Origin: Nostoc cf. commune SO-36
GTDB lineage: Bacteria > Cyanobacteriota > Cyanobacteriia > Cyanobacteriales > Nostocaceae
Direction: 5' to 3'
Assembly (NCBI RefSeq): GCF_023734775.1
Contig: NZ_AP025732.1
Location: 3,044,501-3,108,500, forward strand
Length of the DNA: 64,000 nt
Below, one piece after another: positions 1-64,000 of the stretch. The position numbers were made by a program, and so were the translations under genes. Below the pieces are notes generated by a model. The model saw only the letters and a list, made by a program, of their open reading frames with translations. It made no database searches and was not told the DNA's origin. Position 1 is the stretch's first letter, and every line of letters begins with the position of its first letter.

Positions 1-1
1 T

Positions 2-206
2 GATTTAAAAATTACTAAAGCTCACCAAGAACCTTTGGAAATTCCTGCATATTTGGCTTTGGTGAGTTTGCATTCAGATATTCGACCCCATTGAGGGCTG
101 GGAAGTAATTGTCAAGGTTAAAGGCCAATTTTGGACTTACCATGTCAATAAATCTGGTTCGCAAATTGTTTTAGATCCCAAAGTTACCGTCATTAAGAAA
201 AATTAA
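2..206 (+). pseudogene. 3' end of an unidentified gene, frameshifted
   Basis: The window opens inside a reading frame that runs from base 2 to a TGA at 92-94. The frame shifted by one base then continues smoothly, with plausible protein sequence, to the TAA at 204-206 (ending VTVIKKN). The second part has a beta-rich look, with alternating hydrophobics around GWEVIVKV and FWTYHV. I do not recognise the family. The break is most simply one indel near base 91; the upstream part lies outside the window. Confidence 0.45.
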
Positions 207-321
207 TTGAAGAAGAATTCAGGAGTCAGAATTCAGGAATCAGAATCAAGACGCTCGATAGCGCAGCGCTTGCCTCACGTAGAGAAGGCTTTACGCTGTA
301 CTATCCACCAGTCGCAAAAAT

Positions 322-390
322 TCCAGTCTGTTAGCAGTAGCGGGGCGTTTAGCCCATTCTGGCTCCTGACTCCTAAATTCTGTTTTCATA
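322..390. repeat. Dispersed repeat, inverted copy near 35.3 kb
   Basis: The stretch around TAGCGGGGCGTTTAGCCC followed by CTGGCTCCTGACTCC recurs in reverse complement at about 35318-35395 beside tRNA-Asp. Both copies are bordered by GAATTCAGGAGTCAG-like tracts. This is the style of intergenic dispersed repeat found in Nostoc-type genomes. The open frame across 207-434 is an accident of this repeat and is not called as a gene. Confidence 0.7.
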
Positions 391-567
391 TCAATGGCTT
401 TGGCTTTTTCCCATCTTCTCACACCGTGCTTTAACCATCACAGCACGGATATAGTCGTTTTTACCATTAGTATAAGCTTCGCGATCGCTACGAAAACTTG
501 CCGCCAAATCGCGTTTTAGAGCTTCGTAAACTTTGCGCTGACTCAGAATGCTTTTATTTAATTGCAG
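391..567 (-). pseudogene. Possible small gene remnant upstream of rpmI
   Basis: A minus-strand frame of 58 codons ends at the TGA whose complement is 391-393. It is charged and gene-like (segments SQRKVYEALKRD and KNDYIRAVMVKAR) but has no ATG or GTG near its beginning and is closed by an upstream stop at 568-570. It contains a GCGATCGC site. I do not recognise the family. It may be the C-terminal remnant of a lost gene; a chance frame cannot be excluded. Confidence 0.3.
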
Positions 568-622
568 TTATAGCAATTTTAATAGTATATAATAATGGAT
601 CGTGTCGAATCAAAGCTAGACC

Positions 623-820
623 ATGCCTAAACTAAAGACTCGTAAAGCCGCGGCAAAGCGATTCCGTGCTACCGGTACCGGCAAAATCGTCCGTCGGAAA
701 GCGTTCAAAAGCCACCTTTTAGAACACAAATCTTCTGACAAAAAGCGTAGCATGCGTCAGAGTGCGCTTGTACATGAACGCGATGAACTTAACGTGCGCT
801 TGATGCTCCCATATTTGTAA
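623..820 (+). CDS. rpmI: 50S ribosomal protein L35
   Basis: A 65-residue, very basic protein beginning [14 protein letters not shown], the L35 signature, and of normal family length. L35 binds 23S rRNA in the large ribosomal subunit. It lies 20 bases upstream of rplT, the usual rpmI-rplT pair. Unlike in enterobacteria, infC is not immediately upstream. The frame is intact. Confidence 0.97.
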
Positions 821-840
821 GTATTTAAGGAAATAAGTTA

Positions 841-1199
841 TGACTCGGGTAAAACGCGGTAATGTAGCTCGGAAGCGCCGCAATAAAATTCTCAAACTAG
901 CTAAAGGTTTTCGCGGTTCCCAATTCAACCCTGTTTAGAACGCTAACCAACAAGTGATGAAGGCGCTACGGAGTGCCTACCGCGATCGCAAAAAGAAGAA
1001 GCGCGATTTCGCCGCCTTTGGATCACCCGCATCAACGCTGCTTCTAGGCAACACCGGCTTGAGCCTATAGCCAGTTGATCGGTAACTTGAAAAAAGCTGA
1101 TATCCAACTCAATCGCAATGATGTTGGCACAATTAGCAGTCCTCGATCCAGCTAGCTTTGGTAAAGTTGCTGAAACTCGCAAATCAAGCTAAAGGATAA
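841..1199 (+). pseudogene. rplT: 50S ribosomal protein L20, interrupted by several indels
   Basis: The start [16 protein letters not shown] is unmistakable L20, an early-assembling 23S rRNA-binding protein. The frame stops after GSQFNPV at a TAG. The rest of the protein is recoverable from shifted frames: NQQVMKALRSAYRDRKKKKR, then an Ala-Ser-Arg stretch, NLKKADIQLNR, LAQLAVLDPASFGKV, ending near 1199. The total span is within two bases of that expected for 118 residues. L20 is essential in bacteria, so four or more small indels here are far more likely to be sequence errors than true inactivation. Confidence 0.9.
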
Positions 1200-1211
1200 A
1201 GGTGGCAAGGG

Positions 1212-2028
1212 ATGTATAACAGATGTAACAGATGGCAAGTAATTACTCGGTTAACATCTGGTATTATCCGCCACTGTTTTTTGGATTTTTTGCTGTTCCA
1301 TAGTGGGGACAGGATTAACTGCATCTGCTGCCGAAATGTCAGAAATTCAGCAGCAGGGGTATCTAACTGTTGCCGTTAAAGATAACTTGCGTCCTTTGGG
1401 ATTTAAAGATGCTAAAGGTAATTTGCAAGGCTTAGAAATTGACTTGGCAAAGCGTTTGGCAGTTGACTTGGTTGGTAAAGCTGAGGCTGTCAGATTCCAA
1501 CCTGTAGCGAATCGCGATCGCTTATCTGTAGTCTTAGACAAGAAAGTTGATTTTGCGATCGCTAGAGTCACAGCAACCGAGTCACGCTCTCGTATAGTTA
1601 GTTTCAGCGTTCCCTACTATTTGGATGGCACTGTATTAGTTACAAAAGATACCTCTTTGCAAAAGTTGAGTGATTTGGCAAACCAAAAAATCGCCGTACT
1701 CAACAGTTCCAGCACCATTGCTCAGGTGCGGTACTATGTGCCAAATGCCGAGTTAGTTGGCGTTAATTCTTATGAAGAAGCGCGAGAGGGAATAGAAAAT
1801 AATGCCGTCGTCGCCTTTGCCGCAGATACTAGCGTTTTGAGCGGTTGGGTGCAACAATATCCCCAATATCGGCTACTACCAACCAAGCTGTCAACTGAAC
1901 CTTTGTCTGTAGTAATGCCCAAGGGATTGCAATATGATGAGTTAAGACGAAACGTTAATCAAGCGATCGCTCGTTACTTAGAAGAAGGTTGGCTCCAGCA
2001 ACGCTCTCAATATTGGGGTTTACCGTAA
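1212..2028 (+). CDS. Amino-acid-type ABC transporter substrate-binding protein (family 3), one frameshift in signal peptide
   Basis: The mature part (from GTGLTASAAEMSEIQ) has the features of bacterial extracellular solute-binding protein family 3: TVAVKDNLRPLGF at the N terminus, GLEIDLAKRLA, and SVPYYLDGTVLV. It would capture polar amino acids or similar solutes in the periplasm for an ABC importer. An ATG at 1212 opens a frame with Arg and a hydrophobic stretch (FLDFLLFHS) that fits a signal peptide but is one base out of frame with the mature part. The break is near 1301-1303 in a GTGGGG run. No permease or ATPase gene is adjacent, so it is an orphan. Substrate unknown. Confidence 0.8.
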
Positions 2029-2032
2029 GTTT

Positions 2033-2085
2033 GTCATTAGTCATTTGTCATTAGTGAATAACCAAGGACAAAGGACAAATAACAA
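2033..2085. repeat. STRR heptamer-type repeat
   Basis: Tandem GTCATTAGTCATTTGTCATTAG followed by GGACAAAGGACAAATAAC, typical short tandemly repeated repetitive sequence of heterocystous cyanobacteria. The same motif family occurs after 22168 and after 45821. Confidence 0.75.
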
Positions 2086-2137
2086 TAAACTGATAATAGA
2101 TTACAGAAGCAACTTTATAATATCTGTCTTTGCAGCA

Positions 2138-2662
2138 ATGGATAATAATCTAGCCGTTGTTTATCTCTCAATATTGGTGGGTGTACTCACAATTGCAGCC
2201 GTGGCTGTGTTTCGCCAGATTTTCAAAACTCGCAAGGTTGAAAGCTCTTTTGCAAAGTTGCGAAAGAAGTTAGAGAAAGAAAAGGGTACAACTCAAGAAT
2301 ATTATGAGTTAGGCAGTATTTATTCAGATAAAAAACTGTATTCCCAAGCGATTGTGCTATTTCAAAAAGCTCTCAAAACTGCCGAAGAAGAGGGAGAAGA
2401 AAATATCGCCCCCATTTACAACGGGTTAGGCTATATTTATTTTACCCAAGAGCAATATGACTTAGCAATTCGTCAGTACAAAGAAGCTCTCAAATCTAAA
2501 CCAGACTACGTGACAGGATTAAATAATCTTGGTCATGCCTACGAAAAGAAAAAATTAACTGCTCAGGCGTTACAAAGTTACGAAGAAGCACTCAAATTAG
2601 CTCCAAATAACCCTATTGCTAAACGTCGTGCTGAATCTTTACGTCGGTTGGTTTCGGCATAA
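2138..2662 (+). CDS. Ycf37-like TPR membrane protein
   Basis: 174 residues from the ATG at 2138. An upstream start at 2045 would translate STRR repeat DNA and is rejected. The N terminus is one membrane span (VVYLSILVGVLTIAAVAVF), followed by a basic linker and about three tetratricopeptide repeats (around YYELGSIYSDKK, IYNGLGYIYFTQEQ and GLNNLGHAYEKKK). This layout and length match Ycf37/Pyg7, a thylakoid protein involved in photosystem I assembly or stability. The match is from memory of the architecture, not a search, so another membrane-anchored TPR protein remains possible. Confidence 0.65.
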   Translation: MDNNLAVVYLSILVGVLTIAAVAVFRQIFKTRKVESSFAKLRKKLEKEKGTTQEYYELGSIYSDKKLYSQAIVLFQKALKTAEEEGEENIAPIYNGLGYIYFTQEQYDLAIRQYKEALKSKPDYVTGLNNLGHAYEKKKLTAQALQSYEEALKLAPNNPIAKRRAESLRRLVSA

Positions 2663-2823
2663 AGTGGGGATTGGGGATTGGGTATTAGGAAAGATTTGCC
2701 AATGTTTTCTAGTCGCCAGTCCGTAATCCCCAGATATTAACAAATTAATTTAACTTTAGCCTCTTAATTTCTCGGTTTTCAATCTTAGGCTTGGAAATAG
2801 ATAACTATAAGTCTTTTGTAAAA

Positions 2824-4815
2824 ATGTACAAGATGATTAAGCGGCTGAAGCGTTTTTTATGGTTATCTATTCCTCTTATTTTCGTCATTTCTATCTCACT
2901 CGGATTAATGGAAAAATTGACGGCTCAACAGCCTTCAATTTCCCACCCTCTCAGTTCGCTAACTGAGGCAGAAATTAATACAGCTGTTTCAGCGATCAAA
3001 AGTGAGAAAACTTTGAGCGAAATGGCAGCTTTTCCACTGATTGCTTTACAAGAACCAGATAAAGAAGAAGTTTTGAAATTTACACCGGGTAAAGCTTTTC
3101 AACGAAAAGCTTTTTTGGTAATCTATGAGCGATCGCTCAATAAAACCTATGAAGGTATCGTTGATCTCAGAAGCAAAACCTTAAGTTCTTGGAAAGAAAT
3201 ACCGTCAGTTCAACCTGCGCTGGTCAGCTCAGAATATGAATTAGCAACTCAAGTGGTTAAAGCCGATTCCCGATGGCAGAAAGCGATGCAAAGGCGGGGA
3301 ATTACTGATTTTGATCAAGTCAAAATTAGTTGGTGGGCGCCAGGAATCTTGAGCCAGAAGGAAGAAGCAACAGGTAATCGTCTTTGTCGCGGCTTATTTT
3401 ACTACAAAGGCAAAGGCTGGAACTATTACGGTAGTCCGATTGAAGGAGTGGTAGCAACAGTCAATTTGAATACGGGTAAAGTTGCTAGCTTGGTTGATAG
3501 CAAAAACGTACCTTTCTCTAAAGAAAATTGGAACTACGATGTCAAATCCTTGGACAAATTACTTTCACCACTTAAAGTATTAAAGATTTTCCAACCTAAT
3601 GGTCAAAGTTTCCAGATTCAAGACAATGAAATTAGCTGGCAAGGTTGGAAGTTTCGCTATTCAATGCATCCTCGTAATGGATTAATGCTGTACCAAGTAG
3701 CGTACAATGATGGGGAAAATATTCGACCAGTTTTATACCGCGCTAGCCTCTCAGAAATGGTAGTACCTTATGGCGATCCTGAGCCTAATTGGTCATTTAG
3801 GAATGCCTTTGATGTTGGCGAATATAACCTTGGTGTATTAGCAAATACGATGGAATTAGGTAAGGAAATTCCCGAAAATGGCGTGTTGCTAAATGCTGTG
3901 TTTGCTAATGAGCAGGGAGAACCTTATAAAATACCAGGGGTTATCGGTATCTACGAGCGCGATCGCGGAATGCTGTGGAAACACTATGAATATAATACTC
4001 AGCGTAATGATGTCCGTCGCAGTCGAGAATTAGTCATGAAGATGACTGTGGCTATTGACAACTATGATTACAGCATCAATTGGATCTTTCACCAGGATGG
4101 GACTTTGGAAGTCCAAAATGAGTTAACGGGTATCGTATTGGCGCAGGGAACGGCTGCCCAAAAGCAATCTGAGGATGATTCTTATGGTCGGTTAATTGCT
4201 AAGAATATTTTCGGAGTAAATCACCAGCATTTTTTCAACTATCGCTTAGATTTAGATGTCGATGGTCAGGCTAATTCTGTGATGGAAATGAATGTGAAAG
4301 CTTTGCCGATGGATGAGAAAAATCCTTTAGGAAATGCGATCGCAGTTACAGAAACCCCACTAGCAAAAGAAACGGTTGCTGTGCGCGATTTGGATATGAA
4401 AAGCAGTCGGCAATGGATGATTGTTAATGCAGATAAAAAGAATGCTCTGGGTGCTGCGCCTGGATATATGCTGATGTCTGGAGGAAACTCCATGTTTTTC
4501 CCTGTAGAAGGGTCAAAAATCCGCCAAAGGGCAGAATTTGCGACTCATCACCTTTGGGTAACAAAATATAAACCTGCTGAACTCTATGCTGGCGGCGATT
4601 ATCCCAACCAAACTCAACCCGGACAAGGTTTACCAAAATATATTGCAGATGATGAGTCTTTGCTGGGTGAAGATATCATACTGTGGTACACAATGGGCGT
4701 AACTCATATTCCGCGATCGGGAGGATTGGCCGGTGATGCCTGTTCACAGAGTGGATTTCAGCTAATTCCTAGAGGATTCTTTAGCCGTAATCCAGCGATA
4801 AATTTGCCAGAGTAA
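2824..4815 (+). CDS. Copper-containing primary amine oxidase
   Basis: About 663 residues. It oxidises primary amines to aldehydes with release of ammonia and hydrogen peroxide, using copper and a tyrosine-derived topaquinone. The topaquinone site is visible as DNYDY around residue 414, the first two copper ligands as NHQHFF near residue 465, and the third in THIPRSG near residue 627. A hydrophobic N-terminal segment after KRLKR (FLWLSIPLIFVISISLGL) is a signal peptide or anchor, so the enzyme should be outside the plasma membrane. I prefer the ATG at 2824; a TTG at 2791 would add 11 residues. Substrate unknown. Single gene, flanked by unrelated genes. Confidence 0.9.
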   Translation: MYKMIKRLKRFLWLSIPLIFVISISLGLMEKLTAQQPSISHPLSSLTEAEINTAVSAIKSEKTLSEMAAFPLIALQEPDKEEVLKFTPGKAFQRKAFLVIYERSLNKTYEGIVDLRSKTLSSWKEIPSVQPALVSSEYELATQVVKADSRWQKAMQRRGITDFDQVKISWWAPGILSQKEEATGNRLCRGLFYYKGKGWNYYGSPIEGVVATVNLNTGKVASLVDSKNVPFSKENWNYDVKSLDKLLSPLKVLKIFQPNGQSFQIQDNEISWQGWKFRYSMHPRNGLMLYQVAYNDGENIRPVLYRASLSEMVVPYGDPEPNWSFRNAFDVGEYNLGVLANTMELGKEIPENGVLLNAVFANEQGEPYKIPGVIGIYERDRGMLWKHYEYNTQRNDVRRSRELVMKMTVAIDNYDYSINWIFHQDGTLEVQNELTGIVLAQGTAAQKQSEDDSYGRLIAKNIFGVNHQHFFNYRLDLDVDGQANSVMEMNVKALPMDEKNPLGNAIAVTETPLAKETVAVRDLDMKSSRQWMIVNADKKNALGAAPGYMLMSGGNSMFFPVEGSKIRQRAEFATHHLWVTKYKPAELYAGGDYPNQTQPGQGLPKYIADDESLLGEDIILWYTMGVTHIPRSGGLAGDACSQSGFQLIPRGFFSRNPAINLPE

Positions 4816-4936
4816 AATATTCGTTTTCTAAAGTTTCCTTAGTTCTGTTTTTTCGTAATCTGTAAACCTGTAACTTGAATGCTGATAAGCTTATCCTAGG
4901 TCAAATACTGGCTAGTTTTCATTCATAGGATACCTC

Positions 4937-5506
4937 ATGAATTTTCCAGAAATTAATATTCCCGGTGATGGCAAGCTGCACGCTCGTCTAATTACTTCCT
5001 TGGGTGAAATTGTAGTTCGTTTAGAGGAAGAACGAACCCCCAACACCGTCAAAAATTTTGTCGGTTTAGCAACCGGAACAATCGACTGGAAAGACCCTAA
5101 AACTGGTGAATCCGGTAAGGGGACTCCAGCTTACGATGGCGTTCGCTTTCACCGAGTCATCCCTGATTTTATGATTCAGTGTGGCGATCCTCTGAGTCGT
5201 TATCTAGATACAGCCAACCGATGGGGTACTGGTGGCCCAGGATATCAATTTGAAGATGAGTTTCATCCAGAATTGAGACACACTGGTGCAGGTATCTTGT
5301 CAATGGCTAATGCCGGACGCGGTACTAATGGTTCGCAATGGTTCATTACAGAAGCACCAACGCCTCACCTTGACAACAAACACAGTGTTTTTGGTGAAGT
5401 TGTCCAAGGTCTAGATATAGTCAACAAGATCGCGAATGTGCCTACAACTAGAGATCGTCCGAATCAAGAAGTGGTGTTACAAAAAGTAGAAATTTTTCGG
5501 CAGTAA
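4937..5506 (+). CDS. Cyclophilin-type peptidyl-prolyl cis-trans isomerase
   Basis: 189 residues with the cyclophilin core: [46 protein letters not shown] and [14 protein letters not shown]. The catalytic Arg sits in FHRVIPDF. It catalyses proline isomerisation during protein folding. No signal peptide is seen, so it should be cytoplasmic. The insert [18 protein letters not shown] near residue 50 is a loop often seen in cyanobacterial and plant-type small cyclophilins. Convergent with mutS. Confidence 0.95.
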
Positions 5507-5518
5507 TTAACACCTCGG

Positions 5519-5550
5519 TTTGTAGTAAGGACTTTAGTCCTTATTACAAA
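5519..5550. terminator. Hairpin between convergent ppi gene and mutS
   Basis: TTTGTAGTAAGGAC and GTCCTTATTACAAA form a near-perfect stem around a TTTA loop. It lies between two convergent genes and could act as a bidirectional terminator. This TAAGGACTTTAGTCCTTA unit is also a common dispersed palindrome in Nostoc-type genomes, so the termination role is inferred. Confidence 0.6.
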
Positions 5551-5555
5551 CTTGC

Positions 5556-8189
5556 TTACCCATCGAGATTTTGCAGCCCCATCGCAATCTTACTGTGTTT
5601 TTCAATTTGCCCCATCACTTGTTTTGCCCGTTGAATCACTACGGCTGGTAAACCCGCTAATCTCCCCGCTTCAATTCCATAAGATTTATCAGCACCTCCT
5701 GGTTGAACTTGGTGCAAAAAGATAATTTGGTCGGGTAATTCTTTCACCGTCACCTGATAGTTAGCCACATTCGGTATAATGCTGGCCAGTTCATTTAATT
5801 CGTGGTAATGGGTGGCAAAAATTGTCCGTGAGCGAATATCTACTGCTATATATTCCGCCACTGCCCAAGCTATGGAAAGACCATCAAATGTTGCTGTACC
5901 GCGACCAATTTCATCTAATAATACCAGCGACCTAGATGTAGCATGGTTGAGAATATTTGCGGTTTCATTCATTTCCACCATAAAGGTAGATTGACCAGTT
6001 GCTAAATCATCTACTGCACCGACACGGGTGAAAATGCGATCGCATATTCCCAATCTGGCAAATCTAGCTGGTACAAAACTACCAATCTGCGCCATTAACT
6101 GAATCAATCCCACCTGACGCAAATAACAACTTTTGCCACTGGCATTTGGCCCAGTGAGAATAATTAAATCAGGTGAGGGGAAACTCCTCTCCTTCTCCTC
6201 TGCGTCCTCTGCGCCTCTGCGGTTCGTTTCCTCACTTCCCAATTGCGTCGAATTCGGCACAAAGAATCCCGCAGGTAAAGACTGTTCCACTACCGGATGA
6301 CGACCATCAACAATGTTATCTCCCTTCCCGGCAACATTTCGGGACGACAGTAACCTTGATGCACCGCCAACTCAGCTAAACCACACAACACATCTGCCGC
6401 CGCTACTGCACGAGAGAGATTGCGAATTACTTCCGCCTCTTGTGCTACTTCTTCCCGCAAACGCCGTAAAAATCTCATATTCCAACTGATTTAAATCATC
6501 TCGCGCCGTGAGAATCCGGGCTTCTCGTTCTTTTAAATCTGGGGTGATGTAAACGTTCCTCATTGGTCAGGGTTTGCTTACGGATATAATGAGCGGGTAC
6601 TTGGTCAGCTTTGGTGCGGGAAATACTGATATAGTAACCGAAGGTTTTGTTAAACCCTACCTTCAGTGTGGAAATTCCTGTCTTAGCTCTTTCATCAACT
6701 TCCAAGTTGGCAATCCATTGTTGATCAGCCTCTACGGTCGCCTTTCTTTCATCCAACAGGGGATTTATACTAGGACGAATTAATCCGCCTTCTTTAATTA
6801 GTATGGGTGGCGACTCTACAAGATGCGCGTGTAACTTCTGTGCTAATTCTTCCAACACACTTGGACTTTCTGCAAAGCTTTGAGGAAAGGAGAACGCGTT
6901 TCAACTACTAAATTGGATAATTCTGGTAAGCGTGAAAGGGAATCTGCCAAAGCCACTAAATCTCTAGCATTCGCTGTACCAGAACCCGCCCTTCCTGTAA
7001 GGCGTTCTAGGTCATAAATTTGGCGTAATAACTGCCGTAAATCTTGACGCAGGGGCGTATTTTCCATCAATTCTTGGATGGTATCAAGGCGGGCGCGAAT
7101 ACCTTTAATATCGAGTAGCGGTTGCAACAACCATCGCCGCAAAGCCCGCCCACCCATCGCTGTACTAGTTTTATCTAACGCCCAAAGTAGGGAACCGTGA
7201 AAAGTGCCATCCCGGACGGTTTGGGTAATTTCTAAGTTACGGCGGGTTTGATTGTCAACTATTAAGTAGTCGGTGACAGTATAGCTGCGGAGTCTCTGAA
7301 GAGTGACAGGGTTTTCTTTTTGAGTATCTTCCAAGTATTCCAGAAGACCACCGGCTGCACGGACGGCGAGGGGAAGATGATCGCAACCGAGTCCTTCGAG
7401 CGATCGCACCTTAAATTTCTGCAATAATCTAGGTCTAGCTTCACCTTGGGAAAAGGGAAGTTGTGATCGCAAACTATAACAAAATGATGGTGGCAAACAC
7501 TCCGGGAGATGGGGCGAACTTTCTCCTGGACGCAGCAAACTACCCAAATCAGGCGCATTTGTCGGAACTAACACCTCTGAAGGTTGCAAGCGCATTAATT
7601 CTTGTGTCAAATGTTCTAAATCACTACCTTGAGTGGTGAGAAATTCGCCTGTAGATATGTCTGCATAGGCTAAACCCCAATGATTGGCGGCAATTACTAC
7701 TGCTGCTAAGTAATTATTGCGGCTTGATTTGAGCATTCCTTCTTCTAGCAAAGTGCCAGGTGTAAGAATGCGCGTTACTTCCCGCCGTACCAATCTCCCA
7801 GCAGCTTCAGAAGCATCTTCCACTTGGTCGCAAATTACCACTGCGTAGCCTTTTTCTACTAGCATTGTCGCGTAGCGTTCCCAAGCGTGATGCGGAACAC
7901 CAGACATCGCCACTCGTCCTTGCTCTCCAGCTTGCTTACTAGTGAGAACTAATTCCAACTCTTGCGCTAGTTTTACGGCATCTTGGAAATAGCATTCAAA
8001 GAAATCTCCTACTCGATACAGCAATACTGCGTGAGGATATTTATCCTTCGTCTCGACATAATGTAAGTACATTTGACTTAGCTTACTGCGATCCACCTGT
8101 AGATGGTCAGAAATAAAAGTACTTGCATCAGGCTTGGTAGATGGAGTTTCAGAGTGAGAGGCGGTCATAGATGCTATCGAGTTACGCAC
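5556..8189 (-). CDS. mutS: DNA mismatch repair protein MutS, at least four frameshifts
   Basis: The restored protein is about 870 residues, normal for MutS, which recognises mismatches and recruits MutL. The N-terminal mismatch-binding domain has the Phe-x-Glu motif ([11 protein letters not shown]). The C-terminal ATPase has Walker A ([13 protein letters not shown]), Walker B ([16 protein letters not shown]) and the ATHYHEL motif. The frame breaks near 6855, 6550, 6470 and 6305, each rejoinable by one or two bases, so sequence error is likely. A dispersed repeat at 6184-6240 is inserted in frame just before Walker A. The start may be the ATG at 8189 or a second ATG at 8168 ([10 protein letters not shown]). 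Confidence 0.9.
6184..6240. repeat. Dispersed repeat inserted in frame within mutS
   Basis: The plus strand reads CTCTGCGTCCTCTGCGCCTC followed by TGCGGTTCGTTTC, the same family as copies at 15865-15899, 27238-27260 and 27343-27380, which are intergenic. On the mutS strand it encodes [14 protein letters not shown], between the residues TQLGS and the strand LIILTGP that leads into Walker A. The insertion is in frame and adds about 20 residues. Confidence 0.8.
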
Positions 8190-8254
8190 GGAAATTCCCC
8201 AATATCCGATGATAGCTTGATGTTAGGGGTGAATTGCGATCGCTCAAGGATATT

Positions 8255-8779
8255 TTACCTTTTTGTTCGACTACTACGACGCGTAGGTGCTGGGGTAGCT
8301 GGTTCATAAGCCTTGAGTCCCCCATCGCCCGTAAAAATTTCTACTTGAAATGTACTACTGGTTTTGGCGTAATATTCAGCCACAGTCTTAATTGTCGCAT
8401 CTCCGATAGAAATCTTTCTAGATGCTAGAGTAGGCCATTCAGTAGCCAACTGTTTCAATTGTTCTGAATTCCAAAGTTCACCCACTTGAGTTTCAAAAAC
8501 TCCCCAAGGTATAACTCCATCTGCTACTTTCACTAAAATATTACCGAAAGCTTGAGCAATTTCATATCGCTTAGAGTTAGCTTGTGCAATGTGATTACCA
8601 GTTTCTATAATTGTTGCTATTGGTAGTATAAACTTTGCACCTTGTTTTTCTTCTAATTGAAAACGGGTCTCAACTCTTTTTTTATCCCATTTATCATTAT
8701 CAGAACCACAAGTCTCTTTACCAGGAACACCCAAGTAGACGCAAAGTATTGATGTATCAATAATCAAAACCTTTCTCAT
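8255..8779 (-). CDS. PIN-like nuclease, partner of upstream ATPase
   Basis: 174 residues. Features of the PIN fold: the first acidic residue in VLIIDTSILCVYL at the N terminus, TIIETGNHI in the middle, ISIGDATIKTVAEYY near residue 130, and FTGDGGLKAY near the end. These supply the acidic residues that bind metal in PIN RNases. The C terminus is basic (RRSSRTKR). It starts 8 bases after the stop of the ATPase gene, so the two are probably co-transcribed and translationally linked. A role as toxin or effector is inferred from the pairing; I do not recognise a named system. Confidence 0.65.
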   Translation of the reverse strand: MRKVLIIDTSILCVYLGVPGKETCGSDNDKWDKKRVETRFQLEEKQGAKFILPIATIIETGNHIAQANSKRYEIAQAFGNILVKVADGVIPWGVFETQVGELWNSEQLKQLATEWPTLASRKISIGDATIKTVAEYYAKTSSTFQVEIFTGDGGLKAYEPATPAPTRRSSRTKR

Positions 8780-8787
8780 ATTTAATT

Positions 8788-10026
8788 TTACTTATTATCA
8801 GCAAGGCTATTTTCAATTGCGCCTTTAGTCGCTAGTCTGCCTAAAGTGCCTGATGCTAATAAAAGAGGAAGATTTTCAATATCTTCTAAAAGAGTAAGTT
8901 TGCTTTCTCCAGTTTCTTTATCGCGGTGTGCGACAACCATAAAAGGAACTATCTCTGGGCCTAAAGCATCAAGTAAAGCTGGGTTATGGGTAGTTACTAA
9001 AATATCAATTTTTCTTTTACTACCAATTTCACGTAGTATTTTTATCAATAATTTTGCACGCGAGGGATGAAGACCATTAATCTATTTCTTCAATTACTAG
9101 TTGACTATCTTCTGGTCTAGTTAATAATGCTGTAATAATTGCTATAACTCGTAAAGTTCCGTCGGACATAGTTCTAGCATCAATCTCTGTGATGTGACCA
9201 GGTTTCCACTGTTCTTGACAGTTAAAGCATGGCATCAGTACCAAACCTACCTACTTTTTCCGTCCATACTTTTTGAATATCACCTTCAGGTAAATCTTTG
9301 ATATCGTTAGATAGAGTGGATTCAGCTTCAGTTTTTTGTTCTTCAGTTAATGCTGCTAACACACCAGCAATGTAGATCCATCACTTTCTAGCTGTCAGAT
9401 AGTGGTGAATAATTCCGTATTTTAGAGGGAATAGAGTCTAATATAAATATACTTTCTAGACTTTGAGAAACAACATTTATTGCTTCAACCATTTTCATCG
9501 AAAGTCCTATTAAAACTGGCTCAGTACAGACTGATTGCGTCTAAAATCTTGTGATTTTATGATATTTGTATCATAGAGGTTTACAGTAATACTGGGAGTA
9601 TGAGATGATAGGTTATCTGTTTGGAATAACTTTTCTTCATATACTTCTTCATGATTGTTCAAACTATGTTTAATTAGCACTAAAGACTCATTTAAAAGCT
9701 GCGTATGCGGTTTAGTTTCAATAGTAATAGTGTAGAGGTAATCAGTTCTAGCATACTTTCCGTTTACTAAAACGTTGAGCGTAAATTTAGTTTCTTGGTT
9801 TAAGTGCTGCCCATTCTACACCACCTCGAATAGAACTAAGCGTTTTATCTCCTGCTAAGGCTGCTTCAATATTTTCACCTCTAGCAATTCTTTGTAAAAA
9901 TTCCAAAGCTTCAATCACATTAGATTTACCACTTGCATTTGTACCAATCAGAACGGTCAATGGGTCAAGTGGAAGCTCCGCATAACGAAAACTTTTCCAG
10001 TTTTCTAAGATGAGTTGCTTAAGCAT
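8788..10026 (-). CDS. ABC/SMC-type AAA ATPase, frameshifted in the middle
   Basis: Restored length about 410 residues. The N terminus (MLKQLILENWKSFRYAEL) and Walker A (GTNASGKSNVIEALEF) are those of RecF/SMC-like AAA_21 ATPases. The middle, 9050-9786, is broken by indels but contains MSDGTLRVIAIITALL (signature motif) and SQLVIEE (Walker B). The end, GSKRKIDILVTTHNPALLDALG, carries the H-loop His. These proteins couple ATP use to a partner nuclease in several defence and repair modules. Start chosen at the ATG complementary to 10024-10026. Confidence 0.75.
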
Positions 10027-10172
10027 GATCAACTCCAAAACTCTACTTACTTAAATTTAGCTCTTAAGAGAAGCGATCGCTTAAGGTTTCTTTACCCCTT
10101 GGTGCGATCGCTTCTAGTATGTAGATATACTTATACCTTTAACACCGATAAAAACTGTGCTAACTTACTTGC

Positions 10173-11292
10173 TTATCTCCTCAAACTGCGGGGGTCAAGT
10201 GCATCTCTCAATCCATCACCGAGTAAGTTGAATGCTAGCACTGTTGAGGATAATTAACACAGCAGGCGGCCAGATTAACCAAGGTTGCAACACCAAAATT
10301 GAAGCATTGCTAGCTAGAGAAAGCATATTTCCCCAAGAAGGGTCTGGTTGTTGAATACCCAAGCCGATGGAGACTCAGTTATCGCTTCTGCACCAATAAA
10401 GCTAGGAATTGCCAGAGTAGCAGAGATAATTACATAACTAGCCGTTTGTGGCAAAACGTGGCGAAGGATGATATAAATTGGGTTCCCGCCCATCGCGCGT
10501 GCCGCTTGCACAAATTCTCGCTCTTTAATTGATAGTACCTGTCCTCGAATCACCCGTGCTAAACCAGCCCAGCTAATAACCGAAGTAATCACCACAATCA
10601 GTAAAAAGCGCTGGGTACTGCTTAAGCCAGCTGGTAATACTGCTCCCAAAGTCACTAAAAGATAAATACTAGGGAAAGTCATTAGTACTTCTGCCAAGCG
10701 CATAATGACACTATCAGTTACACCGCCGAAATAGCCAGAAATTCCCCCGATGAGCAAACCGAGGGGATAGGTAATAATAATGCCAAAAATGCCGATAAAC
10801 ATACTGATGCGACCGCCATGCAGGAGGCGACTAAATTGGTCGCGGCCTTGGTCATCAGTACCTAAAATGTTGAATTTTGCCCCAGTTGTTGTGCCAAATA
10901 AATGCCAATTTAAGGGAATACCCGAAAAGATTGTGACTTCATCCCATTTTGGAGGTAATGGCAAAGTCATCTGCAACAATCGGTATTCTGGCCCGGAGAC
11001 AAATAGACGCAAAGGTGAGGGCTTTGTTGAGTCTACAATGATTTGGCGATCGCCTGTTTCTAAATTCGTATCTCCCTGAGTCGTCGGGTAAATATACGGC
11101 CCGGTAAATTGCCCTGACTGAGAAACCCAGTGTATCTTAGTTGGTGGCAGCAGTGAACCATTAGGCTGTGAAGCATAGGGGTCATAAGGAGCCACGAAAT
11201 CTGCTGCAATTACTCCTATATAGAAAAGTAACAGCAAAATTGCCCCAAATCGTTGCCAAAGGATTTTTCTTAAGTCGTCGCCACCAATCCAT
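10173..11292 (-). CDS. Oligopeptide/dipeptide-type ABC transporter permease (OppC/DppC family), frameshifted at both ends
   Basis: The intact central part (11237 down to about 10370) has the long extracytoplasmic insertion after the first span and the permease EAA region (ARAMGGNPIYIILRHVLPQ). The N terminus (MDWWRRLKK, ATG at 11292) is rejoined by one base change in an A run. The C terminus is recovered from shifted frames as SLIGLGIQQPDPSWGNM, LIWPPAVLIIL and GDGLRDALDPRSLRR, ending at 10173. It would form the inner-membrane channel of a peptide or related-solute importer. No partner subunits are adjacent in the window. Confidence 0.85.
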
Positions 11293-11441
11293 AGTAGTTA
11301 GGGGTTATAAGTTATGAGTTATGAGTTATTAAGTTTTTATCTTAATTCATAATCCATCATTAATAATTCTCAACTACCAGTTCTGTCAATTTGGGATTTT
11401 AGACTGAAGGATACAATCTAAAATCCCAAATTCAATAACTT

Positions 11442-12340
11442 CTAATTCGCAACTCCTAACTTCTCTAAATACCGTTGCTGTTCTTCTTGTTGTTTTTCGT
11501 GTTCCACAACAAACACGTTTGAATAGAGATTAGCGAGAATTTGTTTTCCCTGTTGTGTCAATGATAGATAATGCAGTCCCTCTTGGATATAGGGATATAC
11601 GCCATTCCAATAAAACTTAGCGTAGTTATTGCGTAAATCGGCAGGGGTTTTATAGCCTAAAACCTTATTTACACCAGTTTCTTCAAACTCGTAAAATAAA
11701 GAAGTAATTTTCTTTAAGTAACGTGGGTCACTTAGTTGACCAATCAATTCAGCAGCACGTACTAACCCTGCAAAGCACTTTGTATCTTGATGGATCTTCT
11801 GCCGCAGGTACGCGGTAAATCGAGTCAATTCAATATTGCTCTTAATTGCCTCAGCAATCTATTAACTTGTGACCCTCCAAAACGCTCATCAATAAAAAGC
11901 TTGGCTTCTATCAACATGATATGGCGTTAGGCTGGCATCAGAAGCCCCCGGAGCGACAGAAATCATTTTGCCATTTTTACCTGTGGAGTATAAGCCTGCT
12001 CCTTCTCGGTCTTGTCGGCAAACTCCCTTAACGTAGCCAATATCATGATCTCACTAAGGAAATTATACAATGCAACCAGTCTTCACTAGAAACACCGCCT
12101 TCCCTAATGTGTTTACCACGTAAGATTTCTTGTCCCACTAGGGTGACTAGACGGTATGCTCAATCATTGTGATAAAGAGCGTCACTATTGGCAATGTTTT
12201 CCAAAGGCCATGTTACCAGCCCAGGCGATAATATCCTGATAATCATTTTTGAAGCAGCCATAAGTACGACGGTAGCCTTCTCGAATTTCATTTACAAAGG
12301 CATCAATTAAGATTTCAGTGCATTGAACATATCTGTTGAC
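11442..12340 (-). pseudogene. HD-domain metal-dependent phosphohydrolase remnant
   Basis: The last 128 residues are intact. Further upstream on the minus strand, pieces in different frames spell a coherent protein: VNRYVQCTEILIDAF, NEIREGYRRTYG, LVTLVGQEILRGKHI, HDIGYVKGVCRQDR, KMISVAPGASDASLTPYHVD and IKSNIELTRF. The HDIGYVKG segment resembles the His-Asp metal site of HD hydrolases. At least five breaks are needed, more than in neighbouring genes, so this may be a real pseudogene or simply poor sequence. The N-terminal limit is uncertain and the substrate unknown. Confidence 0.55.
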
Positions 12341-12360
12341 TCTGGTAAATACCAATTATT

Positions 12361-13341
12361 TATCGATTTTATTGATTGATTAATTTCAAAATTCCATAAT
12401 CAGGGCTAGCCTTGGAAGATGTTTGAAAAGTGGTGGCGGAGGTATTCAAAACTCTAGATTCTCCTAAAAAAGGACGACTTTGAGAAGGTTATTTCCCCTT
12501 TTTTAGGGTTGTTTGGAGGATATTGATACACCGCGAGACTTTTTAAACAACCTCTGACTGGAATTAGCGCAATGGAGTTTGCTCTTTTGTAACTCACATA
12601 TAGCTGTAGACGCTAGCTTGATCTATACCTGGATTTAAATGTGGATAGCTTTCTGTCTAGACAAAAGCTTTAGAGGAATGGCACTAAGATAAGTCCAAAG
12701 TATTGTGTTGCCTCGTTCCCCAGAGGGCTGCTGCCTCTGATTAAGCCACTGGAGGCAGAGTCTCGCAGGATCGGTTAAGAGCCTGAAGGCTAGGAAGCAA
12801 GCAGGGCAAGGGCTGTGTCTTAACTTAGTGCCGTTAGGTTTGAGAGGAATTATTATGTTGCGTAAAGAAACAATTTTTTTGTATATTCAAGTACACTTAT
12901 TGTCAAATTCTAATTAGATAAATCTAGATTAGTTTTATCAGTCTTTCATATCTAACGCTTGATTGACAGTGATCTAAATACAGATAATATGTGACCTAAA
13001 GCAGCTAGATGAGATAAGATAATTTTTTTTATCATAATCTTTTGAAGCAATTTTCTTAGTAATTACTCGTGGCTTAGGAGTTTTATTAGATACTGGCGCA
13101 TTTAAAGGACATTTACTATGGAATACGTCATATAGGAATCCGGTTTGATTACTGAAATTATTTGCGTAGGCTGGGAGTGGGGAATAGGGAGTGGGGAGTA
13201 GGAAAAAAGACTTTTTGAGTGTACGGAGTTTTTTCAAAAATCAAATATGAGTCCTATAGTTGAGATGAAATAAATAAACTTCAAGTTTTTTTAAGAAAAT
13301 ACCAAGATTGGGATGCATAGACAGAAAGTGGAGGTGGGACT
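12361..13341. other. About 1 kb without a supported gene
   Basis: No convincing coding frame. It holds an 11-bp perfect inverted repeat (CCTAAAAAAGG at 12463-12473 and CCTTTTTTAGG at 12497-12507), a GC-richer stretch at 12715-12850 with GGAGGCAGAGTCTCGC that looks like a dispersed repeat, and an A+T-rich run ahead of the adaptor gene at 13342. A minus-strand frame at 12974-13237 reads through repeat-like GGGAGTGGGGA DNA and is not called. Confidence 0.5.
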
Positions 13342-14828
13342 TTGAGCGATGAAAGTTTTTCAGAAATCGAGGTGGAAGAAGCTATAACCTCTGAAGATAG
13401 GAGTTTTTTGAGCAAATCAGATCAAAAACCAAGCAGGGTATGGTTGAAGCCATTATTCTTGGGCGCTGGCTTAGGAATTGCGATCGCTCTTGGTGGTATG
13501 GGTGTATTAAGTCGTTTCACATCCCGTCAACAAAGCGCGGTAGCGGATAAAAAAGTTAACCCAGCAATGACAGTCACTATCGCCACAGTAGAAACTGCCC
13601 GTGTTGTCCGTACTCTTAAAACTACTGGGACAGTAGCAGCGCGTGATTTAATTCCGGTGTTACCACAGACAAACGGCTTACAAATCAAAAGTATCCCCGA
13701 AAATGTGAAAGAAGGAGCTTTTGTCAAAAAAGGTCAAGTGTTGGCGGTGTTAGATGGTTCCATACTGCAAAACCAAATTAGCCAAGCAAAGGCAGATGTG
13801 GAATCTAAACAGGCAGATGTGGAATCCAAAGAAGCAGATTTGGCATCAAGGCAGGCGGATTTAGCATCAAATAAAGCAATAGTTCAGCAAAAAAAAGCAG
13901 ATTTAGCTCAAGTTAAAGCAAGGCTAGAAGAAGCAGCCAAAAATTATCAGCGTTATCAACAACTCGCCGACTCTAGAACTATTAGTAAGCAAGAACTCGA
14001 TAGTCGTTCTTATGCTGTGAAAACTGCCATCGAAGTTGTCAACCTATCCCAAGAAAATGTGCGTAGTGCCCAGGCCATATTGTTAACGCCCAAGCCAATA
14101 TTGTTAATGCCCAAGCGATCATCAATAAAGCCAAAGCTGATGTCCGCAGTAGTGCTGCAAAGGTGCAACAACTGCAAACTCAGTTGGGACAAACTGTAGT
14201 GCGTGCCCCTGTTTCTGGAACGATCGCAGAAAAATTGGCTAGAGTCGGTGATGTCACTGGTGTGCCGTCGCAAACCCAGATGGGTACTGTAATTGGTGGC
14301 ACACAAAAGCTATTTTCGATTATCCGAGATGACAAACTCGAACTTCAGACGAAGGTTCCCGAAATTCAACTCAATCAAGTGAAAATTGGTGCATCTGTGC
14401 AAATTACATCAGATGTCGATCGCCATGTGCGATCGCCAGGACGAGTCAAAGATATACAACCACAAGTCAACGATCCAAGGCGTGAGGCTACAGTCAAAAT
14501 TGACTTACCGCCAACAACTTTACTAAAACCAGGGATGTTTGCTAGTGCTGCAATTACTACTAACTCAGAGATGAGGATGGTAGTGCCACAAAAAGCAGTG
14601 CAATCCCAAGCAGATGCAAGTGTAATTGTATTCACCTTATCGGCTGAAAATACAGTCCGTAGTCAAAAAGTAGAGTTAGGAGATCCTGGTAATGGCGACA
14701 CGGTGGAAATCAACAGTGGGTTACAGTTAGGCGATCGCGTCGTCGTTGATGGTGCAGGATATCTCAAAGATGGCGACAAAGTACGAGTTGCAGTTTTGGG
14801 TACAGATAAGCGATCGCGCCACCAATGA
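13342..14828 (+). CDS. HlyD/RND-type periplasmic adaptor protein, one frameshift
   Basis: Restored length about 495 residues. It has a cytoplasmic N terminus, one membrane anchor (LFLGAGLGIAIALGGMGVL), a lipoyl-like half (LPQTNGLQIKSIPENVKEG), a long coiled coil rich in QADVESK/ADLASRQAD repeats, and the second half VVRAPVSGTIAEKLARVGD followed by a beta-barrel. Such proteins link an inner-membrane pump to an outer-membrane channel. The frame breaks near 14080 inside a short repeated AQANIVN stretch, where one missing A restores it. The start is TTG. No pump gene follows, so the partner is unlinked. Confidence 0.88.
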
Positions 14829-14985
14829 TGTCCGCAATGCGATCGCTAGCCGGATTAGTAGAAGTGTCTTCGACTTATGTGTACACCAGAGAGATTAATT
14901 TCCCTACTCCCCCTTCCTTAAATATTGTGCGATCGCATTTCTCAATGGGAATCATAACAAACAGATTCACCTGAGTAAATAACCA

Positions 14986-15462
14986 ATGGCTTACCAAAAC
15001 ATTACCGCCTCCCTTACCCCAGCAGATATCCAAGAAATTAAAGCAGCCTTTGCGACTATCCAAGCAAAGATGCCTTTTCTCGTGACGCTGAGTGTGGAAG
15101 AACGACGCAAGTTATTTAAGATGGGCGATAAAAGCCTAGCCTTTGTCAACACTAGCCTGACTGCTGCCCAATCTAACCGAGACATTTTACCAGCCAGCTT
15201 TAATGTAGATGAGTTTGTGCGCGATTATCAATTAGCAGCAACCCTCACCGAACTGTTGATTAAACTGCAACAACTGACAGAACAGGTAGATGATACCCTA
15301 ATGGCAGTCGGCAGCGAAGCAATGGGCAGCAGTTTGACTGTTTACGACTACGTGAAGACAGCCGCTAAAAAAACTCCAGGGTTAAAAACGATTGCCGAAC
15401 AGTTAGGTGAACGGTTTAAAGCTATTAAAAGTAAACCTGCTAAAGCTACTTCTGGTTCATAA
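14986..15462 (+). CDS. Conserved helical protein of unknown function
   Basis: 158 residues, no signal peptide or membrane span, predicted almost entirely helical from its composition (Ala, Leu, Lys, Glu rich). Segments include ADIQEIKAAFATIQAKMPFL and LTELLIKLQQLTEQVDDTLM, and the C terminus is lysine-rich. I recall similar short proteins in many bacteria without assigned function. Clear ATG start, isolated, followed by a palindromic repeat. Confidence 0.75.
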   Translation: MAYQNITASLTPADIQEIKAAFATIQAKMPFLVTLSVEERRKLFKMGDKSLAFVNTSLTAAQSNRDILPASFNVDEFVRDYQLAATLTELLIKLQQLTEQVDDTLMAVGSEAMGSSLTVYDYVKTAAKKTPGLKTIAEQLGERFKAIKSKPAKATSGS

Positions 15463-15517
15463 GCTTTAAACCTTGCGGGAGAGTCTTTAGGGATTTCCAA
15501 CAAATAAATTATTCAAT

Positions 15518-15579
15518 CTTGTGGGGCGGGCATCTTGCCCGCCTTTGGCTATGGGCGGGCGAAACGCCCACCCCACAAG
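15518..15579. repeat. GC-rich palindromic repeat element
   Basis: CTTGTGGGGCGGGC and GCCCACCCCACAAG form the outer stem. Inside are two smaller hairpins, GGCGGGCATCTTGCCCGCC and GGGCGGGCGAAACGCCC. This compound palindrome is of a kind scattered in cyanobacterial intergenic DNA. It may also act as a terminator for the preceding gene, although no T run follows at once. Confidence 0.7.
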
Positions 15580-15627
15580 AATTATTTGAGTATTTTTTTA
15601 TTTGAAAGTTCTTTAATACTCGCTCAT

Positions 15628-15837
15628 GAGTCTTTGATACTCATGAGCGAGTCTTTGATACTCGTAAATGAGTCTTTTATACTCGTGAGCGAGTCTTTCA
15701 TACTCGTGAATGAGTCTTTGATACTCGCGGGAGAGTCTTTTATACTCGTAAATGAGTCTTTCATACTCGTGAATGAGTCTTTTATACTCGTGAGCGAGTC
15801 TTTTATACTCGTGAGCGAGTCTTTTATACTCATGAGC
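15628..15837. repeat. 21-bp tandem repeat array, ten full units
   Basis: Ten head-to-tail units of 21 bases, consensus GAGTCTTTTATACTCGTGAGC, with a degenerate unit just upstream (15607-15627). Variation is confined mainly to the eighth or ninth base and to the last seven bases (GTGAGC, GTAAAT, GTGAAT). Each unit contains GAGT...ACTC, and unit junctions give ACTCG-TGAG-CGAGT, so many small hairpins are possible. Because 21 is a multiple of three, several frames stay open through it on both strands; these are not called as genes. Confidence 0.9.
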
Positions 15838-15864
15838 AAAGATTAACATCCAGTCTGTTCTCTT

Positions 15865-15899
15865 ACTTTGCGCTCTTTGCGTCCTTTGCGGTTCGTTTC
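15865..15899. repeat. TGCGGTTCGTTT-type dispersed repeat
   Basis: TTTGCGCTCTTTGCGTCC followed by TTTGCGGTTCGTTTCTT, an intergenic copy of the repeat family that is found in frame inside mutS and twice more near 27.2-27.4 kb. Confidence 0.7.
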
Positions 15900-16068
15900 T
15901 TCATTCTCTTATTCCTATCTGAACGCACCATAATAGTAAATTTCAAAATTTGGGAAGCTCCCACAATAAAAACTCAAATAAAATCTGACCTTCTAAATCA
16001 GGAATTAGGAATTGCAAGCTTGGTATTATACCCATAGCCGCGTGTAATCTGCCACCCTGCCCTGATTT

Positions 16069-19000
16069 ATGCTCATAACTCCCCGCCACACTAACAAGCT
16101 TTCCCTCTTTTTCCTTTTCTGTTTTACCCTACTCCTGATTTTCTTCCTCTCTCTACCTTGGGTAAAGGCTGAAGAAAAACCTAAGCTGGAAGTATGGCAA
16201 ATTAACGGTATCGTAGCAGCCCTAACAGACCTAATACCTGAAGTCAGGGCTAAAGCAACAGAAAACTTAAAGGAATATCAGCTAGATAACCCTAAAACGC
16301 AGATAAAAAACTATGATGAGCTTGTAAAACAGTTTGCTAAACAGTTGCAGGATAAAGATTCAGCAGTTTCCCGTAATGCAGCAGCACAAGCACTAGGGCA
16401 GATGCAAGCCAAGGAAGTAGCTCCACAAGTTGCGAAACTGCTCACAGATTCTAACAGTAGTGTCCGTAATGCAGCAGCACAGGCACTAGGGCAGATGCAA
16501 GCCAAGGGAGTAGTTCCACAAGTTGCAAAACTGCTCACAGATTCTGACAGTAATGTCCGTAATGCAGCAGCACAGGCACTAGGGCAGATGCAAGCCAAGG
16601 GAGTAGTTCCACAAGTTGCAAAACTGCTCACAGATTCTGACAGTAATGTCCGTAATGCAGCAGCACAGGCACTAGGGCAGATGCAAGCCAAGGAACTAGC
16701 TCCACAAGTTGCGAAACTGCTCACAGATTCTGACTGGAATGCCCGTTATGCAGCAGCAGAGGCACTAGGGCAGATGCAAGCCAAGGAAGTAGTTCCACAA
16801 GTTGCGAAACTGCTCACAGATTCTGACTCTGATGTCCGTAGAGCAACAGCAGAGGCACTAAAGCAGATGCAAGCCAAGGAAGTAGTTCCACAAGTCGCGA
16901 AACTGCTCACAGATTCTAACAGTAGTGTCCGTTATGCAGCAGCAGAGGCACTAGGGCAGATGCAAGCCAAGGAAGTAGCTCCACAAGTTGCGAAACTGCT
17001 CACAGATTCTAACAGGAGTGTCCGTTATGCAGCATCACAGGCACTAGGGCAGATGCAAGCCAAGGGAGTAGTTCCACAAGTTGCGAAACTGCTCACAGAT
17101 TCTAACTGGAATGTCCGTAGAGCAGCAGCACAGGCACTAGGGCAGATGCAAGCCAAGGAAGTAGCTCCACAAGTTGCGAAACTGCTCACAGATTCTAACA
17201 ATAATGTCCGTTATGCAGCATCACAGGCACTAGGGCAGATGCAAGCCAAGGAAGTAGCTCCACAAGTTGCGAAACTGCTCACAGATTCTGACTCTGATGT
17301 CCGTAATGCAGCAGCAGAGGCACTAGGGCAGATGCAAGCCAAGGAACTAACTCCACAAGTTGCAAAACTGCTCACAGATTCTGACTGGAATGCCCGTAAT
17401 GCAGCAGCAGAGGCACTAGGGCAGATGCAAGCCAAGGAACTAGCTCCACAAGTTGCGAAACTGCTCACAGATTCTGACAGTAATGTCCGTAATGCAGCAG
17501 CACAGGCACTCATCAAACTAGGGCAACAAGATTTGCCAGTTGTTGTCCAAGTCCTAGATTCAGTTCACTATTATCCCTCTGAGATTAGTCAACTCAGGTT
17601 TTTAGCTCATTTTTTGGCAGGTGGTAAACCAGAAGTAGAAACTCTTATGCAATGGGTTGGTAAGCCTAAAATGCGGCCAGAAAAACCGAACTATGACCAG
17701 GGAGTGAACACAATGCAAGTTTTCGAGAAAGCCTGGAAACATTGTGATTCTCTGCCAGAACTGCAAAGAGAACTAGCACAAAAGATTGCTGTCGTTGCTG
17801 ATATGGTTTCTTGGAAAGCAACCAACATTAACTTACTTCAAAGTCACCATAAAAATCTCAATGAAGGCAAGTACAAAGAATCAGATACGGTGCAACGAGT
17901 CATCAATAATGTGGAATATTGGCAGTGGTTTCTCAAAGCCAGAATCACTATCCTGTCTCACGCCGCCTTTTGGCTTGCCCTCATCTTCGCCTACCCCAAA
18001 TTCCCCCAAATCCAAGCCATCTTCTTTTGGAACCCGTGGGTACGCCGGATTCTCGGCGTCGGCTATGTCGGCTTTCTCCTCACCTGGTTCCCCCCCTTCC
18101 GGCGCAAATTATTTGAACCCTTCAAACCTTCCCTATTAGCAGATGCCGGCTTAGATAATTTTTATGACCAATCATACTTCCCAGAATCAAAAGTCAAAGT
18201 TCCTACTTCAGGAGACATCCAGCCAATTACCGCAGCCTTACCCAGTATTCAAGGACAAATTATCTTAGAAGGAGATTCCGGCTTAGGCAAGTCGATGTTT
18301 CTCCGTCATCTGTTGCAAAACTCCCAGCGCATTGTCGTTTATCTCCCCGCCCAGAAATGTCATAAAGGCGTAATTGAAGCCATCCAAGACAAGCTACACG
18401 GCCAAGCCCAAGACGCCGGCTTCCTAAAAAACCTGATTTACAGTGGCGCGATAGATATCTGCATCGACGGACTCAACGAAGTCACCGCCGAAACCCGCGC
18501 CAAAATCTGCCAGTTTGTCGAAAGCTATTTCCGGGGCAACATTATCATGACAACCCAGCCCCTAGAGTGGACACCCCCCTCAACAGCCAAAACTTATTAC
18601 TTGCAGCCCCTTGAAGAAGAACAAATTCAAGAGTTTTTGATCTCCCGTCAGCCGCGACTCCCCAACGATGCCCAACTTCAAGGTGCTGATTACGAAAAAG
18701 CTTGTACCAATTATTTAACAGAAGTCCTGAATCACCAGCAAGCCCAAGAAGAGTTAAATGCTGTCCGCCGAATTCTTTCCAATCCAATGGATCTAACAGT
18801 GGTATCGCTCATGTTATCACAAGGCAAACACCCTAACTTATTTCGCCTGCAAGAACAGCAATACAATTTAATGGCAACAGAATACCTCAAAGAATGGAAT
18901 CAAGAATTTCCCTTAAAGAAATTTTCAGCCGCCGTCTACGAAATGCGACTCCAAGACAAACGAGCCTTACCCGCAGACGAATTTTATCAAGTTGCCATGT

Positions 19001-19326
19001 CTTTGGAAGACGAAAAATACAAGATGGTAGTCAGCCGTCAGTGGCAAGATGAAAAAGGCGAAGCTAAGAAAGAATGGTACTTCCGCCACGATAAAATCAT
19101 GGATTTCTTCTTAGTGCAAAACTTTCTCGGCGAAAGTAATGCCGCCGAAGGACTATTAGTTGATAGAATGGGCGATCCGCGTTTTCGTGGTGTTTATTTC
19201 TTGCTAGCAACTCTACTTGAGATAGATGCAGCCAAAGAACTGCGGGAAGAATTGATTCAATACGCCGCCGACACCAAAGACAATACCGTGAGTAATACCT
19301 TCGTGCAGTTGTTGCGAACTAGGTAA
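16069..19326 (+). CDS. Membrane HEAT-repeat NACHT (STAND) NTPase
   Basis: 1085 residues. A hydrophobic N terminus (LFFLFCFTLLLIFFLSL) is followed by twelve 31-32-residue HEAT/PBS-lyase-type repeats (consensus AAAQALGQMQAKEVAPQVAK) at 16366-17484 plus a partial thirteenth. Then come a hydrophobic region around residues 630-680, Walker A (LEGDSGLGKSMFL) near residue 740, Walker B (IDICIDGLNEV) near 800 and a helical C terminus. The GLNE motif and layout indicate a NACHT-type signal-transducing NTPase. Such proteins sense a ligand through repeats and oligomerise. The ligand is unknown. Membrane topology is unclear because two hydrophobic stretches precede the NTPase. Confidence 0.85.
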   Translation: MLITPRHTNKLSLFFLFCFTLLLIFFLSLPWVKAEEKPKLEVWQINGIVAALTDLIPEVRAKATENLKEYQLDNPKTQIKNYDELVKQFAKQLQDKDSAVSRNAAAQALGQMQAKEVAPQVAKLLTDSNSSVRNAAAQALGQMQAKGVVPQVAKLLTDSDSNVRNAAAQALGQMQAKGVVPQVAKLLTDSDSNVRNAAAQALGQMQAKELAPQVAKLLTDSDWNARYAAAEALGQMQAKEVVPQVAKLLTDSDSDVRRATAEALKQMQAKEVVPQVAKLLTDSNSSVRYAAAEALGQMQAKEVAPQVAKLLTDSNRSVRYAASQALGQMQAKGVVPQVAKLLTDSNWNVRRAAAQALGQMQAKEVAPQVAKLLTDSNNNVRYAASQALGQMQAKEVAPQVAKLLTDSDSDVRNAAAEALGQMQAKELTPQVAKLLTDSDWNARNAAAEALGQMQAKELAPQVAKLLTDSDSNVRNAAAQALIKLGQQDLPVVVQVLDSVHYYPSEISQLRFLAHFLAGGKPEVETLMQWVGKPKMRPEKPNYDQGVNTMQVFEKAWKHCDSLPELQRELAQKIAVVADMVSWKATNINLLQSHHKNLNEGKYKESDTVQRVINNVEYWQWFLKARITILSHAAFWLALIFAYPKFPQIQAIFFWNPWVRRILGVGYVGFLLTWFPPFRRKLFEPFKPSLLADAGLDNFYDQSYFPESKVKVPTSGDIQPITAALPSIQGQIILEGDSGLGKSMFLRHLLQNSQRIVVYLPAQKCHKGVIEAIQDKLHGQAQDAGFLKNLIYSGAIDICIDGLNEVTAETRAKICQFVESYFRGNIIMTTQPLEWTPPSTAKTYYLQPLEEEQIQEFLISRQPRLPNDAQLQGADYEKACTNYLTEVLNHQQAQEELNAVRRILSNPMDLTVVSLMLSQGKHPNLFRLQEQQYNLMATEYLKEWNQEFPLKKFSAAVYEMRLQDKRALPADEFYQVAMSLEDEKYKMVVSRQWQDEKGEAKKEWYFRHDKIMDFFLVQNFLGESNAAEGLLVDRMGDPRFRGVYFLLATLLEIDAAKELREELIQYAADTKDNTVSNTFVQLLRTR
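16366..17484 (+). repeat. 93-bp DNA repeat array encoding HEAT repeats
   Basis: Twelve units, the first 96 bases and the rest 93 bases each. Units two and three are identical at the protein level and almost so in DNA. Variation is concentrated at the unit ends (SNSS, SDSN, SDWN, SNRS, SNNN, SDSD) and at a few positions such as VRN/VRY/VRR. Such similarity suggests recent unit duplication or gene conversion, and the true copy number could differ from the assembled one. Confidence 0.9.
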
Positions 19327-19406
19327 AAGGAGCATGGGACAAAACAGTTTTTTCGTCACGGGTGCGATCCTATGATCGAGTAAGTAACTAGGAGTTGATC
19401 TGAGAA

Positions 19407-19874
19407 ATGCCTAACCCGCTATACGATCAAGATTTGCAATTATGGATTGAGCAAACCATTCAACAGTTACAAAATCATGAATTTGAGGCGTTGGATATTG
19501 AGCATTTGATTGAGGAACTAGTTGATTTGGGTAAAGCAGAAAAAAATGCGCTCAAAAGCAATCTGACAATTTTGTTAGCACATTTACTCAAGTTACGCGT
19601 TCAGTATGATGTCCCCGATAGCATGAAAGGAAGCTGGTATAGCTCCATACTTGAACATCGCCAGCGAGTTATCAATAATTTGACAGATACCCCTTCTCTC
19701 AAAAGTTTTCTAGTAGAGGCGGTGGAAAAAGCCTACCCAGATGCTCGTAAGCTAGCAATTAAGGAAGGTAAGCTAGCTAAGTTTGGAATTCGCATACCCC
19801 ACGAAAGTGAATATCCTACCGTTTGTCCTTTTTCGATTGAGCAGATTCTAGATGAGGATTTTTACGGGCTGTAG
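19407..19874 (+). CDS. DUF29 family protein
   Basis: 155 residues with the DUF29 layout: YDQDLQLWIEQTIQQL at the start, DIEHLIEELVDLGKAEKNAL, LLAHLLKLRVQ, and a C terminus with YPDARKLAIKEGKL and CPFSIEQILD. DUF29 proteins are abundant in cyanobacteria and have no established function. It begins 80 bases after the NACHT gene in the same direction, so the two may share a transcript. Confidence 0.88.
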   Translation: MPNPLYDQDLQLWIEQTIQQLQNHEFEALDIEHLIEELVDLGKAEKNALKSNLTILLAHLLKLRVQYDVPDSMKGSWYSSILEHRQRVINNLTDTPSLKSFLVEAVEKAYPDARKLAIKEGKLAKFGIRIPHESEYPTVCPFSIEQILDEDFYGL

Positions 19875-20074
19875 AAAATTGCTTCTGCTGTCATATTGCT
19901 TTACATCTAGATAGATAGACAGGTGAACCGAAAGGTTCTACAATCTGACTGATTGCGGTAAATTTACTTATTGCCCAATCCACATAAGCATAGTAAAGAT
20001 TTTCTAGTGATTCCGTTTGATTGCGGAAGCACTAAATTAATATAGGAAAGTCTTCATTAAAGGGCAGCAAACAA

Positions 20075-20197
20075 ATGGATGTAAAGCTGATTCTAGCTGG
20101 ATTAACAGTTATATTTACGCTTTCGTGCTTATTCTTTGGCACGAAAAATGGATTCTATGATTCAGATAACTATCACGGCAATGGCTCCGCGCATTGA
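20075..20197 (+). CDS. 40-residue single-span membrane protein
   Basis: A 40-codon frame starting MDVKLILAGLTVIFTLSC, with one hydrophobic span to about residue 21, then the polar tail GTKNGFYDSDNYHGNGSAH. I recall near-identical small proteins in other Nostoc-type genomes, which supports it being real; function unknown. The spacing to a purine-rich stretch (AAAGGGCAG) 8-15 bases upstream is plausible for a ribosome site. The rest of 19875-20500 shows no gene. Confidence 0.65.
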   Translation: MDVKLILAGLTVIFTLSCLFFGTKNGFYDSDNYHGNGSAH

Positions 20198-20500
20198 GAT
20201 AAGTCTGTAGATCCTTTAGCAACCTGCTGTAGGCTAACTTGACTAAAATAGCTCCAGAACTTGCCAAGGAAAAATAAACAAGAGCCAGACTCTTTAACTT
20301 ACTAGCTTGATGGCTTTTCGTTAGCCCACCTTTCCGAACCAGTGCGGGTTCGGCGGAGGCGTCCTCCCCAATCAAAAATCTGTATTCTCAGGGTGTAGGG
20401 GCGCACGATAAAACTTACCCCTAAGTCACAAAACCAAAATTTGTGTAACTTTTGGCTTTTGGGATATGTCCATGATGATGAGGTTTGAGGGGAGGAGAAC

Positions 20501-22168
20501 ATGAGGGATAATCTGTCGGCATCTTCTAGCGTAGATGCTGCGGAAGCGGGTAGTGAATTAGAATGTTTGCCCTATAGTGTCCAACATGACAATGAGGGCG
20601 TGTGTTTATTGGTAAAGATGGGGCCACACCGCATTTTGTTGGATTGCGGTTTGGAGGATATTTCATCGCTGGCTAAGGGGCTTACTAAGCCGATACGTGG
20701 AGCTAGTTCGCCCCTACCAGCAGATTTGGTTTTAATTAGTCACGCCCACCCAGATCACGCTAAAGGCTTACTGCCACTGCATAAAGCTTTTCCCAAGTTA
20801 CCTATTTATGGTAGTGAGGTGACTAGCAAGTTACTGCCGCTAAATTGGCTAGACCAAAACCCTGAAGAAATTTCTCAATTTTGTCATGCCTTGCCGTTGC
20901 GATCGCCTATAGAGTTGCAAGATGGTTTGGTAGCAGAATTATTTCCCGCAGGGCATCTACCAGGGGCAGTTGCAATTCTCCTTACCTACACCACCAAGCA
21001 GCGTACTTACAAGTTACTGTATACAGGTGACTTTTTCCTGTCCAACTCCCGCTTAGTAGAAGGTTTGCGTTTAGAAGAATTGCGGGGCTTAGACTTGGAT
21101 GTGCTAATCATTGAAGGTAGTTATGGCACATCCCGTCATCCTCACCGCCGCAACCAAGAAAATCAACTAGCCGAACGAATTAATCGCGCGATCGCTGACC
21201 ATTGTTCTGTAATCCTTCCCACCCCTGCTTTAGGATTGGGTCAAGAATTATTAATGCTCTTGCGATCGCATCACCACTTCACCGGACGAGATTTAGATAT
21301 CTGGGTAGATGGTGCTGTCGCTACTGGCTGCGATGCGTACCTCGAACTGCTACCCCATCTCCCCCCATCCGTACAGAACTTTGCCCGCCATCAACCCTTA
21401 TTTTGGGATGAACGGGTGCGTCCCCGTGTGCGTCGTTTACAAGCAGAACATCGTCCCACCGTGGGCAAGTCCCCTTGTATTGTCCTCACCGACTCGACAT
21501 CTGATTTAGGTGAACACTGCCAACTAGACACCGGGCCTTGGCTAATTCTCCTACCAGAAAAAATTGATATAAAAGTTAACAAAGAATATTTAGCACCTAC
21601 CACTATTGAAACCTATCTCTTGGCTCAACATAGTGATGGCCCTGGTACTACGCAGCTAATTCATAATTTGCGACCCCAGCACGTCATTTTTGTCCACGGT
21701 TCGCCCTCCTACTTGGCAGACCTGACTAGCTTAGAGGAGTTACAAAATCGCTACCATATACATTCCCCGGCGGCTGAAACCTTAGTAGAATTACCCATCG
21801 GCGATACATTTTTACAGCCAGCAGCGCCAGAGACTAACTACGAAGGTGAGCTGACAGAGTTGGAAACAGTAATCACAATCAGCCTACCCAATATGATTAC
21901 TGCTGATCCCCGTTGGCGGCAATTTGCCGATACTGGTTTAATCGAAGCTCGTTGGCAAGGGGAAGAAGTAGTATTAAGGGGATTGTCTCAACGAGAATTG
22001 CTCAACCAAAATAGCGATCGCTATACATGGACAGATGTAGACTGTTGTGGTACGTGCCGACATCAAAGGGGGCAGCGGTGTTGGAATCCAGCTTCCCCGT
22101 TGTATAACTTTAAGGTAACTCTAGAAGGTTACTGTCCTGCTTTTGAAGGTTTGAATGATAGCCAATAG
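20501..22168 (+). CDS. Metallo-beta-lactamase-fold hydrolase of beta-CASP type
   Basis: 555 residues. The metal motif is intact (ISHAHPDHAKG near residue 85), with further metal-binding features at PAGHLPGAVA and YTGDFF. SYGTSRHPHRR, LPTPALGLGQELL and VIFVHGSPSYLADL fit the beta-CASP insertion found in RNA-processing nucleases such as CPSF73 and RNase J relatives. The C terminus has a cysteine cluster (CCGTCRHQRGQRC and GYCPAFE) that could bind a further metal. A role in RNA cleavage is inferred from the family. Confidence 0.85.
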   Translation: MRDNLSASSSVDAAEAGSELECLPYSVQHDNEGVCLLVKMGPHRILLDCGLEDISSLAKGLTKPIRGASSPLPADLVLISHAHPDHAKGLLPLHKAFPKLPIYGSEVTSKLLPLNWLDQNPEEISQFCHALPLRSPIELQDGLVAELFPAGHLPGAVAILLTYTTKQRTYKLLYTGDFFLSNSRLVEGLRLEELRGLDLDVLIIEGSYGTSRHPHRRNQENQLAERINRAIADHCSVILPTPALGLGQELLMLLRSHHHFTGRDLDIWVDGAVATGCDAYLELLPHLPPSVQNFARHQPLFWDERVRPRVRRLQAEHRPTVGKSPCIVLTDSTSDLGEHCQLDTGPWLILLPEKIDIKVNKEYLAPTTIETYLLAQHSDGPGTTQLIHNLRPQHVIFVHGSPSYLADLTSLEELQNRYHIHSPAAETLVELPIGDTFLQPAAPETNYEGELTELETVITISLPNMITADPRWRQFADTGLIEARWQGEEVVLRGLSQRELLNQNSDRYTWTDVDCCGTCRHQRGQRCWNPASPLYNFKVTLEGYCPAFEGLNDSQ

Positions 22169-22169
22169 T

Positions 22170-22238
22170 CATTAATCCGATGTCCTTGGTCATTTTTAAT
22201 TAATGACGAATGACTAATGACTAATGACTAATGACCAA
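22170..22238. repeat. STRR heptamer repeat (ACTAATG)
   Basis: GACTAATGACTAATGACTAATG with related flanking motifs (AGTCATTAATCC, TTGGTCATT). Typical STRR between convergent genes. Confidence 0.8.
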
Positions 22239-22550
22239 TTATTCTGGATTCGAGTCAGTATAACGGTTGGGGATGCGCTCTGCTTCAGGACAATCTTCAG
22301 TCATCAGAGGTTCCACATTACCGCGTGGTACTGAAGCCAATTTTTGGGTTACAGCACCAATGCTCTCGAGGCGAACCATTTCTTCCCAAGAACAAACTTC
22401 GTCCTCTTCTTCTGTTTCATAGCGTAGGGTCACTAAGTCTCCCTCTATGTCTATGATGCGGGCGCGTTCAATCCAGCGTTGCTGGTCCCGCAAGAAAACA
22501 CATACCTCGCGCCCATCGCAACAGAGTTGATAAATCTTGCGGTGTAGCAT
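22239..22550 (-). CDS. Conserved cyanobacterial protein, probably DUF6679
   Basis: 103 residues beginning MLHRKIYQLCCDGREVCVFL, with DLVTLRYETEEEDEVCSWEEM in the middle and a polar tail. The repeated Trp-Glu and beta-strand pattern suggests a small Tudor/SH3-like barrel, which is inference. I believe this is the family named DUF6679, restricted to cyanobacteria, with no known function. ATG start; convergent with the beta-CASP gene. Confidence 0.8.
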   Translation of the reverse strand: MLHRKIYQLCCDGREVCVFLRDQQRWIERARIIDIEGDLVTLRYETEEEDEVCSWEEMVRLESIGAVTQKLASVPRGNVEPLMTEDCPEAERIPNRYTDSNPE

Positions 22551-22768
22551 GTATTGTTTCTGCCTTTTTAAACAATGTAGTTAAACCTGTGAAAATCTGG
22601 GTTCTACCCCATTAGATTACACCTTTAAGAGATTAATTTCACCTTTTAGAACAAGTACGCTTCATGACCCAATCCCAAAACTTGCCCGTAGTTGTCAAAA
22701 TATAGGAAATCTTAGGTCATCAGTCAATAGTTGCTCTAGCAATGCATTAAATCTCCCTCCGGCTCATT

Positions 22769-22966
22769 TTAGGGAATGTTTGCTTCATAGAAGTCAAACA
22801 ATTCGGTACCTGTCCTACCCAGGTTTATATCTGTTGGTGACTCATTCTTACCATCATGTAATAAAGAATACTCCAAAACAATCGTTGATTGCGGTTGTTT
22901 AACTTGCCTACTTTTACTCATTGGCATTACTGAGAAGTCTGGGGACTTGGCTTTAGTTTTACCCAC
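22769..22966 (-). CDS. Possible small protein, unknown
   Basis: 65 codons, or 52 from the second ATG (MPMSKSRQVKQPQ). It contains TIVLEYSLLHDGKNESPTD and ends LFDFYEANIP. The composition is protein-like and the frame ends cleanly, but I recognise no family. It lies in a 570-base gap between two conserved small genes on the same strand. Confidence 0.4.
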   Translation of the reverse strand: MGKTKAKSPDFSVMPMSKSRQVKQPQSTIVLEYSLLHDGKNESPTDINLGRTGTELFDFYEANIP

Positions 22967-23126
22967 TTGTATCTGATCTTAACTCATTCTCTCGCTGACC
23001 TTGGTGCTTTTCAACAACAACACCCAAATAGTTTTGAGTTTTTAAGGTTTTTGCCTAATTATGACTCAGAAAATGGCAGAGAGGACAGACTATGAAAAAT
23101 TTCCCTCTGCTGATGCTAGGAGAATA

Positions 23127-23345
23127 TCAGCAAGATTTATACGGTAGGGGAAATTCCATTAGCACGCTTGACGAGGAAGCTTCTCGTTTGATTTGACCTG
23201 CGCGAACTGCATCGTATAAGGCTGCCAGGTCTGGCAAATCTTCTGACTGATAGCATTTAGTAGCTAGCACTTGCTGGAGTAACCCCTCAGATTCAACACT
23301 AAGATACCCAGTTTGAAAAGCAGATGCAATGATTGTGCGAATCAT
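23127..23345 (-). CDS. Small conserved cyanobacterial protein
   Basis: 72 residues, MIRTIIASAFQTGYLSVESE, then LATKCYQSEDLPDLAALYDAV and AGQIKREASS. I recall similar short helical proteins in Nostoc-type genomes, often several per genome, of unknown function. No signal peptide. The upstream 23346-23565 gap is A+T-rich and looks like a promoter region. Confidence 0.65.
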   Translation of the reverse strand: MIRTIIASAFQTGYLSVESEGLLQQVLATKCYQSEDLPDLAALYDAVRAGQIKREASSSSVLMEFPLPYKSC

Positions 23346-23565
23346 CTTGATTAGGGCAGAGTGAGCAATTTATTAGTTCTAGTGTGGAACATTTTTTTCT
23401 ATTACTAGTTGATATGGAACATGAATACTATGTGATTAACATTACACATATATAGTGATTTTTGTCACAACAACAGTTAAGGAGGCAGGGTGTTGACTTT
23501 TGTTCAAAAATCTTAATAAAAAATTTTTCCCCAAACATCCAAAAAATATGCTGAAACATCGGCAA

Positions 23566-24354
23566 TCAAGCAAAAAACTGGCGAAAATCCTCATCTTTTT
23601 GACTTAATTGCGCCCAGTCTAGATTTAAGGACTGGAATTTTTGCACCAAGCGATCGCAAGCCGGGCGTTCGGTAGCGTAATGTCCAGCATCAATTAAAAT
23701 GAGATTGCAATCGCGGCTTTCTTGAAACTGATGAAATTTACAGTCAGAAGTGAGATAAGCTTGGGCACCAGTTTTGGCGACGGCTGAAATGTAACTAGCC
23801 CCCGAACCACCTAAAACGGCAACTCGTGAAATTGTTTGCTGTAAATCAGCAGTTGGGGAAAAAATCAAATTAGGGGGCGCAAGTCGGGTTTGAATAGTTG
23901 CTAGTAATTCCTGTAATGTCAAAAATGGCTCTAGCAAACCAACACGACCATATCCTAATCCTGCTTGTGTAGATTCTATGGGAGTGACTTCTTTAAGTTC
24001 TAAAATCTGAGCTAAAACATCAGCAGTCCCATCTTCCACTTGGTCGAAATTCGTGTGGGCAGTGTAAATACCAATATTGTGGGTAAAAGCTAACCGTACC
24101 ATTTCGGCGATCGCTTCACCAGTGCGTAAAGATTTGAGAGGATTAAAAATCAAGGGGTGATGGGCGAATATTAGATTAGCATTTTTTGCGATCGCTTCCT
24201 GCATTACCGCCAAAGTCGGCGTCAAACATACCAAAACCCGTGTTTCTTCCTGCAAAACTCCTGGTTCAATCTGCCAGCCACAATTATCCCAACTTTCACA
24301 CCAAGCGGGATTCGCCCATGCTTCAAACCAAGTAATTAAATCAGCAATTTTCAT
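23566..24354 (-). CDS. Nif3-like dinuclear metal-centre protein
   Basis: 262 residues from the ATG at 24354 (MKIADLITWFEAWANP). Upstream codons in the open frame continue into the neighbouring gene's tail and are rejected. Motifs are WCESWDNCGWQIE, IFAHHPLIFNPLKSL (two adjacent His metal ligands), HTNFDQ and the C-terminal LIDAGHYATERPACD. The family (YbgI/DUF34) forms hexamers with a two-metal site, sometimes annotated as a GTP cyclohydrolase I type 2 homologue. Its reaction is unsettled. Confidence 0.92.
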   Translation of the reverse strand: MKIADLITWFEAWANPAWCESWDNCGWQIEPGVLQEETRVLVCLTPTLAVMQEAIAKNANLIFAHHPLIFNPLKSLRTGEAIAEMVRLAFTHNIGIYTAHTNFDQVEDGTADVLAQILELKEVTPIESTQAGLGYGRVGLLEPFLTLQELLATIQTRLAPPNLIFSPTADLQQTISRVAVLGGSGASYISAVAKTGAQAYLTSDCKFHQFQESRDCNLILIDAGHYATERPACDRLVQKFQSLNLDWAQLSQKDEDFRQFFA

Positions 24355-24386
24355 AATTATTTTCTTCAACAATTTTTGATTGCTAC

Positions 24387-25136
24387 TCACCGTCTCTGTG
24401 GTTGAATATTTAATTTTAATGCTAATTGCTGGCGCATTTCTTGGAAAGGTTTGTTCCATACAGGGCTAGCATTCCAGTTCCATACCGCTACTGGAATCAG
24501 TTGTTCTTCAGCAAGATAAGTTAGCAGACGGTATTCATCTTCGGGTTCACGAGAAAAGGTGAAGGGGTTACGGTAGCCCGTCTCACACAGTTTATAAGAT
24601 ACGACCTGACCATGCTTAATACGTTGTAAAAGTTCCTTACCTTTGACGAGCAAATAATCCAAAAATAACAGACTAAAAGGCTCTATATGTGCGCGCTTCT
24701 CCGGCTCTTTTTGCACCCATCTTGCCCACTCAAACCCATAAATAAAATCATGAACATAACGAAAGCGGATGTCCGTTTTATTGCCGAACATGTCTGTGAG
24801 ACAAACCATCTTTTCACCAAAAACTTTCAAGAAAGTAACAGCACCCTCATCTGCATTTAAAGCTTGTCTAAGCATACTACTTACAAGAAAATCAAAATCC
24901 CAGAAGATGTTTTCTGGGAAGTTTTGTAACTGAGTACGGACTATATTTTCGAGGGTTTCTTGAATAGCGGTGAGAATTTGAGGGTCAGTGCTTTTTTCCC
25001 CAATTAAATTTTCCAATTCTGTAAAGCTGGTAATTAATGTTTTTTGAGGACTCAGTGACAATAATTTAACAGACTGCTGGGCAAGTATTTCATCAATAAA
25101 TTGAAAAGTATGGGTTGGCGTTAGTTTTTTCTTCAT
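24387..25136 (-). CDS. Hypothetical protein upstream of the Nif3-like gene
   Basis: 249 residues from the ATG at 25136 (MKKKLTPTHTFQFID). An alternative start at 25190 would add a hydrophobic leader, MFDYILIFSISC, less likely because it lies in A+T-rich intergenic sequence. Segments are DFDFLVSSMLRQALNAD, FIYGFEWARWVQKEPE and FTFSREPEDEYRLLTYLAEE. I recognise no domain. It ends 32 bases before the Nif3-like start, so the two are probably co-transcribed. Confidence 0.7.
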   Translation of the reverse strand: MKKKLTPTHTFQFIDEILAQQSVKLLSLSPQKTLITSFTELENLIGEKSTDPQILTAIQETLENIVRTQLQNFPENIFWDFDFLVSSMLRQALNADEGAVTFLKVFGEKMVCLTDMFGNKTDIRFRYVHDFIYGFEWARWVQKEPEKRAHIEPFSLLFLDYLLVKGKELLQRIKHGQVVSYKLCETGYRNPFTFSREPEDEYRLLTYLAEEQLIPVAVWNWNASPVWNKPFQEMRQQLALKLNIQPQRR

Positions 25137-25429
25137 AGTAATTGAAATAGCCCAACAGCTTATACTAAATATTAGTATATAGTCAAACAAATTGATTTTT
25201 TAATCTTTACAAATAAACTTAACTTTTTAATTTACAAATGTACACAAATTATTTTGTATATGTCTGGTTAGTTTTGCATCAATAATTGTAATTAAAAACT
25301 TCTCAATGCAAAATTTATTTAATACATATCACCATGATTTTAGAATATTATATCCAGAGGTAGAGAGTATAACCAGAGTATTTATTTAAACTCTACAAAA
25401 CCGCACCTTCAATAAAACTTGAAAATCGG

Positions 25430-25843
25430 CTATCCAGAAATGTGAACAACTAATTCTCTGGAATGGCTACGTTGGCGGTGTTCCCAAATATAAATTCCCT
25501 GCCAAGTTCCCAGTACCAAATGACCACGATTAATGGGGATATGTTCAGAAGTATGGGTGAGTGCGGTACGAATATGTGCCGGCATATCATCAGCACCTTC
25601 TGCATCGTGGATGTATTTACCTGATTCGGGGACGAGTTTTGCCATAAAATTAGCTAGATCCATAAGAACATCAGGATCGGCATTTTCTTGGATTACTAAA
25701 CTGGCTGAAGTATGACGCAAAAATAAAGTACAAAGACCAGTTTCAACGCCAGATTCTGCAACTGCGGCTGCAATTTTTGCAGTGATGTTGTAAAAAGATT
25801 TGCCAGTGGTAGAAATTTTTAGTAACTTTTGGTAGTGAGTCAT
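25430..25843 (-). CDS. YjbQ/UPF0047 family protein
   Basis: 137 residues with the family core: FLRHTSASLVIQENADP, DDMPAHIRTALTHTSEHIP, and HLVLGTWQGIYIWEHR near the end. The His and Asp/Glu residues in these motifs form the putative metal site. Family members have weak thiamine-phosphate synthase activity reported; the physiological role is unclear. ATG start, full length. Confidence 0.93.
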   Translation of the reverse strand: MTHYQKLLKISTTGKSFYNITAKIAAAVAESGVETGLCTLFLRHTSASLVIQENADPDVLMDLANFMAKLVPESGKYIHDAEGADDMPAHIRTALTHTSEHIPINRGHLVLGTWQGIYIWEHRQRSHSRELVVHISG

Positions 25844-25992
25844 TTGAAACAGTAATTATTGATGACAGTTCAATCTGCGTGATTTGTTTTTTTGCTGTTG
25901 ATTGATCGTTAGACTGAATATGTCTTATTCTAAAGTATCTTTATCTATGATTGTGAGAGATTCCATTATTAATTGATGTTATTTGAATAAGT

Positions 25993-27077
25993 TTATTTTG
26001 TCTGTAAATAATTGAGAACAGCATTAGCGATCGCTTCATTACCATCCTTAGCAATTGGTTGAGATATCTTTGGTATTTGGGGTAACTCATGTAGAAAATC
26101 CCAAGTCCCTTGAAAAAACTCAGATGGGGTAATGATTTGATGCTGGTTGTAATTAGTTATGCCTTCTAGTATAAATGTTGCTTCGGCAAAATCTTCACGC
26201 GGTATGGTGACAATTGGTAATCCTAGTATTGTGGCTTCCGAAAAAGTACTGTAACCAGGTTTAGAAACGACTCGCCCACAAATAGGCATAAAATCTACAG
26301 GGCGGTATTTGTGGTCATTAATTTTCACTAAATTAGGTAAATCAGGGGCAGATTGATCAAAGATGATAAATTGCCAATCTGGAAATCGCGCTAGGTTATC
26401 ATAAGGGATTTGCTGTAAACCCAAACCGCCAAAGGTCAACAAAATAGTTTTTTCCACTGGTGCAGTTATTCCCCAAAGAGAACGTAAATCATCACTAGAG
26501 TAACGGGGGGAACCGCCTGTTAGACCGACATCGGTGATATTATTAAAAGCTGGCATTGGTTCGTGAAAAGGGAGACGAAAACAGGCGATTCGCACTTTGA
26601 ATACCAATCACTAATCCAATCTGCAACTGCGGTAAATTCACCTCCCCAATCGCGGTAGATAAAGTCCCAGCCAAAGTTACTCATCATCCAGCAGGGAATA
26701 TTTGCAGCTTTAGCAAACCCAGGAGCGAGGAAGGGTATATCTGCCAAAATAAGATTAACGCGATTTTGACGAATAAAATTCACTTCTGAGGCAATCAGCG
26801 AATTTTGCTGCTTCTTAATATCCAGCAACTTTTCTAAAGTCGCTACTTTATCCATTGTCAAACTATCCCTTTGTACTACACCCAAATCAAATGCACGAGG
26901 ACGATAGATAAAATCGCCTTCTATGTAGCACTCAAGCAACCAGCGTGGGGCAGTACTCACCACAATTAGCAGAACTTCTGGACATAACTTTTGAATTGTT
27001 GCAGCAACAGAAGCCGTGCGAGTAGCATGACCAAAGCCGTGGTTAGTGATGGCTAAATATAAGATTGGGCGTTCCAT
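25993..27077 (-). CDS. GT-B-type glycosyltransferase (MurG-like), one frameshift
   Basis: Restored length about 360 residues. The N terminus, MERPILYLAITNHGFGHATR, has the GHATR glycine loop of MurG-like enzymes. The C-terminal half has ILLTFGGLGLQQIP and VVSKPGYSTFSEATILGLPIV, the nucleotide-sugar-binding region. The two halves are out of frame by one base near 26597 (DWYSK joined to VRIACFRLPFHEPM). The start is the ATG at 27077; an earlier one at 27095 overlaps repeat DNA. Substrate unknown. Confidence 0.85.
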
Positions 27078-27099
27078 TTTATAGTTAAGAGTCATTCAA

Positions 27100-27380
27100 T
27101 TTTGGATTTTAGATTTTAGATTTTAGATTTTTACTTCAATCCAAAATCTAAAATCGGCAGAGTTAGGGTTGAAAATTATAATTTTCACATTAATAGGACT
27201 TACGCAAAATATCTCTCAAACTCTGATTTCTCCGTGTACTCTGCGCCTCTGTGGTTCGTTATTCCGTAACTCTTGCGTAAGCCCTAATTAATATAGCAGT
27301 CCTAAATCATTTGTGAAAATTATATATCTCTTTCTTCTTTCTTCCCTTTGCGCCCTTAGCGTACTTTGCGGTTCGTTTTC
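27100..27380. repeat. Repeat-rich intergenic region
   Basis: The gap 27078-27437 contains TTTTAGATTTTAGATTTTAG (STRR) near 27105-27130, a TGCGCCTCTGTGGTTCGTT copy at 27238-27260 and a TTGCGCCCTTAGCG...TTTGCGGTTCGTTTT copy at 27343-27380. GTCCTATT/AATAGGAC motifs flank the copies (near 27193 and 27406). No gene is visible. Confidence 0.75.
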
Positions 27381-27437
27381 AAATTTTATATTTTTCACGA
27401 ATCAAATAGGACTGCCATAACTTATAAATCCTAACTT

Positions 27438-28630
27438 CTAATTAGTTTTGCAAAAACTTTGAATCGTCTCAACCAATAGGTCAATTTCAGATTCTAAAGT
27501 AAAGTAATGAACGGTGGCGCGGATACAGCTAGGATCGGCAATTGTCCGAGTTAATATCCTTTGTGAGTCTAAAAATTGCACCAACTTCAAATGAGTTTGA
27601 GGTGGATTATTTTCAAGTTGAAAGGAGACAATACCACTTTTGGGTGGAGAAGTTCGCAAACATTTAATATTGGGTAACGCCGTCAATTGTCGCCAGAGGT
27701 ACTCACTGTTATGGCAAATTTGCTCGTAACGTTCCTGTGGCGTTCCCCATTGCTGATGAATAGCGATCGCTTCCTTTAACCCAAGATACAACGGATAAGC
27801 CAATGTAGACACTCGTATCGTCGACCATCTGGAAGCCAATCCACAGGCTGAGATTGATTATCTACAACAATGCCATTCAAGCCAATAAATGTAGGTTTCA
27901 GGCTTTCTCGTGCTTCTGGACGAACATACAAACCACCCGCACCCGCAGGGCCACATAACCATTTGTGACCAGTAAAAGCATAAAAGTCTACTCCCAATTC
28001 AGTCAAGTTTAAAGGCAATAAACCAGCAGATTGGGCAGCATCTATCAGTAAAAAAGAATGATTATTCCTGCATACTTCGGCAATTTTATCAAGAGGTAAA
28101 ACTTGACCAGTATTCCAGAAAACATGACTCAATATCACAAGACGGGTATTGGGGCGTAAATGCTGGGCAATGATGGTTACAGGGTCGCCCTCATTTAAAG
28201 TTGCCTTGAGAGGACAGGTGGTAACTTCTACCGCGAATCTCCGGGCGATTTCTTGTGTGGTGGCAATTACGCCTGGATGTTCGCAGTCTGAAAGCAGCAG
28301 ATGGTCGCCAGAATGCCAGTCAATACCCCACATAGCGATATTACAGCCAACTGTGACATTCTGGGTGAGAGTAATTGTTTCGCTTGGTGCATATAACTCC
28401 GAAGCGATCGCTTCTCTAGCGGCTTGAGTCTGGGGCGCTATCCAGCGATACGCCTCATTACCAAAGGGGCCTATTTGCTGAACATAAGCTTGAGTTTGGG
28501 CGATCGCATCCATTGCCCTTTGGGGCATCGGCCCTTGTCCCCCATAATTGAAATAAGTCTTATTCGCTAAAGCCGGAAATTGCTCTCGATGGCTATGCAA
28601 CTTGGTTTGTGCGACAGAAATACTGGTCAT
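27438..28630 (-). CDS. Class V-fold PLP-dependent aminotransferase/desulfurase-like enzyme, one frameshift
   Basis: Restored length about 395 residues. Motifs include NYGGQGPMPQRAM, SDCEHPGVIATT, LIDAAQSAGLLPLNL (Asp binding the PLP ring nitrogen) and TGHKWLCGPAGAGGLYV (Lys forming the Schiff base). The frame is broken near 27815, where DGRRYE should join VSTLAYPLYLGLKEA. Relatives include cysteine desulfurases and isopenicillin-N epimerase-like proteins. No desulfurase Cys loop is evident, so the reaction is not assigned. ATG at 28630. Confidence 0.85.
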
Positions 28631-28759
28631 ACCAATTTTAGATTTTAGATTTTGGATTTTGGATTAGTCAAAAGTCATTCGTCTCTCTCGTCTCCCCCAC
28701 TCCATTATTAATTGTCTGAGTTACTCCCAGAGTGTGCTAATTCTTGTTAACTTAAAAGG

Positions 28760-30220
28760 ATGCTAATTAATGCTGAACTCCTACTGCAATACCAACGTTG
28801 TAAACGTCGGCCTTTTCTGGATATCCACGGTGACAAAGGTCAGCGTGATGCTCCCAATGAGTTGCTACGGAAACTGCAACAGGACAAAATCGCTCATCAG
28901 TTGAGTGTTTTGGCAAATGTGACTTATCATCAACCAGAATATTCTTATGGAAACTGGGAAAGGGCAGAGAAGGAAACTTTAGAATTGATGCAGCGTGGGG
29001 TTGAGTACATCTATAAAGGAGTACTGTTAGCAAATTATTCTGAAGCATACACCCTGCTAAGTCGTCCAGATTTACTCGTAAAACAACCAGGACAATCCGA
29101 TTTTGGAGATTGGATCTACGTCCCGGCTAATATTGAACTGGGTAAGCGCACTAAACAAGATATCAGGTTGTGGCTGCATTTCATGTCCAAGCGGCTGGCA
29201 GCAGTGCAGGGAGTTGCACCTGAAACTGCTTCACTGATATTGCGAACCAAAAATACAAATTATGGGGTGGATCTGTTTAAATGGATGCCACGAATGCAGC
29301 AGATTCTGGAGGAGTTTATTCAAGTTTTAGAATTAGCGAATCCGCCAGAGGTGTTTATTTCTCGACAAAAGTGCAATCTTTGCCATTGGTATAGTGAATG
29401 TTATGCGATCGCTCAATCTGAAAAACATCTCTCACTAGTGCCAGGTGTAACACCGATTCGCTACACTCAACTGCAAGCCTTAGCCATTACTACCCTGGAA
29501 TCTCTCGCTAACACCAGCCCCAGCAACTTAGAAAATCTGATTGGTTTTGATAGTGGAATAGCGCCCAAGTTGGTATTGCAAGCTCAATCTGCATTAGAAG
29601 AACGACCCTTAATCTTACCTTACCCGCTACCAAAAGAAGATATTACATTCACAGCGCCCATAGAGCTTTATTTTGATATTGAAGCGCAGCCAGACTTAGA
29701 TTTAGATTATCTCTTAGGGGTTTTGGTCGTTGATAGACAAGCTAATACAGAACAGTTTTATTCGTTTTTAGCAGACAAACCAGAAGACGAAGAATTAGTT
29801 TGGCAGCAATTTTTGGATTTGGTTTGGCAATATCCCGAAGCGCCAATTTATCATTTTTGTGTCTACGAGTTTGATACAGTCAAACGATTAGCAAAACTTT
29901 ACGGCACTCCACACTCCTTAGTGCGTCCTGTACTGAATCGATTTGTGGATGTGTATGAGCAATTAACCCAAAGTGTAGCATTGCCTGTAGAAAGCTATGC
30001 CTTGAAAGCGATCGCTCGTTGGGTAGGATTTGAGTGGCGTGACAAAGAAGCTAGTGGTGCTAAGTGTATTTATTGGTATGAGCAATGGCTAGAAACAGGC
30101 GATCGCACCTTACTAGAAATTATCCAACGCTACAACGAAGATGACTGCCGCGCCACCCACAGAGTGAGAGATTGGCTTGTTAACTTTTTCCAAGATGAAT
30201 ATGGTTTGCGACGAGCTTAA
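28760..30220 (+). CDS. TM0106-family RecB-like nuclease
   Basis: 486 residues. The N-terminal half is a RecB-like PD-(D/E)XK domain (LLQYQRCKRRPFLDI at the start, ANIELGKRTKQDIRLWLHF mid-domain) with a cysteine cluster, KCNLCHWYSEC near residue 210. The C-terminal half has an RNase H-like exonuclease fold: LYFDIEAQPDLDLDYLLG, IYHFCVYEFDTVKRLA and YNEDDCRATHRVRDWL. This pairing matches the TM0106 family. DNA cleavage or processing is inferred. Divergent from the PLP gene, sharing a 130-base promoter region. Confidence 0.88.
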   Translation: MLINAELLLQYQRCKRRPFLDIHGDKGQRDAPNELLRKLQQDKIAHQLSVLANVTYHQPEYSYGNWERAEKETLELMQRGVEYIYKGVLLANYSEAYTLLSRPDLLVKQPGQSDFGDWIYVPANIELGKRTKQDIRLWLHFMSKRLAAVQGVAPETASLILRTKNTNYGVDLFKWMPRMQQILEEFIQVLELANPPEVFISRQKCNLCHWYSECYAIAQSEKHLSLVPGVTPIRYTQLQALAITTLESLANTSPSNLENLIGFDSGIAPKLVLQAQSALEERPLILPYPLPKEDITFTAPIELYFDIEAQPDLDLDYLLGVLVVDRQANTEQFYSFLADKPEDEELVWQQFLDLVWQYPEAPIYHFCVYEFDTVKRLAKLYGTPHSLVRPVLNRFVDVYEQLTQSVALPVESYALKAIARWVGFEWRDKEASGAKCIYWYEQWLETGDRTLLEIIQRYNEDDCRATHRVRDWLVNFFQDEYGLRRA

Positions 30221-30385
30221 ATAATTTAGTATTTTCTCCAGATTTTTAAATTAAAAATTAAGAAAGCCTGATTTAATAAGAGTTTTCAGACTTATAGCTG
30301 TCACATTCTTTTTATTAGTATTATTTTTAGAGGCGTACAACTAACTGTGCGTCCCTAACGCGTGTTGATTTACCAAATAAAATCT

Positions 30386-31570
30386 ATGCATATAATTAAA
30401 AAAATATTCGTATTTCCACGAATTATTTACTTTTTGATGCCAATTATAGTTATCAGCTTTGTATTCACAAATTTACTCTCAAATGCTGTTGAAGTAAGTA
30501 GCATAGAATTTATCGGGGAAGCAACTTTACCAAAAGGTTTAATATTGCGAAAAACTGAAATTGGAGGTTTATCTGGAGTTGCGTATAATGCAAAAAACAA
30601 CCTTTATTACACTATCTCCGATGATCGTGGACAAAAAGCGGCAGCTCGTTTATACACTTTAAAAATTGACTTAAGCAAAGGTTCTCTAGAAAAGGGTAAA
30701 GTTGTTCCTGTCAGCGTTACCACGTTATTAAATGAAAATGGTCAAACATTTCGCGCTGGTGAAAGTGATACAGAAGGTATTGCGTTAACTAATAAAGAAA
30801 CTGTGTTTATTTCATCTGAAGGTGATGCTGCAAGATTAATTAATCCTTTTATTAAAGAGTTTTCGCTATCTTCTGGCAAAGAAATTGTAACACTCCCCAT
30901 ACCAAATAAATTTTTGCCAGATAAAACTGGTCAACAAGGTATCCGCAACAATTTGGCTTTTGAAAGCCTCACCATCACGCCCGATAACAAGCATCTATTT
31001 ACAGCTACCGAAAATGCTCTAATTCAAGATGGTGTAACAGCTAAACCTAATGTCGGCAGCCCTTGCCGCATTTTGCAATATAACTTACTCAATAACCAGC
31101 CAGAAAAAGAATTTCTTTACCAAACTGAACCAGTTTCCCCCTTTTTGAATGTAACTGGCAAATTCGCTAGTGGATTACCCGATTTGATTGCTCTCGATAA
31201 TCAAGGACACTTCCTAAGTTTAGAACGCTCTTTTACTGGTTTAGGATTTGCTATTTCGCTATTTCAGGTTTCTTTAGAAGGAGCCAATGATATTCATAAT
31301 ATTGACAGCCTTTTAGCAGTTGATTCCAAAAACATTAAACCAGTTCAAAAAAAACTGCTGTTAGATTTGAGAAAACTAGATGTACTGTTAGATAACATCG
31401 AAGGCTTAACTCTTGGCCCTAAACTATCCGATGGGCAGCAATCATTAATTCTTATCAGTGATAACAATTTTAACTCTCTACAACGCACCCAGATACTAGC
31501 CTTTAAAATTAAAATTGAAACTCCGCTAATTAGATTATTACGTCGTTTACTTCCGAATCTTAACTTTTAA
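30386..31570 (+). CDS. Secreted esterase-like protein of the phytase-like family
   Basis: About 394 residues from the ATG at 30386; a GTG at 30362 is less likely. The N terminus has a signal peptide or anchor (IIYFLMPIIVISFVFTNLL). The body shows beta-propeller-like motifs of the esterase-like/phytase family: GGLSGVAYNAKNNLYYTISD, SDTEGIALTNKETVFISSEGD, NLAFESLTITPD and NIEGLTLGP, with conserved acidic residues. It should act outside the plasma membrane on phosphoesters; actual substrate unknown. Confidence 0.82.
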   Translation: MHIIKKIFVFPRIIYFLMPIIVISFVFTNLLSNAVEVSSIEFIGEATLPKGLILRKTEIGGLSGVAYNAKNNLYYTISDDRGQKAAARLYTLKIDLSKGSLEKGKVVPVSVTTLLNENGQTFRAGESDTEGIALTNKETVFISSEGDAARLINPFIKEFSLSSGKEIVTLPIPNKFLPDKTGQQGIRNNLAFESLTITPDNKHLFTATENALIQDGVTAKPNVGSPCRILQYNLLNNQPEKEFLYQTEPVSPFLNVTGKFASGLPDLIALDNQGHFLSLERSFTGLGFAISLFQVSLEGANDIHNIDSLLAVDSKNIKPVQKKLLLDLRKLDVLLDNIEGLTLGPKLSDGQQSLILISDNNFNSLQRTQILAFKIKIETPLIRLLRRLLPNLNF

Positions 31571-31865
31571 CTGTATACAGGTGAAGGGGCGATTGTACCT
31601 TCACCGCTATTTACTTTTTTCTGATTATTCCTGTGTATTCACGGAATCTACTAGGCAAGTTTATCTAGTCTGTTTGTAGTTTCCGTGTAATTTCTCAGCC
31701 GTAATCCTTAATAAATATGTTACACAATATTTAGAAGTTATTGCAGAGAGATCAAACACAATTACAGAAGATAATTAATTTTCTCAAAATTCTGATATTT
31801 TTTAGATTTAAGTTTAATAATTAGCGAGACTTATTAAAATGTTTTGCCAAAAATATTTTTCATAA
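31571..31865. other. A+T-rich intergenic region before the kinase pair
   Basis: 295 bases with no coding frame and no repeat I recognise. It is very A+T-rich near 31780-31860 and probably carries the promoter of the kinase gene. Confidence 0.4.
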
Positions 31866-33497
31866 ATGATTTTTATGCTAGAAAATAAAATTGAGAGTAT
31901 GGTAGGGCAAAAAGCAGAAGTAGACGATTACATAGGACAATTTTTAAATAATCGTTATTTAATCAAAGATTTGATTGGCAAAGGGGGAATGGGCAGAGTT
32001 TATCTAGCTGAAGATACCGCTAAAGATGGTATGCCGATCGCAATCAAAATCTTATCACTTAGTTTAGCAAACCAACAAATGTCCCAACGCTTTGCTAGAG
32101 AGATTTATATTGGCGCTCAATTGGGCCGCAAAAGTAAACATATTGTTCGGATCTTAAGTTATGGCGTTACTGAGGATAAAACTCCATTTTATGTCATGGA
32201 ATACCTCAAAGGAAAAAATCTCAAGCAAATTCTTAAAATTCAACCTTTAACATTATCGAAGTTTTTGAAAATTTGTAATCAGATTTGTTTAGGCTTACAA
32301 TGTGCCCACGAAGGTATCAGCCTTAAAGGAGAAATTTCTCCTATTGTTCATAGGGATATTAAACCAGAAAATATATTTATTGCTGAAGATAGTAAAGAAG
32401 GAGAAATTGTTAAAATACTAGATTTTGGGATTGCCAAATTTCTTACAGAGCGAAGTGGGATGACTCTCACAGATTCTTTTATTGGCAGTTTACCTTATTG
32501 TTCTCCAGAACACATGGAAGGACGCAAACTGCTAGATGTCCGCTCCGATATTTACAGTTTGGGAGTATTAATGTTTGAGATGCTGGCAGGTAAACATCCA
32601 TTTCAAACAAAAAGTAACTCCTTTGGTACTTGGTATCAAGCACATCGCTTTCAAATGCCGCCTACAGTTGAACAAGTCAATCCGCAAGTCAAAATACCGC
32701 AGTTATTAGAAAAAATATTGATGAGTTGTTTGGCGAAAGAAGTAAGCGAACGCCCTCAAAATATAAACCAAATATTAGAGGATTTACAAAAGGTTAATAT
32801 TCAATTTAATAGTTCTATCCCTAGCAATAATGATGACATTAGCAAAGACTCGTTTCCAGTTCAATTAGTCCCAGCAACTTTATTATCAGAAAAAGAGTGT
32901 TTGCAAAAAAAATGGCCTAAAAATAAACCAATTGCGCCAATTGGTTTTCCCCATTTACTACATACGACTCAAAGACCTATACCGACTTTTTGGGCAATGT
33001 TGCCAAAACAAGATATTACAAAGTTTTTAGATAACATACATGGTACTGAATTTCTTAGCAAAACGAATATGTACCCGATGCTATTGTGGTTAACAGTATT
33101 ATACGATACTCAACCTTCTATGAGTAAATGGCTGCCTTATTTTCTAGATTTGAAAGATAGTAAAGGGCAAAATATAGCACGTAGTTTAGCGGAAGTAGGT
33201 TATTACCATCTACTATTTTTTGCCATAGAAGATCCAACCCGTTGCTCTCATGTAAAAACTTTAAGCCTTACGGCTAAACAACGCCAGAAACTTATAGATT
33301 GCCTAGATATGAATCAATATTCAAATGAATCAATGCTATCTAGCCAAACAAAAAACCTTTTAAGAACTGATTATGAAAAGCTTAAGTTAGACATATTACA
33401 AAAGTTAGCCGCAGAGAAAAAAACTGAGACAGAAAGTTTAAAAAATTGGATGGATAAATTTTTTGAGGTTTTTTTAAAACTTTTATCATGTCCTTAA
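31866..33497 (+). CDS. Serine/threonine protein kinase with unknown C-terminal domain
   Basis: 543 residues. Residues 25-300 are a Hanks-type kinase: glycine loop IGKGGMGRVYLAED, VAE-type Lys in IAIKIL, catalytic loop IVHRDIKPENIF, DFGIAKF and APE-equivalent CSPEHM. All key residues are present. Residues 340-530 form a separate domain (KNKPIAPIGFPHLLHTT, YPMLLWLTVLYDTQPS, WLPYFLDL) shared with the next kinase but not recognised as a known family. No membrane span except perhaps the last residues. An alternative ATG lies at 31875. Confidence 0.92.
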   Translation: MIFMLENKIESMVGQKAEVDDYIGQFLNNRYLIKDLIGKGGMGRVYLAEDTAKDGMPIAIKILSLSLANQQMSQRFAREIYIGAQLGRKSKHIVRILSYGVTEDKTPFYVMEYLKGKNLKQILKIQPLTLSKFLKICNQICLGLQCAHEGISLKGEISPIVHRDIKPENIFIAEDSKEGEIVKILDFGIAKFLTERSGMTLTDSFIGSLPYCSPEHMEGRKLLDVRSDIYSLGVLMFEMLAGKHPFQTKSNSFGTWYQAHRFQMPPTVEQVNPQVKIPQLLEKILMSCLAKEVSERPQNINQILEDLQKVNIQFNSSIPSNNDDISKDSFPVQLVPATLLSEKECLQKKWPKNKPIAPIGFPHLLHTTQRPIPTFWAMLPKQDITKFLDNIHGTEFLSKTNMYPMLLWLTVLYDTQPSMSKWLPYFLDLKDSKGQNIARSLAEVGYYHLLFFAIEDPTRCSHVKTLSLTAKQRQKLIDCLDMNQYSNESMLSSQTKNLLRTDYEKLKLDILQKLAAEKKTETESLKNWMDKFFEVFLKLLSCP

Positions 33498-33595
33498 AAG
33501 TATTTTCTCAAATGGCTTGTCCAATTAGCTAATGATATTTTTATGTATATATTGCTAAATTTAAATAGGCTTAACAGCAAGCAGAGGTAAGCAAA

Positions 33596-35120
33596 GTGAA
33601 TCAGAGCTTATTTACATCTTCAAGTAGTACGGGCTTGCTTGCCAATCGTTATCAACTCAAGCAATTAATTGGTAGCGGTGGTATGGGTGAAGTTTTTTTA
33701 GCAAATGATATTTTGTTAGGAGGCATACCAGTTGCTGTCAAGTTTTTGACTAAAACTGTTATCAATAACAAGATGCAACAAGACTTTGCTCGTGAAGCTT
33801 TAATGAGTGCGGCTTTGAGTCAAAAGAGCATACATATAGTGCGGGCGTATGATTATGGCGTGAATGAGAAAGGAAAACCATATTACGTCATGGAATATCT
33901 ATGCGGTAAAAGTTTAAAGGATTTAATTCCGCTACCCCTGGATATATTTTTGACTCTCTGTCGCCAAATTTGTTTGGGCTTACAGTGTGCCCATCAAGGT
34001 ATTAACATTGATGGGCAAATTTGTCCGTTAGTACATAGAGATATCAAGCCTGCTAATATATTAGTTATTCCTGATCCGATATTGGGTCAATTAGTTAAAA
34101 TTCTCGATTTCGGGATTGCTAGATTTTTAAATTATGCATCAACAGCTAGTACAAGTAGTGGATTTAATGGTACTTTACCCTACTGTTCTCCAGAACAACT
34201 AGACGGAGAAAAATTAGATAGTCGCTCTGATATTTATAGTCTGGGTGTGATGATGTTTGAGATGCTTACAGGTAAAAAACCTTGGCAACCAGAAACTGAT
34301 TACTTTGGTGCTTGGTATAAAGCACATCAATTTGAACAACCAAAAGCGATCGCAGATGTTAAACCCACTCTTAAAATACCTCAAAAGCTAAATGATTTAA
34401 TCATGGCTTGTCTGGCGAAAAAACCTTGCGATCGCCCCCAAAATATCGCTCAAATTTTGCAAGTCTTAAACAGTTTAGAAGAGTCTAATTGTCCCAGTAT
34501 ACCTACAACTCTAGCTTCTAGTTCAAACTTTAGCCGTCCTTTTGATTCAGGTTTACCAATCACATTAGAACAAAGCTGCCGTAAACTTTTGTGGCCTGAA
34601 AATAAACCAATTCAAGAAATTGTTTTTCCTCAGCTTCTAAACACCGCACAAGGAGCCATAACGGCATTATGGTTGATGTTGTCTAAACAAGAAATTAAAA
34701 ATTATGCCGTTTCTACCCGTTACAACCGATTTATGTTCATAACATCCCCTCACCCAATGTTGCTGTGGGTAACTGTACTCTACAATCGGCAATTACCTCC
34801 TAAGTGGCTACCGTGCTACTTAGATATGCAAAAATCCCCAAAATCTTAAGCTGGTAAGTTTCCTGGCTGAAAATGAACACTATCCTTTGATTTTCTTTAC
34901 TTTAGAAGCACCACATTCCTGCACCAACCTTCTTAGTAGTCGCATCGAGCCAACTCAGCGACAAATGTTGAAAAGCTGGGTACAGCAGAGCCACAGTCTA
35001 CCACCCGCTTCTCAACCCCAGTTGAGCAAACAGCTATTAAAGCAACAGTATAAACAAATGCAATCCCGGATATTGCAGCATCTGGAATCAGAGCCACAGG
35101 TTGTATTATCAAGGTTTTAA
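33596..35120 (+). CDS. Second serine/threonine kinase with the same C-terminal domain, one frameshift
   Basis: GTG start at 33596 after an AGAGG-type ribosome site. The kinase domain is complete (GSGGMGEVFLAND, VAVKFL, LVHRDIKPANIL, DFGIARF). The C-terminal domain repeats the pattern of the neighbour: ENKPIQEIVFPQLLNTAQ, HPMLLWVTVLYNRQLPP, WLPCYLDM. The frame stops at 34849, but a one-base change in an A run near 34832 rejoins it to SFLAENEHYPLIFFTLEAPH and on to 35120. The two kinases are clearly tandem duplicates, separated by about 100 bases. Confidence 0.9.
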
Positions 35121-35231
35121 CGAAAAAATTACACCTTGGTAGAGACGGGTCAAAAATAATTTCTAATTCCCAACTCCAAAACGCTTGACAAGTAGAAAAA
35201 AAATAGTGATAATAACAAAGTTGACAAACAA

Positions 35232-35305
35232 GGGACTGTAGTTCAATTGGTTAGAGCACCGCCCTGTCACGGCGGAAGTTGCGGGTTCGAGCCCCGTCAG
35301 TCCCG
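35232..35305 (+). tRNA. tRNA-Asp (anticodon GTC)
   Basis: 74 bases fold into a full cloverleaf: acceptor GGGACTG with CAGTCCC, D-arm GTTC...GAGC, anticodon stem CCGCC/GGCGG around CTGTCAC (anticodon GTC), and T-arm GCGGG-TTCGAGC-CCCGT, discriminator G. CCA is not encoded. Confidence 0.97.
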
Positions 35306-35317
35306 TTCTAAATTTAT

Positions 35318-35545
35318 CAAACAGAATTCAGGAGTCAGGAGCCAGAATGGGCTAAACGCCCCGCTACCGCTAACAGAATTGAATTCTATGCGACTAGTAG
35401 ATGAATAAACGGGTTTAAAACCCCAGACGCTCGATAGCACAGCGTTAGCGACGCAGGAGCGTCTGACTCGCTTGCCGCCGGCGCTATCGTCTGCACGGTG
35501 TCTACAATTGGTTGGGGTCTGAATCCCCATCCAATTTATTCTGAC
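35318..35545. repeat. Cluster of dispersed repeats downstream of tRNA-Asp
   Basis: The part 35318-35395 is the inverted partner of the repeat at 322-390. It is followed by GGGTTTAAAACCCC and a palindrome-rich block (GCTCGATAGC, AGACGCTC/GAGCGTCTG). An open frame on the minus strand here is a by-product of the repeats. Position beside a tRNA gene was considered as an integration site, but no integrase or att-type repeat was found. Confidence 0.7.
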
Positions 35546-35703
35546 TCCTGAATTCTGACTTCTGAATTCTTCTTCAAGAGTAATAAATCACCGACCCGAA
35601 CTTCGGTGATTTTTGATTTTGAATTCCCCAAAAGGATTGACTCAGAATTCAAGATTTGAATATAAGCTACATTTATCATGCTTTGCGAAAGAGAGAATTA
35701 ACT

Positions 35704-37149
35704 GTGACTGTTAGAGTCCGTATTGCGCCGAGTCCAACCGGAAATTTGCATATTGGTACAGCTAGAACGGCTGTATTTAACTGGTTATTTGCCCGCCACC
35801 ACGGTGGGAAATTTATACTGCGAATAGAAGACACAGATTTAGAGCGATCGCGTCCCGAATACACCGACAATATTCTGGAAGGATTGCGCTGGCTAGGACT
35901 GAACTGGGATGAAGGGCCATTTTTCCAATCCCAACGTCTGGATCTTTATAAAGAAGCAGTCCAAAAACTACTAGATCAAGGATTAGCCTATCGCTGCTAC
36001 ACCACTTCTGAAGAACTAGAGACTTTAAGAGAAGCTCAGAAAGCTAGAGGTGAGGCTCCTCGTTATGACAACCGTCACCGCAATCTCACCCCAGAGCAAC
36101 GCGCCGCTTATGAAGCAGAAGGTCGCTCCTTTGTAATCCGCTTCAAAATCGAAGATGGGCGAGAAATTGTCTGGAACGACCTAGTAAGGGGAAAGATGTC
36201 TTGGCGAGGTAGCGATTTAGGTGGTGATATGGTCATCGCCCGTGCCTCAGAAGAAGGAAGCGGTCAACCTTTATACAACTTTGTCGTTGTAGTGGATGAC
36301 ATCGATATGCAAATCACCCATGTCATTCGGGGAGAAGACCACATTGCCAATACCGCCAAGCAAATTCTGCTGTATGAAGCAATGGGTGCAAAAATTCCAG
36401 AGTTCTCCCACACGCCGCTGATTTTGAACATGGAAGGGCGCAAGCTTTCTAAGCGAGATGGTGTCACTTCTATTTCTGACTTTCAGCAAATGGGCTTTAC
36501 TGCTGAAGGCTTAGTAAATTACATGACATTGTTGGGTTGGTCGCCACCAGACTCGACACAAGAAATATTTACCTTAGAAGAAGCAGCGAAAGAATTTGGT
36601 TTTGAGCGTGTAAATAAAGCAGGTGCAAAGTTTGACTGGGACAAACTAGATTGGTTGAACAGTCAGTATATCCACAAGACGCCAGTAGATAAACTCACAG
36701 ATTTACTCATACCTTATTGGCAAGCAGCTGGGTATAAATTTGATGATGGAAGAGAACGCCCTTGGTTAGAACAGCTAGTAACTTTAATTAGCCAGAGTTT
36801 GACTCGTTTAGTAGATGCAGTACCTCAAAGCCAACTGTTTTTTACTGACACAGTTGAATTTAGCGACGAAGGTAGTACACAACTGAAGCAAGAAGGTTCT
36901 ACTGCTGTCCTTGAGGCGATTGTCACAGCCTTAGAAAATCAGCCTCAACTCTCAGAAGCCTTTGCCCAGGACATTATTAAGCAAGTCGTAAAAGAGCAAA
37001 AAGTCAAAAAAGGCTTAGTAATGCGATCGCTCAGAGCAGCCTTAACTGGAGATGTTCATGGCCCCGACCTCATACAATCTTGGTTACTACTAAATCAGAT
37101 TGGTTTAGATAAGCCACGCTTGAGTAGGGCAATAACAGAAGCTAATTAG
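35704..37149 (+). CDS. gltX: Glutamyl-tRNA synthetase
   Basis: 481 residues from the GTG at 35704 ([18 protein letters not shown]). An upstream start at 35656 would add a non-conserved tail and is rejected. The class I motifs are HIGH-type [14 protein letters not shown] and KMSKS-type [12 protein letters not shown]. Length matches the family. The enzyme charges tRNA-Glu; in cyanobacteria it usually also charges tRNA-Gln, to be amidated by GatCAB, and glutamyl-tRNA also feeds chlorophyll synthesis. The frame is intact. Confidence 0.96.
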
Positions 37150-37429
37150 CGATTACAACAATTTTTAGATAGGTCTGGGAATGGGGAGTGGTGAGTGAGG
37201 GATTATAAGAATTCTTCCCCCATTCCCCATTCCCTATTCCCTGCTTTCACCCAGAAATATTGGGTTGATCGAGTATAGAGCAACTATAAGAACAAAAAAT
37301 CATTGACTAATTCCTAATGAATTATTCCCAATTTCAAATCTAAAATAGGTAGTCAATTCTCCTCACTTTGGGAACTTGGTGTGTAAAATTCATGTCTTCA
37401 AAAACACTTAGAAGCGAAACGTAATTACA

Positions 37430-37913
37430 ATGCCAACAAAAGCGCTTAATAGAGGGATGAGATTATCGTTCATGATAGTTACGCTGTTGATCACATCGAC
37501 AGTTAATGCTGAGGAAGTGCCAACGATATTTGGAGATGTCACCATTGGCCCTCAGTTTTCCCCAGATCCCCTGACAGTTCGCGGGATGAGTGGTGGTTCA
37601 ATATCTGGGAATCAAGTAGGTGGGAGAAGTGAAACAGCCACTGGCCCTTGCACCGGATTTGTTGATGAAACACCAGACCATACATTAGCGCTAACAAGTA
37701 AATTCGACTACCTGAAGTTGCAACTGCAAAGTCCTGAAGACACCACCTTGATTATCAAGGGGCCCGGTGGTACTTGGTGTAATGACGATTTTGAAGGCAA
37801 AAATGCTGGCATTATTGGTGAATGGCTGGCTGGAACTTACCAAGTTTGGGTTGGTTCCTACGAAAAAAGACAAGTATCTTCCTTACACGATACAAATTAC
37901 AGAAGTTAAGTAG
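37430..37913 (+). CDS. Secreted protein of unknown function, one indel near the end
   Basis: About 160 residues. A signal peptide is visible (LSFMIVTLLITSTVNAEE). The mature part has SGNQVGGRSETATGPC, CTGFVDETPDHTLAL, LIIKGPGGTWCNDD and GTYQVWVGSYEK, resembling small beta-sandwich secreted proteins. Two Cys (CTGF and WCND) could form a disulfide. One extra A in the GAAAAAAGAC run near 37865 changes the end; corrected, it reads YEKDKYLPYTIQITEVK and stops at 37913. Confidence 0.75.
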
Positions 37914-38295
37914 GGCATTGAAAAGAGGCACAAAGGGGTGTTGTTTTTACTGAGGAAAAAATTCTTTCTTCCTTGCTCCCTCATCTCCCCCACAATTATG
38001 ATTGAGAGAGGCTGGAACGGCACGAGGAGCATTGTGGAAAAATTCTCCATGTCTTTGCATCCTGTTTTGCTCCCTTTTCTCGTGCGATTTTGTATTAAAA
38101 TTAAGTTAACTTTGATTAAGACTTCTTGTTGGCATTGCCATAATGCCCTAACCGCTTTATGGCAGTGCATATAAGAGATCAAATTACACAAAATGGATTT
38201 ATAAACATCCGTTTAAACAGCTTAATAGTGGCAGAGTGATGAACATTCGGTTACTAAGGCTGATGAATTGTATAGGCATCTAGAGGCAAATTAAC
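37914..38295. other. Intergenic region upstream of ftsH
   Basis: 382 bases with no supported gene. Short frames on both strands (around 37938-38174) have no protein-like character. It probably contains the ftsH promoter and leader; the last 60 bases are A+T-rich. Confidence 0.4.
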
Positions 38296-40183
<1,888 letters not shown>

Positions 40184-40235
40184 TATTTGACTCCTTTCCG
40201 GCTACTATCTGGAAATGAGTAAAGTGACAAAAAAT

Positions 40236-40268
40236 AAAATGAGGATGGTATACTCCAACCTCATTTTT
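40236..40268 (+). terminator. Terminator after ftsH
   Basis: AAAATGAGG and CCTCATTTTTT form a stem with an inner TGG/CCA pairing, followed by a T run, 53 bases after the ftsH stop. It fits a factor-independent terminator on the plus strand. Confidence 0.75.
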
Positions 40269-40333
40269 TGCGTTTTTTCAGTGTTAGGAAGTTTCTAATT
40301 TTAAAATTATCAAAATTTATGAACCTATAAACT

Positions 40334-41019
40334 CTATAACAAACCTTGTTTTTTCAACTTAGCTAGCGCATCTTCAGCAGCAGCTTTTTCTGCATCTTTT
40401 TATTGCGTCCCCTACCTTCTCCATAAATCTTTTCATCTACCAATACTTTGGCTATGAATTCTGGCGCGTGAGAAGGGCCTCCTATTTGTTCTGTAAAATA
40501 TTTGGGGGGATTCGGAGTAATGTTGCGTTGCACCCATTCTTGAAAGCGATTTTTTGAGTCTACATTAGAACGAGACACAACTATATGCTTAGGATCTACA
40601 GAATCAAATAGCGGTTCTATAATTGCGCGAACTGCTTCAATATTGGAATCATTATCTAAATAGAAAGCACCAAGTACAGCTTCAAAGGTGCTACTGAGCA
40701 AATTAGGATTTTGGAAGCCTCCGTCTCGAATAGCGCCTTTTCCTAACCGCATCCTAAAGTCTAAACCTACCTCCTCGGCGAACTTTGCTAATTGTTTCTC
40801 ATCTACCAACGCCGAACGCCGCCGTGTTAATTCATCTTCTCCCATTTCTGGGTGACAACTGTATAGATACTCACCACTTAAGAAATTCAGCAAAGCATCA
40901 CCGAGGAATTCTAAGCGTTCATTGTGTTCGCCTTCTCCGGGGTTTTCATGGACATAAGAACGGTGGGTAAGTGCTTGTCGTAAAAGTTTTTCATTATGAA
41001 ATATTAGAAGTTTGTGCAT
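40334..41019 (-). CDS. rnc: Ribonuclease III, one frameshift near the C terminus
   Basis: Restored length about 228 residues. The catalytic signature is NERLEFLGDALLNFL near residue 35, with the second acidic motif in TFEAVLGAFYLD. The C-terminal double-stranded RNA-binding domain runs from NRFQEWVQRN to GRGRNKK. The frame runs out at 40363 because of one indel in an A run; corrected, it continues DAEKAAAEDALAKLKKQGLL to the stop at 40334. RNase III processes rRNA precursors and other double-stranded RNA. Cyanobacteria often have more than one copy. Confidence 0.93.
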
Positions 41020-41087
41020 TTTATCTTATGTCTTGTTGCAGAAATTGACTGTTGGGAAAATTGACAATTGTTTTTTGTTCAGACATG

Positions 41088-41112
41088 AAAACACCGCAAA
41101 TTGCGGTGTTTT
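41088..41112. terminator. Hairpin ACACCGC/GCGGTGT
   Basis: AAACACCGCAAATTGCGGTG followed by TTTT is a near-perfect short stem with T and A runs on the two sides. Located between rnc and the NYN gene. Confidence 0.6.
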
Positions 41113-41115
41113 GGG

Positions 41116-41146
41116 AAAACCCAGTTTTTTATTTGACTGGGTTTTT
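41116..41146 (-). terminator. Terminator of the NYN gene
   Basis: On the minus strand AAAAACCCAG pairs with CTGGGTTTT and is followed by a further T-containing tract. It sits 11 bases after the NYN stop, consistent with a factor-independent terminator for that gene. Confidence 0.7.
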
Positions 41147-41156
41147 CAAAGCTATT

Positions 41157-41942
41157 TTATGCAGCCAACATATCTAACTCAGTTAAAAATAACTCATGAT
41201 TTTGTTTTCTGACTTTGCCATCCTTGACAGCAACATCAATAAACTGGCTAAAATTCTTAAATCTCTTGCCATTAGCTGTAGAAATAGATGAGCATCCTTG
41301 ATATTTATCACAAAGTTGACGCATCAATTTATCAATACTACCAAATACGGTAGGTTTACCTTGGTTTGAAAGAGTATTGATAGCTTCAATTAGATACTCT
41401 ATAGCCTCTTTGCAATTAATCTGAGACATAAGAGTCGTGTTTTGAGCTTGAGTCTTATTGTTAGTTAATCTGGGTAAATCATCTAAAAAGTAAAATTCAT
41501 CAGCCAATTCTTTCAGCTTTTGTTTTACATTACCTTTTTGAGCAAGAATGATGGCTTGTTTCCCTAATTTTTGCAGATTATGAACTAATTTTATAAAGTC
41601 TCCATCTCCTGATATGATCATAATTATATCTGGAGACATATTGCTGTGAATATCCCCTAAGCAATCAGCTATTAATTGGTTATCTGCACTATCTTTTAAA
41701 GGACAAGGAACATTAAGACAGTTAAAAAGATTACCGAAATCATCCTTTACAGAAACTTGATCTTGACACTGTGCATTGTAGTAAACTTTTGCACTAATTA
41801 CACGTCCTTTGGATTGTGCTAAATCCAACAATGATTTAGCCTGAGATGGACTTAATTTAGCATTTTGATAATCCCAATATATGGAAATTAGAGGTAGCTG
41901 CTGGCTTGCTTGTTTTTTGGAAAATTGATTAGCGTGTGGCAT
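41157..41942 (-). CDS. NYN-domain (LabA/DUF88-type) putative RNase
   Basis: 261 residues. The N-terminal NYN domain of the PIN-like superfamily has YWDYQNAKL (first Asp and Asn), CPLKDSADNQLIADC and IIMIISGDGDFIKLVHNL, which supply the acidic metal-binding residues. After a linker, residues 165-260 look like a LOTUS/OST-HTH-type helical domain (KPTVFGSIDKLMRQLCDKY, FKNFSQFIDVA), which would bind RNA. Cyanobacterial relatives include LabA, involved in clock output. No operon partner. Confidence 0.85.
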   Translation of the reverse strand: MPHANQFSKKQASQQLPLISIYWDYQNAKLSPSQAKSLLDLAQSKGRVISAKVYYNAQCQDQVSVKDDFGNLFNCLNVPCPLKDSADNQLIADCLGDIHSNMSPDIIMIISGDGDFIKLVHNLQKLGKQAIILAQKGNVKQKLKELADEFYFLDDLPRLTNNKTQAQNTTLMSQINCKEAIEYLIEAINTLSNQGKPTVFGSIDKLMRQLCDKYQGCSSISTANGKRFKNFSQFIDVAVKDGKVRKQNHELFLTELDMLAA

Positions 41943-42088
41943 CGTAATGTATCCAGTTATTGTTTGGTAAACTGGACAGCTTCAACAAATTACACATCTG
42001 GCAGTAGGAGGGCTTTATACTGGGAATTTATACTTAAAAAGTACTACCCTGCAATAAAGCTTTGTACTGTCGCTTTCGTTTGGTTCAA

Positions 42089-42274
42089 GTCTCAGCCGTA
42101 GAACTCCTGGCTTCCTACCAAGTTTCGCGTCATCCTTTCCCCTGAGCATTCATCCAAACATCTTGTCTTCCTGTTGAAAGTCTAGTCAATCAGTTGACTT
42201 GACATTTAGCTAAATAATCAGCCGAAGGGATGACACGAAGCTTGGCAGAAAACTAGGAATTCTGCTGCTGAGAC
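42089..42274. repeat. Long imperfect inverted repeat (56-base arms, apical hairpin)
   Basis: Left arm 42089-42144 and right arm 42219-42274 are each 56 bases and are imperfect reverse complements, about three quarters identical by eye. The best part is CCAAGTTTCGCGTCATCC against CCAAGCTTCGTGTCATCC. The 74-base spacer has its own tip hairpin, GTCAATCAGTTGAC. It lies in a 514-base intergenic gap with no gene. It could be a miniature inverted-repeat element or a structured RNA. Confidence 0.75.
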
Positions 42275-42456
42275 AACACCAAAAACCTGCGTTTTAGAGT
42301 GCGGTTGTTTGTTCTGTCTTATGTACAGAGTGACATGGATGACCCTGGATTGTCAATATACTTATTTATGAAGATTTCGTAAAAGCGCTCACCCATATTC
42401 ATGAACTTTAAAAATGTTATATGTATTACTTTAAAATATTTTAGTGAATAAATAAT

Positions 42457-43065
42457 TTACGGTTTACTTTGTGCGATCGCACTATACAAAATACCTAAAA
42501 TTTTCTTAATATCCTTAATATAATATTCACTCAAATCAATCGAAACTACATTACCTTCAAGCTTGAGAAATTGCCAGATAGTACCGATAGTAACAGCACC
42601 ATATATAGCTTTAATTTGATTTCCACCTCTTTCGTTAAATAACTGAGCAGCTACCATTTCGGCAATACATTGGGCTAAACCAGACCTCAAATTCTCATTT
42701 TTACTTTCTACTAAGACAATCACCGGACTACGTACAAGCAACTGCTCTGAAGAAAGACTCAAAATAAAATCACAAAATCCATTTAATCCTCGTTGACTAT
42801 CAACGGTAAAATCAACTCCCGAAAAAAAGCTGATTTCATAATTAAATTTGCGTCTAATTTCTAATAAAATTGGACTGATTATCATTTCACTCCGAGCTTT
42901 TTCAGAACTTATCGCTACTGCTAAGTCAACATTTTCCCTCAGAATAGTAGATAATAAATCACTACAATCTTGCTCCTCGACATTTGCAAATAGTCCAGAT
43001 GATTCGTGGATAATCAACCCAAAAGAATCGATAACTTCAACAAGTTTAAAATCACTATAAGCCAT
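42457..43065 (-). CDS. PD-(D/E)XK-like nuclease-fold protein, unknown function
   Basis: 202 residues. The pattern GLNGFCDFILSLSS (acidic residue) followed by SPVIVLVESKNENL (E-x-K) and GLAQCIAEMVAAQ matches the core of restriction-endonuclease-like folds. The rest (TIWQFLKLEGNVVSIDLSEYY) is also typical of cyanobacterial proteins in this group. Cytoplasmic. The call rests on the D...ExK pattern, so moderate confidence only. It lies 43 bases downstream of the Uma2 gene on the same strand. Confidence 0.65.
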   Translation of the reverse strand: MAYSDFKLVEVIDSFGLIIHESSGLFANVEEQDCSDLLSTILRENVDLAVAISSEKARSEMIISPILLEIRRKFNYEISFFSGVDFTVDSQRGLNGFCDFILSLSSEQLLVRSPVIVLVESKNENLRSGLAQCIAEMVAAQLFNERGGNQIKAIYGAVTIGTIWQFLKLEGNVVSIDLSEYYIKDIKKILGILYSAIAQSKP

Positions 43066-43108
43066 AAAACTTAATCCTTTGTCTTATGACTGAATCCTAT
43101 AACAAAGT

Positions 43109-43696
43109 TTAAAAATTTCGCTTTGGCAGAAACACCTTAGCTAAATCAAGAGATAAATCAGGGAAGCAGGGAAAATTTATTACCTCATTTGACAAGAAAA
43201 TTCGCTTATTTGAATAACCATATCTGCCTTGGTTATCCTGATATGGTTCACTGTAAGCTTCCAAATAATTATCGAATAAATTGAATATCCAATAATCAGT
43301 GATACCCGCTTTAGCATAGAGAGGGATTTTCACATCTTGGTCATAAGCCAAAGAAGAATCTGAAACTTCCATCACCAATAAAACATCAGCAGGTTTAGGG
43401 TGAGCCGACAGATAATCATCAGCACGGTTTTGAACAATCGCAAAATCTGGTTCAGGTTCGCTATTAGGCGGCAAAGCAATCGGGGCTTGTGATTGCAAAG
43501 TAGCCTTGTCTCCCAGTATTTTGGGGAGTTCCTTCCATAATTTTCTTAAGCAAGTTTCATGGGCTTTACCTTTGGATGCCATTTCAATAATTTCCCCGTT
43601 AATTAATTCAATATGGTCATCTTCATGGAAAAAGCCCAATTCTCCAAGCCTGTGGTATTCATCCAGTGTGAAGCGTTTAGCTTGAGCAATACTCAT
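43109..43696 (-). CDS. Uma2 family (DUF820) putative endonuclease
   Basis: 195 residues beginning MSIAQAKRFTLDEYHRLGE. Features of the family are HIELINGEIIEMAS, EPEPDFAIV and LLVMEVSDSSLAYDQDVKIP followed by YAKAGITDYWIFNL. The Asp and Glu-x-x/Lys pattern gives a PD-(D/E)XK fold. These proteins are very abundant in cyanobacteria, with no settled biological role. ATG start, full length. Confidence 0.9.
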   Translation of the reverse strand: MSIAQAKRFTLDEYHRLGELGFFHEDDHIELINGEIIEMASKGKAHETCLRKLWKELPKILGDKATLQSQAPIALPPNSEPEPDFAIVQNRADDYLSAHPKPADVLLVMEVSDSSLAYDQDVKIPLYAKAGITDYWIFNLFDNYLEAYSEPYQDNQGRYGYSNKRIFLSNEVINFPCFPDLSLDLAKVFLPKRNF

Positions 43697-43787
43697 AACC
43701 TTACCTTTGTCTCATTGCCATAATCCCTATTCTAAATGTGTCAGAAATTGGTATGCTAAAGGCCGAGACTCGCTATAAAAGCAAACA

Positions 43788-45821
43788 ATGCCTGCGCCTA
43801 CCATCAACCCCACGATCACTGCCTTTCCCTTGACTGCCGTAGTCGGTCAAGAAGCAATTAAATTAGCCTTGCTGTTAGCAGCCGTTGATCCTGGTTTGGG
43901 AGGAGTAGCGATCGCAGGTCGTCGCGGTACGGCAAAATCTGTAATGGCTCGTGCTATCCATGCTCTACTACCGCCGATTGAAGTTGTCAAAGGCTCAATC
44001 AGCAATTGTGACCCCAATCACCCAGAAGAATGGGACGATCAACTATTGGCGGAGTACGCAGATAAAGATATTCAAGATGTGCCCGTCGAAATTATCCCCG
44101 CGCCTTTTTTGCAAATTCCTCTAGGTATTACAGAAGACCGACTCCTCGGTTCAGTGGATGTCGAAAAGTCGGTAAAACAAGGTGATACCATTTTTCAGCC
44201 CGGTTTACTCGCTACAGCAAACCGGGGTGTACTGTACGTAGATGAAATTAATTTATTAGATGACCAAATATCAAATCAGCTTCTAACAGTATTATCTGAC
44301 GGACGCAACCAGATAGAACGAGAAGGGATTAGTTTTCAGCATCCGTGCAAATCCCTATTTATTGCCACCTACAATCCAGAAGAAGGCGGATTACGGGAGC
44401 ATTTATTAGATAGAATTGCGATCGCACTTTCTGCTGACGGTGTACTTGGCTTAGATCAAAGAGTAGAAGCAGTAGAGCAAGCGATCGCTTATTCTAAATC
44501 TCCCCAAGATTTTCTCAAACAGTACAACGAAGATTTAGACTCCCTGAAAACCCAAATCATCTTGGCGCGGGAATGGTTAAAAGAAGTCATCATCACCCAT
44601 GAACAAATTGCCTATTTAGTGGATGAGGCTATTCGCGGCGGAGTTCAGGGACATCGCGCCGAGTTATTCGCCACGCGGGTTGCTAAAGCTGCTGCGGCTT
44701 TGGAGGGACGGACAACAGTTAATGCCGAAGATTTGCGCCGTGCTGTAGAACTGGTAATTGTACCACGTGCCACAGTTGTGCAGACACCGCCACCAGATCA
44801 AGCACCACCACCGCCTCCACCACCGCCACAACAGAATCAAGAAGAACCCCAAGACGAATCTGAAGAGGAACAAGAGGAACAAGAAGAACAAGAAGAAAAT
44901 CAAGAGCAAGAACCCCCCGACATCCCGGAAGAGTTTATCTTTGATCCAGAAGGGGTAATCCTTGATGACAGCGTGTTGTATTTTACCCAAACAGCGAAGC
45001 GGCAAGGTAAATCTGGTAGTCGCAGTGTCATCTTTTCTGATGATAGGGGACGCTACATTAAGCCAATGTTACCCAAGGGAAAAGCGCGACGCATTGCAGT
45101 AGATGCTACCTTGAGAGCAGCTGCTCCTTATCAAAAAGCACGCAGAGAAAGACAACCAGATAGAAAAGTTATTGTCGAACAGCCTGATATTCGCTCAAAA
45201 CGCTTGGTACGCAAAGCCGGGGCGTTGGTAGTATTTGTGGTAGATGCTTCTGGCTCAATGGCCCTCAATCGAATGCAATCGGCTAAAGGTGCGGTGATGC
45301 AACTGTTGACAGAAGCTTATCAAAACCGCGATCAAATAGCATTAATTCCCTTCCGGGGAGAACAGGCAGAGGTATTATTGCCTCCCACACGTTCTATTGC
45401 TTTAGCGCGTAACCGTTTGGAAAGGTTGCCCTGTGGCGGGGGTTCGCCCTTAGCGCATGGTTTAACTCAAGCTGTGCGCGTCGGCTTAAATGCTCAGATG
45501 AGTGGAGATATTGGGCAAGTTGTCCTTGTAGCAATCACCGATGGGCGGGGTAATATTCCCTTAGCGCGTTCTTTGGGTGAACAGCTTGAACCAGGAGAAA
45601 AGCCAGATATCAAAGGAGAATTATTAGAAATTGCTGCCAGAATTCGTGCTTTGGGGATGCAACTATTAGTAATTGATACGGAAAGTAAATTTGTGTCTAC
45701 TGGCTTTGCTAAAGAATTATCGCAAACAGCAGGCGGTAAATATTATCATTTGCCAAAAGCGACAGATCAAGCTATTGCTGCTATGACCAAAGGTGCGATC
45801 GCTGATTTAAAATCTAGATAA
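43788..45821 (+). CDS. chlD: Magnesium chelatase subunit D
   Basis: 677 residues. An N-terminal AAA+ domain ([31 protein letters not shown]), a proline-rich then acidic linker (about 44790-44920), and a C-terminal von Willebrand A domain with the MIDAS motif [10 protein letters not shown]. With ChlI and ChlH it inserts Mg2+ into protoporphyrin IX, the first committed step of chlorophyll synthesis. The frame is intact and the length usual for the family. Divergent from the Uma2 gene. Confidence 0.96.
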
Positions 45822-45880
45822 TTTGTCATTAGTCATTTGTCAGTTGCTTTTCTACTAATCACTGACCATTGACTAATGAC
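45822..45880. repeat. STRR repeat between chlD and the sigma factor
   Basis: GTCATTAGTCATTTGTCAGT and TGACCATTGACTAATGAC, the same CATTAGT family as at 2033 and 22170, placed between convergent genes. Confidence 0.7.
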
Positions 45881-46673
45881 TACGAGCCAGTGGGCATTAC
45901 CTGTGGTTGTAAATAGCAAATCAAATCCTGAATTCCCTTTTGCAAATAGCGTGTTACCGTCATTGGACTAGTGCCAATATTTTTAGCGGCATCCTTGCGA
46001 GAAAGTTTCCTTCAAGAATACCATTTCTACTGCCATGCGGGGCTTTTCTTCCAACATATTGATTGCGCCTTGGAGTTGTTGGCGTTCTTCTTCTTGTTGC
46101 AGAAGTACATGAGAACGAGGACAAGGAAGTGCTTCACCCAAGGTTATTTGGCAATCAACATAGTTAACTGCGGTTGCATCTAAACTCAAAGGCATCCGAT
46201 TTTGAGCGGCTAACTTAGTTTTCTTGCCATTCTTGCACAGATACCCTCAGGTGGCTGGCAATTTCAGCATCCTTGGGCTGGCGACCTAAAGACATTGCCA
46301 AGTCCTTGCGGATCTTTTGCCCTTCATTGTATAATTCTTGCCAACGACGGGGGATTTTTAATAGAGTACTGCGATCGCGCAAGAAGTGCAGCATCTCACC
46401 GCGAATATATGGCACTGCAAAGGAACTAAAAGCATATCCTTGGCTAGGGTCAAAACGTTCAATAGCCCTAATCAAACCAAAATACCCAATTTGTTCTAAA
46501 TCTTCATAAGGTTCATTACATTGATGGCTGAACTTATGAGCCATCTTCCGCACTAAGCCAGTATGTAACTGTACAAGTTTATTACGAAGTTTAATAGATG
46601 GATTCTGGTGGTACAAGTGTAATAATTCTATACCATCAGTTCGTAAAGAGGACTCACTTGTTGCCATATACAT
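45880..46673 (-). CDS. SigF-like group 3 RNA polymerase sigma factor, two frameshifts
   Basis: Restored length about 262 residues. Regions 2 and 3 are clear: EDLEQIGYFGLIRAIERFDP, FSSFAVPYIRGEMLHFLRD and PKDAEIASHLRVSVQEW. The C-terminal region 4 is recovered from shifted frames as SRKDAAKNIGTSPMTVTRYL. Breaks are near 46204 and 46010, both in A runs. The layout matches the SigB/SigF/SigG type; in Synechocystis SigF controls pili and motility. The start is probably the second ATG (MATSES), six bases inside 46673. Confidence 0.87.
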
Positions 46674-47280
46674 TCCTTTGTTGTAACTCCTATTCCTGGG
46701 AAAATGGAGTTGCGTATATTTTTTTCTAAGTTGTTATTATTTTGCTTAGTCAGGGAAGAATAAGCCATCGTCGTTTCACTGAACTTATGAAGGATCGAAC
46801 TCTATAATTCAGTATTTGTACGCATGATTTTGCTAACATCTCTGTTGGAAGTTGTTTCTATTTTTTACATAACTCTTCAATGACACATAATCTTTAGCTT
46901 TTGCAACAAAAACTAGCTATTTATGCTGAACAATGCATAACTGGACTAATAGCCATCTGTCATACTGAGAGCAACGTGGATCGGCACTGAATTAATCGCA
47001 AAAGAGACTGAGCAATTTTATCTCTGAGTACGCACTGTTATTAATAAAGCTCAGAAATCCAAATTGGCGGTTGGGTTGAAAAACAAAATCCAAGCTACAA
47101 AAAACAGAATTTTACCTCATTTTTATAAGGATTTATACTTAGCTGAGTATTGAGTGAAATTTCCATTCAATTTTGAGAAAACAGGAACTTTGGAAACTTA
47201 TAAATGTAAAAACATAGAAACAAGTTATGGATATGTAAGTTTGGTGGGTGTCACACTTCTGCTAGACACAAGGGTGAACA
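46674..47280. other. 607-base intergenic region
   Basis: No supported gene or named RNA. A+T-rich around 46720-46900 and 47090-47200. It probably carries the divergent promoters of the sigma factor and the HTH remnant/Bax-inhibitor genes. Confidence 0.4.
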
Positions 47281-47520
47281 ATGAAAATCACCAAACATCG
47301 CCAGAAAATTCTTGATGCACTTCAACAATGGTTTAGCATCCATAAACAAGGGTCTAGCCTAGATAAAGTTGTGTCAATAACTCGGAATGCAACCATGTCA
47401 GAAAGCAATAGTTCAACGCTGGTTGCAAACTATGCCTTAAATCGTTGGCTGTTAATCGCAAAGATTGGTAACAATAGGAATAAGCACAACGTTTTCCTAA
47501 AAAACAGTTTTTCAATATGA
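47281..47520 (+). pseudogene. LexA-like winged-helix DNA-binding remnant
   Basis: Begins MKITKHRQKILDALQQWFSI, the N terminus of LexA-type helix-turn-helix proteins. After about 25 residues the normal continuation moves to another frame, where GMQPCQKAIVQRWLQTM is readable (the recognition helix region) and then stops. So the annotated 79-residue frame is half real, half shifted. Either an indel near 47360 or true decay. Its stop overlaps the start of the next gene by four bases. Confidence 0.6.
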
Positions 47521-48245
47521 GCAATACCAGTAATTTTCGTGAAGCTATCCGTGAGGCTAAATCTCACGCCCTTGTTGGCCCAAACGTAATCGCCAACGCC
47601 CTCCCCTACGTCGGTGGTGGATTGGTGCTAACGGCATTAGGAACCTACGGCGGTTTGGGAGTTATCCGTACTAACCCCGAAATATTCTTTCCCACCTTCA
47701 TTGGTGCGGTGATTGTAGAGTTAATTTTGTTCTTTGTTGCCCAAAATGTTGCCCAAAAAGGCAATAAGGGACTTGCGCTACCTCTGTTGGCAACCTACAG
47801 CCTCTTGTCTGGATATACTCTCAGTGGTTTGATATTTGTCGCTTTGAGATCCCAAGGTGTTGGTATTCAAGGCATTGGGTTGGCTGCCCTTGGTTGTGGT
47901 GTCACCTTTATTGCTGCCCGTCAAATTGGTTCAAATCTTTCTGAACAAGATGGGATGGCTTTGACGAAAACCATCAATCTCGGCGTTATTGCCTTGGTGG
48001 TTGTGTGCCTTGCCCAATTTGGGTTTGCCATGTTTGGTGTTTACACGCCAAATTGGTTAGAAATCGCCATTTCCGGTTTAGGAGTATTTCTGTTTGTTGG
48101 GGTTTCTGTTGTCGATTTCTACATCTTGCCCCGCACTTACAGCGATGACCAATATCTGCCTGCTGCTTTGTCGATGTACCTTACTTACATCAACTTGTTT
48201 GTCTTTATCTTGCGGTTGCTAATTGCCATCAATGGCCGCGATTAA
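47517..48245 (+). CDS. Bax inhibitor-1/YccA-like membrane protein
   Basis: 242 residues with about seven hydrophobic spans (VGGGLVLTALGTYGGLGVI, FIGAVIVELILFFVAQNV, LGVIALVVVCLAQFGFAMF and a long C-terminal pair). The conserved Asp pair of the family lies near VSVVDFYILPRTYSDD. Related proteins conduct or regulate Ca2+ or modulate FtsH-type proteases; here the role is unknown. Followed by a strong terminator. Confidence 0.88.
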   Translation: MSNTSNFREAIREAKSHALVGPNVIANALPYVGGGLVLTALGTYGGLGVIRTNPEIFFPTFIGAVIVELILFFVAQNVAQKGNKGLALPLLATYSLLSGYTLSGLIFVALRSQGVGIQGIGLAALGCGVTFIAARQIGSNLSEQDGMALTKTINLGVIALVVVCLAQFGFAMFGVYTPNWLEIAISGLGVFLFVGVSVVDFYILPRTYSDDQYLPAALSMYLTYINLFVFILRLLIAINGRD

Positions 48246-48284
48246 TTCTCTGTAGGCACTAACACAAGTAAAATTTTCTAAAGT

Positions 48285-48321
48285 AAAACCGTGGTTAAAT
48301 TTTTAGCAACCACGGTTTTTT
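48285..48321 (+). terminator. Strong factor-independent terminator
   Basis: AAAACCGTGGTT and AACCACGGTTTTTT form a 10-12 bp stem with an 11-base loop, ending in six T. It follows the Bax-inhibitor gene by 40 bases. Confidence 0.92.
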
Positions 48322-48376
48322 CATCTGTTTAACAGTATAATATGTATATTAAGTTAAGCCTCAAGTGAGCAAAACT

Positions 48377-49531
48377 ATGCTTGAACTCTTAAATATAAAA
48401 ATTGAAGTAGAAAAATTGTCTAATATCTTGGGTAAGGCTGAGGACTGTCTTTGACCTCCAATATTTGACTGCAAGAATTCAATATTTAGATCAAGTAATT
48501 GCTCAACCGGACTTTTGGAATAATCCAACCCGTGCTTATGAACTACTTCAAGAAATTGAATACTCTATATTCTATAAGCATCAGAAATATCAGCGCTGGT
48601 GTTCGATTCTAGAAGATATCAAGGCTGCGTTGGAATTGCTGGAATTATCAGCCGATGAACAATTGTGGCAAGAGGTACAAAGCAACCTTATTCAACTCCA
48701 ACAAGAACTCGAAACAGCAGAAATACGACAATTATTTTCTGACCCCCACGACCAAAAAGGTGCATTTCTCACTATTGCTGCTGAGGTTGATAATGCAGAT
48801 GATCAATACTGGGCATATATGTTGCTACAAATGTACTGTCGTTGGGGAAAAAGCCACAATTATCCATTGGATGTAGTAGAGATTTCTGAGGGAAATGAAG
48901 CCGGAATTAAGTATGCAACCTTAGAAATTACAAAACGTTATGCATACGGCTACCTCAAATCAGAAACAGGCACACATCAACTACAGCAAATATCGCCCTT
49001 TGATGCTACTAACAGCTTGCGGACGAGTTTAGCTAGTGTAGAAGTTCTCCCAATATTGGATGAGTCTGTTGAGTGGGAGATTCCAGAGAAGCATTTAGAA
49101 ATTACTTTGCCGCGCCATCGGGGGAATGTCAACCGCCCAGAAACATGGGTGCGAGTGTTTCATATTCCTACCGGGATTAGTGTATTTTGCGATCAAGAGC
49201 GCAGTCAGATGCAAAACAAAGAGAAAGCCTTAGTTATTCTCGAAGAGTAAACTATTTGCGATGCCTACGGTTGGCTACGCCTACGCACTAGCCCAAGGTG
49301 TCCAGATTGACAAAATTCAACCCGGACAGATAAAATCCCTATCCAACAAGCTCATCCGTGAATATATCTTGTATCCTTACACTCAGGTGAAAGATTTACG
49401 CACTAATTTAGAAACATCTGCTGCGACAGAAGTATTTAGACGGTAAAATTGATTTGTTTATCAAAGCCTATCTGCAACAGCTATATCTCACTACTTCAGG
49501 GGATAAGGAAGTGCTTGATAATTTAAAGTAA
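48377..49531 (+). pseudogene. RF2 (PrfB) paralogue lacking the GGQ motif, with programmed +1 frameshift site
   Basis: The first 25 codons (MLELLNIKIEVEKL...) end at CTT-TGA-C, the RF2 frameshift signal; a +1 slip continues DLQYLTARIQYLDQV. The body aligns throughout with the true prfB that follows (ISPF for the SPF-type anticodon, RYAYGYLKSETGTH, QERSQMQNKEKAL). In place of the GGQ loop it has LPRHRGNVNRPETW, and the early GGTD motif is lost (EVDNADDQYW). The main frame stops at 49250. The tail, YPYTQVKDLRTNLET then DGKIDLFIKAYLQQ, is readable after a repeat-like GGTTGGCTACGCC stretch and one more shift. It cannot catalyse peptide release as classical RF2. Confidence 0.8.
48441..48455 (+). 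promoter_or_regulatory. Programmed +1 frameshift site in the RF2 paralogue
   Basis: AGGACTGTCTTTGAC: codon 25 is CTT, codon 26 is TGA followed by C, with an AGG Shine-Dalgarno-like triplet just upstream. It is almost the same as the site in the neighbouring prfB (AGGACTATCTTTGAC). Confidence 0.85.
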
Positions 49532-49649
49532 CTTTTGTAACCTATACAAGTTGTGCAGAAAAAATTTGCCCAACTACAGCTAAAATCAAGAAACATAAAA
49601 AGAGCAATTTTCTAATCCAAAGCGCTCTATCTATCATTCAGCAAGCATT

Positions 49650-50772
49650 ATGGATGTCCTAGAACTCAAACGCGAAATCGAAACGTTGTCTGGCCGCCTG
49701 GGTAAAACCCAGGACTATCTTTGACGTACCTGCACTAACAGCCAAAATTCAAGACCTCGAAAAAATATCTTCTCAACCAGAATTTTGGAATGAGCAAACC
49801 CAGGCGCAACAAACGCTGCAAGAACTCAACGACCTGAAAGCCCACCTTCAGCAATACGATCGCTGGCACGCCAATCTAGAAGATACTAAGGCTGTTGTTG
49901 AATTGTTGGAGTTAGAAACTGATGAGGCACTACTCCAAGAAGCAGAATCTACCATCACCAAGCTGAATCGTGACCTCGACCAGTGGGAGTTACAACAGTT
50001 ACTTTCCGGCCCATACGATGCGGAAGGTGCTGTACTGACGATTAGTGCTGGTGCTGGTGGCACAGATGCTCAAGACTGGGCATTTATGCTGATGCGGATG
50101 TACACTCGTTGGGGCGAAGCACACGGTTATAAGGTAACTTTAGCTGAAGAGTCGGAGGGTGATGAAGCTGGAATTAAATCGGCAACCCTAGAAATTACTG
50201 GTCGCTATGCTTATGGTTACTTGCGATCGGAAATGGGTACACATCGCTTAGTGCGGATTTCACCTTTTAATGCCAATGGCAAACGACAAACCAGTTTTGC
50301 AGGGGTGGAAGTGATGCCACAGATTGATAATTCTGTGCAGTTGGATATTCCAGATAAAGATTTGGAAATCACCACAACTCGTTCTGGTGGTAAAGGTGGG
50401 CAAAACGTCAACAAAGTAGAAACTGCGGTGCGGATTGTTCACCTTCCTACTGGTCTTGCCGTGCGCTGTACAGAAGAGCGATCGCAGCTGCAAAATAAAG
50501 AGAAAGCCCTAAATCGCCTCAAAGCAAAGCTGTTGGTCATCGCCAAAGAGCAACGCGCCCAAGAAATTGCCGAAATTCGTGGCGATATGGTAGAAGCCTC
50601 CTGGGGAAACCAAATCCGTAACTATGTGTTTCACCCTTACCAAATGGTGAAGGATTTACGTACAAATACAGAAACTACAGCTATTGGTGATGTGATGAAT
50701 GGCGAACTTGATACATTCATTCAAGCTTATCTGCGCCAAGAAAATAAACTAGTAGAAAACACTCCGGCATGA
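49650..50772 (+). CDS. prfB: Peptide chain release factor 2 (with programmed frameshift)
   Basis: Begins ATG at 49650 ([15 protein letters not shown]); codon 24 CTT is followed by TGA at 49722-49724. A +1 slip continues [15 protein letters not shown] to the stop at 50772, giving about 373 residues. The SPF stop-codon anticodon region ([12 protein letters not shown]) and the GGQ catalytic loop ([15 protein letters not shown]) are intact. It releases peptides at UGA and UAA; the frameshift autoregulates RF2 level. Translating from an internal ATG (49903) would miss the N-terminal domain. Tandem with the degenerate paralogue just upstream. Confidence 0.96.
49711..49725 (+). promoter_or_regulatory. 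Programmed +1 frameshift site of prfB
   Basis: AGGACTATCTTTGAC. The in-frame TGA is the 25th codon; the AGG-containing element 3 bases before the CTT codon mimics a Shine-Dalgarno sequence as in the classical RF2 site (TATCTTTGAC). Confidence 0.93.
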
Positions 50773-51042
50773 TTAAGGGCTAGCAAGAGGTACTAGGTAA
50801 TTTTTTCACTTTATGGACTTCCAGTGAGAAAACATCCCATCCTAGGGGCGCATAGATGTGCGCCCCTACCTTTGTGTACCTTGTCTTTGAGATGAGCGCG
50901 TAGGCGTAGCTAGTCGTAGATATCGCCTAGCAGCCGATATTAATGGCGGTTTTTCAGATAAATACCTAGCAATATACAGGGGATCGCAATTCTATTCCAG
51001 TCCAACTGTTACAGTTATAAAAGAGTCTGTAGACAAATAATT

Positions 51043-51198
51043 ATGAGCAACTCTCCTTCGACAGAACCTCAACCTAGCTACGTAAAACTCGCTATGCGAA
51101 ACATGGTGCGGAAGGGTGCAACTTCCCTGAAGCATTTTGCGTTGACTGCTATAGGGCTTTTAGCCCTGCTTGTTGGTCTTGCTTACTTAACTCACTAA
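51043..51198 (+). CDS. Small membrane protein, DUF3285 family
   Basis: 51 residues: a polar N terminus (MSNSPSTEPQPSYVKLAMRN), a basic patch (RKGATSLKH) and one membrane span (LTAIGLLALLVGLAYL). I recognise it as the short cyanobacterial DUF3285 protein, function unknown. It lies 33 bases upstream of ybeY in the same direction, so it is probably the first gene of that operon. Confidence 0.85.
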   Translation: MSNSPSTEPQPSYVKLAMRNMVRKGATSLKHFALTAIGLLALLVGLAYLTH

Positions 51199-51231
51199 CA
51201 ACAAACCGTAAACCTCAGATTAGGAGACTTT

Positions 51232-51765
51232 GTGCCCCTGAGAGTTGAACTATATGTAGAAGAGTATTTTTATGAGTTGTCCCCGACAACATCCGTAAAA
51301 ATTGAGGATACTGATGCCCGAATTACTCCTGAAACTTGGGAAAACTGGTTTAATCAGTGGTTAGAAATACTTTACCCGCAGATTCCGCCAGCGCCAAGCT
51401 ATGAAATAGGGCTACGTTTGACAGATGATTCGCAAATTCAAGAACTGAATGCTCAGTATCGACAACAAAACAAGCCTACAGACGTTTTAGCTTTTGCTGC
51501 TTTGGAGGCGGATTTTCCTCAAAGCGAAGAAATGCTGATCTCTATACCATTATATCTAGGTGATATCATAGTGTCTGTAGATACAGCACAACGTCAATCT
51601 CAACAACAAGAACATAGTTTACAAACCGAGCTAGCCTGGTTAACTGCTCACGGTTTGTTGCACCTGCTGGGCTGGGATCATCCTGATGAAGAAAGTTTGG
51701 AGCGAATGTTAGAACAGCAAGTGAGATTGCTGAAAGGAATAGGTATTGCTATTGACATGGAATAG
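51232..51765 (+). CDS. ybeY: Endoribonuclease YbeY (16S rRNA maturation)
   Basis: 177 residues, GTG start. The zinc-site motif is complete: TAHGLLHLLGWDHPDEE (H-x3-H-x5-H). It also has QYRQQNKPTDVLAF and LGDIIVSVDTA, typical of the family. YbeY matures the 16S rRNA 3' end and takes part in ribosome quality control. The order ybeY-dgkA-trpG/pabA is one I recall in other cyanobacteria. Confidence 0.93.
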   Translation: MPLRVELYVEEYFYELSPTTSVKIEDTDARITPETWENWFNQWLEILYPQIPPAPSYEIGLRLTDDSQIQELNAQYRQQNKPTDVLAFAALEADFPQSEEMLISIPLYLGDIIVSVDTAQRQSQQQEHSLQTELAWLTAHGLLHLLGWDHPDEESLERMLEQQVRLLKGIGIAIDME

Positions 51766-51918
51766 CAGTAACTTATGTATCTTGAGTGTCAATTTTGGGT
51801 AATACTTTTATAATACCTCTGTGGAAAATTGCCTAAAGATTGCCTCAAAGTTAATTACGCCCTTAAGATTGGCGAATATTCCCACTGTAGCAACTCTATT
51901 TTTGTATTTTATAAGTCT

Positions 51919-52374
51919 ATGTCCCAAAAAATTTCTCCATCACCAACACCTACCACGTTACAAACACTGGTGTCTAACGAACGGGAATTCTCCTGGAAAG
52001 TAGCCTCTAATTTATTTGTTAGCTTTAAATATGCCTGGGCTGGAATCAGCTATAGTTTTCAAACTCAACGTAATTTTCGCATCCACATAAGTGTTTGTGC
52101 AATGGCGATCGCATTAAGCGTTTTTTTGCATCTGCAAGCGGTGGAAATAGCGGTAATTGGGATAACTAGTGGTTTAGTTTTGGCATTAGAGTTACTAAAT
52201 ACAGCGATCGAGTCTCTTGTGGACTTAACCGTTAAGCAGACATATCACGATTTGGCAAAAATTGCTAAAGATTGTGCAGCAGGTGCAGTGCTTGTATCTG
52301 CTTTGGTAGCAGTGCTGGTAGCTAGTATCCTATTACTGCCTCCTTTGGTAAGGTTAATTATATCGGCTTTGTAG
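51919..52374 (+). CDS. dgkA: Diacylglycerol/undecaprenol kinase
   Basis: 151 residues from the ATG at 51919 (MSQKISPSPT); codons further upstream in the open frame are not conserved. It has three membrane spans and the family motif ALELLNTAIESLVDL followed by AKIAKDCAAGAVLVSA, with the catalytic Glu and Asp. Gram-positive-like members phosphorylate undecaprenol; a lipid-recycling role is likely. It follows ybeY by 153 bases. Confidence 0.93.
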   Translation: MSQKISPSPTPTTLQTLVSNEREFSWKVASNLFVSFKYAWAGISYSFQTQRNFRIHISVCAMAIALSVFLHLQAVEIAVIGITSGLVLALELLNTAIESLVDLTVKQTYHDLAKIAKDCAAGAVLVSALVAVLVASILLLPPLVRLIISAL

Positions 52375-52636
52375 AGGTGATTGGCGTAGGCTACGCCAAG
52401 TGAGCCGCTAAGAGGATCACCGTCTGTCCGATTCCTTTTGGAAAACACATTTAAAATTTAAGTAGGGCGATCCTAGTTATTTGGTAATCTTTTAGGAAGT
52501 GGCTGGTCGTAAAGTAGCTACTTTATATCTACGCGTTCACGTCAGCGTTATTTTTACACCTAGCAAACAAATAGCATGAGATACTTGTCTATGCTTTTTG
52601 CAACTGATGAGTGGTAAAAACTAGGAGTGATAAGCT

Positions 52637-53236
52637 TTGATTATAGTTATCGACAATTACGACAGTTTTACATATAATTTAGTGCAGTATCTGGGAGAAT
52701 TAGCAGCAGAATTCCCAGTAGCAGATGATATTAAAGTTTTTCGTAACGACAAAATATCCATAGATGAGATTCGGGCATTAAAGCCGGAAGCCGTAGTTAT
52801 TTCTCCTGGGCCTGGTCGCCCGGAAGATGCTGGCATTTCTTTAGAATTGATTGAACAGCTAGGACAAGAGTTACCAATTTTGGGTGTTTGTTTGGGACAT
52901 CAAAGTATTGGTCAAGTATTCGGTGGTAAAATAATTCCTGCTCCAGAGTTGATGCATGGCAAAACCTCTCAAGTGTCTCACACTGGGGTGGGGGTTTTTC
53001 GGGGATTAGAAAATCCTTTAACCGCCACCAGGTATCATAGTTTGGTCATCGAACGTGAGACTTGCCCAGATGTGTTAGAAATCACCGCTTGGGTTGAAGA
53101 TAACACCATTATGGGAGTGCGACACCGGAACTATCCTCACATTCAGGGCGTCCAATTTCATCCAGAGAGTGTCCTGACATCTTCAGGAAAACAGTTATTG
53201 CAAAATTTTCTGAAACAGTTAAAGTCGAGAGCGTAA
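52637..53236 (+). CDS. trpG: Anthranilate/aminodeoxychorismate synthase glutamine amidotransferase subunit
   Basis: 199 residues, TTG start ([19 protein letters not shown]). The class I amidotransferase site is [11 protein letters not shown] (nucleophile Cys), with the His-Glu pair in [10 protein letters not shown]. It supplies ammonia to TrpE or PabB for tryptophan or folate synthesis. TrpG and PabA cannot be told apart from the sequence alone; in many cyanobacteria one protein serves both. Ends 3 bases before the next gene. Confidence 0.92.
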
Positions 53237-53239
53237 TTA

Positions 53240-54007
53240 ATGAAACGACGACAGTTGATGGGCTATGCTGGGGCGGGGTTGGTAACAGCTTTGCTTACTA
53301 CCTTGGGTTCTGAATCTCAAGCTGACGCACAATCTAGCGGTTTATCAGTTCAGTGGTTGGGTCATACTTGCTTTCTTTTTACTGGTGGTGGTGCAAAAAT
53401 TCTTGTAAATCCATTTCGGACGGTCGGCTGTACTGCTAAGTATCGCCCACCAAAAGTTGCAGCAGATTTAGTGCTGATTAGCAGTCAACTGCTGGATGAA
53501 GGTGCTGTAGATGTATTACCAGGAAATGCAAAACTCATCTACGAACCAGGAGTTTACGAGTTCAAAGGCATTAAGTTCCAAGGAATCGCTATAGACCACG
53601 ATCGCAAAGGTGGTAAGCAGTTTGGCTCAAATACCGCTTGGAGTTGGAAGCAAGGCGGAATTAATATTTTACACTTAGGGGGAGCAGCCGCACCCATTTC
53701 CATTGAGCAAAAAATCCTGATGGGACGGCCTGATGTGGCATTTGTTCCAGTGGGAGGCAGTGCAAAAGCCTACAATGCCCAGGAAGCAAAGCAGGCTATT
53801 CAAGTGTTAAATCCTAAGTTGGTGATTCCGACCCATTACCGGACACAGGCGGCTGATGCTGCTGCGTGCGATATTTCACCACTGGATGATTTTCTGACCT
53901 TGATGCAAGGTATGACAGTGCGGCGTAGTAATGGAGATAGTATTTCCATTAACCCTGGTAAATTACCGGAAAATAGCGAAATTCAGGTTTTGAGTTACAA
54001 GTTTTGA
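53240..54007 (+). CDS. Metallo-beta-lactamase-fold protein lacking the HxHxDH motif
   Basis: 255 residues with a twin-arginine-like N terminus (MKRRQLMGYAGAGLVTALLTT) and AQA-type cleavage region. The fold is recognisable (SVQWLGHTCFLFTGGGAKIL, AADLVLIS, HLGGAAAPIS, VIPTHYRTQ), but where HxHxDH is expected it reads SSQLLDEGAVD. So it probably does not bind metals in the usual way. Translationally coupled with the upstream amidotransferase gene (3-base gap). Likely periplasmic or lumenal. Confidence 0.82.
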   Translation: MKRRQLMGYAGAGLVTALLTTLGSESQADAQSSGLSVQWLGHTCFLFTGGGAKILVNPFRTVGCTAKYRPPKVAADLVLISSQLLDEGAVDVLPGNAKLIYEPGVYEFKGIKFQGIAIDHDRKGGKQFGSNTAWSWKQGGINILHLGGAAAPISIEQKILMGRPDVAFVPVGGSAKAYNAQEAKQAIQVLNPKLVIPTHYRTQAADAAACDISPLDDFLTLMQGMTVRRSNGDSISINPGKLPENSEIQVLSYKF

Positions 54008-54104
54008 ATAAAGGAGATTGGCAAAGAAGCAGAGGAAGCAGGGGGAAATAATGACTCCTGCCTCCATCTCCTGAATTCAGGATTCTGTATTCTGAATTCT
54101 GATT

Positions 54105-55322
54105 TTAGAATGTATACCATTCTGGGCCAAGCTTATCTGCTTCGCTGATGGGAGTCTCAACGGCTGTCGTCTCATTTATAGTCCAAATATTGTCTGCACC
54201 TGCTGTCTGATCGCGCCAGTAGACATCGGTCTTACCATCACCGTTAAAATCGCCAAGAGATGGTGTCAAGGCCGCGTTATTAGTTGGTAAGAAAGCTTCA
54301 GTAGCAACTGTTGTACCATCCATCAACCAAGCGGTGTTCGCACCTGTGGTTCCATTGCGCCAGAAGATATCAGTCTTGCCATCACCGTTGAAATCACCAA
54401 TTTTGGAAGTCCAGGATGAGTCAAGTGTTCCCAAAGCACCTTCTGTGACTAAGATACCTCTCATTGTCCAAATCTTGTTCTCACCTGTTGCAGCGTTTCT
54501 CCACAGCAAGTCAGTGCTTAAATCGCCGTTGAAATCGCCAACACTATAAGTCCAGGCTGCATCTTGTGATTGCAGTGCAAATTCAGTCTTTTGCGTACCA
54601 TCCATAAACCAAGCAAGGTTATCGCCGGTTGTCTGATTGCGCCAGAAGATGTCACTCTTACCATTGCCGTCGAAATCAACAATGGTAGAAGTTAGTGCTG
54701 TGTCTGTAGTGTCTAGAACAGTTGCCGTCACAACTGTAGTGCCATCCATCTCCCAAATAGCGTTCTCACCGGTTGTAGCATTATGCCAGAAGATATCGGT
54801 TTTGCGATCGCCGTTGAAATCGCCAATCTGAGAAGTCCAGGCTGCATCAACGCTAGCTAGAGAAGCCGCATTAGCAACTCTTGTACCATCCATGAGGACA
54901 ATGTTATTCTCACCGGTTGTCTTATTGCGTAATAAGAAGTCGGTTTTGCCATCATTGTTAAATTCGCCAATTTTGTAATCATAGGCGGATAGGTCAAATT
55001 GACCTAAAGAACCCTGTTCGACAACTCTTGTCCCATCCATTAGGCGAACGATAATCTCACCGGTTTGGCTATTTACCCAAAGTTTGTCTGTTTTGCCATC
55101 ACCGTTGAAGTCAGGAACAATTGCGGCACTGGTTAGGTAAGGATTAGGATTAGGATTTGCTGATGCTACCGCAGATGATTCCAATTGTGAGGAACTTCTA
55201 CCCCCAAAAGATGAACCATAAGAAGTAAATTCTAAGCTGCTTGGTTGTTGTAAAGGTTCTAATGGCTGTCCAGATGTACTTGTATTTAAAGCCGACTTTT
55301 GAGGATTTTTACTTTCAAACAT
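54105..55322 (-). CDS. FG-GAP/VCBS repeat protein
   Basis: 405 residues. A Ser-rich N-terminal tail of about 70 residues precedes seven repeats of about 45 residues with the pattern GDFNGDGKTDIFWRN and TTGENxIWxMDGT. The DxNxDGxxD loops bind Ca2+ and the repeats should form a beta-propeller, as in integrin-like surface proteins. No classical signal peptide is visible at the start (MFESKNPQKSALN), so secretion might use a C-terminal or other signal. Ligand unknown. Confidence 0.9.
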   Translation of the reverse strand: MFESKNPQKSALNTSTSGQPLEPLQQPSSLEFTSYGSSFGGRSSSQLESSAVASANPNPNPYLTSAAIVPDFNGDGKTDKLWVNSQTGEIIVRLMDGTRVVEQGSLGQFDLSAYDYKIGEFNNDGKTDFLLRNKTTGENNIVLMDGTRVANAASLASVDAAWTSQIGDFNGDRKTDIFWHNATTGENAIWEMDGTTVVTATVLDTTDTALTSTIVDFDGNGKSDIFWRNQTTGDNLAWFMDGTQKTEFALQSQDAAWTYSVGDFNGDLSTDLLWRNAATGENKIWTMRGILVTEGALGTLDSSWTSKIGDFNGDGKTDIFWRNGTTGANTAWLMDGTTVATEAFLPTNNAALTPSLGDFNGDGKTDVYWRDQTAGADNIWTINETTAVETPISEADKLGPEWYTF

Positions 55323-55718
55323 GGTATTTTCTTATGACTGTGTTTGTTATCTTTTTTTAACTTTATTTTGCAGCCTCTTTCTGTAACCAAATAACATTTA
55401 GTAGGTTTTCAATATTTCTTTATAACTATTTTTTTTTGCTTAATGTTAGTTTTTAAACACAAACTTTTATTTCTTATAAATGATTTATTAAAATATTTCA
55501 AGTAGCATTTTAAACAATTAGAAAATGTTTTATGTGTGTGATGATTTAAAAATAAAACTAGGTTATGTTTTTCTCTTTTATTCAAGTTCTGATGACTTAA
55601 GTAAAAATAAATATTGGTTAAAATAACTTAGATTAGCAACTACCGAGAAGCACCATCTGTGCATCCTCTGGTTGTGAAAAGTGTAAAATAACACAATACT
55701 TTCATAAACACATCAACT
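55323..55718. other. A+T-rich intergenic region between divergent genes
   Basis: 396 bases, strongly A+T-rich with no coding frame. It must contain the promoters of both the FG-GAP gene (leftward) and pepP (rightward). I see no clear regulatory motif. Confidence 0.4.
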
Positions 55719-57029
55719 ATGCAAACAGAATATCGGCAGCGCCGCGAGCATTTAATGGCAAAAATTGGTGATGGTACAGCCATTTTTCGCAGTGCGCCAA
55801 TGGCAGTGATGCACAACGATGTCGAGTATGTTTATCGGCAAGACAGTGATTTTTTCTACTTGACTGGTTTTAATGAACCACAGGCAGTAGCAGTTTTAGC
55901 ACCGCATCATGCAGAACATCGATTTGTGCTATTTGTCCAACCGAAGGATCGTGAAAAGGAAGTATGGACTGGTTATCTCAATGGGGTAGATGCAGCGAAG
56001 GAAATTTATGGTGCTGATGAAGCGTACCCCATTAGCGAGTTAGATGAAAAATTGCCGCAGTATTTGGAAAAAGCCAGCCGGATTTACTATCACTTAGGAC
56101 GCGATCGCAATTTTAACGATCAAATCTTGAAACATTACCAAAGTTTACTGCGGACTTATCCGAAGCGCGGTACAGGGCCGATCGCTATTGAAGATACTGG
56201 CCCTGTCCTCAGCAGCATGAGATTAATCAAAAGTGAAGCTGAGTTGGAATTGATGCGTCAAGCAGTGGCGATCGCCACTGAAGCCCACAATTACGCCCAA
56301 GAAATTGCTGCACCTGGACGTTATGAGTACGAAATACAAGCGGAGATGGAACGCATCTTTCGCGTGCGGGGTGGGTTAGGGCCAGCTTACCCTTCCATTG
56401 TGGCTTCCGGCGCGAATGCTTGCGTACTCCACTACATTGAAAATAATCGTCAAATGCAGGATGGAGAATTACTACTAATTGATGCCGGTTGTGCCTACGG
56501 TTATTACAACTCGGATATTACGCGGACATTTCCTGTAGGTGGCAAATTTACGCCAGAACAAAAGACGCTGTATGAAATTGTTTTAGAAGCACAAAAACAA
56601 GCGATCGCTCAAATTCAACCAGGTAATCCCTTCAAATTAGTTCACGATACAGCAGTACGTGTTCTCACAGAAGGTTTAGTCGAACTTGGCATTCTCAAAG
56701 GTGAAATTGATAAGTTAATTGAAGAAGAGAAATATAAGCCATATTATATGCATCGCACTAGTCATTGGTTAGGTTTAGATGTCCATGATGTGGGCGTTTA
56801 CCAGCACGGTGAAGACAAACCGCAAATTTTGCAACCAGGTCAAATTTTGACAGTGGAACCAGGACTATATATTGTGCCAGATACGAAACTAGCAGAAGAC
56901 CAGCCACAGACTGATCCGCGATGGGTTGGTATTGGCATTCGGATTGAGGATGATGTGTTAGTTACATCTGATGGACATGAGGTGTTAACTGCGGGGGTTC
57001 CCAAAGCAGTAGATGAAATAGAAAGTTGA
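55719..57029 (+). CDS. pepP: Xaa-Pro aminopeptidase (aminopeptidase P)
   Basis: 436 residues, creatinase-like N-terminal domain (QDSDFFYLTGFNEPQAV) and pita-bread C-terminal domain with the metal ligands in LLIDAGCAYGYYNSDITRTF, HRTSHWLGLDVHDVG, LTVEPGLYIVPD and IGIRIEDDVLVT. It removes N-terminal residues preceding proline, using two Mn2+ ions. Length and motifs match the family. ATG start; the frame is intact. Confidence 0.95.
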   Translation: MQTEYRQRREHLMAKIGDGTAIFRSAPMAVMHNDVEYVYRQDSDFFYLTGFNEPQAVAVLAPHHAEHRFVLFVQPKDREKEVWTGYLNGVDAAKEIYGADEAYPISELDEKLPQYLEKASRIYYHLGRDRNFNDQILKHYQSLLRTYPKRGTGPIAIEDTGPVLSSMRLIKSEAELELMRQAVAIATEAHNYAQEIAAPGRYEYEIQAEMERIFRVRGGLGPAYPSIVASGANACVLHYIENNRQMQDGELLLIDAGCAYGYYNSDITRTFPVGGKFTPEQKTLYEIVLEAQKQAIAQIQPGNPFKLVHDTAVRVLTEGLVELGILKGEIDKLIEEEKYKPYYMHRTSHWLGLDVHDVGVYQHGEDKPQILQPGQILTVEPGLYIVPDTKLAEDQPQTDPRWVGIGIRIEDDVLVTSDGHEVLTAGVPKAVDEIES

Positions 57030-57130
57030 AGACTGCCTTTCTTGATAAAAATGGGGATGGTGTCTACCATCCCTAAGGAACTTCCAACTAAAAAAATATC
57101 CTATCGCGGTGTAGGCAGGGGGGCAGGGAG

Positions 57131-58309
57131 TTAAGCTAAAGGAAAAATGACGGTGAAGGTGGAACCAATGCCTACCTCTGATACTAGGTTAATTTGACCT
57201 TGTAATAGTTCTACTAAGCGACAGACGATCGCTAACCCCAATCCTGTACTATCAGGAAGATAGGGGCGATTGCTAGAAGTCACGCGAAAGTATGGTTCAA
57301 ATATCTGGGCTTGGTTTTCGGGTGCAATGCCAACTCCAGTGTCAGAAACTACGATCGTCCATGTCTGATTCTCCAACACCTGACACATAATAATAATAGT
57401 CCCCGACTCTGTATAACGAATCGCATTACTAATAAGATTTGTAATAATTTGTTGGCATTGAAAAGGGTCTGTGATTATTTCTTTGGGAGCGCGATCGCAA
57501 TCGACTACGACTTTTAAATTTTTCCCAGCAGCTAAAGGTTCCAACATTTCACATACATTATTAATTAATTCAAGCACATCGGTGGGTGCTAGTTGGAGTT
57601 TTATTTGCCCTGCATCATGCCGCGAAAGTTCTAATACATCGTTGATCATATGGAGTAACTGTCTACCGTTGCGTAACACGCGCTCAATATGTTCTAGATT
57701 GGTATAGTTGTCTTTTATCTCAGTCTTTCGTTGTTGGCGTAAAAATAGATCAGAGTAACCAATAATGGAAGTTAAGGGATGTTTCAATTCATGGGCTAGT
57801 TGCGAAATATACTCGTTATTTACACTAATCAAGCGTGTGAGTTCATCATTATGGAGTGTTAGTGATAACTGCAACTGGTGTAATTCTCGCAACCGCTCCT
57901 CAACATAACTCTTGAAACAGCGAGCGATCGCTTCGTCTAGGATAGCGTCAATCAAACGCATAGAACGAATTATCTCTACAGGTGTTCCCCCCAATAAATC
58001 TGGTTGTAAAGCATCAAAAATTGCTGTTCGCAGCAAATGATATTCTCTGGCAATTTCTGCTGGATCAAAGCCTTGTTCTGCTCGAATAGCTCCATGCTGA
58101 AGACTGGCAGTAACTATTGACTCAATATCATTATCCTGATATTTTGAAAGCACTGTCACCATTGCTTTTAAAACATCAGGGACATGATCCTTTACTGCTG
58201 TGTAAGATAGGTCATCAGCACTTTCAATTCGTCTATCCTTGCGAACTGCTAGAATCCATTTATCGAGGATGGTGTCCGTTTTTTCAGCCAGTGCTTGACT
58301 AAAATCCAT
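57131..58309 (-). CDS. Sensor histidine kinase with RsbRD-type N-terminal domain
   Basis: 392 residues. Residues 5-150 are a helical RsbRD-like domain (DTILDKWILAVRKDRRI, GAIRAEQGFDPAEIAREYHLL) as in stress-signalling kinases. Then come the dimerisation/H-box LAHELKHPLTSIIGYSD, the N-box QIITNLISNAIRYTESG, and G-boxes VSDTGVGIAPENQ and DSTGLGLAIVCRLVE. No membrane span, so it is a cytoplasmic sensor. No response regulator is adjacent. ATG start. Confidence 0.93.
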   Translation of the reverse strand: MDFSQALAEKTDTILDKWILAVRKDRRIESADDLSYTAVKDHVPDVLKAMVTVLSKYQDNDIESIVTASLQHGAIRAEQGFDPAEIAREYHLLRTAIFDALQPDLLGGTPVEIIRSMRLIDAILDEAIARCFKSYVEERLRELHQLQLSLTLHNDELTRLISVNNEYISQLAHELKHPLTSIIGYSDLFLRQQRKTEIKDNYTNLEHIERVLRNGRQLLHMINDVLELSRHDAGQIKLQLAPTDVLELINNVCEMLEPLAAGKNLKVVVDCDRAPKEIITDPFQCQQIITNLISNAIRYTESGTIIIMCQVLENQTWTIVVSDTGVGIAPENQAQIFEPYFRVTSSNRPYLPDSTGLGLAIVCRLVELLQGQINLVSEVGIGSTFTVIFPLA

Positions 58310-58733
58310 TATGTTAAATATCAGCTAAGAGATAGATGAGTAAAGTTCCATATCCAATTAGTTTAGCGAGTGCAGGGAGTTTATACCATATTTACTAATT
58401 TTCTTCACCTACCAAAAGGAGTACATTGTCCATGTTCTTTTGTTTGCTGATTAACTAACTGTATCTAAAATTTTTCAGTATCATCTATTTTATATTCAAA
58501 AATATTAATCAAGCACGTAACATTCTTGATGCTTGGCTCGACTATATTATTTAGCAGTCCGTGTAAGGAGTTCACCACAACACGACTAAAATCATAGGTT
58601 TTATTTATTAAAAATAATTGCGAGTAAACACTTAACTATAGTATTAAAGTTAACAGCAATCATCATAATACCAATAGCTTTTACTGAGCATCGATGTTAT
58701 ATTGTGCATAATTTAGTATCCATTAGAGTAAGT
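58310..58733. other. A+T-rich intergenic region before the first riboswitch
   Basis: 424 bases without a supported gene. Likely contains promoters for the histidine kinase (leftward) and the riboswitch-controlled transporter operon (rightward). Confidence 0.4.
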
Positions 58734-58946
58734 CAGCCTAATTCAGCGTGTCACAGTGCATAACGCTGGAGCGGAGGAACCAAATTGTGGGGCGTATCTC
58801 ATAGAAAGTGAGGAGTTGAGAGTGAGGAGTTAGAAGTTACTAAATACTTAACTCATAACTTATAACTCATAACTCATAACTTTCTTCAGAAGGGCATCTC
58901 TCAGCCCTAGCCCGTCAGCTAACTTCGTAGGCATTGAGAGGAGACT
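58734..58946 (+). ncRNA. c-di-AMP riboswitch (ydaO/yuaA), upstream of ABC transporter
   Basis: Contains the ydaO core: GAGCGGAGGAACCAAA, GGGGCGTATCTC and AGCCCGTCAGCTAACTTCG followed by TAGGCATT. Helices seen: CAGCGT/ACGCTG near the 5' end and CTCTCA/TGAGAG around the 3' core. The second riboswitch at 62548 has different bases that keep both helices, so the pairings covary. The variable arm (58800-58885) is filled with ACTCATAACT-type STRR repeat. It ends about 100 bases before the permease gene, with TCCGA...TCGGATTTTTT (58971-59016) as a possible terminator platform. Confidence 0.92.
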
Positions 58947-58970
58947 GAAGAGACGGCATTTTTATAATGT

Positions 58971-59016
58971 TCCGATCTCATCGGTGTCCAAGGCTGGTAC
59001 TGCTCGGATTTTTTGT
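58971..59016 (+). terminator. Possible riboswitch expression platform
   Basis: TCCGATCTCATCGG and GCTCGGATTTTTT provide a stem followed by six T, 25-70 bases after the aptamer and just before the permease gene. A terminator controlled by the aptamer is plausible; the stem is imperfect. Confidence 0.5.
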
Positions 59017-59045
59017 ACCTGCACTTAAATCTGTTGGGGTCGTAA

Positions 59046-59897
59046 ATGATATTTCAATTAAATTTAGCAGCGATCGCAGCGATCGCTGGACAAGCCGCTT
59101 GGAAAAAGGCAAAACCTGTCGTCGTTAGAGATGTATTCTTTCTACCTGTGTTGGGGTTCTTGGGAATAATTATCTTGTGGTGGATTATTGCCCTTGCCAA
59201 CCATGAATTGATGCCTACCCCACCAGAAGCCTTAATCGCTAATTTAGACTACATCTTAAATCCCTTCTATCAGCGAGGCCCAGGCAACTTAGGAATTGGT
59301 TGGTTGTTAATAGCAAGTCTGCGTCGGGTATTAATAGGCTTTTTGTTAGGTGCGGTAGTAGCGATTCCTCTGGGGTTTTTAATTGGGATGTCCAGACCGG
59401 CAATGCTAGCACTCAATCCCATCATTCAAATTTTTAAACCCGTATCGCCCTTAGCTTGGCTGCCCATCGCCTTAGCAATTTTCAATTTGGCAGATCCTTC
59501 AGCGATTTTTGTCATCTTTATTACCTCCTTGTGGCCGACAATTATTAATACCGCTTTAGGAGTTTCTAGCGTTCCCAAAGATTATTTAGATGTGGCACGA
59601 GTACTGGAAATGCCACGTTGGCGGCGGATTACAAAAATCATTTGGCCTGCAAGTTTGCCGTATATTTTTACAGGTTTACGAATTAGTTTAGGGATAGCTT
59701 GGCTGGTAATCGTCGCCGTGGAAATGCTTACAGGCGGTGTTGGTATCGGCTTCTTTGTCTGGGATGAATGGAGTCGCTTAAACCTGAGTTCAGTCTTTTT
59801 AGCTGTGTTGGTAATTGGTGTAACTGGGTTAATCCTGGATTATGGCGTGGGCAAAATCGAAGAATTAGTCACCCATCGCCCTAGAAATTCTAACTAA
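59046..59897 (+). CDS. Nitrate/bicarbonate-type ABC transporter permease (NrtB/CmpB family)
   Basis: 283 residues with six or so membrane spans (VLGFLGIIILWWIIALA, VLIGFLLGAVVAIPLGFLIG, FVIFITSLWPTIINTALG) and the permease loop DVARVLEMPRWRRITKIIWP. This matches the NrtB/CmpB/TauC group. It sits directly after a c-di-AMP riboswitch and before the binding protein and ATPase genes, forming one importer operon. Whether the substrate is nitrate, bicarbonate or another anion is not decided by sequence. Confidence 0.92.
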   Translation: MIFQLNLAAIAAIAGQAAWKKAKPVVVRDVFFLPVLGFLGIIILWWIIALANHELMPTPPEALIANLDYILNPFYQRGPGNLGIGWLLIASLRRVLIGFLLGAVVAIPLGFLIGMSRPAMLALNPIIQIFKPVSPLAWLPIALAIFNLADPSAIFVIFITSLWPTIINTALGVSSVPKDYLDVARVLEMPRWRRITKIIWPASLPYIFTGLRISLGIAWLVIVAVEMLTGGVGIGFFVWDEWSRLNLSSVFLAVLVIGVTGLILDYGVGKIEELVTHRPRNSN

Positions 59898-60035
59898 CTA
59901 AAGGGAATTTTAGATTTTAAATTTTAGATTTTGGATTGAAGAATTGAAAATCCAAAATTTAATAATATCTGTTCGCGCAGCGTCTAATCAAACAAATCTA
60001 AAATCCAAAATTGATCCACCAATAGAGCTACAAAA

Positions 60036-61478
60036 ATGGGTGATATTAACTGGACTCGACGAGATATTATCAAGGGAATAGGAGCAACAACGGCGGGAAT
60101 GGCGCTGTCTTCCTGTGGGATTTCAGGAGATAGATCAGCCAAAGGATTGACCGAAGAAGCCTTAGCTGTGCAACCACTAGTTAAAAGCGGCGACCTAGAA
60201 AAAGCCGATTCTGACAGTTGGTTACGTTCCCGTTAATGATTGTGCGCCATTTGCGATCGCCTGGAAAAAAGGTTTCTTCCGCAAGTATGGTTTGAACGTT
60301 ACACTCAACCGCGAAGCCAGTTGGGCCACCTCCCGCGACGGTTTAATTTTGGTCGCCTAGATGCTTCACCCGTGGTATCCGGTGCAGTCACCAACGCCAG
60401 AATTGGTGCTGAAGGCGCACGCCAGGCCCCCTTGTGTGCAGCCATGACCATACACTGCCACGGTAACGCCATGACAATGAACAAAGCCATGTGGGATTTT
60501 GGGCTGCGTCCGTGGTACGAGTATCAAGAAAAATATGGCGATGGGGCGCTACAAGCCTTTGGGCACGATTTCCGAGACTACTTTGGCAAGCAACCGCCAG
60601 AAAACAAAGTCTGGGCAGTAGTATTAAGTTCCTCCATTTACGAATACTTTATTCGTTACTTATCCGCCGCCGCCGGAGTTGATCCGCTTAAAGAGTTTCG
60701 CGTCATCATCGTTCCGCCACCCCAAATGGTAACAAACGTGCGAATTGGGGCGATGCAAGCTTACATGGTTGCGGAACCTTGGAATACACGAGCAATTACA
60801 GGCAACGAGAACATCGGCTTTACCTTCGCACAAGGTAAAGAAGTCTGGTTGGGACACCCAGATCGGCTTTTGGGGGTGATGCAATCTTTCATTGACCAAT
60901 ATCCCAAAACCTATCGTTCCCTAGTCAAGGCAATGATTGAAGCCTGTCAGTATTGCAGCAAAGACGAAAACCGCCAAGAAGTTGCCGAACTCATAACAGA
61001 CCGTTCCTTTACAGGTGCTAGACCCAAAAAGAAAGATGCCCCAATTGCGAAATTTACAAGTCCGGGAATTCTCGGCAACTACAACTATGGCGGCTTTGAC
61101 GGTAAAGACCGCACCATCAAAGCTGCTGACACCACGATTTTCTTCGATATTCCTGACAACCTTCCCAAACAGCCAGGAGAACACTCCACATTCTTATGGA
61201 GATCGAGAAGTATCTGGATGATGACACAAGCAGCCCGGTGGGGACAAATTAAGGAATTCCCCAAAAATGCCGAAAAACTAGCCGAACTTGGCTGGAGAAC
61301 AGATTTATATCGGGAGATAGCGTCTGAAATGGGCATCGAGTGTCCCAAAGACGATTACAAGGTCGAACCACCAGAAGTATTTATAGATAAAAAAGGCTTC
61401 GACCCCAGCGATCCTGTGGGCTATTTGAATAGTTTTGCCATCAGGGCTAACGCTCCCACTAACTTTTTCATGTCTTAA
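60036..61478 (+). CDS. NrtA/CmpA-type substrate-binding protein, frameshifted near the N terminus
   Basis: Restored length about 480 residues. The N terminus (INWTRRDIIKGIGATTAG) has twin arginines and a Cys (SSCGIS) suiting a Tat lipoprotein. Broken pieces at 60200-60350 restore to VGYVPVNDCAPFAIAWKKGF, then the body, intact from FGRLDASPVVSG onward, has QAPLCAAMTIHCHGNAMTM, GAMQAYMVAEPWNTRAI and KTYRSLVKAMIEACQY. This matches the large NrtA/CmpA class. It lies 138 bases after the permease. Confidence 0.9.
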
Positions 61479-61680
61479 ATCCCTGCCAATTTGGGATTTT
61501 AGATTTTAGATTTTAGATTTTGTTTCCTTGGTTTATGCTCTGTCGCTTTTGGATGGAATAAACATAAAATCCGACGCTGCGCTATCAGCAACGCAGCATC
61601 CTTTTAATCGGGAACAATCCAAAATTGCAAATCTAAAATCCAAAATTGTTTGATGACTAAATTATTTCTGGAGCATTTCG
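61479..61680. repeat. STRR-rich gap inside the transporter operon
   Basis: TTTTAGATTTTAGATTTTAG and AAATCTAAAATCCAAAATTG, the TTTTAGA STRR family also at 27105, 28632 and 59910-60005. Another dispersed motif, GACGCTGCGCTATCAGCAACGC-type, is present near 61572. No gene. Confidence 0.7.
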
Positions 61681-62520
61681 ATGATGGAATATACCTCATT
61701 ACCTATTAATACCCAGACCGAAGTTCTTCCCCGCTCTGGGTTTTTAGAAATTGAAAATTTAGTCAAGTCTTATCCGACACCTGATAAAGGTAATTTTGTC
61801 GTTTTAGATGGAGTTAATCTGACGATTGGTGAAGATGAATATATTTCTGTAATTGGTCACTCTGGTTGTGGAAAATCAACCCTACTAAAGATAGTAGCTG
61901 GTTTAGAAAAAGCGACTTCCGGCTCAGTTAGGCTAGATGGGAAAGAAATTCATAAGCCAGGAGCCGAACGGATGATGGTATTTCAGAACTATTCGTTATT
62001 ACCTTGGTTAACCGTGCGAGAGAATATCCGTTTAGCTGTAGATGAAGTGCTAAAAAATGCTAATCGTGCCGAGAAAATTAGCATTGTAAATCAACACTTG
62101 GCAATGGTAAACTTGACGGCGGCGGCTGACAAATATCCTGATGAAATCTCTGGAGGTATGAAACAACGAGTAGGTATTGCCAGAGCTTTAGCAATTCGTC
62201 CTAAAATGTTGCTGATGGATGAACCTTTTGGGGCACTAGATGCGTTAACTCGTGGCAAATTGCAACGGCAGGTATTGGATATTTGGGAAAATAATCGTCA
62301 GGCAGTGATGATGATTACCCACGATGTAGATGAAGCAATCTATATGTCCGATCGCATCGTCTTGATGACCAATGGCCCAGCTGCTAGTATAGGAGAAATT
62401 TTAGAAGTTCCTTTTGAGCATCCACGCGATCGCGCCGCAATGCGAAACTCAAAAGAATATTTTGAACTCCGTAACCACGCCCTGAATTTTCTTGATCGAT
62501 ATTTTGCCCAAGACGAGTAA
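61681..62520 (+). CDS. Nitrate/bicarbonate-type ABC transporter ATP-binding protein (NrtD/CmpD family)
   Basis: 279 residues. Walker A is GHSGCGKSTLLKI, the signature SGGMKQRVGIARAL, Walker B MLLMDEPFGALDALTR, and the switch His MITHDVDEAIYM. FQNYSLLPWLTVREN is typical of the NrtD/TauB group. It energises the importer formed by the two preceding genes. The frame is intact. No C-terminal binding-protein-like extension as in NrtC. Confidence 0.93.
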   Translation: MMEYTSLPINTQTEVLPRSGFLEIENLVKSYPTPDKGNFVVLDGVNLTIGEDEYISVIGHSGCGKSTLLKIVAGLEKATSGSVRLDGKEIHKPGAERMMVFQNYSLLPWLTVRENIRLAVDEVLKNANRAEKISIVNQHLAMVNLTAAADKYPDEISGGMKQRVGIARALAIRPKMLLMDEPFGALDALTRGKLQRQVLDIWENNRQAVMMITHDVDEAIYMSDRIVLMTNGPAASIGEILEVPFEHPRDRAAMRNSKEYFELRNHALNFLDRYFAQDE

Positions 62521-62547
62521 ATTTAGATTATCATTTTTTTTAGTGGG

Positions 62548-62672
62548 TAGCCTAATTTAAATTCATGAAAGCTGAATTTGGAACGGAGGAACCAATGTTT
62601 GGGGCTAATCTTATGAGAGACACCTTCCAGTCTTAGCCCGTCAGCTAACTCCGTAGGCAATGGAAGGAACCC
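62548..62672 (+). ncRNA. Second c-di-AMP riboswitch (ydaO/yuaA)
   Basis: The core is intact: GGAACGGAGGAACCA, TTTGGGGCTAATC, and AGCCCGTCAGCTAACTCCG followed by TAGGCAATGG. Helices are AAATTC/GAATTT near the 5' end and CTTCCA/TGGAAG in the 3' half. It is shorter than the first copy, lacking the repeat-filled arm. It lies 28 bases after the ATPase gene and about 190 bases before the next start, followed by a terminator hairpin. Confidence 0.94.
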
Positions 62673-62712
62673 CCAACACTTTGGCTGTAATACAGTTATT
62701 ATTGGGGTTTCC
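62666..62712 (+). terminator. Terminator hairpin after riboswitch 2
   Basis: GGAACCCCCAA pairs with TTGGGGTTTCC around a 25-base loop. The left arm begins right at the end of the aptamer's TGGAAGG strand, so ligand binding could compete with terminator formation. It suits an OFF-switch on the plus strand. Confidence 0.75.
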
Positions 62713-62858
62713 TTGATTGATTTAAGATTTGAACTTTTGGTTATCGTCACTCAATCTAAAATCCAAAATCGTTCGACTGAGCGTAGCCGAAGTCCAAAAT
62801 CTCAAATTGATCGCCCTGCTTCTCATTGTTAATTTATTTCATTGGGAGAAGTAAAGCT

Positions 62859-63494
62859 GTGCAAATAAAGCCAATGTTAGCACGTCTGCAAAGTGCCACA
62901 GGTCGAGATGACTTAATTGAACAAATGGTACTGTTGCCAGAACCAAAAAAACCTTTTTCTAAAAAACCTCAAAAAGCAAAAGCAGTTAATTTAATCGTTG
63001 CGTATGACGCATCTCCTAACAGTCATACGGCGCTAGATATTGCTTTCTGGATTGCCCACCAAACGCGTTTAGCCACCAATGCAGAAGTTACAGTTCAAGC
63101 CGTTTATGTGCTAGAAGACAATTCAAAAAGCCAGTATTCAAACATTTTGAGCTTACCAATACAACAACCTCCATTGGAGTGTCAAGTCAGTGAAGTATCA
63201 AAGTCTACTACACAGGTATTAACTCAACCCCAATTGCAAACAGTGGTAACACCCTTGCAAAAAGCAGATATAATTCTTTGGCAAGCCCGAAGTCTGGCTG
63301 AAGAATGGCAAGGTTGCTTCAAATCTCATTTACGGTTTGGCTGCATTTCGACAGAACTTACCAAAGTTGTTGAATCAGAAGCTGCCGATATTCTGTTTAT
63401 GGGTTGCAATTCTGTCAATCATCCGATGATTGAGGCACTAGATTCTAATTTTCCCTGTGCCGTTTTGGGTATTCCCAGTTGTATTGATGAATAA
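62859..63494 (+). CDS. Universal stress protein-like
   Basis: 211 residues from a GTG at 62859, supported by GGGAGAAG 7 bases upstream; the TTG at 62826 has no such site. Body: NLIVAYDASPNSHTALDIAFW and ADILFMGCNSVNHPMIEAL, matching the start and end of the USP alpha/beta fold. The GxGxxG ATP site is not clear. It follows riboswitch 2 and precedes an ion transporter, so it could regulate that transporter; inference. Confidence 0.78.
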   Translation: MQIKPMLARLQSATGRDDLIEQMVLLPEPKKPFSKKPQKAKAVNLIVAYDASPNSHTALDIAFWIAHQTRLATNAEVTVQAVYVLEDNSKSQYSNILSLPIQQPPLECQVSEVSKSTTQVLTQPQLQTVVTPLQKADIILWQARSLAEEWQGCFKSHLRFGCISTELTKVVESEAADILFMGCNSVNHPMIEALDSNFPCAVLGIPSCIDE

Positions 63495-63542
63495 TCACTG
63501 TTAAGACTTTCAGTAATTTTTACCTAATTGTAATCATAGATA

Positions 63543-63569
63543 AGTCACCTACAACTAGGTGGCTTTTTT
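63543..63569 (+). terminator. Hairpin with T run before the transporter gene
   Basis: AGTCACCTACAACTAGGTGGCTTTTTT: stem CACCT/AGGTG extended by G-C pairs, six T. It lies between the USP-like gene and the transporter start, so it should reduce read-through. Confidence 0.8.
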
Positions 63570-63607
63570 CGCTACTATGCAACCAACTACACTTCGGGAG
63601 TTAAGAT

Positions 63608-64000
63608 GTGGAAAACTGGCAAGCAACCCTCAGCGTTATTACATTTATCAGCGTCATTGTTTTAGTAATGACAGAATGGGTACATCTCACCATTGCAGCA
63701 TTATTGGGAGCATTGTTGTTAGTTTTTACCAACGTCATGTCTTTACAAGAAGCTGTTGGTTACATCGGCAGAAGTCATGGAACACTCGGTTTATTCTTTG
63801 GAGTTATGGTGTTAGTGCGGGCTTTTGAGCCTACCAAGATATTTGATTATTTAGCTACTCAAATAGTAGTCATAGCTAAAGGACAAGGCAAGCGTTTATT
63901 ACTTGGTATTGTGGCTATTGTTACGCCCATCTGTGCAGTATTGCCGAATGCCACAACAGTAATGTTACTAGCACCTTTAATTCCACCAATAGCGCAGGAA
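63608..64000 (+). CDS. SLC13/ArsB/NhaD-type ion transporter, partial
   Basis: GTG start at 63608 with GGGAG 6 bases upstream. The 131 codons to the window end are open: VENWQATLSVITFISVIVL, then spans LTIAALLGALLLVFTNVM and SHGTLGLFFGVMVLVRAFEP, and ending VLPNATTVMLLAPLIPP, a conserved motif of the ArsB/NhaD ion-transporter superfamily. A function in Na+ or anion transport is likely. The 3' end is outside the window. Confidence 0.85.
   Translation, partial: MENWQATLSVITFISVIVLVMTEWVHLTIAALLGALLLVFTNVMSLQEAVGYIGRSHGTLGLFFGVMVLVRAFEPTKIFDYLATQIVVIAKGQGKRLLLGIVAIVTPICAVLPNATTVMLLAPLIPPIAQE

What the first reader, a model, noticed from the sequence alone, without database searches (positions are those of the whole stretch)
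48377..50772. Tandem RF2 duplication: GGQ-less paralogue that kept its own programmed frameshift
Seen: two adjacent RF2-like genes. The upstream one lacks GGQ in frame (PRHRGNVNRPET replaces the GGKGGQ loop) and lacks the GGTD motif, but retains ISPF and a CTT-TGA-C frameshift site with an AGG spacer. Known: GGQ is required for peptide release; plant chloroplast PrfB3 is an RF2 relative that lost release motifs and stabilises an mRNA. Inference: the copy could have been recruited for another ribosome- or RNA-binding task, with its translation sensing RF2 level through the retained UGA, or it may be a decaying duplicate. The main frame stops at 49250 before the conserved tail, so decay is possible.
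Basis: partly seen in the sequence, partly recalled or inferred. Interest (0 to 1): 0.85.

Follow-up and report, generated by a model that had tools for sequence, protein, structure and literature searches.

The report
Non-catalytic release-factor relative beside prfB
Next to the gene for the protein that ends translation at UGA, many filamentous cyanobacteria carry an ancient sister gene that has lost the peptide-release machinery yet is still under selection and still seems to need the ribosome to slip past a stop codon, and in one group of Nostoc it also appears to need a second stop codon, a UGA, to be read through.

Summary
The window copy (48377-49531; my label rfX) belongs to an old family of RF2 paralogues: in a protein tree 33 rfX rows form one clade (100/100) apart from prfB. 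I found rfX, intact or not, in 54 of 217 genomes of the window's family, plus 4 remnants, and in 11 genomes of three other families. In 65 of these 69 genomes it lies directly upstream of prfB. GGQ is present in 1 of 65 rows, the GGT(D/E) tip and the switch-loop Trp in 0 of 65, SPF in 35 of 65. Yet dN/dS is 0.29-0.68, and omega 1 is rejected in five of five sets tested. The CTT-stop-C slip site is kept in 68 of 68 copies with an N-terminus, but its stop drifts (55 UGA, 8 UAG, 5 UAA); prfB has UGA in 67 of 67. In 16 genomes of the genus a mid-gene in-frame UGA is shared; in the 14 analysed the codons after it evolve at dN/dS 0.36 with no further stop, which implies readthrough. The window copy has two single-base insertions; assembly error is possible. 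Function is inferred, not shown.

The parts
48377..48454 (+). 0-frame leader ORF of the paralogue (rfX): ATG, 25 codons ending in CTT, then TGA followed by C
   Evidence: Sequence. A leader with an in-frame ATG is found in 60 of 68 copies, in 52 of them exactly 25 codons long.
48440..48455 (+). +1 frameshift site GAGGACTGT CTT TGA C
   Evidence: CTT-stop-C in 68 of 68 rfX copies with an N-terminus, in the same frame in all: 55 TGAC, 8 TAGC, 5 TAAC; AGG within the 9 bases before CTT in 42 of 68.
48453..49250 (+). rfX main frame (+1), 265 codons, RF2-like domains 1 and 2 and the start of domain 3, stop TAA 49248-49250
   Evidence: dN/dS to five relatives over 263 codons is 0.23-0.45.
48951..48953 (+). 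TAC codon of YAYG-Y-LKSE; the homologous codon is an in-frame TGA in 16 other genomes of the genus
49110..49148 (+). segment PRHRGNVNRPETW that replaces the [13 protein letters not shown] loop
   Evidence: Alignment; GGQ in 1 of 65 rfX rows (the window copy is not among the 65) against 66 of 66 prfB rows.
49251..49531 (+). rest of the rfX homology, out of frame because of two extra bases (near 49242 and 49435); includes a repeat-like stretch about 49261-49290
   Evidence: DNA alignment to G131 and G145; repeat core also at 50898-50911, minus strand, one mismatch.
49650..49724 (+). leader ORF and frameshift site (CAGGACTAT CTT TGA C) of the true prfB
   Evidence: Sequence; prfB site is TGAC in 67 of 67 copies.
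49723..50772 (+). prfB main frame, with GGTD, SPF and GGQ; the functional RF2
   Evidence: NCBIfam TIGR00020 at 478.8 bits, cut-off 370.

Best explanation
rfX is an ancient paralogue of RF2, kept next to prfB but often lost. SHOWN by comparison: it keeps RF2 sequence and, as far as the model is reliable, the fold of domains 1, 2 and 4; it has lost the catalytic loop, the decoding tip and the switch-loop Trp in nearly all rows; it evolves under purifying selection; it is still encoded behind a CTT-stop-C slip site in every copy with an N-terminus. In one Nostoc group it also carries a shared in-frame UGA whose downstream half is still selected as protein. INFERRED: the product cannot terminate translation. 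It is made only when a ribosome lingers at a stop codon, first by slipping +1 on CUU and, in the UGA group, also by near-cognate decoding of UGA-C, probably as Trp. So it reports slow termination and acts on ribosomes or RNA as a non-hydrolysing factor when termination is limiting.
For: Clade: 33 rfX rows, 100/100 under a C20 PMSF model; independent duplication rejected in f2 and g47. Place: upstream on the same strand within 800 nt in 65 of 69 genomes. Selection: omega 0.40, 0.47, 0.68, 0.31, 0.29, 0.50 in six sets against 0.03-0.07 for prfB of the same sets; omega 1 rejected in the five sets tested, 2dlnL 190, 114, 17, 161, 178. Stops: far fewer than neutral simulation in six of six sets or segments. 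Loops: GGQ 1/65, GGT[DE] 0/65, WG[NQS]Q 0/65, SPF 35/65. Slip site: 68/68. UGA group: downstream omega 0.36, 2dlnL 102; 0 of 14 with a further stop in the 157 columns compared, 12.1 expected; eight close pairs 0.18-0.38, one of them with the TGG copy; codons +1 to +50 after the UGA have omega 0.28, and within 53 codons no in-frame start codon position is shared by 8 or more of the 14. The nested copy G146 reads TGG there. tRNA-Sec above cut-off in 0 of 11 genomes.
Against: No expression, ribosome-profiling or proteomic data were available. The slip-site stop is UAG or UAA in 13 of 68 copies, so RF2-specific sensing is not general. AGG is missing before the slip site in 26 of 68 copies. No rfX was detected in about three quarters of the family, so it is dispensable. 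Omega is roughly 6 to 15 times that of prfB. Recombination is evident: the UGA tips are not a clade in the upstream-only tree (their common ancestor spans 49 tips) nor in the downstream-only tree (31 tips), and in the full tree their group has 71% support; this can distort dN/dS. Domain 3 is poorly predicted (pLDDT under 50 at most residues 204-297). GGQ is present in G142 and in P0005, P0030 and P0032. No RNA structure near the UGA stands out (mean z -0.6). Two of the 16 UGA carriers (G135, G139) are broken elsewhere, and G111 and G152 have one more stop upstream of the UGA.
Confidence: 0.6

Rival explanations
1. A decaying duplicate of prfB: the signals are relics and the gene is on its way out, the window copy being one example.
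For: Window copy has two frame-breaking insertions. Remnants in G113, G135, G139, G162. 20 of 62 full-span copies hold an internal stop, 13 of those 20 being members of the shared-UGA set. Patchy distribution. Omega 0.68 in f2.
Against: Omega 1 rejected in five of five sets tested. Neutral simulation puts a stop in nearly every tip (means 12.1 of 14, 13.9 of 14, 16.9 of 17, 7.0 of 7, 5.0 of 5, 7.9 of 8) against 0, 2, 1, 2, 0, 1 seen (the shared UGA is left out of this count). The slip site is intact in 68 of 68. The family is old.
Confidence: 0.12
2. A chloroplast-PrfB3-like role: an RF2 relative turned into a protector of specific mRNAs, perhaps the prfB transcript it sits on.
For: Same pattern of lost release motifs on an RF2 scaffold; PrfB3 lost SPF and GGQ and binds the petB 3' UTR (PMC5897788, passages seen).
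Against: No RNA target known; SPF kept in 35 of 65 rows, unlike PrfB3; common descent with PrfB3 not tested here.
Confidence: 0.2
3. A non-hydrolysing decoy that occupies the A site at stop codons and antagonises RF1 or RF2.
For: SPF kept in 35 of 65 rows; nearest solved folds are RF2 chains, many of them ribosome-bound.
Against: The decoding tip GGT[DE] and switch-loop Trp are gone in 65 of 65 rows, so stop-codon reading is unlikely (the roles of both elements are recalled).
Confidence: 0.1
4. In the UGA group the gene is split: the C-terminal half is made by re-initiation, not readthrough.
For: Re-initiation after a stop is common in bacteria (recalled). From codon 54 on, start-like codons shared by 8 or more of 14 copies do occur.
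Against: No in-frame ATG, GTG or TTG position is shared by 8 or more of 14 copies in the first 53 codons, yet codons +1 to +50 evolve at omega 0.28. G146 has TGG in place of the TGA.
Confidence: 0.15
5. The window copy's broken frame is an assembly error.
For: A sigma-70-type gene (Pfam Sigma70_r2) about 1.6 kb upstream, 100% identical to G131's over 151 residues, is split over three frames in the window; it is open at 283 codons in five of five relatives. One of the rfX insertions lengthens a T run.
Against: 16 of 17 reading frames with a match in the compared stretch were not split by my test, though that test also failed to flag rfX itself; the other rfX insertion is not in a homopolymer.
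Confidence: 0.4

Closest known systems
Bacterial prfB with programmed +1 frameshift (CUU UGA C)
   Same: Same leader, slip site and frame layout; direct neighbour and sister gene.
   Different: prfB keeps UGA (67 of 67 here) and the release motifs. rfX lost the motifs, and its slip-site stop drifts to UAG or UAA. The mBio 2025 survey (PMC12421855, abstract and passages seen) calls the motif elements almost completely conserved; the words paralog, duplicat, Nostoc and cyanobacteri do not occur in its main text.
Chloroplast PrfB3 (Arabidopsis)
   Same: RF2 relative that lost release motifs and is kept for another job.
   Different: Nuclear plant gene, no frameshift known to me, lost SPF as well as GGQ, acts on petB mRNA (PMC5897788, passages).
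Class-I release factor genes of Mimivirus and Megavirus (R726, mg280)
   Same: Stop readthrough at UGA-C plus a frameshift at CUU UAG C or CUU UAA C in one release-factor gene (PMC3521657, passages): the same stop variants as in rfX.
   Different: Viral; the authors treat it as a working class-I release factor; readthrough comes first and both events lie in the 5' region.
Balon hibernation factor
   Same: Release-factor homologue without the GGQ that binds the A site (PMC10901736, passages).
   Different: Resembles aeRF1, not RF2.
PrfH
   Same: RF2-like protein with an altered decoding part (recalled).
   Different: Keeps GGQ (recalled). Six rfX score 22-60 bits against a cut-off of 167.

Membership tests
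Peptide chain release factor 2 (prfB) | Whole-protein score above the NCBIfam TIGR00020 cut-off (370 bits) | tested here: not met
   Six of six full-length rfX score 234-343 bits; the window's prfB scores 479.
Peptide chain release factor 2 (prfB) | PCRF and RF-1 domains | tested here: met
   Both above the Pfam gathering score in six of six rfX.
Peptide chain release factor 2 (prfB) | GGQ catalytic motif | tested here: not met
   1 of 65 rfX rows (G142); also in P0005, P0030 and P0032 among database rows.
Peptide chain release factor 2 (prfB) | SPF codon-recognition motif | tested here: inconclusive
   35 of 65 rows; the window copy, not among the 65, has it.
Peptide chain release factor 2 (prfB) | RF2 fold | tested here: inconclusive
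Programmed +1 frameshift of the prfB type | CTT, stop codon, C, with the product in the +1 frame after a short leader | tested here: met
   68 of 68 copies with an N-terminus.
Programmed +1 frameshift of the prfB type | Upstream SD-like AGG stimulator | tested here: inconclusive
   AGG within 9 bases before CTT in 42 of 68 copies.
Programmed +1 frameshift of the prfB type | Frameshifting shown by experiment | not testable with these tools
   No expression data.
Programmed stop-codon readthrough | Coding constraint continues past a conserved in-frame stop | tested here: met
   Omega 0.36 downstream, 0 of 14 further stops.
Selenoprotein gene | tRNA-Sec in the genome | tested here: not met
   0 of 11 genomes above the Rfam cut-off, 10 of the 11 belonging to the UGA group; the control rings above cut-off in 5 of 14.
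PrfB3-like mRNA stabiliser | Binding to a target mRNA | not testable with these tools
   None.

The most novel reading that the evidence does not exclude
A bacterial RF2 paralogue with two termination checkpoints in one gene: a +1 frameshift at CUU UGA C, then, about 165 codons later, programmed readthrough of UGA-C. Output would rise steeply only when UGA termination fails, making rfX a built-in alarm whose product acts on ribosomes stuck at UGA. This is close to the readthrough design that was once expected for RF2 itself and that, per the 2016 review, no sequenced RF2 gene shows early in its frame.
Probability: 0.4. Interest if true: 0.92.

Novelty: new variant of a known kind. Interest (0 to 1): 0.8.

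Why it matters
RF2 frameshifting is the textbook autoregulatory recoding event. Here a sister gene kept the recoding site and dropped the enzyme, which separates the two and gives a natural test of what the slip site is for. The UGA group offers a bacterial case of coding constraint past a shared in-frame UGA without selenocysteine. The review by Atkins and others (PMC5009743, passages of section 29 seen) says that no sequenced RF2 gene has an early in-frame UGA with the frame continuing, and names a giant-virus release-factor gene as a case with readthrough and frameshifting. The proteins sit in databases as 'PCRF domain-containing protein' or plain 'peptide chain release factor 2', so some annotations are probably misleading.

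Tried and rejected
Recent tandem duplication: rejected by the tree and AU tests. Selenocysteine at the UGA: tRNA-Sec above cut-off in 0 of 11 genomes. PrfH as donor of the G142 GGQ loop: no match above the PrfH cut-off in G142 or G126. An RNA hairpin as readthrough stimulator: not supported, mean z -0.6 for the 90 nt from the UGA in 8 sequences. Lowered synonymous diversity around the UGA (pS 0.159 against 0.294 elsewhere; no dip in the non-UGA set, 0.360 against 0.282) is suggestive only: 18 of 5000 random column sets but 16 of 323 contiguous shifts are as low. A suppressor tRNA or altered tRNA-Trp in the UGA genomes was not tested.

Limits of the numbers: the codon models assume one tree and no recombination; the null model used the kappa fitted under the alternative; the g32 set had no null test. 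The non-UGA genus set of 17 includes G146 (TGG), G142 (GGQ), G136 (a private TGA) and G147 (no N-terminus). The UGA set of 14 leaves out two carriers, G135 (truncated) and G139 (frame-split), because sets were chosen by span in one frame; in G143 the frame matches only to profile position 321. Motif counts use the string anywhere in the row; for the last motif the pattern was V[KL]D.RT for rfX but VKD.RT for prfB. Five rfX fragments or N-terminally cut copies (G000 second piece, G139 second piece, G147, G156 second piece, G162) are outside the slip-site count. In one search a regular expression missed the UAG site of L029; one search found it. Genomes with extra weak matches and only one match (G065, G073, G118, G119, G128, G153, G188) were not examined, so 54 of 217 is a lower bound. 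In the order and class searches only the best first-look candidates were scored, so counts outside the family are lower bounds too. G259's second hit is RF1-like and was not counted; G085 and G026 hold unlinked GGQ-bearing RF2-like copies and were not counted. The frame-split test did not flag rfX, whose frame breaks are known, so it under-detects. One search's window-only changes (4 synonymous, 7 non-synonymous) are too few to judge its last branch.

Literature: searches showed no paper on such a paralogue in the listings I saw; the library lacks most subscription papers. PMC13092985, PMC13245932 and PMC3711429 were seen by term search only; 'Nostoc' occurs in none of the three.

Full report
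Observation. The window holds prfB at 49650-50772, with the usual leader, CAGGACTAT CTT TGA C and a +1 main frame, and upstream of it a second RF2-like gene at 48377-49531. The upstream copy, which I call rfX, has the same layout: ATG 48377, 25 codons to CTT 48449-48451, TGA 48452-48454, then C. Its main frame from 48453 ends at TAA 49248-49250. It matches PCRF and RF-1 and NCBIfam prfB at 240 bits, under the 370 cut-off. PRHRGNVNRPETW replaces the GGQ loop (49110-49148), GGTD is gone and ISPF is kept.

The window copy in context. Eight relatives 85-91% identical over the matched stretch have open frames of 359-376 codons. Against G131 and G145 the window copy has one extra base near 49242 and one near 49435. 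Over the first 263 codons its dN/dS to five relatives is 0.23-0.45, like the 0.24-0.52 between those relatives, so it was under constraint until recently. A sigma-70-type gene about 1.6 kb upstream (Sigma70_r2), 100% identical to G131's over 151 residues, is open at 283 codons in five of five relatives but only 172 in the window, where it splits over three frames. Of 17 reading frames compared with G131, 16 were not split by this test, but it also failed to flag rfX, so it under-detects. Local assembly error therefore remains possible, and the short frame is weak evidence for decay.

Distribution. With a profile of 16 rfX rows, 49 of 217 genomes of the family hold a hit of 494-665 bits, while prfB hits score at most 472. 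Second hits in 23 further genomes were looked at: five more family genomes have rfX (G184 with two tandem copies, G186, G190, G191, and G208 with an internal stop), four have remnants (G113, G135, G139, G162), and 11 genomes of other families have a GGQ-less RF2 paralogue (eight in f2, two in f33, one in f21). A 291-genome class sample showed a second match outside the order only in G557, not followed up. Of these 69 genomes, rfX lies upstream of prfB on the same strand within 800 nt in 65 and 4.3 kb upstream in two; for the last two prfB was not in the stretch fetched.

One old family. In a tree of 58 proteins (33 rfX, 20 prfB, 5 outside RF2) under a C20 PMSF model, rfX is one clade with 100/100 support, and rfX of f2 and of g47 form clades of their own inside it. 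Forcing rfX and prfB of f2 together costs 78 log units (AU p 0.0002); the same for g47 costs 68 (p 0.0017). Long branches are a caution, but the shared place next to prfB argues the same way.

What was lost and kept. In 65 rfX rows (64 genomes, window copy not included) GGQ is present once, GGT(D/E) never, the switch-loop WG(N/Q/S)Q never, SPF 35 times and V(K/L)D.RT 59 times; in 66 prfB rows the counts are 66, 66, 65, 66, and 65 for VKD.RT (the roles of tip and switch loop are recalled). The exceptions to GGQ loss are G142 and database rows P0005, P0030 and P0032, whose loops read RGGQNANK or YGGQNANK. Six of six rfX tested stay below the prfB cut-off while keeping both Pfam domains. A model of a full-length relative (L004, G110) has mean pLDDT 73.7; domains 1, 2 and 4 are well predicted, residues 204-297 are mostly under 50. 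The nearest solved folds are RF2 chains.

Selection. Codon models give omega 0.40 (17 genus copies outside the UGA set), 0.47 (the 14 of the UGA set), 0.68 (f2), 0.31 (g7), 0.29 (g47) and 0.50 (g32), against 0.03-0.07 for prfB of the same sets. Omega 1 is rejected in the five sets tested, by 2dlnL 190, 114, 17, 161 and 178. Neutral simulation on the same trees gives far more tips with stops than seen, in 0 of 400 runs as few, in six of six comparisons. So rfX makes, or until recently made, a selected protein in most lineages sampled. f2 is the weakest case.

The frameshift. All 68 copies with an N-terminus (67 genomes) have CTT, a stop codon and C, in the same frame: 55 TGAC, 8 TAGC, 5 TAAC; prfB has TGAC in 67 of 67. 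AGG stands within 9 bases before the CTT in 42 of 68. A single-base deletion would remove the need to slip, yet none of the 68 has it, while the identity of the stop is free to change. My reading is that slow termination in general, not RF2 alone, gates rfX. The same variants, CUU UAG C and CUU UAA C, occur in release-factor genes of giant viruses (PMC3521657, passages).

The internal UGA. In 16 genomes of the genus the codon after YAYG is TGA, followed by CTA, CTG or CTC in 15 and by ATA in G111. G135 and G139 are broken elsewhere. The other 14 were analysed; G111 and G152 have one further stop upstream of the UGA, and in G143 the frame matches only to profile position 321. Downstream of the UGA omega is 0.36 (2dlnL 102), upstream 0.56 (2dlnL 31). 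No further stop occurs in the 157 downstream columns compared in 14 of 14, where simulation expects 12.1 tips with one. Eight close pairs, seven within the set and one with the TGG copy G146, give 0.18-0.38 downstream. Codons +1 to +50 have omega 0.28, and no in-frame start codon position is shared there by 8 or more copies. In the full-length tree the UGA tips group with two exceptions nested inside, G146 with TGG and G142 with CTG, at 71% support; in the upstream-only and downstream-only trees they are not one clade (their common ancestors span 49 and 31 tips), which shows recombination. In the downstream tree the non-UGA genus copies, G146 aside, sit together inside the UGA grade rather than among its tips, so the diversity downstream of the UGA does not look imported from them; that is my reading of one tree. 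tRNA-Sec is not found above cut-off in 11 genomes. Readthrough, probably with Trp at UGA, is the simplest account; it is inferred, not measured.

Function. The best reading is a non-hydrolysing RF2-derived ribosome or RNA factor whose synthesis is gated by poor termination. PrfB3 in chloroplasts (PMC5897788, passages) and Balon (PMC10901736, passages) show that release-factor relatives without GGQ can be put to other uses. Nothing here shows which task rfX has.

Novelty. Six literature searches listed no paper on this paralogue. In the 2025 prfB frameshift survey the words paralog, duplicat, Nostoc and cyanobacteri do not occur in the main text. The 2016 review states that no RF2 gene with an early in-frame UGA and a continuing frame was known. 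I rate the find a new variant of a known kind.

Noticed in passing
45883-46733 (minus strand): A sigma-70-type gene (Sigma70_r2) is split over three frames in the window; five of five relatives have it open at 283 codons. Either recent loss or assembly errors.
   Followed up: partly
49273-49286 and 50898-50911: The core GGCTACGCCTACGC occurs at both places (the second on the minus strand, one mismatch; about 0.01 expected). In rfX of several relatives this stretch adds seven residues in frame: an interspersed repeat inserted in the C-terminal part without breaking the frame.
   Followed up: partly
L128 (G184): Two rfX copies in tandem upstream of prfB, the first with CTT TAG C and the second with CTT TGA C.
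   Followed up: partly
L080 (G142), rfX: An rfX copy nested in the UGA group that has GGQ (SGRGGQNANKTETG), unlike prfB's loop; similar loops in P0005, P0030, P0032. A regained or retained release loop, origin unknown.
   Followed up: partly
L133 (G316): A GGQ-less RF2 paralogue with CTT TAA C on one contig; G316's prfB lies on another contig.
   Followed up: no
L116 (G156): Besides rfX and prfB a third, short RF2-like fragment (profile positions 252-339, 94 bits) lies in the fetched stretch.
   Followed up: no
47517-48245: A Bax1-I family membrane protein gene (Pfam PF01027) lies directly upstream of rfX.
   Followed up: no
G557 (class sample): G557 (family f57), outside the window's order, has two matches to the rfX profile; the second was not examined.
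   Followed up: no
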